The translations under genes were made by a program, and so were the position numbers. From the NCBI GenBank assembly GCA_009785425.1, contig WQWI01000009.1, forward strand, positions 1 to 64,000: 64,000 bases of DNA, given 5' to 3'. The DNA comes from Bacteroidales bacterium. Lineage in GTDB: Bacteria; Bacteroidota; Bacteroidia; Bacteroidales; P3. The notes beneath the pieces were generated by a model. That model searched no databases. It saw only the letters and a program-made list of their open reading frames with translations, and was not told the origin of the DNA. Shown here piece by piece: positions 1 through 64,000 of the stretch; position 1 is the stretch's first letter, and each line of letters begins with the position of its first letter.

Positions 1-1
1 A

Positions 2-2869
2 AGTTGGAGTTGGTGGTGGGAAAGAGGACGCGAATCTTTTGCGAATTATGTGAATAGCCCTTCGTTTACGCCTGTTGCACAAGGAAGATTGCGAACTGTG
101 AATGGACGAGCAAGTTTCAATTTTAGGCTGAATTATCCGGATTGGGGAAGATATTTGGTTTTCGTGAGAGACAATGAGAGCGGGCATGCCACCGGCGGAA
201 CTGTTTTTATTGATTGGCCAAGTTGGCGTGGACGTGCCAACAGAACCGATCCGAGTAATATAAACATGTTGACGTTTACAACCGATAAACAATCTTACGA
301 AGTTGGCGAAAACATTACCGTAACCATTCCGGCATCGGGTGGCGGAACAGCATTAGTTTCATTAGAAAACGGCTCGACTGTGTTAAGTCGCACATGGGTT
401 CAATTGAATGAAAACGGCGACACAAAACACACGTTTAGAGCGACAGAAGAGATGGCACCGAATTTTTACATTCATATCAGTCTGCTTCAACCTCATGCTC
501 AAACGGTTAATGACCTTCCGATACGAATGTACGGCGTAATACCCGTTTTTATCTCCAATAAAGCATCGGTGCTTGAACCGCAAATCAGAATGCCCGATGT
601 ACTTCGTCCCGAAACGGAATTTACGATTAACGTTTCCGAAAGGACTGGAAGACCAATGACTTATACCATCGCTATCGTTGATGATGGATTACTTGACCTT
701 ACCAATTTCAGAACGCCAAACCCTTGGAATGAATTTTTCGCCCGAGAAGCGTTAGGAATTCGCACTTGGGATATGTACAATTTTGTAATGGGTGCGTTTG
801 GAGGCAGATTTAGCAACATGTTCAGCGTTGGTGGTGACGAAGCATTGAATCAAGGCGGTACAAGAGCCAATCGTTTCCGCCCTGTTGTGAAATTTCTCGG
901 ACCATTTGAATTGCAAGCCGGAAGAACGAACGCACACAGAGTTACCTTGCCGATGTATGTCGGTTCTGTTCGCACGATGGTTGTCGCAGGACAACGCGGT
1001 GCATACGGAAATGCCGAAAAAACAACTCCTGTTCGTGCTCCGTTGATGATACTTTCGTCCTTGCCGAGAGTACTCAGCACGGATGAAGAAATTATGTTGC
1101 CGGTCAATGTTTTTGCGATGGAAAACGATGTGAGAAATGTAACCGTAAGAGTCGAAACCGCCGGTTTGCTTGAAGCCACCAATGGAAACAGACAATCGGT
1201 AACGTTTTCACAAACAGGCGATCAAATAGTTTTTTTCCCGATGAGAACAACTTCAAGAACAGGCGTCGAGAGAATAACCATTACAGCAACGGGTGGCGGA
1301 CATACTGCCACAGAAACCATAGAGATAAATGTGCGAAATCCGAATCCGGCAATTATACGCTCCGACAATAAACTGGTAGATGCCGGCGAGACTGCCAATT
1401 TCAGTTATCAACTTACCGGAACATCAGCCGACGAGTGGGTGAGAATGGAAGTTTCGCGGATTCCTTCGGTGGATATTACACGCCGTTTAGATTTCTTGCG
1501 TAATTATCAACACATGTGTTCCGAACAACTCATATCGCAAGCGTTGCCGTTGTTGTTTTTGTCTCAATTTAAGGATATTGACCAGCAGGAATCCGAAAGA
1601 ATAAGAAGAAATGTGCAGGAAACTATTCGAACGCTTTATGGAAGACAATTGCATAATGGCGGTATCGTATCTTGGCCCGGACAAAGTTCTGCCCACGATT
1701 GGACAACAAGTTATGCCGGAGTTTTCTTTGCATTGGCAAGAGAAAAAGGCTATGAAGTGAACGATGGTGTGATGAACAGATGGAGAAATTTTCAACGTCG
1801 TGAAACTCAAAATTGGCGTCGAAGCACGGCAAATAATTTCCATTCCCGTCAATCGGAGTTTTTGCAGGCTTTCCGTCTGTATTCGTTGGCATTGGCGGGC
1901 TCTGCGGAATTGGGTGCAATGAACCGTATGAAAGAAATGAGCAATCTTTCGACCCAAGCACGTTGGCAATTGGCAGCCGCTTACGCCGTTGACGGACGAA
2001 GAAATATAGCACAAGAACTGATCTTTAACGTGCCGACTACGGTAGAAAATTATTCCGGCGGTTTAACGTTTGGCTCACGAGACCGTGACGAAGCCATGAT
2101 ATTGAAAACCATGATATTGATTGGCGATATGCAAAATGCTTTCCTACAAGCACAACGAGTATCGCAAAACTTGTCGAGAGAGAACCGTTTCAGCACACAA
2201 TCCACCGCTTTTGCGATGGTGGCAATGGGCATGCTTGCCGAGCAAACGTCCGGCAGAATCGAATACAGTTGGACGCTCAATGGCAGAAGGCAAAACGATG
2301 TAAGTTCGGCAAGAACCATTTTCCAAACGGACTTGCCCAGAAATGCAAGCGGAAACATATCGTTTACAAACACCGGCACAGGCATGTTGTACGTCAATGT
2401 AGTATCAAGATCGCAACCGATAAGAGACACATTGCCCGAAATAGCCAACAACCTGCGTATCAATGTCGCTTACACCGACTTAAACGGAAATCCTATTGAC
2501 GTTCAAACGTTGAGACAAGGCACGGACTTTATCGCCGAAGTAAGGGTAACCAACATCAGCCCTATGAACGATTTTACCGATTTGGCATTGACGCACATTA
2601 TACCTTCCGGTTGGGAAATTTTCAACGAACGTATGATTGGCGACGAAAATACTGCCGGAACAAGAACCGCATTTACCTACCAAGATATCCGCGACGACAG
2701 AGTTCTGACCTATTTCGACCTGCGGAGAAACCAGTCAATAACAGTCAGAGTGCGTTTGAATGCCTCTTATGTTGGTTCGTTTGTATTGCCTGCAATTCAG
2801 GTTGAGGCTATGTATGACACCTCTGCTTATGGTAAGACTCGGGCGGGTAGGGTTCGGGTTGTTAGGTAG
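2..2869 (+). CDS. Alpha-2-macroglobulin family protein, 5' end cut by window edge
   Basis: This is the C-terminal part of a bacterial alpha-2-macroglobulin-like protein; the frame stays open to base 2, so the start lies outside the window. Such proteins are periplasmic or lipoprotein protease traps thought to guard the cell wall. The thioester region is visible at bases 1510-1527 as HMCSEQ, which keeps the Cys and the Glu-Gln pair of the CxEQ motif. It is followed by the long alpha-helical domain (about 1540-2300) and a C-terminal beta domain ending at 2869. In many Gram-negatives this gene (yfhM type) sits directly beside pbpC. Here pbpC follows in the same direction but 3.8 kb away, after an accessory island. 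A GTG at 50 is an internal codon, not the start. The family call is firm; the target is unknown. Confidence 0.9.
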   Translation, partial: SWSWWWERGRESFANYVNSPSFTPVAQGRLRTVNGRASFNFRLNYPDWGRYLVFVRDNESGHATGGTVFIDWPSWRGRANRTDPSNINMLTFTTDKQSYEVGENITVTIPASGGGTALVSLENGSTVLSRTWVQLNENGDTKHTFRATEEMAPNFYIHISLLQPHAQTVNDLPIRMYGVIPVFISNKASVLEPQIRMPDVLRPETEFTINVSERTGRPMTYTIAIVDDGLLDLTNFRTPNPWNEFFAREALGIRTWDMYNFVMGAFGGRFSNMFSVGGDEALNQGGTRANRFRPVVKFLGPFELQAGRTNAHRVTLPMYVGSVRTMVVAGQRGAYGNAEKTTPVRAPLMILSSLPRVLSTDEEIMLPVNVFAMENDVRNVTVRVETAGLLEATNGNRQSVTFSQTGDQIVFFPMRTTSRTGVERITITATGGGHTATETIEINVRNPNPAIIRSDNKLVDAGETANFSYQLTGTSADEWVRMEVSRIPSVDITRRLDFLRNYQHMCSEQLISQALPLLFLSQFKDIDQQESERIRRNVQETIRTLYGRQLHNGGIVSWPGQSSAHDWTTSYAGVFFALAREKGYEVNDGVMNRWRNFQRRETQNWRRSTANNFHSRQSEFLQAFRLYSLALAGSAELGAMNRMKEMSNLSTQARWQLAAAYAVDGRRNIAQELIFNVPTTVENYSGGLTFGSRDRDEAMILKTMILIGDMQNAFLQAQRVSQNLSRENRFSTQSTAFAMVAMGMLAEQTSGRIEYSWTLNGRRQNDVSSARTIFQTDLPRNASGNISFTNTGTGMLYVNVVSRSQPIRDTLPEIANNLRINVAYTDLNGNPIDVQTLRQGTDFIAEVRVTNISPMNDFTDLALTHIIPSGWEIFNERMIGDENTAGTRTAFTYQDIRDDRVLTYFDLRRNQSITVRVRLNASYVGSFVLPAIQVEAMYDTSAYGKTRAGRVRVVR

Positions 2870-2964
2870 GTTTTGGAAGGTAGATTTGTGTAAGAAGTCT
2901 GTGTATTCGGGAGTTAGGCACAATGTTCAGCACCTACAAATTTCACAATAAAAATGATAACAAA

Positions 2965-3408
2965 ATGGAAACGTCGAATATTATAGCATTAACACTGGGA
3001 GGAATAGGATTTGTTATTTCAATTGCTGGATTAATCGTAACCCCAATTCTTAATCTCAAGTCAAAAAGGTTAGAAAGAAGGCTGGAATGTAGATTTAGAT
3101 TATTTCAGAAAATATTAGAGTTGTGGGAGTTTACTCACAATAAACAAATTTTCGACGACGATTTTTTATCTCTGATGCAAGAAATAAACAAATTAATTCA
3201 ACTGTACGGATACGATAATGAAATTAAGTCATTTAGGAAGTTGTCGGATTGTTACAATTACTTTACGAAACAGCAAAATGAAGATAGCAGACAAAAACTT
3301 AAAGTGCAATTTGAGACTTTTTTTGCTATTTCGTTCAATACATACAGAAAAGAAATAATTTTAGATAAATTGACAGATAAACAAGAGATTGTCAATACTG
3401 TGTCATAG
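2965..3408 (+). CDS. Hypothetical single-pass membrane protein, 147 aa
   Basis: I do not recognise this protein. The ATG at 2965 (METSN) is preferred over an upstream ATG at 2923, because it places a hydrophobic segment (about residues 6-28, rich in Ile, Gly and Val) at the N-terminus. A basic patch (KSKRLERRLE) follows, then about 100 residues of charged, mostly helical sequence that should be cytoplasmic. There is no signal-peptidase site, lipobox or catalytic motif that I can see. It is the first gene of the accessory island between the alpha-2-macroglobulin gene and pbpC. A role in sensing or anchoring is possible, but nothing in the sequence shows one. Confidence 0.6.
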   Translation: METSNIIALTLGGIGFVISIAGLIVTPILNLKSKRLERRLECRFRLFQKILELWEFTHNKQIFDDDFLSLMQEINKLIQLYGYDNEIKSFRKLSDCYNYFTKQQNEDSRQKLKVQFETFFAISFNTYRKEIILDKLTDKQEIVNTVS

Positions 3409-3472
3409 AAAACTATCCCGCTACTGTCGATTTAAGGTCATTAAGTTAAGAAATAGTTCAATGAAAATCACC

Positions 3473-3590
3473 GCCCTGAAAGGGCAAAATACATCAGCAC
3501 AGGGCAACGCCCTATGAACAAAATGCCACCCACCCCTGTTCGGCTGAGGCTTCACGCCTCAGTCGAACCTATGCAAACAGGCTTTGCCTG
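3473..3590. repeat. Cluster of four short hairpins (REP-like)
   Basis: Four inverted repeats follow each other: GCCCT-GAA-AGGGC at 3473-3485, AGGGC-AAC-GCCCT at 3501-3513, a 13-bp stem with one mismatch at 3538-3568 (GTTCGGCTGAGGC against its complement, loop TTCAC), and CAGGC-TTT-GCCTG at 3578-3590. The spacing is irregular and the units differ, so this is not a CRISPR. It fills most of the gene-free stretch 3409-3720. Clusters of this look are common dispersed intergenic repeats in Bacteroidota. Confidence 0.75.
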
Positions 3591-3600
3591 CGACAAGCAA

Positions 3601-3640
3601 CCCGCTAGTGCCGATTTGTAATCGCTACCATACAGCAAAA
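3601..3640 (+). repeat. Island spacer repeat, copy 1
   Basis: A stretch containing TGCCGATTTGTAATCGC and CATACAGCAAA recurs nearly unchanged at 4668-4707, and a shorter form recurs at 6634-6654. The three copies sit before, inside and at the end of the accessory island, so they mark its modular build. Confidence 0.7.
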
Positions 3641-3646
3641 CAATCT

Positions 3647-3695
3647 ACCAACACTAAATATAGTTTTGAGATAACCAAAAAAAATCGTATCTTTG
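3647..3695 (+). promoter_or_regulatory. Promoter of DUF3791/DUF3990 module 1, duplicated at 4782
   Basis: TATCTTTG at 3688-3695 is the Bacteroidota -7 element, 25 nt before the ATG at 3721. The whole upstream block, including AGTTTTGAGATAACC and a run of A, is almost identical to 4782-4827 in front of the next toxin-antitoxin operon. The two operons therefore share a copied promoter. Confidence 0.75.
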
Positions 3696-3720
3696 TGCAT
3701 TCAAAAAACAGATTAGGAAA

Positions 3721-3957
3721 ATGGAAAATAAAACAGTAGATAAAGCAACAAGCGACAAGATAAGTTTTATGACCTACATTGTGCCTGCATTTGCGGATGC
3801 TTACAAAATGAATGTTCAAGATGCTTTTTTCTATTTGAAAAAATTTGGCGGTTGGGATTTTCTGAACGAGCATTGGTGGGCATTGCATACCGATAGCACG
3901 TTTTACGCAGTTCGAGATTTATATGAAATTTGCTATGAAAACGGAGGTTTACGATGA
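3721..3957 (+). CDS. DUF3791 family small protein (module 1)
   Basis: This 78-aa protein has the layout of the DUF3791 family: two N-terminal helices (SFMTYIVPAFADAY, then NVQDAFFYLKKFGG) and a C-terminal segment with the LHTDS motif and a regularly spaced aromatic pattern. Its stop overlaps the start of the next gene as ATGA at 3954-3957, so the two are translationally coupled. In gut Bacteroidota and Firmicutes, DUF3791 genes usually precede DUF3990 genes, and the pair behaves like an accessory module. By position it could be the antitoxin or a chaperone for the larger protein. That is inference; no activity is shown by the sequence. Confidence 0.7.
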   Translation: MENKTVDKATSDKISFMTYIVPAFADAYKMNVQDAFFYLKKFGGWDFLNEHWWALHTDSTFYAVRDLYEICYENGGLR

Positions 3958-4631
3958 TTGTTTATCACGGAAGTTATGCTGAAATAAAGCAAATAGATTT
4001 GAGCAAATGCGAGCCTTACAGAGATTTCGGACAAGGTTTTTATGTGACAAAATATAGACATCACGCAGAAAGTTGGGCAAAAAGAAAAAGTCGTTTCAAA
4101 CATAGTGGTTTTGTTACTGAATATGAATTTTATTACAGCGAATTAGTAACGAGGAAATGTAAAATAATACGATTTGAGGACTACAACGAGGAATGGCTTG
4201 ATTTCGTAGTAATAAATCGCAACGACAAAAATCCATTACCAACTCACGATTACGATATTGTGGAAGGTCCAGTGGCAGACGATAAAGTGCAAAACAGAAT
4301 AGAGGATTATCTAAACAGAGAAATTACAAAAAATGATTTTTTAGAGGAGTTGAAATGGCACGAAAAAACACATCAAATCTGTTTTTGCACCGTTGCATCG
4401 TTGCAATTTCTAAAACAAATAGATAACGGAAAAATAGTTTCGAAATTTTTACATATTGGTGAGCCAATCGTTGAAAGACTTGTAGCCGATTTTAATCTTG
4501 ACGAAAAAACAGCAACGGACAAATTCTTTTCTTCCAACACGTTTTCGAAACTTGCGGACACTTCCAACAAATTTTACGAAAAAGATTGGACTGAAATATA
4601 TGATTTGTTGTTGCACGAGTTGAGTTTGTAG
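3954..4631 (+). CDS. DUF3990 family protein, ADP-ribosyltransferase-like (module 1)
   Basis: The 225-aa protein opens with VYHGS (residues 3-7), followed near residue 25 by DFGQGFYVT and near residue 40 by SWAKRK. Later come WLDFVVINR and VEGPVADD, all shared with the second copy at 6146-6631. DUF3990 is, as I recall, placed in the ADP-ribosyltransferase superfamily. The His in YHGS and the Tyr in GFYxT fit the H-Y positions of diphtheria-toxin/PARP-like enzymes, and a catalytic Glu would lie further on. It is longer than copy 2 by about 60 residues at the C-terminus. Coupled to the DUF3791 gene by an ATGA overlap. A toxin or modifying enzyme is the most likely role, but this is inference. 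Confidence 0.65.
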   Translation: MIVYHGSYAEIKQIDLSKCEPYRDFGQGFYVTKYRHHAESWAKRKSRFKHSGFVTEYEFYYSELVTRKCKIIRFEDYNEEWLDFVVINRNDKNPLPTHDYDIVEGPVADDKVQNRIEDYLNREITKNDFLEELKWHEKTHQICFCTVASLQFLKQIDNGKIVSKFLHIGEPIVERLVADFNLDEKTATDKFFSSNTFSKLADTSNKFYEKDWTEIYDLLLHELSL

Positions 4632-4667
4632 ATGACACTGCCTACACTTGCATAGCCGTTGCACGCC

Positions 4668-4707
4668 CCCCGCTGTTGCCGATTTGTAATCGCCAACATA
4701 CAGCAAA
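4668..4707 (+). repeat. Island spacer repeat, copy 2
   Basis: Near-copy of 3601-3640, with the same TGCCGATTTGTAATCGC and CATACAGCAAA core. It lies directly after module 1, so module 1 plus one spacer looks like a duplicated or inserted cassette. Confidence 0.7.
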
Positions 4708-4721
4708 GCAAACAAAATATT

Positions 4722-4746
4722 AAAACTTGCGAAATTTGCAAGTTTT
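4722..4746. repeat. Small palindrome in the spacer
   Basis: AAAACTTGC and GCAAGTTTT form a 9-bp stem with a 7-nt loop. It lies in a stretch present between spacer copy 2 and the duplicated promoter but absent from the matching place after copy 1. It may terminate transcription of module 1. Confidence 0.5.
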
Positions 4747-4781
4747 GATATTTTATCGTATTTTTGGGTAGTTGAATTTAC

Positions 4782-4827
4782 TAACACTAAAATAGTTTTG
4801 AGATAACCAAAAAAAATCGTATCTTTG
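4782..4827 (+). promoter_or_regulatory. Promoter of the Phd-like/RelE-like operon
   Basis: TATCTTTG at 4820-4827 lies 26 nt before the ATG at 4854. The block is a near-identical copy of 3647-3695. Confidence 0.75.
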
Positions 4828-4853
4828 CATTATCAATTCAAAAATACTACGCT

Positions 4854-5099
4854 ATGGTACTGATAAATAGTGCAGAATTCGCAACACACCAAGACAAATA
4901 TTTCAATTTGGCTATGGACAGCGAAGTTCACATCAAGAGAGGAGCGGGTATGTTTCGACTTGTTTATGAACCGATCATAGAAGAACAGCCTATTTTAGAG
5001 CCTGACGAAGATTTTTACAGGGCAATAACGATGGATGAATTCAAGCAAAAAGTGCTTGTAATGGTTGATAAGTTAGACAAAAAATACGCTAAAAAATGA
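4854..5099 (+). CDS. Antitoxin, Phd/YefM-like, of a type II toxin-antitoxin pair
   Basis: An 81-aa acidic protein starting MVLINSAEFATHQDKYFNLA, which resembles the N-terminal DNA-binding segment of prevent-host-death antitoxins. A short linker and a C-terminal helix (TMDEFKQKVLVMVDKLDKK) of toxin-binding type follow. Its stop overlaps the next start as ATGA at 5096-5099, which is typical of antitoxin-toxin operons. The partner toxin is broken by a MITE, so the antitoxin is probably an orphan now. The family call rests on motif shape and context. Confidence 0.65.
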   Translation: MVLINSAEFATHQDKYFNLAMDSEVHIKRGAGMFRLVYEPIIEEQPILEPDEDFYRAITMDEFKQKVLVMVDKLDKKYAKK

Positions 5100-5623
5100 A
5101 AGTAATCATATTGCCCGAAGTATATGATTATTTTGAAAAACTTGTGGAAACCCTTTATCAAAGGGAATACTTTGGCTTCCATGACTCCTCGTTCAATTAT
5201 GTAATGGGATTAGTAGAAGAAATTGAAAATAATTTACCAAAACTTGGTTTAAAGGACAAAAAGTAGGCTGCTTAGAGTTCGGGTCTCATTTATAAATCCA
5301 GTGTTTGTTAATTGTTTGGGCATAAAAATGGTTAAAAAAATTGATGTTTTTTTAACCATTTTTTTTGAATCTTAGCAAAGCCTTGTGTTGTCAATGCTTT
5401 TGGACGATCATAGCCTACTTTTTGTCCTTTAAACCCAAAACTTCAACACAAACGTGCTACCAAATTTTTCGATCAATACGGAAAAAGTATGTTTTACGCC
5501 TCTTTCCGAAAAAACAAGCAAACGGAATGGTATGCCTTTTTCTCAAAATACAACGAAAACGGAAATATATTTTATTTAGTGCGACACATTGCCAATAATC
5601 ATACTGTTGCCCAGTATCTATAG
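5096..5623 (+). pseudogene. RelE/ParE-like toxin, split by a MITE insertion
   Basis: The first 50 codons (5096-5245, MKVIILPEVYDYFEKLVETL...) run into the MITE and stop at TAG 5264-5266, giving a 56-residue fragment. The remaining 59 codons lie at 5444-5623, after the element and one copy of its 8-bp target duplication. Removing the element and one duplication restores an uninterrupted 109-residue protein. Its C-terminal half (WYAFFSKYNENGN, then YLVRHIANNHT) has the look of a RelE/ParE-fold toxin of Bacteroidota. The gene pairs with the antitoxin upstream through an ATGA overlap. It is almost certainly inactive. Confidence 0.85.
5246..5435. mobile_element. 190-bp MITE with 24-bp perfect terminal inverted repeats
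   Basis: The ends 5246-5269 (GGTTTAAAGGACAAAA...) and 5412-5435 are perfect 24-bp inverted repeats. They are flanked by the 8-bp direct repeat CAAAACTT at 5238-5245 and 5436-5443. Inside is a strong hairpin at about 5324-5365 (AAAAATGGTTAAAAAAA with its complement). Read on the minus strand, the right part encodes RPKALTTQGFAKIQKKWLKK and then a stop. This looks like the tail of a transposase, so the element is probably an internal deletion derivative of a full IS. No transposase is present, so it must have moved in trans. The IS family cannot be named from the ends alone. Confidence 0.85.
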
Positions 5624-5683
5624 TTTAAACAAAAAAATAACAGGTAAAACAAATTAGAAATATATTATTTCAATAATTTTTCG

Positions 5684-5691
5684 TACCTTTG
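5684..5691 (+). promoter_or_regulatory. -7 element of module 2
   Basis: TACCTTTG lies 14 nt before the ATG at 5706, inside an AT-rich stretch. It is unrelated to the duplicated promoter of modules upstream. Confidence 0.65.
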
Positions 5692-5705
5692 CAGAAATTT
5701 AGTTA

Positions 5706-5933
5706 ATGTCGGAATTTGAAGCCATATTACCTTTAAAAGTTGAAGGTGTTGTTGAATTGTTGATAATAGAGCATAAAATGCTGTTTCAAGATGCGTTGGA
5801 ATACCTTTACTCCTCACAACTTTACGCACTTTTGGAGCAAGAAGAAACTAAAATGTGGTATTACAGTCCTCAGATGTTAGTACATTTGCTCGAGACCGAA
5901 AAAAACACCGGAACATTAGAACTACCGCAATAA
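5706..5933 (+). CDS. Small protein, DUF3791-like layout (module 2, first gene)
   Basis: This 75-aa protein begins MSEFEAILPLKVEGVVELL, continues with a second helix (MLFQDALEYLYSSQLYALL) and ends with a YYSPQMLVHLLETE segment. The order of helices and the position of the aromatic/Ser motif match the two DUF3791 proteins of this island, so I take it as a distant member of that family. Small proteins of this type precede DUF3791/DUF3990 pairs in other Bacteroidota, as I recall. The next gene's ATG follows the stop directly (TAAATG at 5931-5936), so they form one operon. Confidence 0.6.
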   Translation: MSEFEAILPLKVEGVVELLIIEHKMLFQDALEYLYSSQLYALLEQEETKMWYYSPQMLVHLLETEKNTGTLELPQ

Positions 5934-6149
5934 ATGGAAAACGACAGCAAAATATACAAATTCATCATTTTTTGTTTAGAACATTACAGACATTTCCGAA
6001 ACATTACGGCAATGGATACGCTCTCGATATTTCGCAAAACGGGCGTATTTCAGTATCTTGCAGACGGCTACGATGTCTTGCACACCCAAAGCAGAGATTA
6101 TTTAGTTCGCGATATTGACGATTTTATTCTTACCCATTCTTCGAAATGA
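5934..6149 (+). CDS. DUF3791 family small protein (module 2)
   Basis: A 71-aa protein with the DUF3791 pattern: N-terminal helix IYKFIIFCLEHYRHF, then TLSIFRKTGVFQYLADGYDVLHTQS and a C-terminal helix (VRDIDDFILTH). The LHTQS motif corresponds to LHTDS of the module 1 protein. Stop and next start overlap as ATGA at 6146-6149. It is probably the cognate partner of the DUF3990 protein that follows. Mutual exchange with the module 1 protein is not obvious, because the two differ at most positions. Confidence 0.7.
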   Translation: MENDSKIYKFIIFCLEHYRHFRNITAMDTLSIFRKTGVFQYLADGYDVLHTQSRDYLVRDIDDFILTHSSK

Positions 6150-6631
6150 AACTTTATCACGGAAGTACGGACATAGTAGAACAACCAAAGATTATTAAAG
6201 GCGATAAGTTTTTGGATTTCGGTTTTGGTTTTTATACGACAACTAACGAAGAGCAGGCTTTACGTTGGGCAAAAATCAAGAAAAAACGGACTAAAAACGA
6301 AAAGTCGTATTTGAATATCTACGAAATGAACGATACAGTTCTTTTTGAAAAATTGTTTTCTGTTTTGCAGTTTGATGAGCCAAGTCGAGAATGGTTGGAA
6401 TTTGTTATCGCTAACAGACGAGGAGCAATCACACACAACCACGATTTCGTGAAAGGTCCTGTTGCAAATGATACGCTTTACCGCACGTTTACACTGTACG
6501 AGTCGGGCGTTTTAACGTTGCAGGAAACAATCAATCGCCTAAAAGTTCACGAACTTTTCGACCAACTTTCGTTTCATACCGAAAAAGCATTGGCGAATTT
6601 GAAGTTTGTAGAATCAGAAGAGATAAATTAA
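6146..6631 (+). CDS. DUF3990 family protein, ADP-ribosyltransferase-like (module 2)
   Basis: The 161-aa protein carries the same landmarks as the module 1 protein: LYHGS at residues 3-7, DFGFGFYTT near residue 25, ALRWAKIKKKR, EWLEFVIANRR and VKGPVAND. It ends with a helical LHEL/TEKAL segment. The two proteins are clearly homologous but diverged, so they are independent acquisitions or an old duplication. The conserved His and Tyr positions fit an ADP-ribosyltransferase fold; I could not place the catalytic Glu with confidence. Role as a toxin or as a regulator of host processes is inferred from operon form only. Confidence 0.65.
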   Translation: MKLYHGSTDIVEQPKIIKGDKFLDFGFGFYTTTNEEQALRWAKIKKKRTKNEKSYLNIYEMNDTVLFEKLFSVLQFDEPSREWLEFVIANRRGAITHNHDFVKGPVANDTLYRTFTLYESGVLTLQETINRLKVHELFDQLSFHTEKALANLKFVESEEIN

Positions 6632-6633
6632 TT

Positions 6634-6654
6634 CCCGCCGGTGCAGATTTGTAG
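6634..6654 (+). repeat. Island spacer repeat, partial copy 3
   Basis: CCCGCCGGTGCAGATTTGTAG is a shorter, diverged version of the repeat at 3601 and 4668. It marks the right edge of the island and touches the putative GTG start of pbpC. Confidence 0.5.
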
Positions 6655-8978
6655 TGGCAGTAATTGTGAAACACAAACTAAAAAATATCAACAAAAAAAA
6701 AGCAATCCTCCTCCTGATTGCTCTCTCGCTTGTTGTAGCCTATATTTTCTGCCTTCCCCGACAACTTTTTGATGTGCCTTATGCTACCGTTGTAACAGAC
6801 AGAAACGGCGAACTCCTTGGTGCTCGAATTGCCGCCGACGGACAATGGCGATTTCCGGAAACTGACACTGTGCCGGAGAAATTCAAGATTAGCATAATGA
6901 TGTTTGAAGATAGATTTTTTCGATACCATTTTGGCGTTAATCCGTTGGCAATCGGACGAGCACTCATTCAAAACATAAGAGCAAGACGGGTTGTGAGCGG
7001 TGGAAGTACGCTGACCATGCAAGTTATTCGTTTGTCGAGAAATAGAGATAGAACTGTCCGCGAAAAAATTATCGAAATGATTTTGGCAACACGCCTCGAA
7101 TTTCGTTATTCCAAAGACAGGATATTGGCGTTGTACGCTTCTCACGCTCCTTTTGGCGGAAATGTGGTTGGAATTGATGCGGCTTCTTGGCGGTATTTTG
7201 GTCATGCGTCGCACCAACTTTCGTGGGCAGAAGCGGCAACTTTGGCTGTTTTGCCCAACAGACCTGCTATGTTGCATTTGGCTCGAAATAGAGAGGATTT
7301 ATTGAAACAAAGAAATCGGTTGTTGAGAAGATTGCACGACAACGGACACATTAGCAAAATGACGTATGAATTGGCATTGGCAGAAAGATTGCCTTCCGCG
7401 CCGTTGCCGCTACCGCAAATTGCCCCACACTTAGTTACGCATTTCCACATAAATAATAGAGGGCAATACTCGGTCTCGACCATTGATATAAATATGCAAA
7501 GGCGTGTTGAAGACTTGCTCGACCGTTGGCACGTTACGTTGGTTCAGAGTGATATACGAAATATCGCAGCCATAGTTATTGATGTGAGAACAAATGAAGT
7601 GCTGGTGTATTGCGGAAACGTGCGTTTTCACGAAACCGGTTCGAGTAATCAAGTAGACATTATTCAGGCAGATAGAAGTCCGGGTAGTACACTCAAACCC
7701 ATTTTGTATTATGCAATGTTACAAGAAGGCAAGATCCTTCCTCATACGCTGATACCCGATATTCCTACGAATATCGGTGGTTTTGCACCTCGAAATTTTA
7801 ACCTGAGATTTGCAGGAGCAGTTCCGGCATCGACAGCCGTTTCGAGGTCGCTCAATGTCCCATTGGTACACATGTTGCGCGAATACAGCGTACCGAAATT
7901 TTATGATTTTTTGAAAGATCGCAACATACTGGAACTACCACAACCGGCTTCTCATTACGGATTGTCGTTGATTTTGGGAGGTGCGGAAGCGAGGTTGGGA
8001 CATTTGGCAAACGCTTATTCCAACATGGCACGAGCATTGTTGGGACTTGGAAGTACGCCATATTCATTGTTGCTGAATGATGCAAGGCAAGGGAGACCGA
8101 GAAATGATTTCCAAGCCGGTGCTGTTTGGCAGGTTTTTGAAGCATTGAAAGAAGTAAATCGACCCGAAGAAATAGATTGGCGCAGCCTTCCAACCATGCA
8201 ACGAGTAGCGTGGAAAACAGGAACAAGTTACGGCTTTCGCGATGCGTGGGCAATAGGTGTAACGCCAAATTTTGTCGTTGGTGTTTGGGTGGGAAATGCT
8301 TCGGGCGAGGGGAGACCCAATCTCACCGGGGCACGAGTTGCCGGACCGATTATGTTCAACATTTTCGATATGTTGCCTGCCTCAGATTGGTTTGAGAAAC
8401 CGTATGGCGATTTTGTAGAAGCAGAAATATGCCGTCTTTCCGGACATTTGAGAGGTCGTTTTTGCGAAGTTGTCGATACTGTGCTTATTCTTCCCAGGGG
8501 ATTGCGTACAGATGCTTGTCCGTATCATATTCGAGTGAACTTAACGCCTGACGAAAGGTATCGCGTTTTTGAAAATTGTATTGGTGTTATTGCCACTGTA
8601 CAGCGAAGTTGGTTTGTGCTACCGCCGACTTGGGCATGGTTTTACAGACAACACAACCCCGATTATAGGGTACTACCGGCTTTTAAACCGGGTTGCGGAC
8701 AAGGCTCTTCCCGCCCAATGCAGTTTATTTATCCACAAAACAACAATGCACGCATAAGGTTACCGCGACAACTTGATGGAACAAGGGCAAAGTTGACACT
8801 CGAATTGGCTCATAACGACAGGAGTGCAGTTGTTTTTTGGCACATAAACGATGAGTATATCGGCTATACAAGAAACTTCCATACGTTATCCATCAATCCG
8901 TCGCCGGGCAGACACAGCATTACCGTTGTTGATCAGGAGGGAAATACGATTTCCACTACGATAGAAATTGAAGAGTAG
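6654..8978 (+). CDS. pbpC: Penicillin-binding protein 1C (bifunctional glycosyltransferase/transpeptidase)
   Basis: A class A penicillin-binding protein that polymerises glycan strands and may crosslink them at the outer face of the inner membrane. After a membrane anchor (about residues 18-35) comes a GT51 domain with EDRFFRYHFGV, GGSTLTMQ and EKIIEMILATRLE. The transpeptidase domain has SPGSTLKP (the SxxK serine), SRSLN (SxN) and WKTGTS (KTG). The C-terminus is the extra domain typical of PBP1C. No ATG is available near the start; GTG at 6654 or GTG at 6666 (VKHKLK) are the choices, and 6666 is equally plausible. Its usual neighbour, the alpha-2-macroglobulin gene, lies upstream beyond the island, so its promoter arrangement may have changed. 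Confidence 0.92.
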   Translation: MAVIVKHKLKNINKKKAILLLIALSLVVAYIFCLPRQLFDVPYATVVTDRNGELLGARIAADGQWRFPETDTVPEKFKISIMMFEDRFFRYHFGVNPLAIGRALIQNIRARRVVSGGSTLTMQVIRLSRNRDRTVREKIIEMILATRLEFRYSKDRILALYASHAPFGGNVVGIDAASWRYFGHASHQLSWAEAATLAVLPNRPAMLHLARNREDLLKQRNRLLRRLHDNGHISKMTYELALAERLPSAPLPLPQIAPHLVTHFHINNRGQYSVSTIDINMQRRVEDLLDRWHVTLVQSDIRNIAAIVIDVRTNEVLVYCGNVRFHETGSSNQVDIIQADRSPGSTLKPILYYAMLQEGKILPHTLIPDIPTNIGGFAPRNFNLRFAGAVPASTAVSRSLNVPLVHMLREYSVPKFYDFLKDRNILELPQPASHYGLSLILGGAEARLGHLANAYSNMARALLGLGSTPYSLLLNDARQGRPRNDFQAGAVWQVFEALKEVNRPEEIDWRSLPTMQRVAWKTGTSYGFRDAWAIGVTPNFVVGVWVGNASGEGRPNLTGARVAGPIMFNIFDMLPASDWFEKPYGDFVEAEICRLSGHLRGRFCEVVDTVLILPRGLRTDACPYHIRVNLTPDERYRVFENCIGVIATVQRSWFVLPPTWAWFYRQHNPDYRVLPAFKPGCGQGSSRPMQFIYPQNNNARIRLPRQLDGTRAKLTLELAHNDRSAVVFWHINDEYIGYTRNFHTLSINPSPGRHSITVVDQEGNTISTTIEIEE

Positions 8979-9001
8979 GGGCGAAGCATGCCTCGCCTTA
9001 C
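8975..9001. repeat. Imperfect TGTAG-type palindrome between pbpC and uvrA
   Basis: GTAGGGGCGAAGCATG is followed by an imperfect complement ending CTTAC. The repeat contains the stop codons of both converging genes (TAG 8976-8978 and TTA 8998-9000). It belongs with the GTAGRGRCG palindromes at 18780, 28086, 47809 and 62798, and may act as a shared terminator. Confidence 0.6.
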
Positions 9002-12000
9002 AACAATTTTTCTTTCAAAAATTTCCCCGTAATCGAAGTTTTGCACTTCACCAATTGTTCGGGCGTGCCCTCGAACACAATGTGTCCGCCATGAATTCCA
9101 CCTTCGGGACCTATGTCGATAACATGATCGGCACACTTGATTAAATCGAGATGATGTTCAATCACAATAATCGTGTGTCCCTTGTCTATCAAGGCATCAA
9201 ACGATTCTTTCAATTTGTGGATATCGTGAAAATGCAATCCTGTTGTGGGTTCGTCAAAAATAAAAAGTGTAGGTTTGTCGGTTACGCCTTTGGTCAGAAA
9301 ATAAGCCAATTTCACGCGTTGTGCTTCTCCGCCGGACAAGGAATTTGATGATTGTCCAAGTTTCAGATAACCTAATCCAACATCTTGTAGCGGCTTTAAC
9401 TTCGCTACGATGTTGTTTTCGGTTGTGGATTTAACTGTTTGGTGCGGGATGCGAGGTGCGTTTATGTCGTCATTGCGGGCTTGACCCGCAATCCCATAGC
9501 AAGGGGATTCCTGCTTTCGCAGGAATGACGGTTGAACCTCGTGCCTGAAAAATTCCAACGCCTCATCAACGGTCATATCCAAAATTTCAGAGATGTTTTT
9601 GTCGTGATATTTCACCTCTAAAACCTCCTCTTTGAAGCGTGTGCCGTGACATTCTTCGCAAACCAAATAAACATCTGCCATGAATTGCATTTCAACTTTG
9701 ATTTGCCCTTCGCCTTGACATGTTTCGCAACGTCCGCCCTCAACATTGAACGAGAAAAATCCGGGCTTATAATTACGACTTTTTGCCAACGGCTGATTAG
9801 CAAATAAACTTCGAATATCGTCAAACGCTTTCACGTATGTTGCCGGATTTGAACGGCTGGAGCGACCTATCGGATTTTGATCAACCATTTCTACATCTGC
9901 AATGCGATGATAATCGCCCAAAATTTTGTGATATTTTCCGTGTGTGTCGCCATATCCACCAAAGATTTTTTTCAACGCAGGATACAGTGTTTGCTTGACT
10001 AACGTAGTCTTTCCGGAGCCACTAACGCCTGTAACCAGCGTTAAAATTCCAAGTGGAAACTTAACGGTTAAATTCTGCAAATTGTGCTCGCATGCACCTT
10101 TTAGTTCGATGTAATCTGTCCATTTCCTGCGAAAGGTTGGAGTGTCGATACTCCGAATACCCTGCAAGTACTCACACGTGAGTGACGTCATCCCGAGCGA
10201 AGTCGAGGGATCTCCTTGCTTCTTGGGGATGTCTCGACTACGCTCGACATGACGGTTTTGCTTACAATCCGTGATTTTTCCTTGAAACACGACTTGCCCC
10301 CCGTGAACTCCTGCCAAAGGACCAATATCTATAATTTCATCGGCAGCCCGGATAATCTCCTCGTCGTGCTCAACCACAATTACAGAGTTGCCTAAATCAC
10401 GGAGTTGTTTCAAAACGTGAATCAATCGCTCGGTATCTCGGCTGTGCAAACCAATACTCGGTTCATCCAAAATATACATGGAACCAACGAGTGCAGAGCC
10501 TAATGATGTCGCAAGGTTGATGCGTTGTGCCTCGCCACCCGACAAAGAATTTGAAAGGCGGTTTAAGGTCAAATAATTCAGTCCGACATCCATCAAAAAC
10601 TGCAAGCGACTGTTGATTTCTTGTAGAATGCGCTTTGCAATCACAGCCTCATCTTTGGGCAGTTTAAGTTTGTTGAAAAATGTTTGCAATTCGTCAATCG
10701 GCATCAGCACTAACTCCTGAATATTTTTTCCACCGACTTTCACATAACCTGCGTCTTTTCTCAACCGTGTGCCTCTACAATCGGGACATAGCGTTTTTCC
10801 CCGATAACGTGCCAACATCACACGATATTGTATTTTATGTGTCTGCGTTTCAATCCATTTGAATAAATCATGAATGCCTTCGAAATATTTATTGCCATCC
10901 CAGAGTAACTTTTTTTGTTCCGTTGTGAGTTGGTTGTAAGGCTTGTGAATAGGGAATTTCAAACGTTCGGCATTAGCAATTAAATGACGTTTTGCTTCGC
11001 CCATTTTTTCGCCACGCCAAATTGCAATTGCATCTTCGTACACGGAAAGCGTTGGATTCGGCACGACTAAATCTTCGCTAATACCGATTACCGAGCCGTA
11101 GCCTTCGCATGTCGTGCAAGCACCGTAAGGATTATTGAAACTGAAAAAACTTTCGTTTGGTTTCTCAAAGGTCATTCCGTCAAGTTCGAAACGGTTGGAA
11201 AATTCCAACATATTTCCGTCAATGATTTGCACGAAGCATGTTCCGTTTCCCTCGTGATATGCGGTTTGTATTGAATCGAACACGCGGGAATACAGGTCAG
11301 AATCGTCCTGCTTGATGGTCAGGCGATCAACCAATAGCTTGTAATCCGTCATTCCGAGCGAAGTCGAGGAATCTCCCTGCTTCTTGGGGATGTCTCGACT
11401 TCGCTTCGCTTCGCTCGACATGACGGACAAATCGTCAATGCTAATAATTTCCTCAAACCCTTTTTTGCTAAATTTTCCCAATCGTGAAAATCCCATTTGC
11501 TGTAACACTTGTAATTGCTCAACTTCCGTGCGATTCTCCTTGATGAGAAGCGGTGCAAAAATCATGATTTTGGTGTCGTTTGGCAAAGCGGTAACTTCAT
11601 CAGCGACATTGCTTACACTGTCGCGCGTAACTTCCTTGCCGGAAATAGGCGAAAACGTGTGCCCTGCTCGTGCAAAAAGAAGTTTGATGTATTCGTAGAT
11701 TTCTGTGGATGTTCCAACCGTTGAACGGGGATTGCGATTTGCTGATTTTTGTTCAATGGCGATCGCCGGTGAGATGCCGGAAATATCATCCACTTCGGGT
11801 TTGCTCATTTTTCCCAAAAACTGACGTGCGTAAGCCGACAGCGATTCCACATAACGCCTTTGCCCTTCCGCATAAAGTGTGTCAAATGCTAATGATGACT
11901 TGCCAGACCCCGATAATCCCGTGATGACAACCAACCGATTTCGAGGGATTTCAACGGTAACATTTTTCAGATTATTGACACGTGCGCCTCGGATTTGTAT

Positions 12001-12018
12001 GTTCTTTTTGTTCGGCAT
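8998..12018 (-). CDS. uvrA: UvrABC excinuclease subunit A
   Basis: The damage-recognition ATPase of nucleotide excision repair. It has two ABC modules: Walker A GLSGSGKSS near residue 35 and GVSGSGKTT near residue 665. Both signature segments are present (NSLSGGEAQRINLA and NSLSGGEAQRVKLA). Zinc-binding Cys pairs are visible in CTTCEGYG, CPDCRGTR, CETCQGEG and CEECHGTR. At 1006 residues it is about 60 longer than usual. The excess is explained by three in-frame repeat insertions at about residues 198-224, 588-611 and 830-850. They fall between conserved blocks, and all motifs are intact, so the protein is likely functional. The promoter lies only 8 nt before the ATG. Confidence 0.95.
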   Translation of the reverse strand: MPNKKNIQIRGARVNNLKNVTVEIPRNRLVVITGLSGSGKSSLAFDTLYAEGQRRYVESLSAYARQFLGKMSKPEVDDISGISPAIAIEQKSANRNPRSTVGTSTEIYEYIKLLFARAGHTFSPISGKEVTRDSVSNVADEVTALPNDTKIMIFAPLLIKENRTEVEQLQVLQQMGFSRLGKFSKKGFEEIISIDDLSVMSSEAKRSRDIPKKQGDSSTSLGMTDYKLLVDRLTIKQDDSDLYSRVFDSIQTAYHEGNGTCFVQIIDGNMLEFSNRFELDGMTFEKPNESFFSFNNPYGACTTCEGYGSVIGISEDLVVPNPTLSVYEDAIAIWRGEKMGEAKRHLIANAERLKFPIHKPYNQLTTEQKKLLWDGNKYFEGIHDLFKWIETQTHKIQYRVMLARYRGKTLCPDCRGTRLRKDAGYVKVGGKNIQELVLMPIDELQTFFNKLKLPKDEAVIAKRILQEINSRLQFLMDVGLNYLTLNRLSNSLSGGEAQRINLATSLGSALVGSMYILDEPSIGLHSRDTERLIHVLKQLRDLGNSVIVVEHDEEIIRAADEIIDIGPLAGVHGGQVVFQGKITDCKQNRHVERSRDIPKKQGDPSTSLGMTSLTCEYLQGIRSIDTPTFRRKWTDYIELKGACEHNLQNLTVKFPLGILTLVTGVSGSGKTTLVKQTLYPALKKIFGGYGDTHGKYHKILGDYHRIADVEMVDQNPIGRSSRSNPATYVKAFDDIRSLFANQPLAKSRNYKPGFFSFNVEGGRCETCQGEGQIKVEMQFMADVYLVCEECHGTRFKEEVLEVKYHDKNISEILDMTVDEALEFFRHEVQPSFLRKQESPCYGIAGQARNDDINAPRIPHQTVKSTTENNIVAKLKPLQDVGLGYLKLGQSSNSLSGGEAQRVKLAYFLTKGVTDKPTLFIFDEPTTGLHFHDIHKLKESFDALIDKGHTIIVIEHHLDLIKCADHVIDIGPEGGIHGGHIVFEGTPEQLVKCKTSITGKFLKEKLL
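9468..9530 (-). repeat. CGTCATT-type palindromic repeat inside uvrA (1 of 3)
   Basis: A 63-bp unit beginning CGTCATTGCGGGC and ending GCAGGAATGACG, made of two nested hairpins. It is read in frame as PSFLRKQESP... within uvrA, around residues 830-850, between EFFRHE and KLKPLQDVGL. UvrA homologues lack this stretch. Confidence 0.85.
10186..10254 (-). repeat. CGTCATT-type palindromic repeat inside uvrA (2 of 3)
   Basis: A 69-bp unit from CGTCATCCCGAGCGAAG to GCTCGACATGACG, read in frame as ERSRDIPKKQGDPSTSLGMT. It is nearly identical to the copy at 11347-11425. A small palindrome (ACTCACACGTGAGT) lies directly beside it. Confidence 0.85.
11347..11425 (-). repeat. CGTCATT-type palindromic repeat inside uvrA (3 of 3)
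   Basis: A 79-bp unit from CGTCATTCCGAGCGAAG to GCTCGACATGACG, read in frame as KRSRDIPKKQGDSSTSLGMT around residues 198-224. It matches the copy at 10186 except for about 10 extra bases (a TTCGC repeat) in its right arm. Confidence 0.85.
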
Positions 12019-12026
12019 AAGGGTTG

Positions 12027-12034
12027 CAAAGATA
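12027..12034 (-). promoter_or_regulatory. -7 element of uvrA
   Basis: TATCTTTG on the minus strand, only 8 nt from the start codon at 12018. The transcript would be leaderless or have a leader of one or two bases. Confidence 0.65.
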
Positions 12035-12389
12035 CGGAATTTAATTGAGAATTGAAAATTGAGAATGGAGATTTTTTTTTGCTATGTTCAAAATTTTTTC
12101 GTGCTTTTGTATGTTTTTTCAAAAGTTACCAACAAAACCGCCAATTTGCTAACAATTTTATACGAAAATCGGGATTTTTGCGTTATATATGGTAGGAACC
12201 TAAAACACGCGTACGGATTTCGGTACTATTCAAAAACAATAAAGCATACTACAACCACGAAATCAATGTCATCAAATAAAAAAACCTCTCTTGCTGCAGA
12301 AGTTCCAATGGTTCTTCAATGCCCACACAAAAAAGGTTGTTTTACTTTGCAAAGTTACAACATTTTTTTGAAAAAACCAAATTTTTTCG
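12035..12389. other. AT-rich gene-free stretch between uvrA and the M3 operon
   Basis: I see no convincing gene here. Near 12045-12066 is a GAGAATTGAGAATGG-like simple repeat that recurs at about 63033-63055 beside yidC. CAAAGTTA near 12350 could be a weak minus-strand promoter, but no gene follows it. Confidence 0.5.
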
Positions 12390-12397
12390 TATCTTTG
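12390..12397 (+). promoter_or_regulatory. -7 element of the M3 peptidase operon
   Basis: TATCTTTG lies 28 nt before the ATG at 12426, with a TTTG about 22 nt further up as the -33 element. It should drive all three peptidase genes, since the two gaps between them are too short for another promoter of this type. Confidence 0.75.
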
Positions 12398-12425
12398 CAA
12401 AAAAATAAACAAAACACACAAACCC

Positions 12426-14528
12426 ATGAAAAAACTAATTATTATTGCTTTGGCAGCCCTTGCACTTATGACAAGTTGTGACCCCAATGCAAGAAATCCA
12501 TTCTTTGCAGAAACTTGGAACACACCTTTTGGTACTCCGCCGTTTGATCAAATCAGAACCGCACATTACATGCCTGCTTTCTTGGAAGGTATGAGGCGTC
12601 ACAATGCCGAAATTGAGGCTATTATCAACAATTCGGAAGCACCTACTTTCGAAAATACAATTGTTGCTTTTGAGGCATCGGGTTTATTCCTCGAAAGAGT
12701 GGAGCTGACATTTAGAAACTTCATTCGTACAGATCGCAATGCAGGACTTACGGAAGTTGAAAGGGAAATTCTACCAATGCTTTCATCACACTTCGACCGG
12801 ATTTCTATGAATGCGGAATTGTTCGAACGCATCAGGTATGTTTATGAAAACGAACGCGGCCAACTTTATGGAGAGGATGAGAGATTGCTCTACATCATGC
12901 ACAGAAATTTTGTTCGCGGAGGTGCAATGCTTGATGAAGCATCACAAGCAAGGTTGAAAGAAATCAACGAAGAATTGACAAATTTAACTTCGCAATTCAA
13001 CTCGAATGTGATGGCAGAGCAAAACGCATTTTATTTACACATTACAGACGAAGCACAATTATCAGGACTTCCTCCGGCAGTTGTTGCAGCAGCAGCGGCT
13101 TTGGCAGAAAGAGAAGGAAAAGAGGGTTGGTTGTGGCTATCACTCCAAAGGTCAGTATTTACACCTCTTTTAACGTTTTTAGACTGCCGTGATTTACGCT
13201 ACAAAGTATGGAGTGCGTATGTAAATAAAGGAACTCATGACAATGAGTTTAACAATGAGGGGGTCGCTACAAATATCGCTAACCTTCGATTGGAAAAAGC
13301 ACAATTGTTTGGGTACGAAACTGCCGGTGCTTTTATTTTGGGAACTACTACTGCGAGATATGTAGAAACCGTCCAACAATTTCTGACAGACCTTTGGATA
13401 CCAACACAGCGTATGTTTAACCGTGAAGCAAGAATGCTTCAAGACATGATTTATGCGAGAGGTGGCGACTTTGAGCTTCAGCCGTGGGATTGGCGTTATT
13501 ATGCTGAAATCGTCAGACAAGTAGATTTCGGTTTCGATGAAACTGCATTTCGCGAGTATCTAAAATTGGAGAATGTAATTAACGCCGCTTTCGACCTAAC
13601 TACACGGCTTTGGGGCGTAACGTGGGAAGAGCGTTTTGATATTCCAAAATTCAATCCTGAAAACAGAGTTTGGCTCATGAGAGATTACGATGGAACAGAA
13701 CTGGGAATTCTTTTTGCCGACTATCATCCTCGTCCGAGCAAGCAAGGTGGTGCATGGATGGGGTATTTCCGTCAGCAATCCGGTTGGCCACATAATAATG
13801 TGTTGCCGGTAGTTTTGAACATAAGTAATTATACTGCTCCGTCCGGTGATCAACCTGCATTGTTGTCGATTGACGAAGCTAATACGTTGTTTCACGAGAT
13901 TGGACATGCGTTACACATGTTGTTCAGCAGAACATACTATCGCAGTTTGTCAGGTACAAATGTGAAGCTTGACTTTGTTGAAATGCCGTCGTCTCTTATG
14001 GAAAACTGGGCATTCGAACCTGAATTCTTGAGAACATTTGCAAAGCATTATAGAACAGGCGAGGTGGTTTCAGATGAAATGATTGAACAAATGCAAAGAG
14101 CAGCCATATTCAATATGGGCTTTATCACAGGAGAATTTTTGGCCTCTGCGTGGGTGGATTTCTTTTGGTACACAGTAACCGAACCAATTACGAAAGGAGC
14201 TGTAGAGTTTGAATTAGCAGCAATGGCACATCCGTTGGTAAATTTAGCACCGCAATTGAAGCCAAGACACCGTTCGACTTACTTCTTGCATATTTTTAGT
14301 AGTATGTACCATATGGGTTATTACAGCTATTATTGGTGTGAGGTTCTTGATGCGGACATTTTCCAAGCCTTTGTTGAGTCAGGCGATTTATTTAACAGAG
14401 AAGTGGCGGCAGGTGTCCGAAGAATGTTTGAACAAGGTGGAACTGTTGATCCTGCTGATATTTTTAGAGAATTTAGAGGTAGAGACCCGAGACCTGAACC
14501 GTTCTTGAGACGACGCGGGTTGTTGTAA
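12426..14528 (+). CDS. M3 family metallopeptidase lipoprotein, Dcp-like (1 of 3)
   Basis: A 700-aa zinc peptidase of the peptidyl-dipeptidase Dcp/oligopeptidase family, which trims short peptides. The N-terminus has a lipoprotein signal with lipobox LMTSC (Cys18), so the mature protein is membrane-anchored and periplasmic or surface-facing. The HEIGHALH zinc motif is near residue 489, and the third ligand Glu lies about 30 residues later in FVEMPSS. It is the first of three tandem paralogues with spacers of 32 and 22 bp. Genes 1 and 3 share AYVNKGTHDNEFNNE, which gene 2 replaces. Peptide uptake for amino-acid fermentation is a likely role. The exact cleavage preference cannot be read from the sequence. 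Confidence 0.9.
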   Translation: MKKLIIIALAALALMTSCDPNARNPFFAETWNTPFGTPPFDQIRTAHYMPAFLEGMRRHNAEIEAIINNSEAPTFENTIVAFEASGLFLERVELTFRNFIRTDRNAGLTEVEREILPMLSSHFDRISMNAELFERIRYVYENERGQLYGEDERLLYIMHRNFVRGGAMLDEASQARLKEINEELTNLTSQFNSNVMAEQNAFYLHITDEAQLSGLPPAVVAAAAALAEREGKEGWLWLSLQRSVFTPLLTFLDCRDLRYKVWSAYVNKGTHDNEFNNEGVATNIANLRLEKAQLFGYETAGAFILGTTTARYVETVQQFLTDLWIPTQRMFNREARMLQDMIYARGGDFELQPWDWRYYAEIVRQVDFGFDETAFREYLKLENVINAAFDLTTRLWGVTWEERFDIPKFNPENRVWLMRDYDGTELGILFADYHPRPSKQGGAWMGYFRQQSGWPHNNVLPVVLNISNYTAPSGDQPALLSIDEANTLFHEIGHALHMLFSRTYYRSLSGTNVKLDFVEMPSSLMENWAFEPEFLRTFAKHYRTGEVVSDEMIEQMQRAAIFNMGFITGEFLASAWVDFFWYTVTEPITKGAVEFELAAMAHPLVNLAPQLKPRHRSTYFLHIFSSMYHMGYYSYYWCEVLDADIFQAFVESGDLFNREVAAGVRRMFEQGGTVDPADIFREFRGRDPRPEPFLRRRGLL

Positions 14529-14560
14529 CATCAAAAATCAAATAAATACCAATACAAACC

Positions 14561-16657
14561 ATGAAAAAGTTAATCATCATTGCTTTGGCAGCATTCGCAC
14601 TTATGACAAGTTGTAACCCTAATGCAAACAATCCGTTTTTTGCGGAAACTTGGGATACGCCTTTTGGTGTTCCGCCATTTAATCAAATTCGAGCACAGCA
14701 TTACATGCCTGCTTTTTTGGAAGGCATGAGACGCCACAACGCCGAAATCGAGGCTATCGTGAACAATCCGGAAGCACCGACTTTCCAAAATACAGTTGTT
14801 GCCCTTGAAGCCTCAGGACAATTCCTTCAAAGGGTAAGTTTGACATTTATGAACATTATTCTCTCCGAGCGTACCGAGCAACTCACGCAAATTGAAGTAG
14901 AAATTATGCCGATGCTTTCAGCACATTCTGATCAAGTTTCTATGAATCCGGAACTGTTTGAACGTATCAGAATTGTTCATGAGAATGAACGCTCGCAACT
15001 TCAAGGCGAAGATTTAATGTTGCTTGACATTATGTACAGAAACTTTGTTCGTGGAGGTGCACTGCTTGCTGAAGGACCTCAAGCAAGACTGAAAGAAATC
15101 AACGCAGAATTATCAGGTATAGTTACGCAATTCAACGCGAATGTGTTGGCAGATCAAAATGCGTTTTATTTACACATTACAGATGAAGCACAATTATCAG
15201 GACTTCCTGCGGCAGTTGTTGCAGCAGCAGCGGCTTTGGCAGAAAGAGAAGGAAAAGAAGGCTGGTTGTGGCAATCGCTCCAAAGATCAGTATTTACACC
15301 GCTTTTGACGTTTTTAGATTGCCGTGATTTGCGTTACAAAGTGTGGAGTGCTTATGTGAATGTTGGTAACAACGGCAACGATAACGACAACAATGAAATT
15401 ATTGTAAGAATTGCAAATCTGGAGTTAGAGAGAGCACAGTTGTTCGGTCACGAAACAGCTGGCTCATTCATTTTGGAAACAAGTATGGCAGGCGATGTGG
15501 AAACTGTGAGAAATTTTATTCAAAGTCTTTGGGAGCCTACAATGCGTGTATTTGCTCGTGAAACAATCGCACTTCAACAAATGGCAGATTCGAGAGGCGG
15601 TAATTTCCAAATTGAGCCTTGGGATTGGCGTTACTATGCAGAAATCGTTAAACAAATAAATTACGATTTCGACGAGACTGCATTCCGCGAGTATTTGAAA
15701 TTGGAAAACGTAATTCAAGCGGCCTTCGATCTAACCACAAAACTTTGGGGTGTAACTTGGGAAGAACGTAACGATATTCCAAAATTCAATCCTGAAAATA
15801 GAGTTTGGCTTATGAGAGATTACGATGGATCAGAATTGGGAGTTTTCTTTGCTGATTATCATCCTCGTGCGAGCAAACAGGGCGGTGCGTGGATGTGGTT
15901 TTTCCGTCCGCAATCCGGTTGGCCTGATAATAACGTTTTGCCGATTGTTACAAATGTAAGTAGTTATACGGCTCCTTCGGGCGACCGACCTGCGTTGTTG
16001 TCGATTGACGAAACTAACACGTTGTTCCACGAAATTGGACATGCGTTGCACATGTTGTTCAGCAGAACAAATTATCGCAGTTTAGCAGGAACTAACGTAA
16101 AAAGAGATTTTGTTGAAATGCCATCATCTGTTATGGAAAATTGGGCATTCCATCCGGAATTTTTGAGAACTTATGCCAGACATTACAGAACGGGCGAAGT
16201 TATTCCTGATGAGCTCATCGAACAAATGTTAAGATCGCGCAGTTTCAATCAAGGTTTTATTCAAGGTGAATTTTTAGCTTCTGCATGGGTAGATTATTTT
16301 TGGTACACCATTACGGAACCGATCACGGTTGGTGGTGTAGAATTTGAATTAGAAGCAATGAGAAGAGTAGGCTTGCCGAGAGAATTGAAACCAAGACACC
16401 GTTCGACTTACTTCTTACATATTTTCAGTCTCAACTATGCCATGGGCTATTACAGCTACCGCTGGGCGGAAGTTTTGGATGCGGATATTTTCGAAGCGTT
16501 TGTTGAATCCGGCGATATCTTTAATCCGATTTATGCACGCAAACTTCGTGAAGTTTTTGCAGCCGGTGGAACGGTTGAACCTGCCGAACTTTTCAGACAG
16601 TTCAGAGGTAGAGACCCTATACCGACACCATTTTTGAGAAGTCGCGGATTATTGTAA
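14561..16657 (+). CDS. M3 family metallopeptidase lipoprotein, Dcp-like (2 of 3)
   Basis: Second tandem copy, 698 aa, with the same lipobox (LMTSC) and start (MKKLIIIALAAFAL). The zinc motif HEIGHALH and the downstream FVEMPSS are intact. It is the most diverged of the three: the loop after SAYVN is Asn-rich (VGNNGNDNDNN), and the segment before the C-terminus lacks the AAMAHPL form of gene 1. Some blocks, such as TDEAQLSGLP and REGKEGWLW, are almost unchanged in all three copies even at the nucleotide level, which suggests recent duplication or gene conversion. Catalytic residues are complete, so it should be active. Confidence 0.9.
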   Translation: MKKLIIIALAAFALMTSCNPNANNPFFAETWDTPFGVPPFNQIRAQHYMPAFLEGMRRHNAEIEAIVNNPEAPTFQNTVVALEASGQFLQRVSLTFMNIILSERTEQLTQIEVEIMPMLSAHSDQVSMNPELFERIRIVHENERSQLQGEDLMLLDIMYRNFVRGGALLAEGPQARLKEINAELSGIVTQFNANVLADQNAFYLHITDEAQLSGLPAAVVAAAAALAEREGKEGWLWQSLQRSVFTPLLTFLDCRDLRYKVWSAYVNVGNNGNDNDNNEIIVRIANLELERAQLFGHETAGSFILETSMAGDVETVRNFIQSLWEPTMRVFARETIALQQMADSRGGNFQIEPWDWRYYAEIVKQINYDFDETAFREYLKLENVIQAAFDLTTKLWGVTWEERNDIPKFNPENRVWLMRDYDGSELGVFFADYHPRASKQGGAWMWFFRPQSGWPDNNVLPIVTNVSSYTAPSGDRPALLSIDETNTLFHEIGHALHMLFSRTNYRSLAGTNVKRDFVEMPSSVMENWAFHPEFLRTYARHYRTGEVIPDELIEQMLRSRSFNQGFIQGEFLASAWVDYFWYTITEPITVGGVEFELEAMRRVGLPRELKPRHRSTYFLHIFSLNYAMGYYSYRWAEVLDADIFEAFVESGDIFNPIYARKLREVFAAGGTVEPAELFRQFRGRDPIPTPFLRSRGLL

Positions 16658-16679
16658 AACAGTAAAAAAAACACAAATC

Positions 16680-18776
16680 ATGAAAAAATTAATCATTATC
16701 GCTTTAGCAGCCTTTGCACTTATGACAAGTTGCAATCCTAACGCAAACAACCCGTTTTTTGCGGAAACTTGGAATACCCCTTTTGGTACTCCTCCGTTTG
16801 ACCAAATCAGAACCGCACATTACATGCCTGCCTTCTTGGAAGGTATGAGACGTCACAACGCCGAAATCGAGGCTATTATTAACAATCCGGAAGCACCGAC
16901 TTTCCAAAACACAGTCGTCGCTTTCGAAGCATCAGGCATGTTCCTTGAAAGAGTGAATCTGGTATTTGTAAACGTCCTTCGCACCGAACGATACGAAGGA
17001 CTTACAGAAATTGAAAGGGAAATCATGCCGATGCTTACGGCACATTTTGACCAAGTTTCGATGAATCCGGAATTGTTTGAACGCATTAAATTCGTCTATG
17101 AAAATGAACGCGACCAACTAGAAGGAGAAAACGCAAGATTGCTTTACATCATGCACAGAAATTTTGTTCGTGGTGGTGCAAATCTTAGTGAAGCAGATCA
17201 GGCTCAACTGAAAGCAATCAATGACGAATTAACACGTTTGATTTCGCAATTCAACGCAAATGTGTTGGCAGAGCAAAATGCATTTTATTTGCACATTACA
17301 GACGAAGCACAATTATCAGGACTTCCGGCGACAGTTGTCGCAGCGGCAGCCGACTTGGCAGCAAGAGAAGGTAAAGAAGGCTGGTTGTGGAGATCACTTC
17401 AACGTTCAGTGTTTACACCTCTGTTAACGTTTTTAGACTGCCGTGACCTACGCTACAAAGTATGGAGTGCGTACGTAAATAAAGGAACTCATGATAACGA
17501 ATTTAACAACGAATGGGTCGCTACAGGTATCGCTAATCTTCGCTTGCAAAGAGCACAATTATTTGGTCACGAAACAGCAGGTTCTTTCATCGTGGAAACC
17601 TATATGGCGGGAACTACACAAACCGTGAGAGAATTTTTGGAGAGCATTTGGACTCCAACACAAGTTCAGTTTGCTCGCGAAGCAAGAGAGCTTCAAAGAA
17701 TGATCGATGCCAGGGGTGGAAATTTCGCCCTTGAACCATGGGATTGGCGCTATTATGCAGAGTTAGTCAGGCAAGAAAAATACAATTTCGATGAGACCGC
17801 TTTCCGCGAATACCTAAAATTGGAAAATGTGATTAATGCAGCATTTGATTTAACCACAAGACTTTGGGGCGTAACCTGGGAAGAGCGTTTCGATATTCCG
17901 AAATTCAATCCTGAAAACAGAATTTGGTTGATGAGAGATTACGATGGAACAGAGTTGGGAATTCTTTTTGCCGATTATCACCCTCGTGCGAGCAAGCGTG
18001 GTGGTGCCTGGATGTCGTCTTTCCGTCAGCAATCCGGATATCCGGGTGGTAGAGTGTTGCCGATAGTTTTGAATATAAGCAACTATACTGCTCCTTCCGG
18101 CGATCAGCCTGCGTTGTTGTCAATTGACGAAGTTAATACGTTATTTCACGAACTTGGACACGCACTACACATGCTGTTGAGTAAAACACAATTCCGCAGT
18201 TTGTCGGGAACCAATGTGAAGCTTGATTTTGTTGAAATGCCTTCAGAACTTATGGAAAATTGGGCATTTCATCCGGAATTTTTGAGAACGTACGCGAGAC
18301 ATTACAGAACAGGAGAGGTAATTTCAGATGAATTGATTGAAACAATGCTAAGAGCGAGAACATTTAACCAAGGATTTATCACAGGAGAATACATGGCTTC
18401 AGCATGGTTAGATTATTTTTGGTACACACAAACCGAAGAAATCACGGTGGGTGCTGTAGAATTTGAATTAGCAGCCATGAGGAAGGTGAATTTACCACGT
18501 GAATTAAAGCCAAGACATCGTTCGACTTATTTCTTACATATCTTCAGTGGAATGTACGCTATGGGTTATTATGTTTACCGTTGGGCGGAAGTTTTGGATG
18601 CGGATATATTCCAAGCGTTTGTTGAGTCCGGCGACATTTTCAATCAAGAATTGGCGGCAGGTGTTAGAAGAATTTTTGCTGCAGGCGGAACGGTTGATCC
18701 TTCCGAACTTTTCAGAGAGTTCAGAGGTAGAGATCCAAGGTCGGAACATTTTTTGAGACGGATTGGGTTGTTGTAA
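16680..18776 (+). CDS. M3 family metallopeptidase lipoprotein, Dcp-like (3 of 3)
   Basis: Third tandem copy, 698 aa, with lipobox LMTSC at Cys18. The zinc motif reads HELGHALH rather than HEIGHALH, which still fits HExxH, and the third ligand is in FVEMPSE. Its N-terminal 70 residues and the region around SAYVNKGTHDNEF are closer to gene 1, while its C-terminal third (ELKPRHRST, YRWAEVLDADIF) follows gene 2. This mosaic pattern fits gene conversion within the array. Transcription probably ends at the 44-bp palindrome directly downstream. Confidence 0.9.
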   Translation: MKKLIIIALAAFALMTSCNPNANNPFFAETWNTPFGTPPFDQIRTAHYMPAFLEGMRRHNAEIEAIINNPEAPTFQNTVVAFEASGMFLERVNLVFVNVLRTERYEGLTEIEREIMPMLTAHFDQVSMNPELFERIKFVYENERDQLEGENARLLYIMHRNFVRGGANLSEADQAQLKAINDELTRLISQFNANVLAEQNAFYLHITDEAQLSGLPATVVAAAADLAAREGKEGWLWRSLQRSVFTPLLTFLDCRDLRYKVWSAYVNKGTHDNEFNNEWVATGIANLRLQRAQLFGHETAGSFIVETYMAGTTQTVREFLESIWTPTQVQFAREARELQRMIDARGGNFALEPWDWRYYAELVRQEKYNFDETAFREYLKLENVINAAFDLTTRLWGVTWEERFDIPKFNPENRIWLMRDYDGTELGILFADYHPRASKRGGAWMSSFRQQSGYPGGRVLPIVLNISNYTAPSGDQPALLSIDEVNTLFHELGHALHMLLSKTQFRSLSGTNVKLDFVEMPSELMENWAFHPEFLRTYARHYRTGEVISDELIETMLRARTFNQGFITGEYMASAWLDYFWYTQTEEITVGAVEFELAAMRKVNLPRELKPRHRSTYFLHIFSGMYAMGYYVYRWAEVLDADIFQAFVESGDIFNQELAAGVRRIFAAGGTVDPSELFREFRGRDPRSEHFLRRIGLL

Positions 18777-18779
18777 ACA

Positions 18780-18823
18780 AAAAACATGTAGGGGTCGAAA
18801 ATTTTCGACCCCTACATGTTTTT
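18780..18823. terminator. 44-bp perfect palindrome, bidirectional terminator
   Basis: Perfect inverted repeat centred at 18801/18802 with arms AAAACATGTAGGGGTCGAAAA and no loop bases. It starts 4 nt after the third M3 stop and reaches into the pyk stop codon (TTA 18822-18824), so it sits exactly between converging genes with A/T runs on both sides. The TGTAGGGG ends place it in the same dispersed family as 8975, 28086, 47809 and 62798. Confidence 0.8.
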
Positions 18824-20270
18824 ATTGTGTTTGCTCCATTCTGCCGATTCGTACCATGTTTGAACGCTTAAGGTTAAACGGAGTACTACCGAGATAAACG
18901 ACCTTAGAGTGTTCTTTAAGAAGTTTATTGGTTAAAACATAGTCTTTGACATAATCCACAGCCTCGCCAACAGTTGCAAATTCAGGATATAAATACACCT
19001 CAACGCCCCAAATCAACGGCAATGTGCGAAGCAGCTCGGGCTTTGTTGTGAAAACAATAATTTTTGAATGAGTTGCACGGTGTGATGCAGCCAAACGCAC
19101 AGGTGTACCACTGTTTGCAAAGACAATAATTGCAGCTGCTTCTATTTGCTTCGCTAAAGATGCGGCATTGTAGCAAATGGATTTTGTGAGATAACCGCCT
19201 CCTCGAGGCTCTTCAATAGGTGGTTGCAAAGGAAACTGAATCAAATGCTTGCTTTCTGTCCAAGTGATAATGTCTTGCATGGCTTGAACAGCTTCCACAG
19301 GAAATTCCCCAATAGAAGTTTCCGCACTCAACATCAAGGCATCGGCTCCGTCCAAAACAGCGTTGGCAACATCATTTGCTTCTGCACGGGTCGGCAAAAA
19401 GTTTGTAATCATACTTTCCATCATTTGCGTTGCAATGATAACCGGCTTTGCAGCTATAATGCATTTTCTAACGATCTCTTTTTGAAGTGTAGGAACTTTT
19501 TCAAACGAAATTTCTACGCCTAAATCGCCACGTGCAACCATTATACCATCACTTGCCTCAATAATTTCATCTAGATATTCTAAGGCTTCCGGTTTTTCAA
19601 TTTTTGCAATGATTTCAATTTTTGCATTTCGACTTTCAATTTGTTTGCGAAGTTCGATAATATCTGTGTTTCGACGAACAAACGAAAGTCCAATCCAATC
19701 AATATCTTGGTCAATAGCAAACTGCAAATCTGCCAAATCTTTTTCGGTTAAAGAAGGTAAACTTACACGTGTATTCGGCAAATTTACGCCTTTTCGTGAA
19801 CTCAAAATTCCGCCGTTGATAACCTTTGTAACAATTTCGTCTTTGCCGTTTGTTGATTCAACAGTCAATTTAATTTTTCCATCATCAACCAACACGGTGT
19901 CGCCGGGTTTTACACTTTTCGGAAGTTGGATATAATTCATGTATGCACGGGTTTCATCGCCTTCACATTCATTTGAAGTAAGAATGAATTCTTGACCGTT
20001 TTCCAACATCACACCGTTATTTTTCATCACACCAACGCGTAACTTCGGACCTTGTAAATCGCCCAAAATTACCAAGTTTTTACCTGTTTTTTCACGAACA
20101 GCTTTGATATTTTGAATGGCTTCGGCATGAGTTTCGTGTGTGTCGTGCGACAAATTCAATCGAAATACATCGACACCGGCTTGGGTGAGCTTGGTCAACA
20201 TTTCTTCCGAACGGCTTGCCGGACCTACTGTTGCAACAATTTTTGCTTGAGATTCTTTACGGATATTCAT
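18822..20270 (-). CDS. pyk: Pyruvate kinase
   Basis: Converts phosphoenolpyruvate and ADP to pyruvate and ATP, the last step of glycolysis; the pyruvate can feed the PFOR encoded at 54.5 kb. The 482-aa protein shows the family blocks: KIVATVGPASRS at the N-terminus, LNLSHDTHE, the active-site segment IIAKIEKPEAL, MVARGDLGVE, and ATQMMESM. The C-terminal domain is complete. Length is normal. A promoter with TATCTTTG lies 30 nt upstream of the ATG. Confidence 0.96.
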   Translation of the reverse strand: MNIRKESQAKIVATVGPASRSEEMLTKLTQAGVDVFRLNLSHDTHETHAEAIQNIKAVREKTGKNLVILGDLQGPKLRVGVMKNNGVMLENGQEFILTSNECEGDETRAYMNYIQLPKSVKPGDTVLVDDGKIKLTVESTNGKDEIVTKVINGGILSSRKGVNLPNTRVSLPSLTEKDLADLQFAIDQDIDWIGLSFVRRNTDIIELRKQIESRNAKIEIIAKIEKPEALEYLDEIIEASDGIMVARGDLGVEISFEKVPTLQKEIVRKCIIAAKPVIIATQMMESMITNFLPTRAEANDVANAVLDGADALMLSAETSIGEFPVEAVQAMQDIITWTESKHLIQFPLQPPIEEPRGGGYLTKSICYNAASLAKQIEAAAIIVFANSGTPVRLAASHRATHSKIIVFTTKPELLRTLPLIWGVEVYLYPEFATVGEAVDYVKDYVLTNKLLKEHSKVVYLGSTPFNLKRSNMVRIGRMEQTQ

Positions 20271-20299
20271 AGATTTGAGATTTTCAGATATTCTTTTTG

Positions 20300-20307
20300 C
20301 AAAGATA
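20300..20307 (-). promoter_or_regulatory. -7 element of pyk
   Basis: TATCTTTG on the minus strand, 29 nt from the pyk ATG and directly beside the rpsA terminator. Confidence 0.7.
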
Positions 20308-20310
20308 CGA

Positions 20311-20346
20311 AAAAAAATAGGAACACCAAAATGTTCCTATTTTTTT
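20311..20346 (-). terminator. Terminator of rpsA
   Basis: A perfect 15-bp stem (AAAAAAATAGGAACA with its complement) and a 6-nt loop, 14 nt after the rpsA stop and ending in a T run on the minus strand. It closes off rpsA just before the pyk promoter. Confidence 0.8.
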
Positions 20347-20359
20347 TGATCAGCAAAAA

Positions 20360-22462
20360 CTATTCGCTTTTCTCGGCTTCAGACTCTGTCTCAGTCTCTG
20401 TTTCAGCTTTAGGCTCAGCTTCAACCGTAGGTTCGGCTTCAACTTCAACTTTAGTTTCTACTTCAACCTCAACTTTCGGCTCTTCAACTTTCGTTTCGGC
20501 CTTGGCCATTGCATTTTTCAAATTCGACAAAGCTTCGATGTCGCCTAACGTAGATTTCTCAACGTTTTCGTTCAATTTCTTCATCACTTGCTTTTGCTCA
20601 TTTTCAGCAGATTTTGCTTCGCCTTCGGCTTTTGCTCTTTCGTTGGCTTGCTCTTCCTTGAAAATGTTGGTGTGTGAAACAATAATTTTTTTGCTCTCTT
20701 TGTTGAATTCAATCACTTTGAAGTCCAAAACTTCATCTTGTTTTGCTGTTCCACCCTCTTCTTTTTGAATGTGACGCATTGGTGCGAAAGCCTCAACACC
20801 ATAAGGAAGTACAACAACGGCACCTTTATCGTTTGCCGACAAAACAGTCCCTTTATGTACAGAATCAATTGTGAACACTGTTTCGAACACATCCCATGGA
20901 TTTTCTTCCAACTGCTTGTGTCCAAGGCTTAAACGACGATTTTCAACATCTACTTCAAGAACCACAACGTCGATTTTTTCGCCAACCTTTGTGAACTCCG
21001 CAGGATGTTTGATTTTCTTCGACCACGATAGATCCGAGATATGAATTAATCCGTCAACACCTTCTTCTAATTCTACAAAAATTCCAAAATTAGTGAAATT
21101 GCGAACAGTTGCCGTATGTTTCGAATTTACCGGATATTTTTCTGCAATTGCTGCCCATGGATCCGGAATCAGTTGTTTGATGCCAAGCGACATTTTACGC
21201 TCTTCGCGATCCAGTGTCAAAATCATAGCCTCTACTTCTTGACCGATTTTCAAGAAATCTTGAGCTGTACGCAAATGCTGTGACCACGACATTTCAGATA
21301 CGTGAATCAAACCTTCAACACCCGGAATCACTTCGATAAATGCACCGTAATCTGCGATAACCACAACTTTTCCATTGATTTTATCACTAACATTCAAGTT
21401 CGTATCCAACGAATCCCACGGATGCGGAGTAAGTTGTTTCAAACCAAGTGCAATACGCTTTTTACCTTCATCGAAATCCAAAATTACGACATTAATTTTG
21501 TCATCCAATTTCACGATTTCTTCAGGATGATTGATACGTCCCCACGACAAATCCGTGATGTGAATCAAACCATCTACGCCGCCAAGGTCGATAAATACAC
21601 CGTAAGATGTGATGTTTTTAACCACGCCTTCGAGCACTTGACCTTTTTCGAGTTTAGCAATAATTTCGCTTTTTTGAGCTTCGATTTCGTCTTCGATAAG
21701 TGCTTTATGCGACACAACCACATTCTTGTATTCGTGATTGATTTTAACCACCTTGAATTCCATAGTTTTGTCCACATACATATCGTAATCGCGAATAGGC
21801 TTAACGTCAATTTGCGAGCCCGGCAAGAATGCCTCAAGACCGAACACATCAACGATCAAACCACCTTTAGTGCGACTCTTCACGTAACCTGTAATGATTT
21901 CCTGAGTTTCGTGTGCCTGATTTACACGATCCCAAGACTTCAGAATACGTGCTTTTTTATGTGATAAAAGTAGTTGGCCGTGCGAATCTTCTTTACTTTC
22001 TACATAGACTTCCACTTTGTCGCCCGGCTTCAACTCCGGATTGTATCTAAATTCTGCAACAGGCACAATACCATCGGACTTAAAGCCGATGTTTATCACG
22101 ACTTCACGATTGTTTTTTGCCACTACAGTACCCTCAACTACTTCTTGATCACCGATCTGACTAAGGGTTCTTTCGTAAGCCTCTTCAAGCGATTTGGCTA
22201 CATCGGCGTTTAGGGTTGTTTTTTTCTTTCCAACTGCATCCCAGTCGAAGTCAATGTTGCCGGTTGTTGCATCACCTTTAATTTTCACAGTAGTTTGGGT
22301 CGGCTTTTCCTCTACCTGCTCTACATTTGCCGGTTCTGTTTGCTCTACGTGTGTCGGCTCTGTTTGCTCTACCTGTTCTACTTGTTCTGTTTGTTCTTCT
22401 TGTGTTACCTGCTCTGCATTTTCAGCCTGGGCTTCAGGGTTAACATTCATTTCTTCACTCAT
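20360..22462 (-). CDS. rpsA: 30S ribosomal protein S1
   Basis: RNA-binding ribosomal protein that helps bring mRNA to the 30S subunit. In Bacteroidota, where Shine-Dalgarno pairing is little used, S1 is expected to matter especially. The 700-aa protein has six S1 (OB-fold) repeats between about residues 105 and 590, with motifs such as GVFIDLGGVDGLIHITDLSWG and its variants. Both ends are extended by low-complexity acidic sequence: Glu/Gln/Val/Thr repeats in the first 65 residues, and Glu/Val/Lys repeats over the last 90. These tails make the protein about 100 residues longer than the usual form. A structured leader precedes the gene. Confidence 0.95.
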   Translation of the reverse strand: MSEEMNVNPEAQAENAEQVTQEEQTEQVEQVEQTEPTHVEQTEPANVEQVEEKPTQTTVKIKGDATTGNIDFDWDAVGKKKTTLNADVAKSLEEAYERTLSQIGDQEVVEGTVVAKNNREVVINIGFKSDGIVPVAEFRYNPELKPGDKVEVYVESKEDSHGQLLLSHKKARILKSWDRVNQAHETQEIITGYVKSRTKGGLIVDVFGLEAFLPGSQIDVKPIRDYDMYVDKTMEFKVVKINHEYKNVVVSHKALIEDEIEAQKSEIIAKLEKGQVLEGVVKNITSYGVFIDLGGVDGLIHITDLSWGRINHPEEIVKLDDKINVVILDFDEGKKRIALGLKQLTPHPWDSLDTNLNVSDKINGKVVVIADYGAFIEVIPGVEGLIHVSEMSWSQHLRTAQDFLKIGQEVEAMILTLDREERKMSLGIKQLIPDPWAAIAEKYPVNSKHTATVRNFTNFGIFVELEEGVDGLIHISDLSWSKKIKHPAEFTKVGEKIDVVVLEVDVENRRLSLGHKQLEENPWDVFETVFTIDSVHKGTVLSANDKGAVVVLPYGVEAFAPMRHIQKEEGGTAKQDEVLDFKVIEFNKESKKIIVSHTNIFKEEQANERAKAEGEAKSAENEQKQVMKKLNENVEKSTLGDIEALSNLKNAMAKAETKVEEPKVEVEVETKVEVEAEPTVEAEPKAETETETESEAEKSE

Positions 22463-22482
22463 GTTTTTTTGTGTTTTTTGTA

Positions 22483-22567
22483 GATGAAAGCGAAACTTTC
22501 ATCGGGTTAATACTTGATTTATTTGACACCTTTTTGTGTAAAGAATACAAAAAGGAGTGCAAAGGTA
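22483..22567 (-). promoter_or_regulatory. rpsA promoter and structured leader
   Basis: The -7 element TACCTTTG (minus strand) is at 22560-22567. The roughly 90-nt leader can form two hairpins: CCTTTTTGT with ACAAAAAGG (22529-22555) and GATGAAAG-TTTCG-CTTTCATC (22483-22503). Autoregulation of S1 through its own leader is known in E. coli, so these hairpins are candidates for a similar role. Confidence 0.55.
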
Positions 22568-22619
22568 CGAAAAAAAAATGGATTTTGAAAATAAAATTGC
22601 ATATTTCAAAAAAAAGTTG

Positions 22620-22627
22620 TATCTTTG
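22620..22627 (+). promoter_or_regulatory. -7 element of the TPR-ribH operon
   Basis: TATCTTTG, 21 nt before the ATG at 22649, divergent from the rpsA promoter. Confidence 0.7.
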
Positions 22628-22648
22628 CACCCAAAATTACATCATAAC

Positions 22649-23344
22649 ATGGCAAAGAGAAAAGACAAGAAAGACAATTTACCGGTGAATACCGAACAAA
22701 TGTTAGAAGATTCTGTGAGCAAACTTGAAACGTGGTATTATAAAAATCAAAAGCTTGTTACAGCATGTATAGCGATTGCCATTCTTGCGGTTGGAGGTTA
22801 TTTCGGGTACAGATTCTTGTATCAAGAACCCCGCGAGAGACTAGCTCAAGAAGAAATGGTTTTTGCAGTAAACTTCTTTGGGATAGACTCGTTGGACTGG
22901 GCTCTAAACGGTCATGGTGTACACTGGGGATTTATTGATATTATTGATAATTTCAGAGGAACAAACGCTGCAAATCTGGCACACTTCCATGTTGGTGTGA
23001 TTTTCATGAGAAAAGGTCAGTTTGAAGATGCACTTTACCATTTGAAAAGATTTAGATCCAACGATTTGATTTTGACTCCAATGGTAAGAGGCTTGATTGG
23101 CGATGCTTACGCAGAGTTGGGTAATTATAGCGAAGCACTCAGACAGTACGAAAGAGCCGTTTCTTCCCATGTCAATGATATGGTTACCCCAATGATTTTG
23201 ATGAGAGCAGCTGCACTTGCTCATATTCAAGGCGATTATCAAAGAGCGTTGAGACACTACGAGCGTGTGCGTGCAGAGTTTATACGTTCAGTACCTGATA
23301 TCGACAAGCATATTGCTTTGGTACGAGCAAAAATTAACCAATAA
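22649..23344 (+). CDS. Tetratricopeptide-repeat inner-membrane protein (YfgM-like)
   Basis: The ATG at 22649 (MAKRKDKKDN) is chosen over an upstream in-frame ATG at 22625, which lies in the promoter. A charged N-terminus is followed by one membrane helix (about residues 38-58, ending YFGYRFLY). A periplasmic part then contains two or three TPR-like helices (FEDALYHLKRF, SEALRQYERAV, QRALRHYERVR). The layout resembles YfgM-type proteins, which assist folding at the Sec translocon or protect against stress. It is followed 7 nt later by ribH, a pairing I recall from other Bacteroidota. Precise partners are unknown. Confidence 0.8.
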   Translation: MAKRKDKKDNLPVNTEQMLEDSVSKLETWYYKNQKLVTACIAIAILAVGGYFGYRFLYQEPRERLAQEEMVFAVNFFGIDSLDWALNGHGVHWGFIDIIDNFRGTNAANLAHFHVGVIFMRKGQFEDALYHLKRFRSNDLILTPMVRGLIGDAYAELGNYSEALRQYERAVSSHVNDMVTPMILMRAAALAHIQGDYQRALRHYERVRAEFIRSVPDIDKHIALVRAKINQ

Positions 23345-23351
23345 GTTTTTT

Positions 23352-23879
23352 ATGGCAACTGCATTAAAAAACCTTTCGGAATACACTTCAAACGGGTTTG
23401 GCGATTTAAGTCAAACCCGTATTGGTATTGTGATTTCAGAATGGAATGATGAAATTACCAACGCTCTGTTTCAAGGTGCGATGGAGACCCTTATTAAGGA
23501 AGGTGTAAAAGAAAAAAACATTTTCGTGAAAACCGTTCCCGGAAGTTTTGAACTTACAATTGGAGCACAAAAGATGTTAGAAGAGTATAGTGGTTGGGGA
23601 GATAACTTTCTTGGACTTGATCCTAATCCTCACCCGAAAAAAACGAAGTTAGGTGCCGTAATTTGCCTGGGTTGCGTGATTCAAGGCGAAACACGACATT
23701 TTGATTTTATTTGCGAAGCCGTTGCGAATGGTATCACAAATGTGGGTATCAAATATAATAAACCTGTTATTTTTGGTGTTTTAACCACCGATAATATGGA
23801 GCAAGCCATTGCTCGCTCCGGCGGAGAACACGGCAATAAAGGTGTTGAGGCTGCGATTACTGCGTTGAAGATGTTATAG
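23352..23879 (+). CDS. ribH: 6,7-dimethyl-8-ribityllumazine synthase
   Basis: Penultimate enzyme of riboflavin synthesis: it condenses 5-amino-6-ribitylamino-uracil with dihydroxybutanone phosphate. ATG at 23352 (MATALKNLSEY) follows the TPR gene after 7 nt. Family motifs are present: VISEWNDEITNAL, VPGSFELTIGAQKM, LGCVIQGETRHFDFI (with the catalytic His) and PVIFGVLTTDNMEQA. At 175 residues it carries a slightly longer loop (GWGDNFLGLDPNPHPKK) than most. No FMN riboswitch is visible upstream. Confidence 0.95.
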   Translation: MATALKNLSEYTSNGFGDLSQTRIGIVISEWNDEITNALFQGAMETLIKEGVKEKNIFVKTVPGSFELTIGAQKMLEEYSGWGDNFLGLDPNPHPKKTKLGAVICLGCVIQGETRHFDFICEAVANGITNVGIKYNKPVIFGVLTTDNMEQAIARSGGEHGNKGVEAAITALKML

Positions 23880-23880
23880 C

Positions 23881-23952
23881 CGTCATTGCGGAGCCGCAGG
23901 CGAAGCAATCCAGCCTGGATTCCTTCAGTCGCTTCACTCCTTCGGAATGACG
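23881..23952. repeat. CGTCATT-type palindromic repeat, intergenic
   Basis: A 72-bp unit beginning CGTCATTGCGGAGCCG and ending CTTCGGAATGACG, placed between ribH and fmt. It is the same kind of element that is found in frame inside uvrA and gcvP. Confidence 0.8.
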
Positions 23953-23981
23953 GGCTTTCTGCACAGCCACAAGAATAAAAA

Positions 23982-24944
23982 ATGAACGACACCAGAATTA
24001 TTTTCATGGGAACCCCGCAAATTGCGGTGGCAAGTCTAAAAGCCCTTTTAGATGCAGGTCTTAACATCGTAGGTGTTGTAACAGCACCTGATAAACCCGC
24101 AGGACGTGGAAAGCAACTGCATCAATCCGATGTGAAGAAATTTGCATTGGAAAACAATTTACATTTGTTGCAACCGGAAAATCTGAAAAGTCCGGATTTT
24201 ATTGACCAGCTGACTACATTGAATCCTGATTTGCAAGTTATTGTTGCATTTCGAATGTTGCCAAAAGTTGTTTGGAGCTTGCCGAGATTCGGCACATTTA
24301 ATATGCACGCCTCTCTCCTACCCAATTATCGTGGTGCGGCACCGATCAATCATACCATTATCAACGGCGAAACAGAAAGCGGTGTAACAACATTTTTATT
24401 AAATGAAAACGTCGACGAAGGTGACATTTTATATCAAGAAAAAATCGCTCTTTCACCTGTAGAAACAGCCGAAACATTGCATGATAAACTAATGGAAATG
24501 GGTGCAAAATTAGTCGTAAAAACGGCACACGATTTATTGAGCGAAAGCATAAAACCTCAACCGCAAATTGTAGATATTTCAAAAAAAATACACCTTGCTC
24601 CAAAAATCTTTAAACAAGACTGTAAAATTGATTGGAAAAAAAATGCTATAGATATTGAACAGCTTATTCGAGGTCTATCGCCGTATCCGGCAGCATTCTC
24701 AAAGCTTACAGACGATTTATCCATAAAAATATTTGATGCCGAAATCGCACAATACAATAATGCAGGAACCCCCGCACAGATTCACACCGACGGAAAATCG
24801 CACGTCTATGTTTGCTGTGGCGACGGACAATGGCTTTCTTTGAAGTCGATACAACTTAGCGGTAAAAAGCGTTTGAATATTGAGGAGGTTCTAAAAGGCT
24901 TTGATTTCGGCAGATTTCGCTTTTTTGCGGTTTCAAACCCTTAA
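23982..24944 (+). CDS. fmt: Methionyl-tRNA formyltransferase
   Basis: Formylates Met-tRNA for translation initiation, using 10-formyl-tetrahydrofolate. The 320-aa protein begins RIIFMGTPQIAVASL. It contains the catalytic region NMHASLLPNYRGAAPINHTIINGE, with the Asn, His and Asp positions of the family, and the C-terminal OB-like domain ends in GFDFGRF. Start ATG at 23982 lies 29 nt after the palindromic repeat. I see no clear promoter of its own, so it may be read through from ribH. Confidence 0.95.
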   Translation: MNDTRIIFMGTPQIAVASLKALLDAGLNIVGVVTAPDKPAGRGKQLHQSDVKKFALENNLHLLQPENLKSPDFIDQLTTLNPDLQVIVAFRMLPKVVWSLPRFGTFNMHASLLPNYRGAAPINHTIINGETESGVTTFLLNENVDEGDILYQEKIALSPVETAETLHDKLMEMGAKLVVKTAHDLLSESIKPQPQIVDISKKIHLAPKIFKQDCKIDWKKNAIDIEQLIRGLSPYPAAFSKLTDDLSIKIFDAEIAQYNNAGTPAQIHTDGKSHVYVCCGDGQWLSLKSIQLSGKKRLNIEEVLKGFDFGRFRFFAVSNP

Positions 24945-25044
24945 AAACAGCCAAAAAAGACGCTATTTATTAACAAAAAGCCAATTTATTAACAATTTTG
25001 CGATATTTTTTGCTTTTTGCTTGTTTATTAAGGAAAAAAGTTGT

Positions 25045-25052
25045 ACATTTGC
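25045..25052 (+). promoter_or_regulatory. -7 element of the HU gene
   Basis: TACATTTG, with a leader of about 40 nt before the ATG at 25098. Confidence 0.6.
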
Positions 25053-25097
25053 AGACGTAATTACAAGATAATTGTCAAACCCAAAAAACAATCCATT

Positions 25098-25370
25098 ATG
25101 AACAAAGCACAATTAATTGATGCAATGGCAGCTTCTGCCAAGATCACAAAAGTAGATGCAAAGAAAGCATTAGATGGTTTCACTACAGCTGTAACAAAGG
25201 CCCTAAAAGCCGGCGATCGCGTAGCGTTGGTTGGTTTCGGTTCTTTCTCTGTTACTAAGCGTGCTGCACGCAAAGGTCGCAACCCACAAACCGGAAAAGT
25301 AATTTCTATCGCTGCGAAAAAAGTGGTAAAATTCAAAGCTGGTGCTGAATTGTCGAAGAAAGTGAAGTAA
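25098..25370 (+). CDS. hup: HU family DNA-binding protein
   Basis: A 90-aa histone-like protein that bends DNA and organises the nucleoid. It starts [16 protein letters not shown] and shows the HU signature [21 protein letters not shown], where the arm inserts into the minor groove, and the basic C-terminus [17 protein letters not shown]. The ATG at 25098 is chosen because it gives the standard N-terminus; the upstream in-frame extension lies in the leader. A strong terminator follows. Confidence 0.95.
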
Positions 25371-25389
25371 TCTCATTTACTCAATTCAA

Positions 25390-25422
25390 AAAAATCCAAC
25401 CCTTAAGGTTGGATTTTTTTTT
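25390..25422. terminator. Shared terminator between hup and the TrmH gene
   Basis: A 12-bp stem (AAAAATCCAACC with GGTTGGATTTTT), a 5-nt loop and a T run on the plus strand. The A run on the left makes it work in both directions. The stop codon of the converging gene lies in the loop (25403-25405). Confidence 0.85.
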
Positions 25423-26680
25423 GCCATTCAGCGATGATTTGTTCCGACATTCGAATGGAACGTGTAAACCATTCCAATAAAATATCAACACGTTCTTCCT
25501 CGGAAAGGTGCCAATTTACTGACGATTGACGGATTTTTTTTGTTAGCTCATACATGGAAATCGCAGCCGAAACCGAAATGTTGTAACTTTCCGTGAAGCC
25601 GTGCATGGGGATTTTCATGAAGTAATCGGCCTGCTCAATAACATCGTCGGAAAGTCCGGTTTGCTCTGTCCCGAAAAACAAGGCAATTTTGTGATCAATC
25701 GGAAGTTCTTCGAGAAAAAAGCCGTTTTTATGTGGCGTTGTTGCAACGATTTTGTAATCTTTTTTTCGTAGATTTTCTATCGCCTTCAATGTATTGTTTG
25801 TTTTCGGGGCGTTGTACTGAAAAATATCAAGCCATTTGTTTGCACCCAAAGCTATGTCGGGGTGAGTTTCGAACACGTAAGAATTTTCGATAACATGTAC
25901 ATCTTGCACACCCATACATTCGCACGAGCGCAGGACTGCACTTGCATTTTGTGACTGAAAAATATCTTCTAAAACAACGGTTAGGTGACGCGTGCGAGAT
26001 TGAATAACTTGCTCAAATCTTTCGGCACGCCGTTTTTCTACAAATTGACGGAGATGTCGTACTAATGCTTGTTTATGCGATGTTGTGTTTCCGCCGATAT
26101 ATACAGACTGGCTATGCCGAGCCCTTTGGGGTTCAGCAGTCGGCATACTTAGAGTGGTAGCGTTTCCGCAAGAGCCGGCAGATTCCTCAGTCGCTCCGCT
26201 CCTTCGGAATGACGGCGTATTGTAGGAGGAGGGGGATTGAGCGGTGGCGGCTTCGCCACCACCGCTCAATCCTGTCCCTACCGCATGTGATGGGTTGTCA
26301 TCCCGAACGAAGTGAGGGATCTGTTTGATCATAACCGTACCCTCTGCAGCGTCATCCTGAGCAAGGCCAAGGATCTGTTTGCCAACAAAACCGTTCTCTG
26401 TCACCAACTCCTTCCATTCAGGATTTTTTTTATTTATCAAGGCTTCTTTCTTTTGCCTATTCCATTTTTTCAACTCTTTTTCACGCTGTATCGCCAAATC
26501 AAAATACGCAAACTCCTCGTAATAGATACAGTATTCCAAATTATATTTGTCTGTGAACGCACCTTTGAGCAAGTGATTTTTATGCTCATATATTCTGCGA
26601 GGCAAATCATTTGTAACACCAATGTACAAAGTGGTTTTATTCTTGTTGGTCATTATGTAAACGTACCCGAATTTGTCCAT
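25403..26680 (-). CDS. GIY-YIG endonuclease-like domain fused to a TrmH/SpoU RNA methyltransferase
   Basis: The first 97 residues are a complete UPF0213-type GIY-YIG protein (GYVYIMTNKNKTTLYIG, then RRIYEHKN). Residues from about 205 onward are a SpoU-family 2'-O-ribose methyltransferase with LEDIFQSQNASAVLRSCE, ALFFGTEQTGLSDDV and the knot segment MHGFTESYNISVSAA. Each is normally a separate gene. The roughly 105 residues between them have no domain character (rich in Ser, Gly, Ala, Arg) and are encoded almost entirely by palindromic repeats. The frame is open throughout, so a fusion protein is possible. Internal starts could also yield the methyltransferase alone, for example MPTAEPQRA. The RNA target is unknown. 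Confidence 0.85.
   Translation of the reverse strand: MDKFGYVYIMTNKNKTTLYIGVTNDLPRRIYEHKNHLLKGAFTDKYNLEYCIYYEEFAYFDLAIQREKELKKWNRQKKEALINKKNPEWKELVTENGFVGKQILGLAQDDAAEGTVMIKQIPHFVRDDNPSHAVGTGLSGGGEAATAQSPSSYNTPSFRRSGATEESAGSCGNATTLSMPTAEPQRARHSQSVYIGGNTTSHKQALVRHLRQFVEKRRAERFEQVIQSRTRHLTVVLEDIFQSQNASAVLRSCECMGVQDVHVIENSYVFETHPDIALGANKWLDIFQYNAPKTNNTLKAIENLRKKDYKIVATTPHKNGFFLEELPIDHKIALFFGTEQTGLSDDVIEQADYFMKIPMHGFTESYNISVSAAISMYELTKKIRQSSVNWHLSEEERVDILLEWFTRSIRMSEQIIAEWQKKIQP
26113..26380. repeat. Run of palindromic repeats forming the linker of the fusion gene
   Basis: At least five units: TATGCCGA...TCGGCATA (26113-26147), a TCAGTCGCTCCGCTCCTTCGG unit ending in AATGACG (about 26180-26215), a 14-bp-stem hairpin GGATTGAGCGGTGG...CCACCGCTCAATCC (26233-26271), and two GTCATCC...GGATCTGTTTG units (about 26296-26327 and 26351-26382). 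All are translated in one frame on the minus strand. Confidence 0.8.
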
Positions 26681-26684
26681 TTTG

Positions 26685-26692
26685 CAAAGATA
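26685..26692 (-). promoter_or_regulatory. -7 element of the GIY-YIG/TrmH gene
   Basis: TATCTTTG on the minus strand, only 5 nt from the ATG at 26680, so the message is probably leaderless. Confidence 0.6.
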
Positions 26693-26734
26693 CGATTTTT
26701 TTTAATAATCTGAGCGTCCAAATAGCAGACAGAC

Positions 26735-26882
26735 CCCTCCGCCTTCGGCTCGGAATGACAGGCGTTTTCAAGAGGGGGTAGAAAAAGTAGTGCGGCGAAG
26801 CCACACCACTTTTTTCTCTCTTTCCTTATAGTCGCTGTCATTCCGAAGGAGTACAGCGACTGAGGAATCTGTTTGCTGCTAT
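26735..26882. repeat. Palindromic repeats overlapping the 3' end of murD
   Basis: Contains CTCCGCCTTCGGCTCGGAATGACAG, a hairpin with imperfect AAGTAGTGCGGC arms (26787-26813), and a unit running from GTCATTCCGAAGG to GAGGAATCTGTTTG (about 26836-26873). The last unit supplies the stop codon and the final dozen or so codons of murD. Confidence 0.75.
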
Positions 26883-28250
26883 CCTTTCCCTAAAAAAATC
26901 CCCCCGATGCTCAAAATTCTTAAACATATCATAACTCGACGCTGCAGGAGAAAGCAAACAAATGTGATTTTTGTCCGTGGCTTTAAAAGCTAAGTCAACA
27001 ACTTCGTCATAATTCTTTGCATCGAAGAAATTAACGAAATCGTTCTGTAATTGCGGATTTTCTATGATTTTGCTAATCCAAAGATTGCTGATTCGCTCTC
27101 CGGCTTCGCCAACAAAAATGATGTTTTTAACGGGGTTTTCAATCAAAAAATCCACTAATGGCAAATAGTCAATACCCCTGTCAAATCCGCCAAGAATGAG
27201 GGTTTGTACATTTTCGAGCGATTTCACTGCGGCGATTGTAGCTTCGGGAATGGTTGAAATACTATCGTTGTAAAATGTAATGTCGCTATAAGTTCCGACA
27301 CATTCCAAACGATGCGGAAGCCCTTTGAAATCGGCAATTCCGGAGCGAATAACTTCGTCATCAACATTGCAAATTTTGCAGACATTAATTGCTGCCATGA
27401 TATTGAGCAAATTATGAACGCCTTTCAAATAGCGGGACTCCGAACAATCGTAAAACTTTTCGCCGTTGAAGTAAATCCAATTATCAGCCAAATAGCAACC
27501 TTGTTCTTGAGGTCTTGAAGCACTGAATGTGTAAGCTTTTCGAGTAATTTCGGCATAATTCCAAAGTTCACTCAACAGTTCATGATCAGCATCGAATATA
27601 AAATAATCGTCCTCATTTTGAAAACGTGTGAGATTCCATTTGCACTGTTGATACTCTTCGTAAGAATTGTAGTGGTCTAAATGATCTTGATAGATATTTA
27701 GCAATACGGAAATATGCGGAGATGCCGAAGCACACTGCAATTGATGCGATGAAAGCTCAGCAACAATCTTCGTGTTTTCATCTATTTTTTCGTATAAATC
27801 AAATGGTGGAATACCGATATTTCCAACTAAAATCACATTGTCGGATTGTTTCTTCAAAATATGATAAACTAATGCCGTAGTTGTGCTTTTGCCTTTCGTT
27901 CCTGTGACTCCGATGATTTGTTTTCCAAATTCTTGCAAGAATAAATCCGTTTGTGAAGTAATTCGTTCATCATTGAGCAATTCGGGAAAGTCTTTTAGCG
28001 AAACCCCGGGCGATTTGATGATGACATCGAATTCGTCTAAATTTTGCATATAGTCATCGCCTAATTTGAATGCGACGTTTGGATCTGTAGAGACGCACAA
28101 TTGTGCGTCTCTACAATTAAAAATTTCATCATTAACGACATTAGGGTTCTGATCAGCAATTGTCAAAAGCCTTGTCGCATTTGATTTTCGCAGATGCTTA
28201 TAGGTCGACTTCCCTTCTCTACCAAAGCCTAAAATTAAAATTTTGGACAT
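26838..28250 (-). CDS. murD: UDP-N-acetylmuramoylalanine--D-glutamate ligase
   Basis: Cytoplasmic Mur ligase that adds D-Glu to UDP-MurNAc-L-Ala during peptidoglycan synthesis. The ATP-binding loop IGVTGTKGKSTTTALVYHIL is near residue 110, the central-domain HLDHYNSYEEY follows, and the C-terminal domain has LILGGFDRGIDY and LLSPAAASSYD-type sequence. Length is 470 residues. Two oddities: residues 46-55 (CRDAQLCVST) are encoded exactly by a 30-bp perfect palindrome, and the C-terminus (about residues 457-470, ending RCTPSE) is encoded by another repeat. Both lie outside catalytic motifs. The gene is divergent from ddl, another step of the same pathway. Confidence 0.95.
   Translation of the reverse strand: MSKILILGFGREGKSTYKHLRKSNATRLLTIADQNPNVVNDEIFNCRDAQLCVSTDPNVAFKLGDDYMQNLDEFDVIIKSPGVSLKDFPELLNDERITSQTDLFLQEFGKQIIGVTGTKGKSTTTALVYHILKKQSDNVILVGNIGIPPFDLYEKIDENTKIVAELSSHQLQCASASPHISVLLNIYQDHLDHYNSYEEYQQCKWNLTRFQNEDDYFIFDADHELLSELWNYAEITRKAYTFSASRPQEQGCYLADNWIYFNGEKFYDCSESRYLKGVHNLLNIMAAINVCKICNVDDEVIRSGIADFKGLPHRLECVGTYSDITFYNDSISTIPEATIAAVKSLENVQTLILGGFDRGIDYLPLVDFLIENPVKNIIFVGEAGERISNLWISKIIENPQLQNDFVNFFDAKNYDEVVDLAFKATDKNHICLLSPAASSYDMFKNFEHRGDFFRERIAANRFLSRCTPSE
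28086..28115. repeat. 30-bp perfect palindrome inside murD
   Basis: TGTAGAGACGCACAA followed by its exact complement. It spans ten whole codons and reads CRDAQLCVST. Its ends match the TGTAGRGRCG family found between genes elsewhere in the window. Confidence 0.9.
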
Positions 28251-28290
28251 GTGTTTTTTATTTTTAACTCGCTTAATCGCGATTTTCTTG

Positions 28291-28319
28291 CAAAGTTACA
28301 ACTTTTTTTCGTATTTTTG
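28291..28319. promoter_or_regulatory. Divergent promoters of murD and ddl
   Basis: TAACTTTG on the minus strand (28291-28298) serves murD, and TATTTTTG on the plus strand (28312-28319) serves ddl 18 nt before its ATG. The elements are only 13 nt apart, so the two cell-wall genes may be controlled together. Confidence 0.65.
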
Positions 28320-28337
28320 CAAAAAACTCTTTTCAGC

Positions 28338-29342
28338 ATGAAAAACATCGCACTACTTGCAGGCGGATATTCCGGAGAAAATGTAATTTCTATTCGCAGT
28401 GCCGAGGTGGTTGAAAAAAATCTTGATCCGGTGTTGTTCAATGTTTACAAGATTGTCATTGCACCCGCTGGCGCGGATTTGCAATCCGTGCCAAGTTGGA
28501 TACATACAACTGCTGACGGCGAACAAATCCCCGTTGACAAAAACGATTTTAGTTTGACGATTGACGGCAAACACATTAAATTTGATGCGGCGTTTATCAT
28601 CGTACACGGCACACCCGGCGAAGACGGAAAATTACAAGGTTATTTGGATATGCTGAAAATCCCTTACAGTACGTGTGATGCCGTAACTTCTGCACTCACT
28701 TTCAACAAAGGATTTTGTAATAAAATCGTCAAAAATTTGAACGTGGTAAACGTATCCGACTCTGTACATATTTTCAAAAATAAACCGTATAATATTTCCG
28801 AAATAGCAGAAAGTTTGGGCTTCCCATGCTTCGTGAAACCGAATTGCGGCGGCTCAAGTATCGGCATGTCAAAAGTAAAGACGATCGAAGAGCTAAAGCC
28901 GGCCATCGACCGAGCCTTTGAGGAAGACACGCAAGTTCTCATCGAAAAATTTGTGAAGGGACGCGAATTTTCATGCGGTATGTTTCGTTCAAAAGGCGAA
29001 AAAATAATTTTTCCGATAACGGAAATCATCAGTAAAAAGGAATTTTTCGACTATGAAGCAAAATATACACCCGGCGTAACTGACGAAATAACACCGGCAC
29101 AGGTTGACGAAAGATACAGCAAGCTCATGCAGGACACGGCTTCCATACTATACGATGAATTGAATTGTGCGGGAATCGTGCGTTTCGATTTTATTTTGGA
29201 AGACGGTACCAACGATTTATATTTTCTCGAAGTGAACACCGTTCCCGGGCAGTCCGAGAACAGCATCGTTCCGCAACAAGCACGAGCAATGGGGATGACT
29301 ATCCAAGAACTTTACACACAAGTTTTGGAAGAGATTTTCTAG
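28338..29342 (+). CDS. ddl: D-alanine--D-alanine ligase
   Basis: Makes the D-Ala-D-Ala dipeptide for peptidoglycan. The ATG at 28338 (MKNIALLAGGYSGE) gives the standard N-terminus; the upstream in-frame stretch is promoter DNA. The ATP-grasp fold is shown by FVKPNCGGSSIGMSKV, IEKFVKGREFSCG, and the metal-binding VNTVPGQSENSIVPQQ at the C-terminus. Length is 334 residues. Residues 44-52 (AGADLQSVP) are an in-frame repeat insertion between YKIVI and the WIHTTADGEQIPVD segment; homologues I recall connect these directly. Confidence 0.95.
   Translation: MKNIALLAGGYSGENVISIRSAEVVEKNLDPVLFNVYKIVIAPAGADLQSVPSWIHTTADGEQIPVDKNDFSLTIDGKHIKFDAAFIIVHGTPGEDGKLQGYLDMLKIPYSTCDAVTSALTFNKGFCNKIVKNLNVVNVSDSVHIFKNKPYNISEIAESLGFPCFVKPNCGGSSIGMSKVKTIEELKPAIDRAFEEDTQVLIEKFVKGREFSCGMFRSKGEKIIFPITEIISKKEFFDYEAKYTPGVTDEITPAQVDERYSKLMQDTASILYDELNCAGIVRFDFILEDGTNDLYFLEVNTVPGQSENSIVPQQARAMGMTIQELYTQVLEEIF
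28470..28492. repeat. GCGGATTTGCAATCCG-type repeat inside ddl
   Basis: GGCGCGGATTTGCAATCCGTGCC is a hairpin with one mismatch in each arm. It is read in frame as GADLQSVP. Similar peptide insertions recur in unrelated Bacteroidota proteins, as I recall. Confidence 0.65.
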
Positions 29343-29377
29343 GCAGTAGGGTATAAGTTTTTTACCAATTTCTGAAA

Positions 29378-29746
29378 TTACATCCCAAATAGATTTGCAT
29401 GAGAGCCTGTATTTGTGAAAACAAGTATCATTTCATCATTTTTTTGTACCCAAATCAATAACCAATCAGGTGCAATATGACATTCCATATATTTTTCTCC
29501 TGTTCTTTCCTTTCCGTACCCTGTCAATTGGTGTACGCGATTTTTCGCCGGCAATATCTCCAGCTTTGCAAGACGTACGATAACATCATACAATTCATCC
29601 AAATCCAAATTCTGTTTGTAACAAAGTTTTACGTTTTTTTTGAACGAATTGGTATGAGCAACAGCAAAAACAAACTCTTTATTGGTTGCCAATGCTGTAA
29701 AAAAATCTGCTATTGTCATCCGTTTTTTGCTCGGACTACCTCTCAT
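29378..29746 (-). CDS. YafQ-like type II toxin (mRNA interferase)
   Basis: The C-terminal 90 residues match the YafQ/RelE fold: SFKKNVKLCYKQNLDLDELYDVI, VHQLTGYGKERTG, YMECHIAPDWLLIW and FTNTGSHANLFG. The His residues and the Asp in ECHIAPDW correspond to YafQ catalytic positions. The start ATG at 29746 overlaps the antitoxin stop (ATGA). This start gives about 30 extra N-terminal residues (MRGSPSKKRMTIADFF...) that YafQ lacks, and no ATG lies near the expected start. Either a non-ATG start is used or an indel has joined two frames. YafQ-type toxins cut mRNA on the ribosome. Confidence 0.8.
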   Translation of the reverse strand: MRGSPSKKRMTIADFFTALATNKEFVFAVAHTNSFKKNVKLCYKQNLDLDELYDVIVRLAKLEILPAKNRVHQLTGYGKERTGEKYMECHIAPDWLLIWVQKNDEMILVFTNTGSHANLFGM

Positions 29747-29946
29747 TGCTTGCCTTTATTTATCACGACATACTTACCTTGTCGGTATTCCTCTAACCCA
29801 ATTTCTATCTGGTTTTTTTCAGCAGATTGTATATGGAAAAAGCCAAGCGACAAAAGATAGTCCATGGTCTTTTTTGCAACGGGATTCTCCTTATCGTAAG
29901 TCAAGAAAACAGTCTCCGGACGTTTCATAGTTATTACTACTGACAT
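29743..29946 (-). CDS. Antitoxin of the YafQ-like pair
   Basis: A 67-aa protein (MSVVITMKRPETVFLTYDKENP...) whose central part, VAKKTMDYLLSLGFF, resembles Bacteroidota antitoxins that accompany RelE/YafQ toxins. It ends abruptly in VVINKGKQ. It is somewhat short, which fits the idea that its original 3' end now lies in the toxin frame (see the toxin entry). Promoter TATCTTTG lies 23 nt upstream on the minus strand. Confidence 0.65.
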   Translation of the reverse strand: MSVVITMKRPETVFLTYDKENPVAKKTMDYLLSLGFFHIQSAEKNQIEIGLEEYRQGKYVVINKGKQ

Positions 29947-29969
29947 AACGTTTTGATTCTAATTTCTCG

Positions 29970-29977
29970 CAAAGATA
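29970..29977 (-). promoter_or_regulatory. -7 element of the YafQ-like operon
   Basis: TATCTTTG on the minus strand, 23 nt before the antitoxin ATG. Confidence 0.7.
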
Positions 29978-30044
29978 CGAAAAAAAAATGAATTAGCAAG
30001 GGGATTCCACCGCAGGGTTGCAATAATAATTTAAAAAAAAATCG

Positions 30045-30052
30045 TATCTTTG
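30045..30052 (+). promoter_or_regulatory. -7 element of the aldo/keto reductase operon
   Basis: TATCTTTG, 31 nt before the ATG at 30084. The second reductase follows after 25 nt with no promoter of its own. Confidence 0.7.
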
Positions 30053-30083
30053 TGCGATTGTAAACAAAAATAGCAAAAAAACA

Positions 30084-31379
30084 ATGAAAAAACGTTCTCT
30101 AATTTCAGTACTATCTGCCGTTATTCTTTCGGCACTTATTCTTTCATCATGTGGTCCACCAGACACTACAACTAACTTGACCTTCCGTTACAACCACAAC
30201 ACTGGCGACAGGATTTCTCTACTTGGCTTTGGAATGCTCCGACTGCCGTGGCTTTTGGACGAAAACGGTGTGCCAAAAAGAGATGAACAAGGTCGAAGAA
30301 TCGTTGACCAAGAAGCGACAAACCACCTTATTGATATGGCAATTGCGAATGGCATAAACTTTTTCGACAACGCACCGGTGTATTTGGACGGCATGAACGA
30401 AAAGGCAGTAGGTATCGCACTCTCACGACACCCTCGCAGTAGTTTCTTTGTATCCAGCAAATTATCGACACATAGAGAAGGTGCTGACTTTAGTTTTGAA
30501 GCTGGAAAAGCGATGTATTTGCAATCGTTCAAGGATTTGCAAGTAGATGTTATCGATTACTATTTTCTGCACGGAATAGGTATTGGCGGTATGCAAACGT
30601 TCAGAGAGCGACATATTTACAATGGTATGCTTGATTTTCTCCTTGCGGAGAGAGAAGCAGGACGCATTAGAAATCTCGGTTGGTCATTTCACGGCTGTGT
30701 TACCGTGTTTGACACGATGTTTGAGATGGGCATTCACTGGGATTTTGCAATGATACAAATGAATTATATGGATTGGCAACACGCTTCGGGAAGAAACGTA
30801 AATGCAGAATATCTGTATGGCAAATTAATCAAGCACAACATTCCAATTATCACAATGAGTTCGTTGCGTGGCGGTCAATTATCGCACTTGAATCCGGCTG
30901 TGATGGAAGTCTTTGATAGAGTTACACCGGGCAGAACAGCAAGCGAGTGGGGCTTTCGATATTTGGGTTCTTTCGATGGTATTTTGTCTATTTTGACCGG
31001 AATGAATACGGAACAGCAACTGCGAGAAAATATCCAAACATTTTCTCCGATGATTCCGTTGTCTCCCGAAGAAATGGCTGCCGTTAAGGAAGTTGCGAGA
31101 ATTTTGAACACTGCCGGATTTATCAATTGTACCGCTTGCGATTACTGTACACCTTGTCCGTTTGGCGTAAATATCCCGGCTGTACTTATTGAGTACAACA
31201 GACACATTGTTGAGGGAATTCCCATCGACCCAAACAACCCGATTTTACAACAAGCCAGATTGTGCATAGGCGAGGCTTGCGGATTATGCCTGCCACTTTG
31301 CCCTATCCACGTGGAAATCATCGACGAAATGCGACGCATTGAGGCGTTGTTGGATGCCGCAAGGACTGCAAGAAATTAA
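30084..31379 (+). CDS. Lipoprotein aldo/keto reductase with ferredoxin-type C-terminus (1 of 2)
   Basis: A 431-aa protein with a lipoprotein signal (lipobox LSSCG near residue 22), an aldo/keto reductase barrel, and a C-terminal iron-sulfur domain. The AKR tetrad is visible: Asp in FFDNAP, Tyr in VYLDG, Lys in VSSKLS and His in YYFLHGI. The tail has CTACDYCTPCP and CIGEACGLCLPLCP, enough Cys for two [4Fe-4S] clusters. AKR-ferredoxin proteins are common in anaerobes, but a lipid anchor that exports an NAD(P)H-dependent enzyme is unusual. Electrons might then come from the clusters instead; this is inference. Its tandem partner follows directly. Confidence 0.85.
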   Translation: MKKRSLISVLSAVILSALILSSCGPPDTTTNLTFRYNHNTGDRISLLGFGMLRLPWLLDENGVPKRDEQGRRIVDQEATNHLIDMAIANGINFFDNAPVYLDGMNEKAVGIALSRHPRSSFFVSSKLSTHREGADFSFEAGKAMYLQSFKDLQVDVIDYYFLHGIGIGGMQTFRERHIYNGMLDFLLAEREAGRIRNLGWSFHGCVTVFDTMFEMGIHWDFAMIQMNYMDWQHASGRNVNAEYLYGKLIKHNIPIITMSSLRGGQLSHLNPAVMEVFDRVTPGRTASEWGFRYLGSFDGILSILTGMNTEQQLRENIQTFSPMIPLSPEEMAAVKEVARILNTAGFINCTACDYCTPCPFGVNIPAVLIEYNRHIVEGIPIDPNNPILQQARLCIGEACGLCLPLCPIHVEIIDEMRRIEALLDAARTARN

Positions 31380-31404
31380 CAAACCAAAAAAACAACAAAA
31401 AACA

Positions 31405-32682
31405 ATGAAAAAACGTACCCTAATTTCAGTATTATCTGCCGTTGTCCTTTCAGCGGTTATCCTTTCGTCGTGCGGACGAGAGCCTATCAACATGACGTTC
31501 CGTTACAACCACAACACCGGCGACGAAATTTCTTTACTTGGTTTTGGAATGATGCGCTTGCCTTGGTTGTTGGACGAAGACGGTGTTCCGATGAGAGATG
31601 CACAAGGACGTAGAATTGTTGATCAAGAAATAGCAAACAAACTTGTAGATATGGCACTTGCCAATGGTGTAAACTTTTTCGACAACGCTCCGGTGTATTT
31701 GGACGGCAGAAATGAATATGCTGTTGGACATGCCCTTGCACGACATCCGCGTAACAGTTTTTTCGTAACATCAAAATTGTCGAATTTTAGAGATGCCAGT
31801 TTTGAAGCGAGTAAAGCGATGTACCTTCAATCGTTCGAAGATTTACAAGTTGATGTAATCGACTATTACTTCTTGCACAGCGTCGGAGGTGGCGGTATGC
31901 AACGCTTTCGCGAAAGACACATCGACAATGGCATGATAGATTTTCTCCTTGCGGAGAGAGAGGCAGGACGCATCAGAAATTTGGGTTGGTCGTTTCACGG
32001 CTGTGTTACCGTGTTTGACACACTACTTGAAATGGGCATTCACTGGGATTTTGCGATGTTACAAATGAATTATTTGGATTGGGAACACGCCAATTGGGAG
32101 CAAGTTACCGGCAGAGAAGTGACTGCAAAATACCTATACGATAGGCTTCGTGAACACAACATTCCAATCTTCACAATGAACTCGTTGCGTGGAGGATTAT
32201 TGTCGAATTTGCCGGCAAGTGCTGCGGAAATTTTGGACAACACAACACCGGGGCTAACCCATTCGGAATGGGGCTTTAGATTTTTAGGTTCGTTTGATGG
32301 TGTTGTCTCGATTTTAACAGGAATGAGTACCGAGCAACAATTGCGAGAAAATATCAAAACGTTTTCGCCAATGGTACCTTTAACAGCAAGAGAAATGGCT
32401 GCTATTGACCAGGTAGCGAGAGTTATGACAACCGCCGGATTCATCGGTTGCACAGCCTGCGGCTACTGCCAAGTTTGTCCGTTCGGTATAGATATCGTTT
32501 CTGTTCTCATCGAGTACAACAGACATATTGTAGAAGGTATTCCAATTGATCCGAACAATCCTATTCTGCGACAAGCAGCATTATGTAGAGGCGAAGTTTG
32601 TGGTCTTTGTGAACCCCTATGCCCTATAGATGTACAAATCATCAGAGAAATGCGTAGGATTGAAGGTTTGCTAACACAATAA
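31405..32682 (+). CDS. Lipoprotein aldo/keto reductase with ferredoxin-type C-terminus (2 of 2)
   Basis: Paralogue of the preceding gene with the same architecture; ATG at 31405 (MKKRTLISVLSA) is chosen because it repeats the signal peptide of copy 1. Lipobox LSSCG, AKR tetrad residues (FFDNAP, VYLDG, VTSKLS, YYFLHSV) and the two Cys groups (CTACGYCQVCP, CRGEVCGLCEPLCP) are all present. It has about 8 extra residues near HANWEQVTGREV. High similarity along the whole length and adjacency show a tandem duplication. The substrate is not evident. Confidence 0.85.
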   Translation: MKKRTLISVLSAVVLSAVILSSCGREPINMTFRYNHNTGDEISLLGFGMMRLPWLLDEDGVPMRDAQGRRIVDQEIANKLVDMALANGVNFFDNAPVYLDGRNEYAVGHALARHPRNSFFVTSKLSNFRDASFEASKAMYLQSFEDLQVDVIDYYFLHSVGGGGMQRFRERHIDNGMIDFLLAEREAGRIRNLGWSFHGCVTVFDTLLEMGIHWDFAMLQMNYLDWEHANWEQVTGREVTAKYLYDRLREHNIPIFTMNSLRGGLLSNLPASAAEILDNTTPGLTHSEWGFRFLGSFDGVVSILTGMSTEQQLRENIKTFSPMVPLTAREMAAIDQVARVMTTAGFIGCTACGYCQVCPFGIDIVSVLIEYNRHIVEGIPIDPNNPILRQAALCRGEVCGLCEPLCPIDVQIIREMRRIEGLLTQ

Positions 32683-32822
32683 GGTAGCGGAGTCATTTTC
32701 TCTGTGAATACGCACGTTAGAATGCTAAGCATCAGCGGGCAACAGAGAGGTAAAACAGAGAGAACCCCAAAATGTTAGAAGCAAACAACCTAACATAATT
32801 ATAAACTAAAAAACTTATTCCT

Positions 32823-33491
32823 ATGAACAAAAACAAACTAAATTTGAGGAATATGGCGAAGATGATAGCCTGCCTTGTAGTAGTAAGTAAAACAAAACTA
32901 TTAGTAGTTTTGGTAGCCTTAATAGGCTTTGGTCTCAGTGCAAATGCTCAACTAACCACTGTACAAAACAGTGATGGCTCATGGGATGTGTTCAATAATG
33001 AAGGAGAACACGTAACTTCCGGACGTGCTTTTAAAACCGAAGGAAATTGGTATAATGTACGAAACAGTGATGGTTCGTGGGACGTATTCGACAGCAATGG
33101 ACGACATATAACTTCTGGACGAGCGAGCAGAATTCCTGCTAGCACTTGGTACAACGTTCAAAGCAATGATAATTCAAGGGTATGGAATGTTTTTAACGGT
33201 GATGGGCAACACATAACTTCCGGGCGTGCTGTTAAAACCAGCGGAGATTGGTACAATGTTCAGCAAAATGGTGATAGAAGACTGTGGGATGTGTTCAATA
33301 GTGAAGGGCAACACATAACTTTTGGGCGTGCAACACGGGTTTCAGGAAGGGATCTTTACAATGTACATAGCCATGGCGTCGGTTGGAGAGTGTTCAATGA
33401 TAGAGGATTTCTTGTTGCTACTGGGCGTATGGAACACGGACGTATAGTAGAAACTAGTTTTGGTTTTTTAGGATCGTGGATGCATTTTTAG
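32823..33491 (+). CDS. Secreted protein with five degenerate about 35-residue repeats
   Basis: I do not recognise the family. A 222-aa protein with a long signal peptide ending SANAQ (about residue 43), followed by five tandem units of 30-37 residues. The consensus is WYNVQ-x-(N/G)-D-x-SWDVFN-x-x-GxHITSGRA. The last unit is degenerate (GWRVFNDRGFLVATGR). The pattern of Trp, Tyr and Gly at fixed spacing recalls WG/KWG-type or beta-propeller/beta-solenoid repeats, so a secreted binding protein is likely. It lies downstream of the reductase pair after a 140-bp gap with no clear TAnnTTTG element. Confidence 0.65.
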   Translation: MNKNKLNLRNMAKMIACLVVVSKTKLLVVLVALIGFGLSANAQLTTVQNSDGSWDVFNNEGEHVTSGRAFKTEGNWYNVRNSDGSWDVFDSNGRHITSGRASRIPASTWYNVQSNDNSRVWNVFNGDGQHITSGRAVKTSGDWYNVQQNGDRRLWDVFNSEGQHITFGRATRVSGRDLYNVHSHGVGWRVFNDRGFLVATGRMEHGRIVETSFGFLGSWMHF

Positions 33492-33622
33492 ATGCCTACG
33501 GAGTAAGCAAGATGACAAAAAAAGAGATGATAGAAATCAGGGGTGGGGAAATTAAAACGTATTACAGCAACCAGGGGCAAATCCCGCAGCACCACAAGAT
33601 TATCATGGTTACCCAACAATAG
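33476..33622 (+). CDS. Possible double-glycine leader peptide, 48 aa
   Basis: A short frame beginning at GTG 33476, overlapping the end of the preceding gene in another frame, reads (V/M)DAFLDAYGVSKMTKKEMIEIRGG followed by a 24-residue Gln/His-rich core. ATG 33512 is an alternative start. The acidic/basic helix ending in EIRGG is what double-glycine leaders of Bacteroidota look like. From 33556 a different frame encodes QQPGANPAAPQDYHGY... and ends WWAEWHKA at a stop near 33675, which looks more like a real peptide core. A frameshift may therefore have split the gene. No transporter or modification gene is adjacent, so confidence is low. Confidence 0.25.
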   Translation: MDAFLDAYGVSKMTKKEMIEIRGGEIKTYYSNQGQIPQHHKIIMVTQQ

Positions 33623-33799
33623 ACGGGTATGACGATCGGGATCAGCGTTGGTGGGCGGAGTGGCACAAAGCATAGGGTTGGACTGGGTGGTGTCACTGTT
33701 TTCAGTGTCGTTAGAAAGAAAACGATGGCACCAACGGTTACTGTGATCAAATATGCTGTAAAAATCAAAATAAAATTTGCCAAATTGAAAAAAATGTTG

Positions 33800-33807
33800 T
33801 AACTTTG
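33800..33807 (+). promoter_or_regulatory. -7 element of gcvP
   Basis: TAACTTTG, 33 nt before the ATG at 33841. I see no glycine riboswitch fold in the gap upstream. Besides the possible peptide, the stretch 33623-33799 shows nothing I can name. Confidence 0.65.
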
Positions 33808-33840
33808 TGGTAGTAACTTATACGAGCAGACAAACACACT

Positions 33841-36741
33841 ATGCTAACCAACAACTTTCAGTTTCGTCACATTGGACCCAATGCTGTCGAACAACAAGAA
33901 ATGCTCCGTGCCATCGGCGTGAAAACGATGGACGAACTTATTGAAAAAACCATTCCCTCACGGATTCGCTTGAAAAAGCCGTTGAATCTGCCGGAAAAAG
34001 GTATGAACGAGTTCGAATATCTCAATCACATCAAGGCGATTGCATCAAAAAACAAACTATTTCGCTCATTTATCGGAATGGGCTATTATTCGGCAATTAC
34101 GCCCCCTGTGATTTTGCGAAACGTGTTGGAAAATCCGGGTTGGTACACATCCTACACGCCATATCAGGCAGAAATTTCACAAGGTCGTTTGGAAGCCTTG
34201 CTGAACTATCAAACCATGATTATGGATATGACGGCGATGCCGATTGCCAACGCAAGTTTGTTGGACGAAGCCACAGCCGCAGCAGAAGCCATGATTATGT
34301 TCTTCAACTCTCGCTCGAAAGAGAAAGTGAAGAGCGGAGCAAATCGTTTTTTAGTGTCGCAAGATTTGTTTGCACAAACGATAGATGTGTTGAAAACACG
34401 GGCACTTCCATTGGGGATTGAGTTGGAAATTGTAAGCCATACCAAGTTTGAGTTTACCGAAAATGTGTTTGGATTAATCGTTCAATATCCGATGCAATGT
34501 GGCTCTGTTTGCGATTACTCGGAATTGGTGAAACAAGCCAAAGAAGCCGGAATTTTTACGGCAGTTGCGGCAGATTTGATGTCGTTAGCCTTGCTCACGC
34601 CTCCGGGCGAATGGGGAACGGATTGCGTAGTTGGCTCAACACAACGCTTTGGTTTGCCGTTGGGATTCGGCGGTCCGGCTGCAGGATATTTTGCTTGCAG
34701 GGAAGATTTTAAGCGTCAATTTCCGGGACGAATCATCGGTGTAACCATCGACGCACAAGGCAATCGTGCGTTGCGTATGGCACTTGCCACGCGCGAGCAA
34801 CATATCAAACGTGAAAAAGCAACGTCAAACATTTGTACGGCATCCGCTCTGATGGCAATTATGAATGGTTTTTATGCTGTTTATCACGGACAAGAAGGCA
34901 TTCGAGCAATCGCTCAAAATATCCACACGATGACGGGTGTTTTGTCGATGGAAGCAGAAAGATACGGCTACAAAACATTGAACGACACCTTCTTTGATAC
35001 ACTGGGGATTGAAATTCCAAGCGATGTAAATATAGACGAATTCAAGAAAATCGCTTTATCGTTTGAAATAAATTTCCGTTATTTCAGCGAAAAACAAATT
35101 GGTGTAAGTTTGAATGAAACCACAGCAAAATCAGACGTTGACGACATTCTGAAAGTTTTTGCGCAGGCCACAAAAAAAGAATATACAGAACGTCATTGCG
35201 AGGGCGAAAGCCCGAAGCAATCTATGGATTGCTTCACTACGTTCGCAATGACGGAAAAGAGGCAAGGTATTCCCGAAAATTTAAAACGCCAATCGCCATT
35301 TTTGGCACACAAAGTTTTCAATTCATACCACGATGAAACGAGTATGATGCGATACATCAAAAAACTCGAAATCAAAGACCTTTCGCTCAATCGTGCAATG
35401 ATACCGCTCGGATCGTGCACGATGAAACTCAACGCTGCTGCGGAAATGATGCCGATTACCTTTCCGGAATTTGGTGGCATTCATCCGTTTGTGCCAAAAA
35501 ATCAAGCCGAAGGTTATTACGAGTTGATAGAAAATTTGGATAGAGATTTGTCAGAAATCACAGGTTTTGCAAAGATGTCGTTTCAGCCGAATTCCGGTGC
35601 TTCCGGCGAGTATGCAGGCTTGATGGTTATTCAGGCGTATCACCGTTCGCGTGGCGAAAACCATCGCAACGTGTGCTTGATTCCGGCTTCCGCACACGGC
35701 ACTAATCCTGCAACAGCAGCGATGGCAGGCATGAAAATCGTGATTGTAAAATCTACGCCAGATGGCGAAATCGATGTTGAAGATTTGAGACAAAAAGCAG
35801 AAGAACACAAAGCCGATTTGTCTTGCATTATGATCACGTATCCTTCTACACACGGTGTTTTCGAGGAATCTATTTTAGATATCATCAAAATTATTCGTGA
35901 TAACGGTGGACAAGTTTACATGGACGGTGCAAACATGAATGCTCAAGTGGGCTTAACCCATCCGGGGTTTATGGGTGTGGATGTTGCACATTTAAATTTA
36001 CACAAAACCTTTGCAATGCCTCATGGTGGCGGCGGTCCTGGCGTTGGCCCTATTGGTGTTGCCGAACATTTGGTTCCATTTTTACCCGGCCATACGATTA
36101 TTCAAACCAGCGGAGAGCAAGGTATATCGGCGGTTTCCGCATCACCGTTCGGATATCCGATGATTTTACCGATCACATACGGATACATCAAAATGCTTGG
36201 CGGACAAGGTTTGAAAAAAGCCACAGAGGTGGCAATTCTGAACGTGAACTACATGAGAGAAAAACTCAAAGACCACTTCCCTATTTTATACACCGGCGAA
36301 AACGGTATGGTAGCACACGAAATGATTATAGACTGTAACGCATTTAGCACGAGTGCAAACGTTCAGGTATCAGACATTGCCAAACGCTTGATGGATTACG
36401 GCTTTCACGCACCAACAGTAGCATTTCCGGTACACGGAACATTGATGGTAGAACCAACCGAAAGCGAGCCGTTTTCGGAAATCAATCGTTTGATTAACGC
36501 ATTTATTTCGATTCGAAAAGAGATTGCAGATATTGAAACCGGAAAAATCGACAAGGCTGACAATCCTTTGAAAAACGCACCACACACCGTACACGTGGTT
36601 TCCGCAAGCCAGTGGACGCATCCTTATACCCGCGAACAAGCCGCATTTCCACAACCGCACGACGACAAATACTGGCCTACCGTAGGACGTGTGGATGATG
36701 CTCACGGAGATAGGAATCTGCTGTGTAGTTGTGGAGATTGA
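33841..36741 (+). CDS. gcvP: Glycine dehydrogenase (aminomethyl-transferring), P protein
   Basis: PLP-dependent decarboxylase of the glycine cleavage system. It releases CO2 from glycine and passes the aminomethyl group to the H protein. The N-terminal half has FRHIGPN and YQAEISQGRLE. The C-terminal half has PNSGASGEYAGL and the cofactor site HLNLHKTFAMPHGGGGPG with its Lys. The 966 residues are slightly longer than normal because residues 451-471 (RHCEGESPKQ...) are an in-frame palindromic repeat between the two homologous halves. The other cleavage-system genes (gcvT, gcvH) are not in this window. Its stop overlaps the possible TTG start of the sigma gene. Confidence 0.96.
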   Translation: MLTNNFQFRHIGPNAVEQQEMLRAIGVKTMDELIEKTIPSRIRLKKPLNLPEKGMNEFEYLNHIKAIASKNKLFRSFIGMGYYSAITPPVILRNVLENPGWYTSYTPYQAEISQGRLEALLNYQTMIMDMTAMPIANASLLDEATAAAEAMIMFFNSRSKEKVKSGANRFLVSQDLFAQTIDVLKTRALPLGIELEIVSHTKFEFTENVFGLIVQYPMQCGSVCDYSELVKQAKEAGIFTAVAADLMSLALLTPPGEWGTDCVVGSTQRFGLPLGFGGPAAGYFACREDFKRQFPGRIIGVTIDAQGNRALRMALATREQHIKREKATSNICTASALMAIMNGFYAVYHGQEGIRAIAQNIHTMTGVLSMEAERYGYKTLNDTFFDTLGIEIPSDVNIDEFKKIALSFEINFRYFSEKQIGVSLNETTAKSDVDDILKVFAQATKKEYTERHCEGESPKQSMDCFTTFAMTEKRQGIPENLKRQSPFLAHKVFNSYHDETSMMRYIKKLEIKDLSLNRAMIPLGSCTMKLNAAAEMMPITFPEFGGIHPFVPKNQAEGYYELIENLDRDLSEITGFAKMSFQPNSGASGEYAGLMVIQAYHRSRGENHRNVCLIPASAHGTNPATAAMAGMKIVIVKSTPDGEIDVEDLRQKAEEHKADLSCIMITYPSTHGVFEESILDIIKIIRDNGGQVYMDGANMNAQVGLTHPGFMGVDVAHLNLHKTFAMPHGGGGPGVGPIGVAEHLVPFLPGHTIIQTSGEQGISAVSASPFGYPMILPITYGYIKMLGGQGLKKATEVAILNVNYMREKLKDHFPILYTGENGMVAHEMIIDCNAFSTSANVQVSDIAKRLMDYGFHAPTVAFPVHGTLMVEPTESEPFSEINRLINAFISIRKEIADIETGKIDKADNPLKNAPHTVHVVSASQWTHPYTREQAAFPQPHDDKYWPTVGRVDDAHGDRNLLCSCGD
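35191..35253. repeat. CGTCATT-type palindromic repeat inside gcvP
   Basis: A 63-bp unit of exactly 21 codons, CGTCATTGCGAGGGCG to GTTCGCAATGACG. It is read as RHCEGESPKQ...FAMT, located in the linker between the two halves of the protein. Confidence 0.88.
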
Positions 36742-37364
36742 AAAGACTTATCAAAAAAGCACAAACATATAATTTCACTCTCTCTATAATTGAGGGAAAC
36801 ATGGCAGCATTTGAACTGTTTTATCGAACTGAATATAACAATTTACGCTATTTTGTTTCTTCGTTCACGGCTCATAGTAATTTGCTGCCTGAAGATATTG
36901 TGCAAGAATCATTTCTTACGTTTTGGACAAGTAGGCAGGCTCTCGATCCCACCAAAAATATAAGGGCTTATCTCTACACCATCGCAAAAAATAAAACCAT
37001 CAACGCCCTTAAATTTCAAACCCGATTTCAAAGAGGCACGACCGGACAAAAAGAAAACGATTTCGGGTTAACCGTATTGGAAAGCGAAGATTTAACTTCT
37101 CGAATTGATGCCTTAGACATGGAACGTATCATCGATAAAACGTATGACATCCTAAAAGGGCATGTTCGAGAGTCGTTCATTCTCAGCCGAAAACATGGAA
37201 TGACTTATCAAGAAATAGCCAAAAAACTCCAAGTCTCCGAAAAATCGGTTGAAAGATACATGTCTACAGCATTAAAAATATTTCGACGTAAATTATCACA
37301 CTATATTGGCGTGTTGTTAGTATTTTTCGGACATTGCTGTAAGTTTTTTGAGGGTATCGGATAG
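36738..37364 (+). CDS. ECF RNA polymerase sigma factor
   Basis: An alternative sigma factor of the Bacteroidota ECF group that partners FecR-type anti-sigma factors. Region 2 is seen in EDIVQESFLTFWTS and IRAYLYTIAKNK. Region 4 is YQEIAKKLQVSEKSVERYMSTALKIFRRKL, a helix-turn-helix for -35 recognition. No ATG fits the N-terminus; TTG 36738 overlaps the gcvP stop, and GTG 36729 is the alternative. The C-terminus continues past region 4 into a short hydrophobic stretch (IGVLLVFFGHCC), which is unusual. The FecR gene follows after about 20 nt, so sigma, anti-sigma and SusCD form one regulatory unit. Confidence 0.85.
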   Translation: MKRLIKKAQTYNFTLSIIEGNMAAFELFYRTEYNNLRYFVSSFTAHSNLLPEDIVQESFLTFWTSRQALDPTKNIRAYLYTIAKNKTINALKFQTRFQRGTTGQKENDFGLTVLESEDLTSRIDALDMERIIDKTYDILKGHVRESFILSRKHGMTYQEIAKKLQVSEKSVERYMSTALKIFRRKLSHYIGVLLVFFGHCCKFFEGIG

Positions 37365-37378
37365 CACGTTTGTATATA
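37346..37378 (+). promoter_or_regulatory. Candidate ECF-dependent promoter before fecR
   Basis: TGAGGGT, 13 bases, then TTTGTATATA. The same two blocks with exactly the same 13-base gap occur before susC at 38306-38338. It differs from the housekeeping TAnnTTTG promoters, so it is a good candidate for the site used by the adjacent ECF sigma factor. Confidence 0.6.
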
Positions 37379-37384
37379 GTATAC

Positions 37385-38284
37385 ATGAAAAATATGGACA
37401 AAAAAATAACAGAAAAATTGGATCAGGTGTTTTCGGGCTTTCCTAACACAGATGCACCCAAAAGTGCAATGAAGGAATTTCGTCGAAGATACACTAAACG
37501 TAGGGATTTCGTAACGATATTTAGTCGTGTGGCGGCAGTATTGATCATTCCGCTTTTGAGTCTGGTGCTGTACCAGTTTTTTTCGCAAACGAGAGAGCAA
37601 ACACCAACGCTTGCCGGTTCGGTTAATTATTCAGCCCCAATAATGGAATACACGGTAAATTCCGGTGTAAGGGGCAGAGTGGTTCTGCCTGATGGTAGCG
37701 AGGTTTGGCTCAATAGCAACTCTTCACTGAAAGTTCCTGCAGTGTTTGGCGAGCATGCAAGAGTTGTAGAATTGAACGGGGAAGCATTTTTTGATGTGCT
37801 TGGCGATAAGCAACGACCTTTGTACGTGAGAACAAACAGAAACATAACCGCAAGAGTTACAGGAACACGATTTAATATCTCTACATATTGCAATGATGAG
37901 TTGATTAGTCTTCATTTAATTTCCGGAGAAGTTGAACTCATCAATGAAAACAATCGTAGAAGATTTAGCGTACTACCTAACCAAAAAGTTTACGTTATGG
38001 ACGGGCAGCAAGACTTTAATTTGGTAAAAAGTCCGGACGAACGTTTGAACACAGGTTGGAAAAAAGGTTATCTTGTGTTCGATGGCATGCGAATGTCGGA
38101 AGTCATTCGGAGAATGGAGCGTTGGTATGGTGTCGAAATTGTTGTTACTTCACCTCAAATTTTAGACGAACGATTTACGGGTGAATTTAGATCGGAGTCT
38201 CTTACGCAAGTGCTTGACTTTTTGAGAATAAGTTCCGGGATTGATTCTGAAATTACAAATGGAACGGTCATTTTGAGTTACTGA
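37385..38284 (+). CDS. FecR-type anti-sigma factor
   Basis: Inner-membrane regulator that holds the ECF sigma factor and receives a signal from the TonB-linked receptor. ATG at 37385 (MKNMDKKITEKL) is chosen; ATG 37394 is also possible. A cytoplasmic segment of about 45 residues precedes one membrane helix (VAAVLIIPLLSLVLYQFF). The periplasmic FecR domain follows (LPDGSEVWLNSNSSLKVP, GEAFFDV, TGTRFNI), and then the C-terminal DUF4974-type domain (FDGMRMSEVIRRMERWYGVEI). The length of about 300 residues is normal. The start is so close to the candidate promoter that its own message would be nearly leaderless. Confidence 0.9.
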   Translation: MKNMDKKITEKLDQVFSGFPNTDAPKSAMKEFRRRYTKRRDFVTIFSRVAAVLIIPLLSLVLYQFFSQTREQTPTLAGSVNYSAPIMEYTVNSGVRGRVVLPDGSEVWLNSNSSLKVPAVFGEHARVVELNGEAFFDVLGDKQRPLYVRTNRNITARVTGTRFNISTYCNDELISLHLISGEVELINENNRRRFSVLPNQKVYVMDGQQDFNLVKSPDERLNTGWKKGYLVFDGMRMSEVIRRMERWYGVEIVVTSPQILDERFTGEFRSESLTQVLDFLRISSGIDSEITNGTVILSY

Positions 38285-38305
38285 AATTCTCATTAGGATA
38301 ATTTT

Positions 38306-38338
38306 TTCTGAGGGTGCTTGAGGGTTTCTTTGTATATA
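38306..38338 (+). promoter_or_regulatory. Candidate ECF-dependent promoter before susC
   Basis: TGAGGGT-N13-TTTGTATATA, 27 nt before the ATG at 38366, matching the element at 37346. This suggests that the sigma factor switches on both its anti-sigma gene and the transport genes. Confidence 0.6.
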
Positions 38339-38365
38339 ACGAAGAAATAACAAATACACACCCTC

Positions 38366-41300
38366 ATGAAAAAAGCATTAATTTTGACTTGCCTGATTGG
38401 ACTACTGTTACAGAATGTCGTTGCCCAAAGTGTCACACTAAATTTTAGAGATGCACCTCTCAGAGATGTATTAAGAGAAATTCAGAATCAAACCGACTAC
38501 CGGTTTGTATTCAACGACAATGCAATCGGAGCATCTAACCCTGTTTCGATAACGGTAGAGTCGGAACCTTTAAGAGCGGTTTTGACCGAACTGTTCACGC
38601 AAAACAACATTACTTACACAATCAGCGGAAGACAGATTGTGTTAAGTCCATCGACAGCAACTGAACCGGCGGCACCGGCGGGTGCAGCCCCTCTACAACG
38701 ACAGGTTACCGGAAGGGTAGTTTGCGAGGCGTCAGGCGAAACCCTGCCTTTTGTTACTGTAGTAATACAGGGAACCACTACGGGTACGATTACGTCTATT
38801 GATGGAGATTTCACAATAACGGTTCCTTCTGAAGAAACCGTGCTTGTGTTTTCTATATTGGGTTATGAACCTATGGAGATTCAGGTTGGCACGGCAATGC
38901 ATTTGGCTGTTGGCAAGAGATTGTCGGCAACCGAACTTGAGGGAGTAGTAGTAACCGGTTTTCAAACCCTTTCGCGTGAGCGTAGTGCGGGATCGTTCAA
39001 CATTGTTTCCGGACAAACTGTTGCCGAAAGAGCGGCTACGAGCGGCGGCATCCTTCAAAGTCTCGAAGGACTTACCACCGGACTCAGCATCAATCACGGT
39101 GCAGGAGAAGATATGTTTCTTATTCGTGGAACTAATTCTGTTAATGCAACGCGACAGCCTTTATATGTGGTTGACGGAATCCCCATGTCGTTCGAAGATA
39201 TAGAACTTATGATCAACGAAAACGACATACTAACCTTTACTGTTTTGAAAGACGCAACTGCCGCTTCCATTTGGGGAGCACAAGCAGCCAACGGTGTTGT
39301 TGTTATCACTACAAGACGCGGACTGGATACCGACCGTAGAATTCATGTAACTTACAACACAACAACTACCGTGAGAGGACGTCCGGACTGGAGTTATTTC
39401 AATTTTATGTCGAGCGAACAATTTATGCGTACAGCCAATGAAATTTTTGATCCGAATGTATTTACCTACCACGATGTTATGACTCGAAATTTTGGCTTGC
39501 CCCTCAATTCATTTCCGTTGATACTTCCTCACGAAATGCCGTGGTATGATTATCTCAACAGCACTATTAATGCAACCGAACGAGACAGAAGACTAAATGC
39601 TTTGGCATCTCAAAACAACCGTTCGCAAATCGAGGAATTTCTTCAGCAACCGGCTTGGAACACAAGGCATAGTTTGTCATTTACCGGTGGAGGTCAGAAC
39701 TATTCGGTACACGGTTCTTTTATGTATGAACACGACCAAGGCGTTAATTTGACAAACAGAAACAGATATGTCGTAAACATTCGTCAAGATTTTAGAATAG
39801 CACCATGGATAAGCCTCGACCTGACCACAAATTTGGCAATGATAAATGATAATAACAGGACTTTGTCTGAATTTACCAATGCTAACAATCTGTTGCCATA
39901 CATGATGCTTCGCGATGCAAACGGCAACAATCTTTCGCACGCTGCTTTGAGATACCACGAAAGTATAATGCACGAAGCCCAAACAAGAAGCAGGCTAAAT
40001 CTTGACTACGTTCCGTTGGATGAACTGAATCTTGGATTCAACACCGCAAGCCAACTCAATGCAAGAATCAATGCAGGGTTAAGAATAAGACTTATGGAAG
40101 GGCTTCATTTTGAAGGACGTTATCAATATCAACGTAACAACGGCTTGTCGGAATTGTTCAGAGGTCAGCATTCTTACAGTACACGTTTCGAACTTGCAGA
40201 ATTTACAACGCAAACAGGAACGGCTGCTCCGATTCACCATTTACCGGCAGCAGGAGGAAGATTAAACAGGGTCAACACTGAACTAAACAGTTGGACGGTA
40301 AGAAACCAATTTCTGTTTGATCGTGCTTTCGACGGAGGAAACCACCAAATTACAGCCCTTGCCGGAACTGAAGTGCGTGCAAACAGGATAAATCAAGTAA
40401 CAAACGTTTTGAGAGGTTTTGATCCACAGACGTTGGTTCAAATGCAGTACAACGAACGAGATTTGATGGCTACCGGTGTTGCCGGCGTATTGCTTGTACC
40501 CGGAGCTTTGAACGTTTCAAGATTGACAGGACGAGGAAGTATGTTTTCTGCTATCGAAGAAGAAACTCGTTTTGTCTCATTTTATTCAAATGTAGCGTAC
40601 ACGTTTTCGCATAGATATTCTATTAACGCCAGTATCCGTGTTGATCAGTCCAACCTTTTTGGTAGTGACCCGAGTGTGCAATTCAGACCAATTTGGTCTA
40701 CCGGTGTAGCGTGGAACTTAGGACAAGAAGATTTTATGAGAGATGTAAGGGCAATCAACCGACTCAATCTCAGATTGAGTTACGGTTTGGGCGGAAACTC
40801 TCCTGCCCCAGGTACAGGAGGTTCGTTTGATATTATTCAAGCCGTGAATAACGTGAATTTTCCATCGATAACGTACACTATTGTGAGTCCTGCCAACAAC
40901 CAATTGCGTTGGGAGCAAACAAGAACACTAAACTTTGGAATTGACGTCAGTGCGTTTAATTCGCGCATCCACGCAACTATTGATATTTACGATAAGAAAA
41001 CAACAGACTTGCTGGGTTGGATGCCATTGAATACAGTTACCGGTTGGCATTCGGCACTTGGAAATCTTGGAGAGCTTACCAACAGAGGGTTTGAACTTAC
41101 ATTAAGCACTCGAAATGTCCGCACAAGAGACTTCGCTTGGACTACAATGCTAACGCTGACACATAATGTAAACAACGTTGAACGACTCTATAATCAGTTG
41201 AGTATAACGCCTGTAAATAGAGTTAATCAGCCGTTTCTACCCGGATATTCTGCCTCCAGCCTTTTCGCATTCCAATGGGCAGGATTGGATCATTTTGGAG

Positions 41301-41908
41301 ACCCTCAAGTGTTTGATATTGATGCGAACGGAAATCTTGTTGCGGTAAAGCAAGCCGCTCAACTTACAAGTATCCATGCAGCACGCCACATGGGCTCTTC
41401 GCAACCGCTTTGGTTTGGAGGTATAACAAACAGTTTTACATACAGAAATTTCGAACTCAGTTTTTTGTTTGTGTACAATCTTGGACACAAAATGAGAAGT
41501 GTAGATACCGATTTCTTCACAGGACGTCTACATAGAAACATCATGCAAGGCTTCGAAAACAGGTGGAGAGAACCGGGAGACGAGATGCACACAAACACCC
41601 CATCATACCTTGCTGATCCTGATAATGCCCGCCGATTTATGACTTTCTATACCCATGCAGACATCAACGTAGTGAGTGCATCATATATCAAACTACGCGA
41701 CTTGTCGTTGTCATACACTCTTCCTCAAAGCGTGAGCGACAGACTGTTGTTGCAATCGGCAAGAGTCAGGGTTCAAGCAGGAAATCTTTTCTATTGGGCG
41801 GCAAACAATCGTGGAATAGACCCTGAGGCTCACAACTACCGCACCGGAATGAGACAAACACGTTTCGGACCATCTTTTTCCGCAGGATTAACCGTAAATT
41901 TTAGATAA
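38366..41908 (+). CDS. SusC/RagA family TonB-linked outer-membrane transporter with signalling N-terminus
   Basis: A 1180-aa TonB-dependent transporter. After the signal peptide (cut near VVAQ) comes an STN/secretin-like domain (residues about 22-92, FRDAPLRDVLREIQNQTDYRFVF...), which contacts FecR. A carboxypeptidase-like beta domain follows (GRVVCEASGETLPFVTV), then the plug (PLYVVDGIPM, KDATAASIWGAQAANGVVVITT) and the 22-strand barrel ending in Phe-Arg. The STN domain together with the upstream sigma/FecR genes makes this a signal-responsive importer. SusC-type proteins take up glycans or peptides with a SusD lid; no glycosidase is nearby, so the substrate may be peptide or protein-derived. 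Confidence 0.93.
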   Translation: MKKALILTCLIGLLLQNVVAQSVTLNFRDAPLRDVLREIQNQTDYRFVFNDNAIGASNPVSITVESEPLRAVLTELFTQNNITYTISGRQIVLSPSTATEPAAPAGAAPLQRQVTGRVVCEASGETLPFVTVVIQGTTTGTITSIDGDFTITVPSEETVLVFSILGYEPMEIQVGTAMHLAVGKRLSATELEGVVVTGFQTLSRERSAGSFNIVSGQTVAERAATSGGILQSLEGLTTGLSINHGAGEDMFLIRGTNSVNATRQPLYVVDGIPMSFEDIELMINENDILTFTVLKDATAASIWGAQAANGVVVITTRRGLDTDRRIHVTYNTTTTVRGRPDWSYFNFMSSEQFMRTANEIFDPNVFTYHDVMTRNFGLPLNSFPLILPHEMPWYDYLNSTINATERDRRLNALASQNNRSQIEEFLQQPAWNTRHSLSFTGGGQNYSVHGSFMYEHDQGVNLTNRNRYVVNIRQDFRIAPWISLDLTTNLAMINDNNRTLSEFTNANNLLPYMMLRDANGNNLSHAALRYHESIMHEAQTRSRLNLDYVPLDELNLGFNTASQLNARINAGLRIRLMEGLHFEGRYQYQRNNGLSELFRGQHSYSTRFELAEFTTQTGTAAPIHHLPAAGGRLNRVNTELNSWTVRNQFLFDRAFDGGNHQITALAGTEVRANRINQVTNVLRGFDPQTLVQMQYNERDLMATGVAGVLLVPGALNVSRLTGRGSMFSAIEEETRFVSFYSNVAYTFSHRYSINASIRVDQSNLFGSDPSVQFRPIWSTGVAWNLGQEDFMRDVRAINRLNLRLSYGLGGNSPAPGTGGSFDIIQAVNNVNFPSITYTIVSPANNQLRWEQTRTLNFGIDVSAFNSRIHATIDIYDKKTTDLLGWMPLNTVTGWHSALGNLGELTNRGFELTLSTRNVRTRDFAWTTMLTLTHNVNNVERLYNQLSITPVNRVNQPFLPGYSASSLFAFQWAGLDHFGDPQVFDIDANGNLVAVKQAAQLTSIHAARHMGSSQPLWFGGITNSFTYRNFELSFLFVYNLGHKMRSVDTDFFTGRLHRNIMQGFENRWREPGDEMHTNTPSYLADPDNARRFMTFYTHADINVVSASYIKLRDLSLSYTLPQSVSDRLLLQSARVRVQAGNLFYWAANNRGIDPEAHNYRTGMRQTRFGPSFSAGLTVNFR

Positions 41909-41936
41909 ACAGATAACCCTAAAAAACAAAAACGAT

Positions 41937-43397
41937 ATGAAAACGACAATAAAGATATTGCAAAGCGCACTTATAGCATTAATGCTTGTTTTGGTTAGTT
42001 GCCATGATTTTCTCGACCAAAAACCAAAGGGAAGAGATATCGCACGAACTATTGAACATTTTGACGGAATGGTAGCCTCTACACAAACCATCTCTTTTAC
42101 ATTCAATACAATAACGCCCGGAGGTTCAACAGTAACAAATGGCGTTCCACATTGGGTTTTTATGACCGATGAAATCATAACCGATGCCGATGCGTTTGCA
42201 CGTATGACTACAGCCGAACAAAATGCATTCAGATGGCAGGCAGATGTTTTTAATTTAGACGATCAACCCATGTTGTTTGGAGGTATGTATCAGCAGATTT
42301 ACATACACAATGCAGTGATCAACGGAGTGATGGATGCTATTGACGGTACGCCGGATCAAAAACGCAGGATTATGGCAGAAGCAAGAGTTTCTCGTGCGTT
42401 CAACTATATGATGTTAGTGCAATTTTTTGGAAGACCGTTCAATCCGGCTACAGCATCAACAGACCTTGCCGTTCCTCTCGTATTGGAAGCCTCAACAGGT
42501 TTAACAGATTTTAGACGTGCAACCGTACAGGAAATCTACGACTTCGTCATTAGAGAATTGGAAGAGTCCGTGCACGATTTGACACTGTACACAATCAGTA
42601 GGCAAAGGGTGTCTCGTTTTGCCGGTTTTAACATCCTCGGAAGAGCCCTTATGCTTGTACACGAATACGAAAGAGCAGCAGAGGCTTTCGCAGAAGCATA
42701 CTTGTTGAGAGATAGAACAACCATACCTTTGGAATTGTTCGATTATAGAGTTATGATGCCAACCTGGCAGTCAAATGAGATGATGTGGTCTATGGGTATG
42801 GGATTCCCTAATAATTTTGTAAGTACCGAAAACGGTTTGACCAGACAAGTTATGACTGGTCTTGGAGGTGCTTTGGGAGGAGGTGCAAGGGTATTTGTCA
42901 AGCCGGAATTTATGGAATTGTTTGTTGAGGGAGATTTGCGTAGAGAGCTTTTCACGCTTGGAACAGCGTACAGCAACTATCGGAGAAATTTCAGAACTAC
43001 ACACAACGAGGGCGTTGACTTGCCGAATTTTTATTTGAATTATGCTGAAACTTTGGCAAGAACCGGCGAAACAACCAAAGCCCGTGAGTTAGTAGAGCAT
43101 CTTCGCAGACATCGTTTTGCAGACAATTACGACTACTCTATCCCTTCAAATATTACTGCTCAAGGCGACTTGATAAGGTTTATTGTTGAAGAGCGCTTAC
43201 GCGAATACATGAAGACAGGGCATCGCTGGTTCGATATGAGACGCTTGTGGAACGATCCGCTTTTCCGTGATGATTTACGAGCACACTCTACACATACCGA
43301 TGGTGTAAATACATGGACGCTTACAGAAGACAGATTAGTATTCAGAATACCACCTTCGGTCATGGTTCATAATCCGGGCTGGACAAATAATCCATAA
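41937..43397 (+). CDS. SusD/RagB family substrate-binding outer-membrane lipoprotein
   Basis: Surface lipoprotein that forms the lid over the SusC barrel and binds substrate. Lipobox LVSC (Cys near residue 22) follows a short signal peptide. SusD landmarks are FLDQKPKGRD, the TPR-like ARVSRAFNYMMLVQFFGRPF and the C-terminal EERLREYMKTGHRWFDMRRLW. At 486 residues it is on the short side. It starts 28 nt after susC and is surely co-transcribed. Confidence 0.92.
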   Translation: MKTTIKILQSALIALMLVLVSCHDFLDQKPKGRDIARTIEHFDGMVASTQTISFTFNTITPGGSTVTNGVPHWVFMTDEIITDADAFARMTTAEQNAFRWQADVFNLDDQPMLFGGMYQQIYIHNAVINGVMDAIDGTPDQKRRIMAEARVSRAFNYMMLVQFFGRPFNPATASTDLAVPLVLEASTGLTDFRRATVQEIYDFVIRELEESVHDLTLYTISRQRVSRFAGFNILGRALMLVHEYERAAEAFAEAYLLRDRTTIPLELFDYRVMMPTWQSNEMMWSMGMGFPNNFVSTENGLTRQVMTGLGGALGGGARVFVKPEFMELFVEGDLRRELFTLGTAYSNYRRNFRTTHNEGVDLPNFYLNYAETLARTGETTKARELVEHLRRHRFADNYDYSIPSNITAQGDLIRFIVEERLREYMKTGHRWFDMRRLWNDPLFRDDLRAHSTHTDGVNTWTLTEDRLVFRIPPSVMVHNPGWTNNP

Positions 43398-43425
43398 CAA
43401 GATAAGGCGTCATTAACAAAATAAG

Positions 43426-43516
43426 GTGTCATTCCCGCGAAGGCGGGAATCCCCCAGAACAAGGGGATTGCGGGTCAAGCCCGCAATGACGACCACCTGC
43501 CACGCGGGAATGACGA
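43426..43516. repeat. CGTCATT-type palindromic repeats between susD and the thioredoxin gene
   Basis: One full unit (GTCATTCCCGCGAAGGCGGG to CCCGCAATGACG) is followed by a partial second end (GCGGGAATGACG). It resembles the uvrA unit at 9468. It probably separates susD from the next gene transcriptionally. Confidence 0.75.
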
Positions 43517-43539
43517 CAATAAATTAAAACAACACAACA

Positions 43540-44928
43540 ATGAAAACCATCTTATTATCGCTTACTTTTGCGTTACTCGCAAACGTAGCACACACTTCGC
43601 CGGCAAGGCTCATCGGCTCGGTTGACAACTACACGGGCGAAGGCTATGTAGTTGCCATGTTCACAACCTCCCAAGGTAGGATAATGGACACACTCAAAGT
43701 TCAACCCAACGGAACATTCGAATTCTCAAGATCGTTAGAGAATCCTACTGCGGTTTTGCTACATTTGGAATACTACAGAGAAACTCCCGTATTCGTTCAT
43801 GCTCACATGGCAAACGGAAAAACAAATCGAGTCCGAGTTACGACTTCAACAAGCGAAGCCGGACGAACCGTTTTTAACGTCGAATACAGCGGTGACAATG
43901 TTGCCGAATCGGAGTTTTTGCAAGCCAGATTTGATTTAATAACGATGCCAAGCCCCAAATTTGGATTACAAAAAGCAGGCTCTTTTGCGACATTTAGAGA
44001 GTTTCGGGCTTATGTCCAGGAAGAATTAAGCCCTCTTCGCAGATGGCTCGAAGCAAGCGATACCGAATTTAGAACAGCCAACACAGCCGTGCTGAATCAA
44101 GACGAAAGTATATTGTTTTTCCGTTTCGCTTGGGCACAACGCCAAAAAGGCGAACGAATAGATGCTGATGCCGATTTTGTAAATTTCGTGAGATCAGTAG
44201 ACTTGAACGATGAAAACAACGTTCAACTCGCAGGACAGGTTTTTCAGTGGCACCTCGGAATCGAAGAAAATCCTGACAACGAAAGTACTACTATACGACG
44301 GCTGAGATTGATTGAACGGAAAGTTACCAATCAAGCTATGGCCAATCGTCTGGCGAGAGATATCATGAGAAACGAAATGTCGATGGGCGGAGGTCCGGAC
44401 TTATCAAGAGTTTACGAGTTGTACAGACAAGTTGCATCGGATGCAGACGAGCAAGAAGACATCACAAACTTGTACAACCAATTAGTAAGATTGGTAAAAG
44501 GAGCTCCTGCTATGGACTTTGAAATGCAGGATGTAAACGGAAATACTGTACGTTTCTTTGATGTAATCGGGCAAGGTAAAGTTGTGTATGTTGATTTCTG
44601 GGCGACTTGGTGTGGCCCTTGTAGGCTTGAAAAACCACATTTCAAAAGACTCGCAGAGAAACATAAAGATAATCCAAACATTGAATTTATAAGCATCTCG
44701 TTAGACAATAACCTCAGGCGTTGGCATGCCTTTTTGGAAGCCGAGCCGACGACATTGCGACAGTTTGTTATTCCGGATAACTTCAACTCGGAATTTGCAA
44801 GAAAATACAATGTTAGGGGCATCCCTCGCTTTATGGCATTTGACAAAAACGGAAAGATTATTTCAATCAATGCACCACGTCCATCCTCTCCGGAAATTGA
44901 AGGGTTTCTTGCACCTTATTTGGAGTAG
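43540..44928 (+). CDS. Secreted thioredoxin-like (TlpA-type) disulfide oxidoreductase
   Basis: A 462-aa exported protein with a signal peptide (cut near AHTS), an N-terminal beta domain of the kind found before TlpA domains in Bacteroidota (residues about 22-110), a helical middle, and a C-terminal thioredoxin fold. The active site is FWATWCGPCRLEKPHF near residue 355, and the cis-Pro is in RGIPRFMAF. Reduced WCGPC would act on periplasmic disulfides, often under extracytoplasmic stress or for cytochrome-like proteins. It follows the SusCD genes, an association seen often, but a repeat block lies between. Confidence 0.88.
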   Translation: MKTILLSLTFALLANVAHTSPARLIGSVDNYTGEGYVVAMFTTSQGRIMDTLKVQPNGTFEFSRSLENPTAVLLHLEYYRETPVFVHAHMANGKTNRVRVTTSTSEAGRTVFNVEYSGDNVAESEFLQARFDLITMPSPKFGLQKAGSFATFREFRAYVQEELSPLRRWLEASDTEFRTANTAVLNQDESILFFRFAWAQRQKGERIDADADFVNFVRSVDLNDENNVQLAGQVFQWHLGIEENPDNESTTIRRLRLIERKVTNQAMANRLARDIMRNEMSMGGGPDLSRVYELYRQVASDADEQEDITNLYNQLVRLVKGAPAMDFEMQDVNGNTVRFFDVIGQGKVVYVDFWATWCGPCRLEKPHFKRLAEKHKDNPNIEFISISLDNNLRRWHAFLEAEPTTLRQFVIPDNFNSEFARKYNVRGIPRFMAFDKNGKIISINAPRPSSPEIEGFLAPYLE

Positions 44929-44944
44929 TTTCGTTTTTTTTTCG

Positions 44945-44952
44945 TATCTTTG
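44945..44952 (+). promoter_or_regulatory. -7 element of the phosphohexomutase gene
   Basis: TATCTTTG, 27 nt before the ATG at 44980. Confidence 0.7.
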
Positions 44953-44979
44953 TTGTCTAAAAAAATAATTCAACAAAAA

Positions 44980-46341
44980 ATGGGAGCATCAGGACCGGGA
45001 TCAGCATTCAAAGCCTACGACATTCGAGGCGTTTACAACAGAGACTTTAATAAGGACACTGTTTACAAAATCGGTTATTTTCTACCGGAATTACTAAACG
45101 CCACCAAAGTTTTGGTGGGACGCGATGTTCGCGAATCATCACCGAAAATTTTTACTGCACTTTGTCAAGGCATCAACGATGCCGGTGCCGACGTTTACGA
45201 TGTGGGATTATCCACTACGCCGATGGTGTATTGGGCAACTGCGAAATTCGACTTCGATGCCTCGGTGATGATTACCGCGTCGCACAATCCGAAAGAGTAC
45301 AACGGATTAAAAGTTTCTAAAAAAGACGCTCTTCCGGTTGGTTTCGATACAGGTTTAGGGCAGTTGGAGCGTTGGACAAAAGAACGTGTTGTCGTTCCGA
45401 AAACCGAAAAAGGAAAAGTAATTTCATACCCTGTTTCAGACCAATATTTGGAATTTCAGAAAACTTGGTTACAGCCTTTTGATAATTTGAATGTGGCGAT
45501 GGACTGTTCGAACGGCATGTGTAACCTGTTTGTGAAACAACTTTACGGCAACAAAATCCATTACATTTTTGATGAATTGGATGGCACATTTCCTAATCAC
45601 GAACCTAATCCGCTCGAGCCCGAAAACATTGTGGATTTACAAAACTTAGTTCATAAAACCAAAGCCGATATCGGTGTGATTTTCGATGGAGATGCCGACA
45701 GAGTTATGTTCGTTGATGAAAACGGAAAATTTATTTCGCCTGATTTAATGATTGGCATTTTGGGACATTATTTTTTAGAAGAAAAAGGTCAAAAAGGCAA
45801 GGTTTTGATAGATATTCGCAGCTCAAAAGCTATTGCCGAATATCTTAATCCGATGGGTGGTGAAATTGAAATGTGGCGTGTGGGACGTGCTTTTGCGGCA
45901 ATTAAATTGCGTGAAATCGACGGCATTTTTGGTGGTGAATTGGCAGGACATTATTACTTCCGTGATTTTTATTATTCCGATTCGGCGTTGATGGCCTGCT
46001 CGTTGTTACTGCATATTTTCAGTAAGTTCAAAGCACAAGGCATTTCGGTTTCGCAAGCAATTTCGAAATTGGCAACTTACTCTAATTCGGGAGAAATCAA
46101 TTTCACCTTGAACCAAAAAACCGAAGCGATGAACGCCGTAAGAGACCATTTTCAAAACACGGAAAACTGTGTAAAATACTATGACTTCGACGGCTATCGT
46201 TTAGAGTTTGAGGATTGGTGGTTTAATATTCGCCCGTCGAATACAGAGCCGTATCTGCGATTTATCGCAGAAGCGAAATCGCCGAAAAGACTCGCTGAAG
46301 TCGTAGAAAAAACACGAGAAATTATTGGTACATTTCAATAA
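44980..46341 (+). CDS. Phosphomannomutase/phosphoglucomutase
   Basis: Alpha-D-phosphohexomutase that interconverts sugar 1- and 6-phosphates for nucleotide-sugar synthesis. ATG at 44980 (MGASGPGSAFKAYDIRG) is chosen for its standard N-terminus. Motifs: catalytic phosphoserine loop ITASHNPKEYNG, metal loop FDGDADR, sugar-specificity segment GGELAGHYYFRDFYY, and the phosphate-binding RPSNTEPYLR. The 453-residue length is normal. Whether mannose or glucose is preferred cannot be told from sequence. Confidence 0.93.
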   Translation: MGASGPGSAFKAYDIRGVYNRDFNKDTVYKIGYFLPELLNATKVLVGRDVRESSPKIFTALCQGINDAGADVYDVGLSTTPMVYWATAKFDFDASVMITASHNPKEYNGLKVSKKDALPVGFDTGLGQLERWTKERVVVPKTEKGKVISYPVSDQYLEFQKTWLQPFDNLNVAMDCSNGMCNLFVKQLYGNKIHYIFDELDGTFPNHEPNPLEPENIVDLQNLVHKTKADIGVIFDGDADRVMFVDENGKFISPDLMIGILGHYFLEEKGQKGKVLIDIRSSKAIAEYLNPMGGEIEMWRVGRAFAAIKLREIDGIFGGELAGHYYFRDFYYSDSALMACSLLLHIFSKFKAQGISVSQAISKLATYSNSGEINFTLNQKTEAMNAVRDHFQNTENCVKYYDFDGYRLEFEDWWFNIRPSNTEPYLRFIAEAKSPKRLAEVVEKTREIIGTFQ

Positions 46342-46348
46342 TTTTCCG

Positions 46349-46356
46349 TATCTTTG
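46349..46356 (+). promoter_or_regulatory. -7 element of fabI
   Basis: TATCTTTG, 32 nt before the ATG at 46389. Rubrerythrin probably shares this promoter. Confidence 0.7.
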
Positions 46357-46388
46357 CAAAAACAAATATAACAACAAAACACCAAACT

Positions 46389-47201
46389 ATGGGAAATTTA
46401 TTAGAAGGGAAAAAAGGAATCATTTTCGGAGCATTAAATGATATGTCGATTGCGTGGAAAGTGGCGGAACGTGCTGTTGAAGAAGGTGCACAAGTTACAC
46501 TAACCAACACCGCATTGGCACTCCGAATGGGAGAAACACAAAAACTTGCTGAAAAGTTGAATACCGTTGTAATTCCTGCCGATGCAACGAATATAGATGA
46601 CTTAACAAAAGTATTTGAAGAGTCGCAAAAGGTCTTGGGTGGAAAAATCGACTTCGTTTTGCACTCCATCGGCATGTCACCAAACGTGCGAAAAGGCAAG
46701 CCTTACGACGGTTTGGATTACAACATGCTTCAAACCACATTGGACATTTCTGCGATTTCATTTCACAAAATGATGCAAACAGCAAGCAAAATAGATGCTA
46801 TTGCAGAAGGTGGTTCAGTCCTCGCTTTATCTTACATAGCCGCACAACGCACGTTTTTTGGCTACGACGATATGGCAGAAGCAAAAGCCTTGCTGGAATC
46901 TTTTGCACGCAGTTTTGGCTACGTTTACGGTCGCTCGAAAGGCGTTCGTGTAAATACCATCTCGCAATCACCAACTGTGACCACAGCAGGAAGTGGCGTG
47001 AAAGGCTTTAACGACCTAGTGGATTATGCAGAAAGAATGTCGCCGCTCGGCAATGCAAGTGCTGAAGAATGTGCAAACTACTGCATCGTGATGTTTTCGG
47101 ACTTGACACGAAAAGTAACTATGCAAAACCTGTTTCACGATGGCGGATTCTCAAGTATGGGAATGAGTTCGCTCGCCATGGAACAATACAACAAAAACTA
47201 A
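46389..47201 (+). CDS. fabI: Enoyl-ACP reductase (NADH)
   Basis: Last reductive step of fatty-acid elongation. The 270-aa short-chain dehydrogenase has the FabI-type nucleotide-binding start GKKGIIFGALNDMSIAWKVA, HSIGMSP in the middle, and the active-site pair Tyr and Lys in FFGYDDMAEAKALLE. The C-terminal MFSDLTRKVTMQNLFHDGGFSSMG is typical. It is the target class of triclosan-like inhibitors. Rubrerythrin follows after 30 nt. Confidence 0.95.
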   Translation: MGNLLEGKKGIIFGALNDMSIAWKVAERAVEEGAQVTLTNTALALRMGETQKLAEKLNTVVIPADATNIDDLTKVFEESQKVLGGKIDFVLHSIGMSPNVRKGKPYDGLDYNMLQTTLDISAISFHKMMQTASKIDAIAEGGSVLALSYIAAQRTFFGYDDMAEAKALLESFARSFGYVYGRSKGVRVNTISQSPTVTTAGSGVKGFNDLVDYAERMSPLGNASAEECANYCIVMFSDLTRKVTMQNLFHDGGFSSMGMSSLAMEQYNKN

Positions 47202-47231
47202 CAATTATTAACCTCAAAAACAAAAAAAAAC

Positions 47232-47804
47232 ATGACACTAAAAGGAACAAAAACCGAAAAAAATCTTCTCAAATCATTTGCAGGAGAGTCACAAGCACGT
47301 ACCCGTTATACATTTTTTGCAAGTCAAGCGAAAAAAGAAGGCTACGAGCAAATAGCAGCGATATTTTTAGAAACTGCTGAACAAGAAAAAGCACACGCCA
47401 AAACATTCTTCAAACTTTTGGAAGGTGGCGAAGTTGAAATCACAGCCACGTTTCCGGCAGGTGTAATCGGAACAACCGAAGAAAACTTGAAAGCCGCAGC
47501 ACACGGCGAGTTCGAAGAGTGGAATGACCTTTATCCGGCTTTCGCAAAAATTGCCGATGAAGAAGGTTTTCCGCACATTGCTGCAAAATTCCGTGCCATC
47601 GCAACAGTAGAGGCTGCTCACGAAGCACGCTACAAAGCGTTGTTGGACAGCGTTCAAACGAACACTGTTTTCAAAAAACCTGAGGAAGTGATGTGGCAAT
47701 GCCGTGAGTGTGGTTATCTGCATTTTGGCAACACTGCTCTAAGCCTTTGTCCGTCGTGCGATCATCCGCAGGCACACTATCAAATTGAGGCAAAAAATTT
47801 CTAA
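47232..47804 (+). CDS. rbr: Rubrerythrin
   Basis: A 190-aa non-haem iron peroxidase that removes hydrogen peroxide in anaerobes. The N-terminal four-helix di-iron domain shows [31 protein letters not shown] and [16 protein letters not shown] with their metal-ligand Glu and His residues. The C-terminal rubredoxin-like domain has [10 protein letters not shown] and [11 protein letters not shown]. Its presence supports an anaerobic lifestyle and may protect oxygen-labile enzymes such as the PFOR at 54.5 kb. Confidence 0.95.
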
Positions 47805-47808
47805 TAAA

Positions 47809-47835
47809 TGTAGGGGCGGGTTTTAATCCGCCCTT
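47809..47835. repeat. TGTAG-type palindrome between converging genes
   Basis: TGTAGGGGCGGG followed by TTTTAAT and CCGCCCTTA forms an imperfect hairpin between rbr and the barrel gene. It belongs to the same family as 18780 and may terminate both. Confidence 0.65.
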
Positions 47836-47841
47836 ATATTT

Positions 47842-50577
47842 TCACCCCGTCTGCCGTTTGTTATAAACGAACGACACCATAAAAAGTCGTCGCAACGTAT
47901 TTCTGTGAGTAACATCAGATATTGCATTATCACGAGTCCAACGGAACGTGTCTTGTCGATCATTCAGAATATCCGAAATTCGTAAAAGAAGTTGGGCGTT
48001 GTTGTTTCTCCCGATATTGTAGCTTAATTGTGCGTTCCAGATCGTAGATGTAGGGTTAAATCCTGCGGACATTCCGGTTTGTGTTTGGTAATTGATATCG
48101 CTCGAAAAAACTAATCTATTTTTGATGATATGCAGCGTAAAATCTGCACCTGTAGAGAGCCGATCAGATATCTCATTGCGTTCGGGCTGCAAAGAAAATG
48201 TTGTGTTTGATCTGCCGATATGACCGTTCAAACCGATATGAAATCGCTCTTCTCTGTACATCAATCGCAAACCTTGAGATATCCCTAAAGAGTTCATTAC
48301 ATTGGTGCGATCATCAATCACATGTTTAGAACTGCTTACATCAGCACTTGTTGAAATACTAACGAACAGTCTTCTTTCAAAAAGCGGTATGCTGTAAGAA
48401 AATTGTCCCCAGCCTCGATATTCGAAATCCATATTTTCGAAAGTATTTATACGTCCACCCGGACGAAATATCGCTGAATCAAGAGGGATATCCGGAAATA
48501 AATCCGGATTCTGAATAGTAACATTAGCAATTCTGTTTTGAGTTATATCAAAATGCAGTGAGGTGTTCATATTTGAGTGCCTTTCCGGAGAAAAATAACT
48601 GAAGTTAGCATGAATAGTATGCATGAATTCAGGCTTCAATTCCGGATTTCCAAGAACAAGAACCGAAGGATTGGAATTGCTTGGAATAGGTCGTAGTTGA
48701 AACACCTGCGGCTGTCTGGTCACGCCGTTATACCTGAAATTCAAACTAGATCGATTGTTGAAAGTATAACGAAAACTCGCTTGCGGACCAAAATTGAAAG
48801 CGTTTTGCGACACATTGGGTTGACCCTCTATAAAGCTCAACGTTTTTGATGGAACCAGATTAAAACCAAGCGAATACGTGTGTCTTTCTGCTGTTCTTTG
48901 AATCTGTGCGGATATGGTTTGCTGAAAAAAACTACTTCCAAAATTGTTGGAAAATGCTGTATCTAACAAATCAAATTCGTTTGTATTTGAATTGAATCTA
49001 TATTGCTCTCTTTCACTTCTACTTTCACTACTTGACAAGCGATAGGTGAACGAAAATATGAAATTCTCTGTCAATGGTTCAGTATAAGTCACACCTGCGG
49101 AGAAATTATGACGATTGCTAAGGCTGATTATCTGTAAATTTGTCGTATCGGAAGGTAAGACTGCAAAATGTCTTATCGTATGCATATACCATCTGTCATC
49201 GCCGTTATACAGCATCCCATCAAAATTAACTCTAAGCGTGCGTCGCGGTTTTGCAAAGCGATGTCCGTACGACAAGCGTAAGCGTGCTGTGGTGCCGAAA
49301 TACTCAAATGGATTTTGCGTTGTTCCCTGATTGATCATCGCAAGCGTGTCATCTTTTAAATCGAAATCTGTGTTTCTACTTCCGGAACGACTGTTAAATG
49401 AGAAGCTTGGTCGAATGATAAACTCGTTTCTTTCATTGGGTGTGTATCTGATTTCCGTATTGAAACTATGTTGTTCTCTTAACGAGTGGGTACTTCTTTC
49501 TATTCTGCTAAACTGACTGCCAGTGGGTAAAAAACTTTCAGTCAGATTGTGCTCTTCGTGTCTTTCATCATCATTTGAGTAGCGATAACTTCCGCTAAAA
49601 GACCATGTGTCGTCAATTCTTTTAACAAAATTAGCCATCGGTGAAATCAATCTTGACATGCCTGTCCACCCTCCACCAATTCTAAAGTTATCACCACTAC
49701 CATCTTCTAATTGTATCCAGTCAGCATCACCGCTTTCTCTACCTGCGTTGTTAAAATTACCCAAAATCATTAGTCTGTTCCTGCCTCTGAAACTGTTGAT
49801 ATTTGCACTGTTTGCGTATCTAAAATTATTTGAGTTATCTACACCTGCACCAAGACTCACACGTCCAAACCAACCCATTCTTATTTCGGGTCGGAGTATG
49901 ACATTGATGACCATTTGTTCCTCTCCATCCTCAATTCCTGTAAATCGAGCTTCATCGCTCTGCTTTAAAAATGTTTGTACTCTATACACAAAATCCGCAG
50001 GAATGTTTCTTGCTGCAACTTGCGGATCAGTGCTAAAAAACTCCTCGCCATCTACTAAAATTTGCCTAACTGCTCTGCCGTTAAACGTGATCCTCCCCTC
50101 TCTATCAACTTCCACACCAGGCAAGCGTTTCAGCAATTCTGCCAACATTGAGCCTTCTATCGGACGAAAGGCATCGGCAGCAAATTCTACCGTATCGCCT
50201 CTGACCACAACGGGAACCAACATTTCGGAGATTTGGAATTCGTCCAGCATCACGCCTTTTTCCAATTGTATATCGCCTATTTCGAACAATTCATTATCAT
50301 TCGTGATTTCAATATCTTTGTAAAAAGCCATGTAACCAACAAACGATACTCTCAAAATAAACTTTCCTTTAAAAATTTGATCCAAGATAAAATGTCCATC
50401 GTCAGACGTCGTTGTGCCATTGACCAAGACCGTGTCCTTTGCGGAAAAAACAGCGACCGTAGCAAATTCAACGGGTGATTTATCTTCAGCATCAATCACG
50501 CGCCCAACGATACTGATTTGTGCAGTGGCGATTTGGAAAAAGTAGAAAAATAATGCTGTTATGATAGCTCTTATCAT
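47842..50577 (-). CDS. Outer-membrane beta-barrel protein with carboxypeptidase-like N-terminal domain
   Basis: A 911-aa outer-membrane protein with a signal peptide ending ATAQ. A carboxypeptidase regulatory-like beta domain follows (about residues 22-110, GRVIDAEDKSPVEFATVAV), then a plug-like region (LAELLKRLPGVEVDREGRITFNG, VRQILVDGEEFF) and a large barrel. It resembles the Bacteroidota OMP_b-brl_3 family, related to TonB receptors but without a SusD partner. Transport or adhesion are both possible. It is transcribed from its own promoter 24 nt upstream and converges on rubrerythrin. Confidence 0.85.
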   Translation of the reverse strand: MIRAIITALFFYFFQIATAQISIVGRVIDAEDKSPVEFATVAVFSAKDTVLVNGTTTSDDGHFILDQIFKGKFILRVSFVGYMAFYKDIEITNDNELFEIGDIQLEKGVMLDEFQISEMLVPVVVRGDTVEFAADAFRPIEGSMLAELLKRLPGVEVDREGRITFNGRAVRQILVDGEEFFSTDPQVAARNIPADFVYRVQTFLKQSDEARFTGIEDGEEQMVINVILRPEIRMGWFGRVSLGAGVDNSNNFRYANSANINSFRGRNRLMILGNFNNAGRESGDADWIQLEDGSGDNFRIGGGWTGMSRLISPMANFVKRIDDTWSFSGSYRYSNDDERHEEHNLTESFLPTGSQFSRIERSTHSLREQHSFNTEIRYTPNERNEFIIRPSFSFNSRSGSRNTDFDLKDDTLAMINQGTTQNPFEYFGTTARLRLSYGHRFAKPRRTLRVNFDGMLYNGDDRWYMHTIRHFAVLPSDTTNLQIISLSNRHNFSAGVTYTEPLTENFIFSFTYRLSSSESRSEREQYRFNSNTNEFDLLDTAFSNNFGSSFFQQTISAQIQRTAERHTYSLGFNLVPSKTLSFIEGQPNVSQNAFNFGPQASFRYTFNNRSSLNFRYNGVTRQPQVFQLRPIPSNSNPSVLVLGNPELKPEFMHTIHANFSYFSPERHSNMNTSLHFDITQNRIANVTIQNPDLFPDIPLDSAIFRPGGRINTFENMDFEYRGWGQFSYSIPLFERRLFVSISTSADVSSSKHVIDDRTNVMNSLGISQGLRLMYREERFHIGLNGHIGRSNTTFSLQPERNEISDRLSTGADFTLHIIKNRLVFSSDINYQTQTGMSAGFNPTSTIWNAQLSYNIGRNNNAQLLLRISDILNDRQDTFRWTRDNAISDVTHRNTLRRLFMVSFVYNKRQTG

Positions 50578-50600
50578 GGATGAGTCTGAAATAGATTTTA

Positions 50601-50608
50601 CAAAGGTA
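50601..50608 (-). promoter_or_regulatory. -7 element of the barrel-protein gene
   Basis: TACCTTTG on the minus strand, 23 nt from the ATG at 50577. Confidence 0.65.
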
Positions 50609-50697
50609 CGAATTATTTTGCAAACAAATTACCAAAATTATCTTCTTCTAAAAACCGACATCTTACAGAAACATCAGTCATTTCAGTTTTTTTTTCG

Positions 50698-50705
50698 TAT
50701 CTTTG
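50698..50705 (+). promoter_or_regulatory. -7 element of the MNT-HEPN operon
   Basis: TATCTTTG, 14 nt before the ATG at 50720. Confidence 0.7.
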
Positions 50706-50719
50706 CAAAAAGTTTCGTT

Positions 50720-51031
50720 ATGAACACGCAAATCTTTGAACAAATCCGCCAACTCAAACGGCAAATCATGCCGAACGAAAGGTTAATTCTTTTCGGTTCG
50801 CAAGCCCGTGGTGATGCTCGTCCCGATTCGGATTGGGATTTGTTAGCGTTGATAGATAAAGACAAACGAAATTTTAGTGACGATTACGATAAATATGGCT
50901 ATCCGTTCTCCAAAATTGGCGATAAGTACGGAACGTATGTAAGTGTCAAGGTTTATCCAAAAAAAGAATGGGAGTCGCGTCCGTCGCTTCTAAAATATAA
51001 TGTAGAACAAGAGGGAATAGAAATTGTATGA
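50720..51031 (+). CDS. MNT-type nucleotidyltransferase (antitoxin of HEPN/MNT pair 1)
   Basis: A 103-aa minimal nucleotidyltransferase with FGSQARGDARPDSDWDLLAL, which gives the GS motif and the Asp pair that bind metal and nucleotide. ATG at 50720 is chosen because the upstream in-frame stretch contains the promoter. The stop overlaps the HEPN start as ATGA (51028-51031). In characterised HEPN/MNT systems the MNT protein can AMPylate the HEPN toxin and silence it; the intact motif allows this here. Confidence 0.85.
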   Translation: MNTQIFEQIRQLKRQIMPNERLILFGSQARGDARPDSDWDLLALIDKDKRNFSDDYDKYGYPFSKIGDKYGTYVSVKVYPKKEWESRPSLLKYNVEQEGIEIV

Positions 51032-51429
51032 AATTAACCGATAAAGATAGAAATGCACTTGTCAAGGTTCGGCTTCAAAATGCAAAAGAAGCATTAGAGG
51101 AGGTAAGAGGAAATGTCGGTTTGGGTTATTGGCGTGTTGTTGCGAATCGTTTGTATTACGCATGTTTTTACGCAACAAGTGCTTTGCTGATTAAGCATGG
51201 AATAACTGCACATACGCATGCAGGGGTTATCAATCAAATGGGCTTGCGTTTTATTTCGACAGGAATTATCAGCCAAGAACAAGGAAAATTACACAAACAT
51301 CTATTCGAACTTCGTCAAACCGGCGATTATGATGATTGGATTCATATTCAGAAAGAGGATGTGTTGCCCCTTATTGAACCTGTAGAACAGTTTATCGCAA
51401 CAATCGAGAATTTGATTTCATCTTTGTAA
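51028..51429 (+). CDS. HEPN domain protein (toxin of HEPN/MNT pair 1)
   Basis: A 133-aa helical HEPN protein of the UPF0332 type, with ALVKVRLQNAKEALEEV, YWRVVANRLYYACFYATSALL and LFELRQTGDYDDW. HEPN proteins in such pairs are RNases or form complexes with the MNT partner. I could not place the RNase Rx4-6H motif with confidence. It is coupled to the MNT gene and followed 17 nt later by a TonB receptor gene, which may be read from the same promoter. Confidence 0.82.
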   Translation: MKLTDKDRNALVKVRLQNAKEALEEVRGNVGLGYWRVVANRLYYACFYATSALLIKHGITAHTHAGVINQMGLRFISTGIISQEQGKLHKHLFELRQTGDYDDWIHIQKEDVLPLIEPVEQFIATIENLISSL

Positions 51430-51446
51430 TAAAAACTGAAAAGCAA

Positions 51447-53753
51447 ATGCCTAAATTTATCGAAATACGCCGTTTAGCGGGGCTAATCAAAAAAAATCTT
51501 TTCGTGCTCATTTTATTAGGTTACGGATTGTCTGCACAAACTGCAGAGTTAGATCCTGAAATGCAGATCGATTTGATAGAAACGGTCATTTCATCAAGTA
51601 GAGAAACCAACGAGTTGCGAACACTTCCGGCTTCGGTTTCCATTATTACGCCACGAATGCTTGATCAGCAACAAATCACGTCAGTTGTGAATTTGAGTGC
51701 AATTGTTCCGAATTTTTTCATTCCGAATTATGGGTCTAAATTGTCTACGCCTGTTTTTGTTCGCGGGATTGGCAACCGAAGTGGCGGACAGGCCGTTGGT
51801 TTATATGTTGATAATATGCCTCTTTTGAGCAATTCGGTTTTTAATTTTGATTTTTTAGATGTTCAGCAAATAGAAGTATTGCGAGGTCCGCAAGGCACGC
51901 TTTACGGACGAAATGCAATGAGCGGAGTTATCAATATCCGCACACATTCGCCATTGGATGAAAATAGAACTCGATTAATGCTTTCGGCAGGAAACTATGG
52001 ACTTGCTCGTGCTCACGCTTCCGTTTCGAGAAGACTTATTGACGAACGTTTGGGGATTTCTTTGAGCGGACATCTGAACAGAAATAATGGTTTTTTTGAA
52101 AATCAATTTGACGGAGAACGTGCCGACCGACTGCTTTCCGCAGGGGGACGAATGCGTTTGGATTTTCAGCCGTCCAACAGATGGAATATTCAGTGGATTA
52201 CAAGTTACGACTATTCCAATCAAGGTGCTTTCCCTTACGGAATCTACGAAAACGGAGACATTGCATTGCCAAATCAGGATCATCCCGGAGAATATATTCG
52301 ACAAATGTTCGGAAGTCATATAAACTTGCAACACACAAACAACAGATTTATTTTTACTTCAACAACCGGATTTCAGCATTTGAACGACAATATGGATATG
52401 GACTTGGACAATACGCCGTTGTCGCTCTTTACTTTGAATCAGAGGCAAAACGAAAACAATTTTACGCAAGAATTTACGTTACGCTCAAACACAGAAAACA
52501 ATTTGCAATGGATTGTCGGTGCGTTTGGCTTTCATCGAAACTTGCGTACCTATGTGACTACAACGATGGGCGAGGACGGTATCGCCACCATTTTGCAACC
52601 ACAACTTCCAATGGTTCTTAAGGTTTCCAACAATGAAATTCCTATTCCGGGAACATTCGAAACGCCTGCATTTGGAGGTGCATTTTTTGCCGAAGCAACG
52701 AGAAATAATTTATTTTTCAGAGGTCTTTCAGCCACGATTGGTGCACGTTTGGATTACGAAAGCACAAGCATAACTTACAATACTTCGATGCTAATAAATA
52801 TTGATGTTGTTCCTCCTCCGATGTGGATTGCTGTCGATTCCGGTTATTCAAGCACAAGATTAACAGGTCGCAATTCAATGTCGTTTACCGAATTTTTGCC
52901 GAGATTTGCCTTAAAATACGAATTTAACAACAGACATCACGTTTATTTTTCTGTGGCGAGAGGCTACAAAGCTGGCGGACACAATATTCAAATGTTTGCC
53001 GATATTATTCAAGGCATTGCAGAGGAAAAAGGGAGAATAATGGGGCAACCACCCCACAATTTCGACGACACAATACTACCACGAGAGCATCAAGACTCCA
53101 TTATTCCTCAAATCCGTTTCAATCCCGAACACAGCTGGAATTTTGAAATAGGGTTTAGAAGTGAAATTTTACAGAACAGACTTTTTGCCGAAGCTGCCGT
53201 TTTTTACATCGATGTGCGCAACGTTTTGATTACGCAATTTGTGGAAACCGGGCACGGTAGAATGTTGAGAAATGCAGGACATGCCGAGAGTATGGGTGCA
53301 GAGTTGAGTTTAAGAGCTTTTTTATTCGATGGCTTGGTAGTATCCGCCAATTATGGCTTCACACGTGCAATTTTCAGAGATAATAAAAGAGATGACGCTA
53401 CGGATTTCTCCGGAAATTTTATACCGTTTGCTCCACGAAATACATTTTCTATAGCAGCGAGTTATACGCACGGATTGCGGAATAACCGAATTATCGACCG
53501 TTTCAACCTTCATGCACAATACAACGGCGTAGGGCGAATTTATTGGACGGAAGCCAATGATGTCTATCAAAATTTTTACGGTTTGCTAAACTTGAGAGCA
53601 GGTGTCAGTAGAGGAATTTTCAGCATGAATATTTGGACAAGAAACACATTGAATACAAACTTTACTGCTTTTTATTTTGAAAGTATGGGGCAAAGGCTTG
53701 GTCAAAGAGGGACGCCGTTTCAGATTGGTGTGGATCTTGCTGTAAGGTTCTAA
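51447..53753 (+). CDS. TonB-dependent outer-membrane receptor
   Basis: A 768-aa receptor with a signal peptide (cut near LSAQT). The TonB box/plug region includes ETVISSSRETNELRTLPASVSIITPRML, VFVRGIGNR, and the strong plug signature VEVLRGPQGTLYGRNA-like sequence (read here as IEVLRGPQGTLYGRNA). The beta barrel ends VDLAVRF. It lacks the carboxypeptidase-like domain and STN domain of the SusC protein at 38.4 kb, so it is the classic siderophore/cobalamin/small-ligand type. No ligand-specific neighbour is present. I see no promoter of its own after the HEPN gene. Confidence 0.92.
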   Translation: MPKFIEIRRLAGLIKKNLFVLILLGYGLSAQTAELDPEMQIDLIETVISSSRETNELRTLPASVSIITPRMLDQQQITSVVNLSAIVPNFFIPNYGSKLSTPVFVRGIGNRSGGQAVGLYVDNMPLLSNSVFNFDFLDVQQIEVLRGPQGTLYGRNAMSGVINIRTHSPLDENRTRLMLSAGNYGLARAHASVSRRLIDERLGISLSGHLNRNNGFFENQFDGERADRLLSAGGRMRLDFQPSNRWNIQWITSYDYSNQGAFPYGIYENGDIALPNQDHPGEYIRQMFGSHINLQHTNNRFIFTSTTGFQHLNDNMDMDLDNTPLSLFTLNQRQNENNFTQEFTLRSNTENNLQWIVGAFGFHRNLRTYVTTTMGEDGIATILQPQLPMVLKVSNNEIPIPGTFETPAFGGAFFAEATRNNLFFRGLSATIGARLDYESTSITYNTSMLINIDVVPPPMWIAVDSGYSSTRLTGRNSMSFTEFLPRFALKYEFNNRHHVYFSVARGYKAGGHNIQMFADIIQGIAEEKGRIMGQPPHNFDDTILPREHQDSIIPQIRFNPEHSWNFEIGFRSEILQNRLFAEAAVFYIDVRNVLITQFVETGHGRMLRNAGHAESMGAELSLRAFLFDGLVVSANYGFTRAIFRDNKRDDATDFSGNFIPFAPRNTFSIAASYTHGLRNNRIIDRFNLHAQYNGVGRIYWTEANDVYQNFYGLLNLRAGVSRGIFSMNIWTRNTLNTNFTAFYFESMGQRLGQRGTPFQIGVDLAVRF

Positions 53754-53763
53754 ATTTTGCTTG

Positions 53764-54336
53764 TTAAATCTTGAATTGTAGGTGCTCCATCTCTTTCCCC
53801 GTTAGTGTTTTTTCACCAACGATTTCAAATCCCAATTTCAAGTATAGTTTTTTTGCATTGGGATTATCTTTGTCCACCAACAAGCCAAGTACACCTTTTC
53901 TGTTGTGAACATACTCGTCAATCAAAAATTGAAACAATTTTGAGCCGATGCCTTTTCCTTGATGGTTTGTGCTCACACCAACGCTGTCGATGTAGTACTC
54001 CCCTGCTTCGGTTTCTATTTCGGAATCCATGTAGAGTTGGTAAAGTTCCTCGTCGAACACGGCTTTTATTTCCTCTGCTACGACCTTTCTCAATTCAGAC
54101 ATTTTTGCACCATCATAAACTATTCCGGCGGCAGCAATATCGCCGTCAATGTCCACAACCCAGCAATTTTCGTAAGAATAGGGATTTGCTGTTTTACGAA
54201 CTAAATTTTCCATAAATTGAGTTGCTTCCTCTTTGGCATCTCTTCCAATGAACTGATAAACGATTTCTTCCATAGCCAGCATGATGTAGTTGGCAATGGC
54301 TTTTGAGTCTTCTAATTTTGCTTTTCGTATGGTCAT
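53764..54336 (-). CDS. GNAT family N-acetyltransferase
   Basis: A 190-aa acetyltransferase, taking ATG 54336 (MTIRKAKLEDSKAIAN) as the start, because the upstream in-frame ATG lies beyond the promoter. The acetyl-CoA loop is YIDSVGVSTNHQGKGIGSKL, with the QGKGIG signature, and the C-terminal LYLKLGFEIVGEKTL is typical of the fold. The substrate is unknown. The gene ends 10 nt from the stop of the TonB receptor on the other strand. Confidence 0.88.
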   Translation of the reverse strand: MTIRKAKLEDSKAIANYIMLAMEEIVYQFIGRDAKEEATQFMENLVRKTANPYSYENCWVVDIDGDIAAAGIVYDGAKMSELRKVVAEEIKAVFDEELYQLYMDSEIETEAGEYYIDSVGVSTNHQGKGIGSKLFQFLIDEYVHNRKGVLGLLVDKDNPNAKKLYLKLGFEIVGEKTLTGKEMEHLQFKI

Positions 54337-54348
54337 ATTTTTTTGGTG

Positions 54349-54399
54349 CAAAGATACGATTTTTTTTTTTTGAAATGTCATTTATTTTTTGTATCTTTG
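54349..54399. promoter_or_regulatory. Divergent promoters of the GNAT gene and PFOR
   Basis: TATCTTTG on the minus strand (54349-54356) for the GNAT gene and TATCTTTG on the plus strand (54392-54399) for the PFOR gene, 35 nt apart in an A/T-rich stretch. Confidence 0.7.
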
Positions 54400-54417
54400 C
54401 AAGCAATTTGAATTTTT

Positions 54418-54453
54418 GTTCGCAATTTGAGTTTTGAGCCCTGAATTGCGAAC
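54418..54453 (+). promoter_or_regulatory. Hairpin in the PFOR leader
   Basis: GTTCGCAATT and AATTGCGAAC form a perfect 10-bp stem with a 16-nt loop, starting about 12 nt after the expected transcription start. The leader is about 95 nt, long for this genome. It could bind a regulator or stabilise the message; I know no matching riboswitch. Confidence 0.5.
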
Positions 54454-54500
54454 ACTACAAAAAACATGACGGTTCCACAAATATCTTAAAATATATTATT

Positions 54501-57500
54501 ATGGCAAAAAACAAAAACATGCAGACTCTTGATGGCAACCAAGCCGCCGCTCACGTGGCTTATATGTTCAGTGAGGTTGCAGCAATTTATCCTATTACCC
54601 CATCTTCCAACATGGCTGAATATGTTGATGAGTGGGCAGCTTATGGTAAAAAGAACATCTTTGGAGATACCGTAAAAGTAGTTGAATTGCAATCCGAAGC
54701 CGGTGCCGCCGCCGCTTTTCACGGATCGTTACAAGCAGGTGCTTTAACAACAACATTCACCGCCTCACAAGGTCTGTTGTTGAAAATTCCAACCATGTAT
54801 AAGGTCGCCGGAGAGCTTCTTCCGGGCGTAATCCACGTAAGTGCACGTACACTTGCAGGACATGCGTTATCAATTTTCGGAGATCATTCCGATATTTACT
54901 CAACTCGTCAAACGGGTTTTGCTTTCTTGGCATCAGGTTCGGTTCAACAAGTTATGGATTTGGCCGGTGTGGCACATCTTACGGCAATCAAATCGCGTGT
55001 GCCTTTCTTGCACTTTTTCGATGGTTTCCGTACTTCGCACGAAATGCAAAAAATTGATGTATTGGCTGAAGAAGATTTACTTCCGTTGTTAGATCAAAAA
55101 GCATTGCAAGCTTTCCGCAATAATGCTTTGAATCCCGAACATCCTGTTACTCGTGGTACAGCACAAAATCCGGACGTGTTTTTCCAAGCAAAAGAGGCGT
55201 TGAACCCATTTTATGATGCAATCCCTGATATGGTAAACGACTGCATGGCAAAAATTTCGGAAATTACCGGTCGTGAATACAAGCCGTTTACATACTATGG
55301 TGCAAACGATGCCGAACATGTTATTGTTGCAATGGGATCGGTTACTGAAACCATCAAAGAAACCATTGACTATTTGAACGCAAAAGGTGAAAAATTAGGT
55401 TTAATTACAGTTCACCTGTACCGCCCATTTTCAGTAAAATATCTGATGGACGTAGTTCCCGCGTCTGTAAAACGTATTTGCGTTTTAGACAGAACTAAGG
55501 AAATCGGCTCTGGAGATCCATTGTACTTGGACATTGTTGAAGCTTTCTTGAATGTTGAGAAAAGACCTATGATTATTGCAGGTCGCTACGGTTTGTCTTC
55601 AAAAAATACAACCCCTGCACATATCATTTCCATATTTGAAAATTTAAAGGCAGAAAAACCTAAAAACAAGTTCACAGTAGGTATTATTGATGACACTACG
55701 CATCACTCATTGCCACTTCCGAAAGTTGGAATTAGCGTTGTTCCGGAAGGTACGTATGAAGCAAAATTCTATGGTTTGGGTGCTGACGGAACAGTAGGTG
55801 CAAACAAAAATTCGATCACAATTATTGGGGATAATACAGACAAATATTGTCAAGCGTATTTCCAATACGACAGTAAAAAATCCGGTGGCTACACGTGTTC
55901 GCACTTGCGTTTCGGAAATAAGCCGATTCGTTCGCCTTACTTAGTTGGAACACCTGATTTTGTTGGTTGCCACGTGTCAAACTACATCTACAAGTATCCG
56001 ATGTTGACAGGCTTGAAAAAAGGTGGATCGTTCCTGTTAAATTCGCTTTGGGATGTTGAGGAAACCAAAAAAAGGTTGCCAAATTCAATGAAGAAATTCT
56101 TGGCAGAAAACGATATTTCTTTATACATCATCAACGCAACGAAAATTGCTAACGAAATCGGCTTAGGTAATCGTACCAACGTTATTTTGCAATCTGCATT
56201 TTTCAAAATCACTAACGTTATTCCTTACGAAGATGCTGTAAAGGAAATGAAACGCATGATCGACAAATCTTACGGTAAAAAAGGAGAGAAAGTTGTTCAA
56301 ATGAACTATGCCGGTGTTGATCGTGGTGCGGATTATGTTAAAGTAGAAATTCCTGCGGAATGGGCACAATTAGACGGAAAAGACGATGTTGCAATCGATC
56401 CGACTACTCCGGAATTTATCCGCAATTATGTGATTCCTGTGAACAAGCAACTTGGTCATAGTTTGCCTACGAGTGCGTTCAAAGGTCGCGAAGACGGAAC
56501 ACTGCCTCCGGGTACTACGAAATATGAAAAACGAGGCGTTGCAGTTGATGTCCCTGAGTGGTTTGCTGAAAACTGCATCCAGTGTAACCAATGTGCCTAC
56601 ATTTGCCCTCACGCTACACTTCGTCCGTTCTTGATGACAGAGGAAGAGTTGAAGGCTTGTCCTGCCGGAACAGCTACAAAACCGGCAATTGGCAAAGAGT
56701 TTGAAGGTTATCACTATCGCATGCAATTAAGCCCGCTTGATTGTATGGGTTGTGGAAACTGCGTTGATATTTGTCCGTCGAAAACCAAAGCCTTAGAAAT
56801 GAAACCTCTTGGAACACAACAGGCTGAAGTTGAGCGTTGGAATTATATAGACAAGCATATTCCGTACAGAACCGAATTGACCGACATTTTCAAAAATGTT
56901 AAGAGCAGTCAGTTTGCACAGCCTTTGTTCGAGTTTTCCGGTGCGTGTACAGGTTGTGGAGAAACCCCGTATATCAAACTTATCACACAGTTGTACGGAG
57001 AACGTATGACTATTGGCAATGCCACAGGGTGCTCGTCAATCTATGGCGGTTCCAATCCTTCGACACCTTACTGTACAAACCACAAAACCGGGCACGGACC
57101 TGCTTGGGCAAATTCATTATTCGAAGACACTGCTGAATTTGGTTACGGTATCTCTCTTGCTACAACCAAATTGCGTGATCGTATCGAGCGATTGATGAAA
57201 GATGCAATTGATAGCGACAAGTGCTCGGCAGAGTTGAAAGGCTTATTCGCAGAGTGGATTGCTAATAAAGACAACGGTCAGAAGTCTGTTGAAATTTCGA
57301 ACAAAATCAAGCCTCTTATTGCAAAAGGCGAATGCGACTATTGCAAAGAGATCAACAAATACAGCCAATATCTCATTAAGAAATCACACTGGATTTTTGG
57401 TGGAGACGGCTGGGCTTACGACATTGGTTTCGGTGGCTTGGATCATGTAATTGCTACGGGCGAAGATGTGAATATGTTAGTCATGGATACAGAAGTATAT

Positions 57501-58046
57501 TCAAACACCGGTGGCCAAGCTTCGAAAGCAACGCCTGTTGCAGCAATTGCAAAATTTGCTACTGCGGGAAGACGTTCTCGCAAGAAAGACCTTGGGACTA
57601 TTGCTATGACTTACGGAAATGTTTACGTGGCACAAGTTGCGATTGGAGCAGACTACAACCAGTTCTTTAGAGTATTGAAAGAAGCGGAAGCATATCCGGG
57701 ACCATCAATTATCATCGCTTACTCGCCTTGTATCAACCACGGCTTGGCTGGTGGTATGGGTACAACGACATTAGATAACAAGCGTGCTGTTGAGTGCGGT
57801 TACTGGTCGTTGTGGAAATACGATCCTCGCTTGGAGGCGGAAGGTAAAAATCCGTTCGTTTTCGAAAGTAAAGAGCCGGATTGGAGCAAGTTTCAAGATT
57901 ATATTCTTAGTCAGGTTCGTTACAATTCGTTGCAGAAAACGTTCCCTGCCGAAGCCGGTGAGTTGTTCAAAGCCGCTGAAGAAAACGCAAAATGGCGTTA
58001 CAACCAGTACAAGCGTTTGTCGGCAATGGACTGGTCGAATAAGTAG
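54501..58046 (+). CDS. nifJ: Pyruvate:ferredoxin (flavodoxin) oxidoreductase
   Basis: Oxygen-sensitive enzyme that turns pyruvate and CoA into acetyl-CoA, CO2 and reduced ferredoxin, central to anaerobic fermentation. The single 1181-aa chain has all domains in order: pyrimidine-binding domain (PITPSSNMAEYVDEWAA), the CoA-related domain, the gamma domain, a two-cluster ferredoxin domain (CIQCNQCAYICPH, CMGCGNCVDICPS), and the TPP domain (GDGWAYDIGFGGLDH, MDTEVYSNTGGQASKATP) with CTGCGETPYIKL for the third cluster. The length is standard. A long leader with a hairpin precedes it and a strong terminator follows. Confidence 0.97.
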   Translation: MAKNKNMQTLDGNQAAAHVAYMFSEVAAIYPITPSSNMAEYVDEWAAYGKKNIFGDTVKVVELQSEAGAAAAFHGSLQAGALTTTFTASQGLLLKIPTMYKVAGELLPGVIHVSARTLAGHALSIFGDHSDIYSTRQTGFAFLASGSVQQVMDLAGVAHLTAIKSRVPFLHFFDGFRTSHEMQKIDVLAEEDLLPLLDQKALQAFRNNALNPEHPVTRGTAQNPDVFFQAKEALNPFYDAIPDMVNDCMAKISEITGREYKPFTYYGANDAEHVIVAMGSVTETIKETIDYLNAKGEKLGLITVHLYRPFSVKYLMDVVPASVKRICVLDRTKEIGSGDPLYLDIVEAFLNVEKRPMIIAGRYGLSSKNTTPAHIISIFENLKAEKPKNKFTVGIIDDTTHHSLPLPKVGISVVPEGTYEAKFYGLGADGTVGANKNSITIIGDNTDKYCQAYFQYDSKKSGGYTCSHLRFGNKPIRSPYLVGTPDFVGCHVSNYIYKYPMLTGLKKGGSFLLNSLWDVEETKKRLPNSMKKFLAENDISLYIINATKIANEIGLGNRTNVILQSAFFKITNVIPYEDAVKEMKRMIDKSYGKKGEKVVQMNYAGVDRGADYVKVEIPAEWAQLDGKDDVAIDPTTPEFIRNYVIPVNKQLGHSLPTSAFKGREDGTLPPGTTKYEKRGVAVDVPEWFAENCIQCNQCAYICPHATLRPFLMTEEELKACPAGTATKPAIGKEFEGYHYRMQLSPLDCMGCGNCVDICPSKTKALEMKPLGTQQAEVERWNYIDKHIPYRTELTDIFKNVKSSQFAQPLFEFSGACTGCGETPYIKLITQLYGERMTIGNATGCSSIYGGSNPSTPYCTNHKTGHGPAWANSLFEDTAEFGYGISLATTKLRDRIERLMKDAIDSDKCSAELKGLFAEWIANKDNGQKSVEISNKIKPLIAKGECDYCKEINKYSQYLIKKSHWIFGGDGWAYDIGFGGLDHVIATGEDVNMLVMDTEVYSNTGGQASKATPVAAIAKFATAGRRSRKKDLGTIAMTYGNVYVAQVAIGADYNQFFRVLKEAEAYPGPSIIIAYSPCINHGLAGGMGTTTLDNKRAVECGYWSLWKYDPRLEAEGKNPFVFESKEPDWSKFQDYILSQVRYNSLQKTFPAEAGELFKAAEENAKWRYNQYKRLSAMDWSNK

Positions 58047-58069
58047 TTTTCGATTTGTGCTATGAAGGA

Positions 58070-58104
58070 AAGAGGCTGTCTTGTTTTGAGACAGCCTCTT
58101 TTTT
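58070..58104 (+). terminator. Terminator of the PFOR gene
   Basis: A perfect 12-bp stem (AAGAGGCTGTCT with AGACAGCCTCTT), a 7-nt loop and a run of T, 23 nt after the stop. Confidence 0.9.
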
Positions 58105-58177
58105 GTACCTTTAAGCCCGAATTTTGTAAAATGTTTGGTTAATTGATTTTTTTTGTATGTATGTCCAAAAAAATCAC

Positions 58178-58185
58178 TATCTTTG
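58178..58185 (+). promoter_or_regulatory. -7 element of HEPN/MNT pair 2
   Basis: TATCTTTG, 12 nt before the ATG at 58198, so the leader is only a few bases. Confidence 0.65.
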
Positions 58186-58197
58186 CAAAAAAATCGA

Positions 58198-58584
58198 ATG
58201 AATGACAGGTCAAAATACTGGATTGAGATTGCTGACTACGACACCGGAACAGCAAAGGCTATGCTGACTTCAAAACGATTTTTGTATGTTGGTTTTATGT
58301 GCCATCAAGCAGTTGAAAAAACGATCAAGGCTTATTACTGCTCGAAAAAAGAGGAAACACCACCGTTCACACACAACCTGAAAAATTTAGCGGAACGATG
58401 TGATTTATTACCACTATTTTCTGATGAGCAACTTGATTTTATAGAGGAATTATTACCGATGAACATCGAGGCAAGATACCCCACGCATAAAGAAAAACTT
58501 TTCAAATTACTCACACCTCAAAAATGTGAGGACATCATCAAACAAACTGAATCATTATGTCAATGGATAAAGGAAAGGCTTTAG
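58198..58584 (+). CDS. HEPN domain protein (pair 2)
   Basis: A 128-aa HEPN protein starting at ATG 58198 (MNDRSKYW); the upstream in-frame ATG lies before the promoter. Typical sequence includes YVGFMCHQAVEKTIKAYYC and PFTHNLKNLAERC, and the end region ARYPTHKEKL has the Arg and His spacing seen in many HEPN proteins. In contrast to pair 1, HEPN comes first and the MNT gene second, with a 28-nt overlap. It is of the PF05168-like type and not a close relative of the HEPN protein at 51.0 kb. Confidence 0.82.
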   Translation: MNDRSKYWIEIADYDTGTAKAMLTSKRFLYVGFMCHQAVEKTIKAYYCSKKEETPPFTHNLKNLAERCDLLPLFSDEQLDFIEELLPMNIEARYPTHKEKLFKLLTPQKCEDIIKQTESLCQWIKERL

Positions 58585-58862
58585 AACACGCCAAGCGCTA
58601 TGCAGGGATTGTTTGTGAGGAGTTATCGCCTTGCAAGGTAGTTTTGTTTGGCTCGTTGGTAAATGGAAACTTCAACGAAAACAGCGATATTGATATTGCC
58701 GTTGTGAAAGATCATTTAGGTGAGAACTATTGGGACTTGTCAAAAAAACTAAATCGACTCACACGAAATATAGATACTCGTATTGAACCTATTTTATTAC
58801 AAGCCGATGATGATCGAAGTGGTTTCCTGACGACTATTTTAACAGTAGGAGTTGAATTATAA
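58557..58862 (+). CDS. MNT-type nucleotidyltransferase (pair 2)
   Basis: A 101-aa nucleotidyltransferase with VVLFGSLVNGNFNENSDIDIAVV. The GS and the Asp-x-Asp are present, but the Arg usual before the second Gly (GSxARG) is replaced by Asn, which may affect activity. ATG at 58557 (or 58563) lies inside the HEPN gene, giving strong translational coupling. The pair is placed alone between the PFOR terminator and recG. Confidence 0.82.
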   Translation: MSMDKGKALEHAKRYAGIVCEELSPCKVVLFGSLVNGNFNENSDIDIAVVKDHLGENYWDLSKKLNRLTRNIDTRIEPILLQADDDRSGFLTTILTVGVEL

Positions 58863-58903
58863 CCAATTTTTCTGTTCAAAAAATGGGTTGTGTCAGATTA
58901 GTC

Positions 58904-60997
58904 TTACGAAATTTTAGACCAAACGGTTTCTCCAAACATTTTTCGAAGCGTGTGATTTAGTTTTTGATGTCGCGGTTGGCTCAAATTTGGGTCTTCATCC
59001 AACACCAACCCTGCGGCGACACGTGCTGCACGGATAATACGCTCGTCTTTGGTTAAATCGGCTAATTTGAAATTTAAGGTTCCGCTTTGCTGTGTGCCTT
59101 GAATGTCGCCGGGTCCGCGAAGTTGTAGGTCAACTTCGGCGATTTTGAAACCATCGTTGGTTTTCACCATCGTATCTATTCGCTGTCTGGCATCACTGCT
59201 GAGCTTGTGGCTCGACATTAAGATGCAATAACTTTGTTCGGCTCCGCGTCCTACACGTCCACGCAATTGATGAAGTTGAGAAAGTCCGAAACGTTCGGCG
59301 TTTTCAATAACCATCACGGTGGCATTCGGAACATCTACACCCACCTCAATGACTGTTGTCGAAACCATAATTTGTGTTTTGTTTTCAACAAATAATTTCA
59401 TACCCAAATCCTTTTCGGTTTGAGGCATTTTTCCGTGCAAAATACTAACTTGAAATTCCGGACGTGGAAATTCTGCACACATTGTAAAATAGCCTTCTTC
59501 CAAGTCTTTCAAATCCAATTTTTCCGACTCTTTAATGAGCGGATAAACCACATAAACTTGTCTGCCTTTTCGGAGTTCTTGCTTGATAAATTCGTACAAT
59601 TTCAAACGCGAATTATCGTAGCGATGCAACGTTTGCACAGGTCTTCGATTAGGCGGAAGTTCATCGATGACGGATGTGTCCAAATCGCCGTACAGCGTCA
59701 TCGCTAACGTGCGTGGAATGGGTGTTGCCGTCATTACTAAAATATGTGGCGGAAACTGACTTTTTGCCCAAAGTTTCGAGCGTTGTGCAACACCGAAACG
59801 ATGCTGTTCGTCAATGACGCAAAGTCCGAGTTTTTGAAATTGTACCGTGTCTTCAATCAAAGCGTGAGTACCTATGAGAATTTTAATTGTTCCGTTTTGC
59901 AAACTTTCGTGTAATTCGCGTCGTTCTTTAGTTTTTGTAGAACCTGTCAGCAATCCGATACCAATGTCTAACCCTGTCAAAAATTTCTGAATACTTTTGA
60001 AATGCTGTTGTGCCAAAATTTCGGTCGGAGCCATAAGGCAAGACTGGAATCCGTTGTCGGCAGCGATAAGCATTGTCATTAAGGCAACCAGCGTTTTTCC
60101 ACTTCCGACATCGCCTTGCAGCAAACGATTCATTTGAAATCCGCTGCCTAAATCTTTGCGAATTTCTTTCACAACGCGCTTTTGTGCATCTGTTAGCGTA
60201 AACGGGAGATTTTCCTTGTAAAAATGATTGAAATTTTCGCCGACTTTGGAAAATACATAACTTTTTTCTAACTTATGCTGTGTTTTCTGCTTCAAAACAC
60301 GCATTTGCAGCAAAAATAACTCTTCAAATTTGATTCGGTTTTGAGCCCTAACCAATTCGTCTTGATTTTTTGGATAATGTATCAAACGTAGAGCGGAATC
60401 TCTTGAAATCAATTGATACTTCTGCAAAACAGACTCCGGCAAAATTTCGGGAACAGGCGAATACATTCCTTCCAAAAGCGTTTGCATCAATTTACTGACC
60501 GCTTTTGAAGTAAGTCCTTTGTTTTTCATGGTTTCCGTTGTATTGTACATCGGAAACAAGCTTTCTTTTTGTAGTTTGGCTTCGCTTGCCAAATCAATTT
60601 CGGGATGCGTAAAATTGTACGACTTATTGAACAGTGTGGGTTTGCCGAAAATCACGTAATCTTCGCCGATTTTCAAATTTTCGTTGATCCATTTCACACC
60701 TTTAAACCAAACCAAGTCTATTTCGCCAGTTTCATCGGCAAATCGAACCACCAAGCGTGATTTGAATTTTGCACCAACCACTTCTTTGCTCAAAATTTTG
60801 CCTTGAATTAAAACATATGTGCTTTCGCTTTTGAGCTCATTTATTTTAACGTAGTTACTTTTGTCCACATAGCGAAACGGCAGGTAGTTCAGCAAATCCT
60901 CGAACGAAAACACATTGATCTCCTTGCGAAGCAATTCGCCCCGCTTCGGACCTACGCCCTTTAGAAATTCAATCGGTGTAACTAAATAGTCGTTCAT
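58904..60997 (-). CDS. recG: ATP-dependent DNA helicase RecG
   Basis: Branch-migration helicase that rescues stalled forks and processes recombination intermediates. ATG 60997 (MNDYLVTPIEFLKGVGPKRG) is preferred over TTG 61003. The N-terminal wedge/OB domain (GVGPKRGELL) is followed by the helicase core: LLQGDVGSGKTLVALM (Walker A), MAPTEILAQQHF, VIDEQHRFGV (the DEQH box), VMTATPIPRTLAMTLYGDLD, and QLRGRVGRG. The length (about 697) is normal. Its promoter is 16 nt upstream. Confidence 0.96.
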   Translation of the reverse strand: MNDYLVTPIEFLKGVGPKRGELLRKEINVFSFEDLLNYLPFRYVDKSNYVKINELKSESTYVLIQGKILSKEVVGAKFKSRLVVRFADETGEIDLVWFKGVKWINENLKIGEDYVIFGKPTLFNKSYNFTHPEIDLASEAKLQKESLFPMYNTTETMKNKGLTSKAVSKLMQTLLEGMYSPVPEILPESVLQKYQLISRDSALRLIHYPKNQDELVRAQNRIKFEELFLLQMRVLKQKTQHKLEKSYVFSKVGENFNHFYKENLPFTLTDAQKRVVKEIRKDLGSGFQMNRLLQGDVGSGKTLVALMTMLIAADNGFQSCLMAPTEILAQQHFKSIQKFLTGLDIGIGLLTGSTKTKERRELHESLQNGTIKILIGTHALIEDTVQFQKLGLCVIDEQHRFGVAQRSKLWAKSQFPPHILVMTATPIPRTLAMTLYGDLDTSVIDELPPNRRPVQTLHRYDNSRLKLYEFIKQELRKGRQVYVVYPLIKESEKLDLKDLEEGYFTMCAEFPRPEFQVSILHGKMPQTEKDLGMKLFVENKTQIMVSTTVIEVGVDVPNATVMVIENAERFGLSQLHQLRGRVGRGAEQSYCILMSSHKLSSDARQRIDTMVKTNDGFKIAEVDLQLRGPGDIQGTQQSGTLNFKLADLTKDERIIRAARVAAGLVLDEDPNLSQPRHQKLNHTLRKMFGETVWSKIS

Positions 60998-61013
60998 TGC
61001 CAAAAAACTTTTG

Positions 61014-61021
61014 CAAAGATA
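61014..61021 (-). promoter_or_regulatory. -7 element of recG
   Basis: TATCTTTG on the minus strand, 16 nt from the ATG at 60997. Confidence 0.7.
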
Positions 61022-61039
61022 CGATTGCAGATAGTCAAA

Positions 61040-61162
61040 CTATCTTTTCCGCTTTTTTTGCAATTCTTGTTGTCTTTTCGCTGCTTCTTCGAGGCGTTGT
61101 TGCCACTTGGATTTGGTAACCGGTTTTTTGCGTGCTTCGGCAACCATGTGGCGAACTTTTTC
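61040..61162 (-). pseudogene. Detached C-terminal tail of YidC behind an amber codon
   Basis: Directly after the YidC stop (TAG at 61163-61165), the same frame stays open for 40 codons until TAG 61040-61042. It encodes a basic, helical segment (EKVRHMVAEARKK, then PVTKSKWQQRLEEAAKR and a Lys/Arg-rich end). Bacteroidota YidC proteins normally end in just such a tail, so this is the lost C-terminus. An internal ATG at about 61147 could in principle start a 35-residue peptide. Confidence 0.8.
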
Positions 61163-62995
61163 CTAATTAATAAACCTGCCCGTTACCCAAGTAATCAAAA
61201 AGGTCATACACGTCGAAACAAAGTAATAGTAGTTCAATGCCGACGAAAAACTATTCAAAAACATCAATAACATGATCGGCATAAAATACATCATGGTTTT
61301 CATTCCGGGCATCATCGTTGATGCATTTTGACGCATGGTCATTCGCGTATAAAACACATTCGAAACCGCCATCATAATTGCGAACAAACTGATGTGAGCC
61401 CCATAAAACGGGATATTGAAAGGTAAATTGATAATAGAATCGTAGGTTGATAAATCGTCTGCCCAAAGAAACGGTTGTTGACGCAATTCTATACTGTTCG
61501 GGAAAAATCGGAACATCGCAATCAAAATCGGGAATTGCAACAACATCGGGATACAGCCTGCCAGCTGGTTGATTCCGGCTTTCCGATAGAGTGCCATAAC
61601 CGCTTTTTGTTTTTCCATCGCCTGTTCGGGTTTTGGAAATTTCTTGTTGAGTTCCTCGACTTCGGGCCTGACTACTTTCATTTTTGCAGCCGAAATCCAC
61701 GATTTCAGCGTAAGCGGAGCCAAAACAAGTTTGAGTAGAACCGTTAAAATAAGGATAATTATTCCGTAGTTGAGGTTAAATCCTTGCAAAAAATTGAATA
61801 CCGGAATCACGGCAAAACGGTTTACCCACTGCATTAGGAAGAATCCCCATCCAAGTGGAACCAAGCGTTCCAAATCCAGATTATAAGATGATAAAATTGA
61901 AAAACTGTTAGGTCCCAAATACAATTTCATGTTGATGCTGTGATTTGGCTCTGACCTGTAAGGCAGGCCTATCAAAGCGTCCAACGTTCTGACATAATTA
62001 GCTCTATCCAAATTCGGATCGGTAGAATTCGTCAGATTGGCATTCACGATCGAGTTGTTATCTTTCATAATTAAAGCCGACGTGAAAAAATGATGTCTGA
62101 ACGCTACCCAATTTACCGGTGTGTTGATTCTCTCTTCGCCATCGCCACGGCTTACACGATCAACTCGGGCGTTGTTAGGCTTGAAGAAAATACCAGTGTT
62201 TGTATTTTCAAAACTTCTAGCTTCATTTCCGGCTGAGGCTCTTTCGTTTCTTGGCAAAACAGCATTCCAGTGTAAATCAATCGTATTCGCCCCTGTTGCC
62301 GGCTCAACTATGCCGGCCATCCCTACAAAATTTATCTGGAAGTCAATCATATATTCATTTCCTCTAAATCTGTAAAGAAATTCGACATATCGTGATCTGT
62401 CCAGATCATAACCATCATTCAAGAACAATCTCATTGCAACCTCTGCGGTTTGGTCGCCTGTAATTACTGCACCATCTTGAAAATTGGATGTGATTTCAAA
62501 AAAGTACTCATACGTCCTGATTATGCGTTGATTTACAGTGCGGGCATTTACAGCAAATTCGATGAAAAAATTATGCCATTCGTTATCGAATAATGTGACG
62601 TGTTTATTCTCTGCGATATGTGGCGACACGAGAAAATCATTCAGACTCACCCGTGACATTGTTCCGCCGAGATTGCTGAAATCCACGGTAAATTTGTCAG
62701 TTATGAGTGTTTTGGTCTGTTTTTCGCCAACTAAACTGTTTGAGAAAAAATTTTGTTCGTCTCTTACGATTTCCGGTCTTTCATCTGTCGGCTGTACAGA
62801 TGGGGCATGCCCCGTCTCTACTGCATATACCAATGCCAACGAATCTTGTACGCGCTGCAATTCAGCCGCAATACGTTGTTCTTGTTGCTCGCGAATCATT
62901 TGTTCGCGTTCTTCCGCACTTGGTGCATTCCACCAAGCGAACACAGCAATCACTACAAACATGAGTATCAGACCCGTAACTGTATTTCTATCCAT
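61163..62995 (-). CDS. yidC: Membrane protein insertase YidC, truncated by an amber codon
   Basis: Inserts and folds inner-membrane proteins with or without Sec. The 610-aa protein has an N-terminal membrane anchor (VTGLILMFVVIAVFAWW), a periplasmic beta domain, and the conserved C-terminal core with GWGFFLMQW, YGIIILILTVLLKLVLAPLT, the cytoplasmic hairpin (EVEELNKKF), GCIPMLLQFPILIAMF and the last helices. It stops at RFIN with TAG; the expected basic tail follows in the same frame. In other bacteria this tail contacts the ribosome, so loss may weaken co-translational insertion. Residues about 58-69 (AVETGHAPSVQ) come from an in-frame palindrome. The promoter is 20 nt upstream. Confidence 0.93.
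   Translation of the reverse strand: MDRNTVTGLILMFVVIAVFAWWNAPSAEEREQMIREQQEQRIAAELQRVQDSLALVYAVETGHAPSVQPTDERPEIVRDEQNFFSNSLVGEKQTKTLITDKFTVDFSNLGGTMSRVSLNDFLVSPHIAENKHVTLFDNEWHNFFIEFAVNARTVNQRIIRTYEYFFEITSNFQDGAVITGDQTAEVAMRLFLNDGYDLDRSRYVEFLYRFRGNEYMIDFQINFVGMAGIVEPATGANTIDLHWNAVLPRNERASAGNEARSFENTNTGIFFKPNNARVDRVSRGDGEERINTPVNWVAFRHHFFTSALIMKDNNSIVNANLTNSTDPNLDRANYVRTLDALIGLPYRSEPNHSINMKLYLGPNSFSILSSYNLDLERLVPLGWGFFLMQWVNRFAVIPVFNFLQGFNLNYGIIILILTVLLKLVLAPLTLKSWISAAKMKVVRPEVEELNKKFPKPEQAMEKQKAVMALYRKAGINQLAGCIPMLLQFPILIAMFRFFPNSIELRQQPFLWADDLSTYDSIINLPFNIPFYGAHISLFAIMMAVSNVFYTRMTMRQNASTMMPGMKTMMYFMPIMLLMFLNSFSSALNYYYFVSTCMTFLITWVTGRFIN
62798..62817. repeat. GTAGAGACG-type palindrome inside yidC
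   Basis: AGATGGGGCATGCCCCGTCT, continuing to CTAC on one side, is palindromic except for one base pair. Its end GTAGAGACGGGG (minus strand) matches the family found in murD. It is read in frame as ETGHAPS in the low-complexity region after the first membrane segment. Confidence 0.75.
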
Positions 62996-63015
62996 AACAT
63001 ATTATTTTTGAAGTG

Positions 63016-63023
63016 CAAAGATA
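63016..63023 (-). promoter_or_regulatory. -7 element of yidC
   Basis: TATCTTTG on the minus strand, 20 nt from the ATG at 62995. A GAGAATTGAGAATGG simple repeat lies just upstream. Confidence 0.7.
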
Positions 63024-63080
63024 CGAAAAAAATTGAGAATTGAGAATGGAAAATGGAAAATTATTTTACTGTGTCGTGCA

Positions 63081-63917
63081 TTAGCCCTTTTGCGAATCGT
63101 CTTGATTTAGTAAAAGAGTTTGCTTCGCATTGAAAGCTGTAACTACTTTTTTTCCTGTTTTTTGCTCAAGTTCCAACCGTGCATTCTTTGCAATTTCGCC
63201 ACCTTGACGTGCTATATTTTGGTGGTCTGTTATTGTTTCGGGATTTGTTGTTTCCGAAATTTCTTTTGTAGAAAGTTCTGCAAGCATGTTTAATACCAAT
63301 TCTTTATTGGTCATATTGTCTCGCAAATTTTCTTTTTTCAGTCCTTTGAATTGTTTATACTCCTTTGTGGTTTTTCCGCTCCAAGTTTTTGTAATGATAT
63401 CGGTTAAGGTGGCAAATTGTAGACCTTCTCTTAATCCGTGTTTCTTCCATTCATCCGTTAAGTCCTTACGAATTTCAATGCTTTTTAGGCGCTGATTAAT
63501 CCAACTGTCGGAATAACCGAGCCGTTTATAGTCAAGCATTGCCTGCTCAATGGAAAGTTCAGGGTCTTGCAGTTGATCAAGGCGTTGCTTGGCTACTTCC
63601 GCCATCCATATTTTGAAAGGTTCTGCTTTCGGTGATGGAATAGACTGAATTAAACGGAAAAGTTGTTGCAAATTAGCAACATCCGTTAGTCGCATTTTGC
63701 CGTCAGGAGCAATTAATTTCAAACCGTTACAAATTGTAACGGTTTCATTTCCTTCGTCCCTTAATCGCTTCTTCAATACCCGCCAATAAACTTGCGGATT
63801 AGGGCTGTCTGTCAATATTGCAACGATATCAACAATAGAAAAATACCATTCTTCTTCTGTTTCGTTCCATAAAGTACGAACTTTTTTGTCTTCAAAGATT
63901 TGAATTTCTTGTTTCAT
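63081..63917 (-). CDS. BRO-N domain protein, DinD-like
   Basis: A 278-aa protein; ATG 63917 (MKQEIQIFEDKKVRTLW) is chosen because the upstream in-frame ATG lies in the promoter. The N-terminal BRO/Bro-N domain shows FEDKKVRTLWNETEEEWYFS, VDIVAILTDSPNPQVYWRVLKKR and the LIAPDGKMRLTDVAN segment. The C-terminal half resembles DNA-damage-inducible protein D (LGYSDSWINQRLKSIEIRKDLTDEWKKHG and the later HQNIARQGGEIAKNARLELE). BRO proteins bind DNA and are found in phages and in chromosomal accessory genes. No phage genes lie beside it in this window. Confidence 0.85.
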   Translation of the reverse strand: MKQEIQIFEDKKVRTLWNETEEEWYFSIVDIVAILTDSPNPQVYWRVLKKRLRDEGNETVTICNGLKLIAPDGKMRLTDVANLQQLFRLIQSIPSPKAEPFKIWMAEVAKQRLDQLQDPELSIEQAMLDYKRLGYSDSWINQRLKSIEIRKDLTDEWKKHGLREGLQFATLTDIITKTWSGKTTKEYKQFKGLKKENLRDNMTNKELVLNMLAELSTKEISETTNPETITDHQNIARQGGEIAKNARLELEQKTGKKVVTAFNAKQTLLLNQDDSQKG

Positions 63918-63949
63918 TTTGTATTTTTTTTGCTTTGTTAAATTTCCTG

Positions 63950-63957
63950 CAAAGTTA
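63950..63957 (-). promoter_or_regulatory. -7 element of the BRO-N gene
   Basis: TAACTTTG on the minus strand, 32 nt from the ATG at 63917. Confidence 0.65.
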
Positions 63958-64000
63958 CGCAAAAGAATCCGAAAAAAAAACTTAAAAAGTGTTAAAAATC

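Follow-up and report, generated by a model that had tools for sequence, protein, structure and literature searches.

An in-frame TAG ahead of the conserved basic tail of YidC in a Bacteroidales draft genome, most likely a recent nonsense allele

In a 64,000-nucleotide window of a Bacteroidales draft genome (assembly GCA_009785425.1, positions 1 to 64,000 of contig WQWI01000009.1), we found that the gene for the membrane insertase YidC is interrupted by a TAG codon, behind which the frame continues through a conserved basic C-terminal tail. We regard a recent nonsense allele of yidC, carried by the sampled lineage, as the best explanation (GAG to TAG by a G to T change on the coding strand), with a probability of about 0.5; a wrong base in the draft assembly comes next. 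Neither a real allele nor an error points to a new decoding mechanism, and the finding is ordinary in kind.

The frame in front of the stop encodes the YidC periplasmic domain (Pfam PF14849, 64 bits against a cut-off of 24) and the 60KD_IMP core (PF02096, 155 bits, cut-off 35), and it matches the Bacteroidota type of YidC in NCBIfam (NF002356, 541 bits, cut-off 460). Read on the minus strand from the start at 62995, it reaches the TAG after 610 codons, and the codons around the two stops are GGC AGG TTT ATT AAT TAG (61165-61163) GAA AAA GTT CGC CAC ATG and, at the end of the tail, CGG AAA AGA TAG (61042-61040). The 40 codons between them encode EKVRHMVAEARKKPVTKSKWQQRLEEAAKRQQELQKKRKR, with 15 Lys or Arg and five Asp or Glu residues. 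The first-pass annotation had described a TAG followed by 40 further codons of a Lys/Arg-rich tail, and its coordinates proved correct. The basic cytosolic tail is usual for YidC of the Bacteroidota type but does not define the wider family; in this yidC it is not part of the uninterrupted frame, since the TAG precedes it. No second copy of yidC was found in the assembly (1.63 Mb, 49 contigs, 71% complete). The coordinates of the locus are given in Table 1.

Table 1. Features of the yidC locus, in positions of the window.
Feature	Coordinates	Strand	Basis or remark
yidC, membrane insertase	61166..62995	-	610 codons up to the premature stop; Pfam and NCBIfam profiles
Premature TAG in place of the relatives' GAG (Glu)	61163..61165	-	Codon alignment with L001/L068, L002/L069 and L070
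Conserved 40-codon basic C-terminal tail of YidC, 3' of the premature stop	61043..61162	-	Sister identity, dN/dS, 70 distinct relatives
Native (original) yidC stop, TAG	61040..61042	-	TAA in congeners
Internal ATG in the tail, native Met codon	61145..61147	-	Codon alignment position +6: ATG in all four sequences
recG, next gene downstream, intact	58904..61003	-	ATG at 60997 is the start matching the sister

The genes yidC and recG are adjacent in the window, while 4.4 kb lie between them in the closest relative, where a LysE-type transporter, a GH3-like protein and small genes are found (names assigned by eye). Other DNA follows yidC in the congener L002/L069, and the gene order after yidC is not conserved.

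The closest relative, referred to here as the sister, is 85-87% identical and was found in two collections (L001 and L068, identical over the matched region). It has an uninterrupted YidC of 642 amino acids, which ends in EEKVHRMVAEARKKPVTKSKWQQRLEEAAKKQQELQRKRKR and carries GAG at the site of the stop. Because 36 of the 40 tail residues of the window match this sister tail, with no insertion or deletion, the frame behind the TAG is not a chance open frame. A similar basic tail is carried by two further congeners, one with GAG (L002/L069) and one with GAA (L070) at the stop site. With GAG, GAG and GAA in the sister and congeners, the ancestral codon was most likely GAG for Glu, as judged from the alignment, and one G to T change would give TAG; the relatives' sense codon is thus one base away from the stop. 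It had been proposed that a single change of CAG, AAG or GAG produced the TAG: the single-base change and GAG hold, while CAG and AAG do not agree with the congeners. The sister and one congener are metagenome bins (isolate names Emb289P1bin57 and Th196P3bin126). These names follow the pattern of a survey of higher-termite guts (PMC7024585), and the window may come from a similar source. The window's species is represented in the comparison by one genome.

We extended the comparison to 396 Bacteroidia genomes, with the full-length sister YidC (642 amino acids) as query and roughly 150 matches listed. Among the matches listed, all except the window extend to query position 632 of 642 or further and are free of internal stops, and the window alone is marked with one TAG before the tail. 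The tail is present in all 70 distinct relatives with a readable 3' end (36-63 amino acids, net charge +6 to +13), in agreement with the earlier claim that Bacteroidota YidC proteins carry such a basic tail. The first-pass annotation had named relatives that share the stop and whose tail has decayed as its refutation; the outcome was the opposite, as none of the relatives checked has the stop and all of them keep the tail.

The substitutions in the tail give an indication of the age of the stop. Between the window and the sister, dS is 0.47 and dN 0.049 in the tail, and 0.79 and 0.084, respectively, in the body of yidC. The dN/dS ratio of about 0.10 in the tail equals that of the body, and the tail substitutions fit selection until very recently. 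With the congeners as outgroups, three non-synonymous tail changes were assigned to the branch of the window (His to Arg, Arg to His and Lys to Arg), all of which leave a basic residue. About 38 such changes would be expected along the whole branch under neutrality (Poisson probability of three or fewer, about 4e-13). Since the tail shows far fewer changes than neutral, the stop must be young, absent from the cells, or bypassed. Assuming that the tail became neutral once the stop arose, and with the simplification that the branch length is half of the pairwise dS, the stop occupies at most about 20% of the window's branch (95% upper limit). An old stop with a relaxed tail is therefore rejected by the substitution counts, and the undecayed downstream frame bears out the suggestion of the first-pass annotation that the change is recent.

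We infer that the cells themselves carry the TAG. A single-base substitution of GAG to TAG would then have created the yidC nonsense allele, and translation would end after residue 610, with the loss of a cytosolic basic tail of 41 residues but without damage to the periplasmic domain or the membrane insertase core. The stop lies beyond the last transmembrane segment of the core, which should therefore be complete. By analogy with other YidC proteins, whose tail helps to dock ribosomes, the shortened insertase should still function but bind ribosomes more weakly. Longer basic YidC tails from other bacteria bind ribosomes, or ribosomal proteins are pulled down with them (PMC8595059; PMC8546722). 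In E. coli, deletion of the YidC C-terminus is reported to lower the ribosome affinity by about 75%, with binding and channel activation retained (earlier work cited in PMC10741985); a truncated YidC can thus plausibly be carried. Hence the function of a tail-less YidC is expected to be reduced but not abolished, and the truncated state would be tolerable, though probably mildly harmful. The universality of the tail suggests selection against its loss, so that a truncation that has become fixed is improbable from the outset.

One differing base in an unfinished draft of 49 contigs, ahead of a tail that is free of any decay and that no checked relative lacks, is also what would be seen if the TAG were a base-call or consensus error, or a minor variant in the consensus, and the cells carried an intact yidC of 651 codons. 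This explanation is a serious possibility and the main rival of a real allele. Against it, the contig shows no obvious excess of errors: of about 25 window genes for which a sister orthologue was available, only yidC has an internal stop, and none is split by a frameshift. The yidC lesion is, by this comparison, isolated, which one wrong base would also produce, and general regional decay or a poor contig was rejected, as the other genes match the sister without stops.

The first-pass annotation had further offered that the stop is read through, or that the tail is made separately from the internal ATG. Readthrough of a real stop, by a near-cognate or suppressor tRNA or by a programmed signal, would yield a short and a tailed YidC in a ratio that may be regulated, and the frame and residues kept past the stop would agree with it; however, the recency of the stop fully explains this preservation. 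Among about 20 tRNA genes that ARAGORN recovered from the 71% complete assembly, none has a CUA anticodon, an absence that the gaps in the assembly make provisional. No PylS match exceeded the cut-off, and the sole PylS-like match is weak and lies inside a longer protein; weak matches of this kind also occur in most control genomes. A suppressor tRNA or pyrrolysine system was thus sought and none found in this incomplete assembly. The RNA 3' of the TAG folds no better than shuffled sequences (z -0.23). Moreover, TAG is an ordinary terminator here: it ends 12 of the 38 genes of the window, and the yidC frame itself natively closes with TAG. In a readthrough gene the stop would be expected to persist from species to species, flanked by sequence under coding constraint, whereas a stop at this yidC position occurs in no relative (congeners and Bacteroidia matches listed), and an inherited programmed signal is therefore not indicated. 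Taken together, nothing speaks positively for readthrough, and we consider it unlikely. Still more doubtful is the specific proposal that a genuine amber codon is read through in part, giving mainly tail-less and a minority of tailed YidC, with leaky termination tuning ribosome docking. A separate tail peptide of 35 amino acids, made by translational coupling from the ATG 15 bases after the TAG, is highly improbable, given that the same ATG is an ordinary tail Met codon in all three congeners with an intact YidC. Moreover, we know of no function for the tail when detached from the membrane core.

Reassignment of TAG to an amino acid in this genome is the least credible of the readings and has largely been refuted already. 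It draws on release factor 1 (prfA), which was not found in the 71% complete assembly; the sister contig, however, carries prfA just downstream of secA, and secA is missing from this assembly too. secA is essential and cannot be lost by the cell, so that the secA-prfA segment is simply unassembled, and absences in this assembly should not be taken as losses. RF1 is present in all four congeners. A code in which TAG is reassigned would have lost RF1 and no longer use TAG as a terminator, whereas TAG still serves as one here: of the TAG-ended genes, that for pyruvate-flavodoxin oxidoreductase stops within one residue of the end of its sister counterpart, and no tRNA to decode TAG was among those found. 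TAG recoding was rejected on the strength of the TAG-ended genes, with the RF1 gap put down to the missing segment.

Some further observations were made in the window and the rest of the genome. Dispersed repeats are present as segments of 50-80 bp at 54340-54400, 63930-64000, 10186-10260, 11346-11426, 12120-12200 and 43428-43494; these match many sites in the sister genome and are abundant and common to the genus. Positions 12426-18776 hold three tandem paralogous genes of about 700 amino acids each, which are in tandem in the sister too. The prfB frame of this genome for release factor 2 (L118, G000:C12; 1228-2316 there) contains an in-frame insert with TVIPAKAGIPRNEGNEHLQGDSRLRGNDDP, roughly at residues 58-92, that is absent from the sister. 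The insert looks like a translated dispersed repeat, and its motifs VIPAKAGIP and RLRGND are found again in the window, near 43431 on both strands and near 9526 on the minus strand. In L137, a congener, this prfB linker is occupied by another insert.

Overall, if the base is real, the recent nonsense allele would provide a natural experiment: a lineage of Bacteroidales would be living without a YidC tail that is kept in all relatives checked, which may be useful for studies of tail function. If it is an error, the case calls for caution with single stops in draft assemblies.

The protein belongs to the YidC/60KD_IMP (Oxa1/YidC/Alb3) family and resembles the Bacteroidota type (NF002356) in the match of its whole periplasmic domain and core and in the usual basic tail, which is encoded 3' of the stop; in contrast to that type, its open frame ends 41 residues early at the TAG. 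The cytosolic C-tail is also found in YidC of Rhodopirellula, Oceanicaulis and Streptococcus, where it takes part in ribosome binding (PMC8595059). The predicted product is comparable to the E. coli YidC-delta-C variant in the loss of the cytosolic C-terminal tail, which in E. coli weakens but does not abolish ribosome binding (as cited in PMC10741985). However, the tail of E. coli YidC is shorter than the one described here, and the loss in our case would be due to a natural or apparent nonsense codon with a predicted effect on function. Ordinary recent nonsense alleles, such as 3'-truncated genes and incipient pseudogenes, share with this yidC the single-base stop, the undecayed downstream frame and the intact close relatives. 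Unlike in those alleles, the stop lies close to the 3' end of a gene that is normally essential, and the core protein would be complete.
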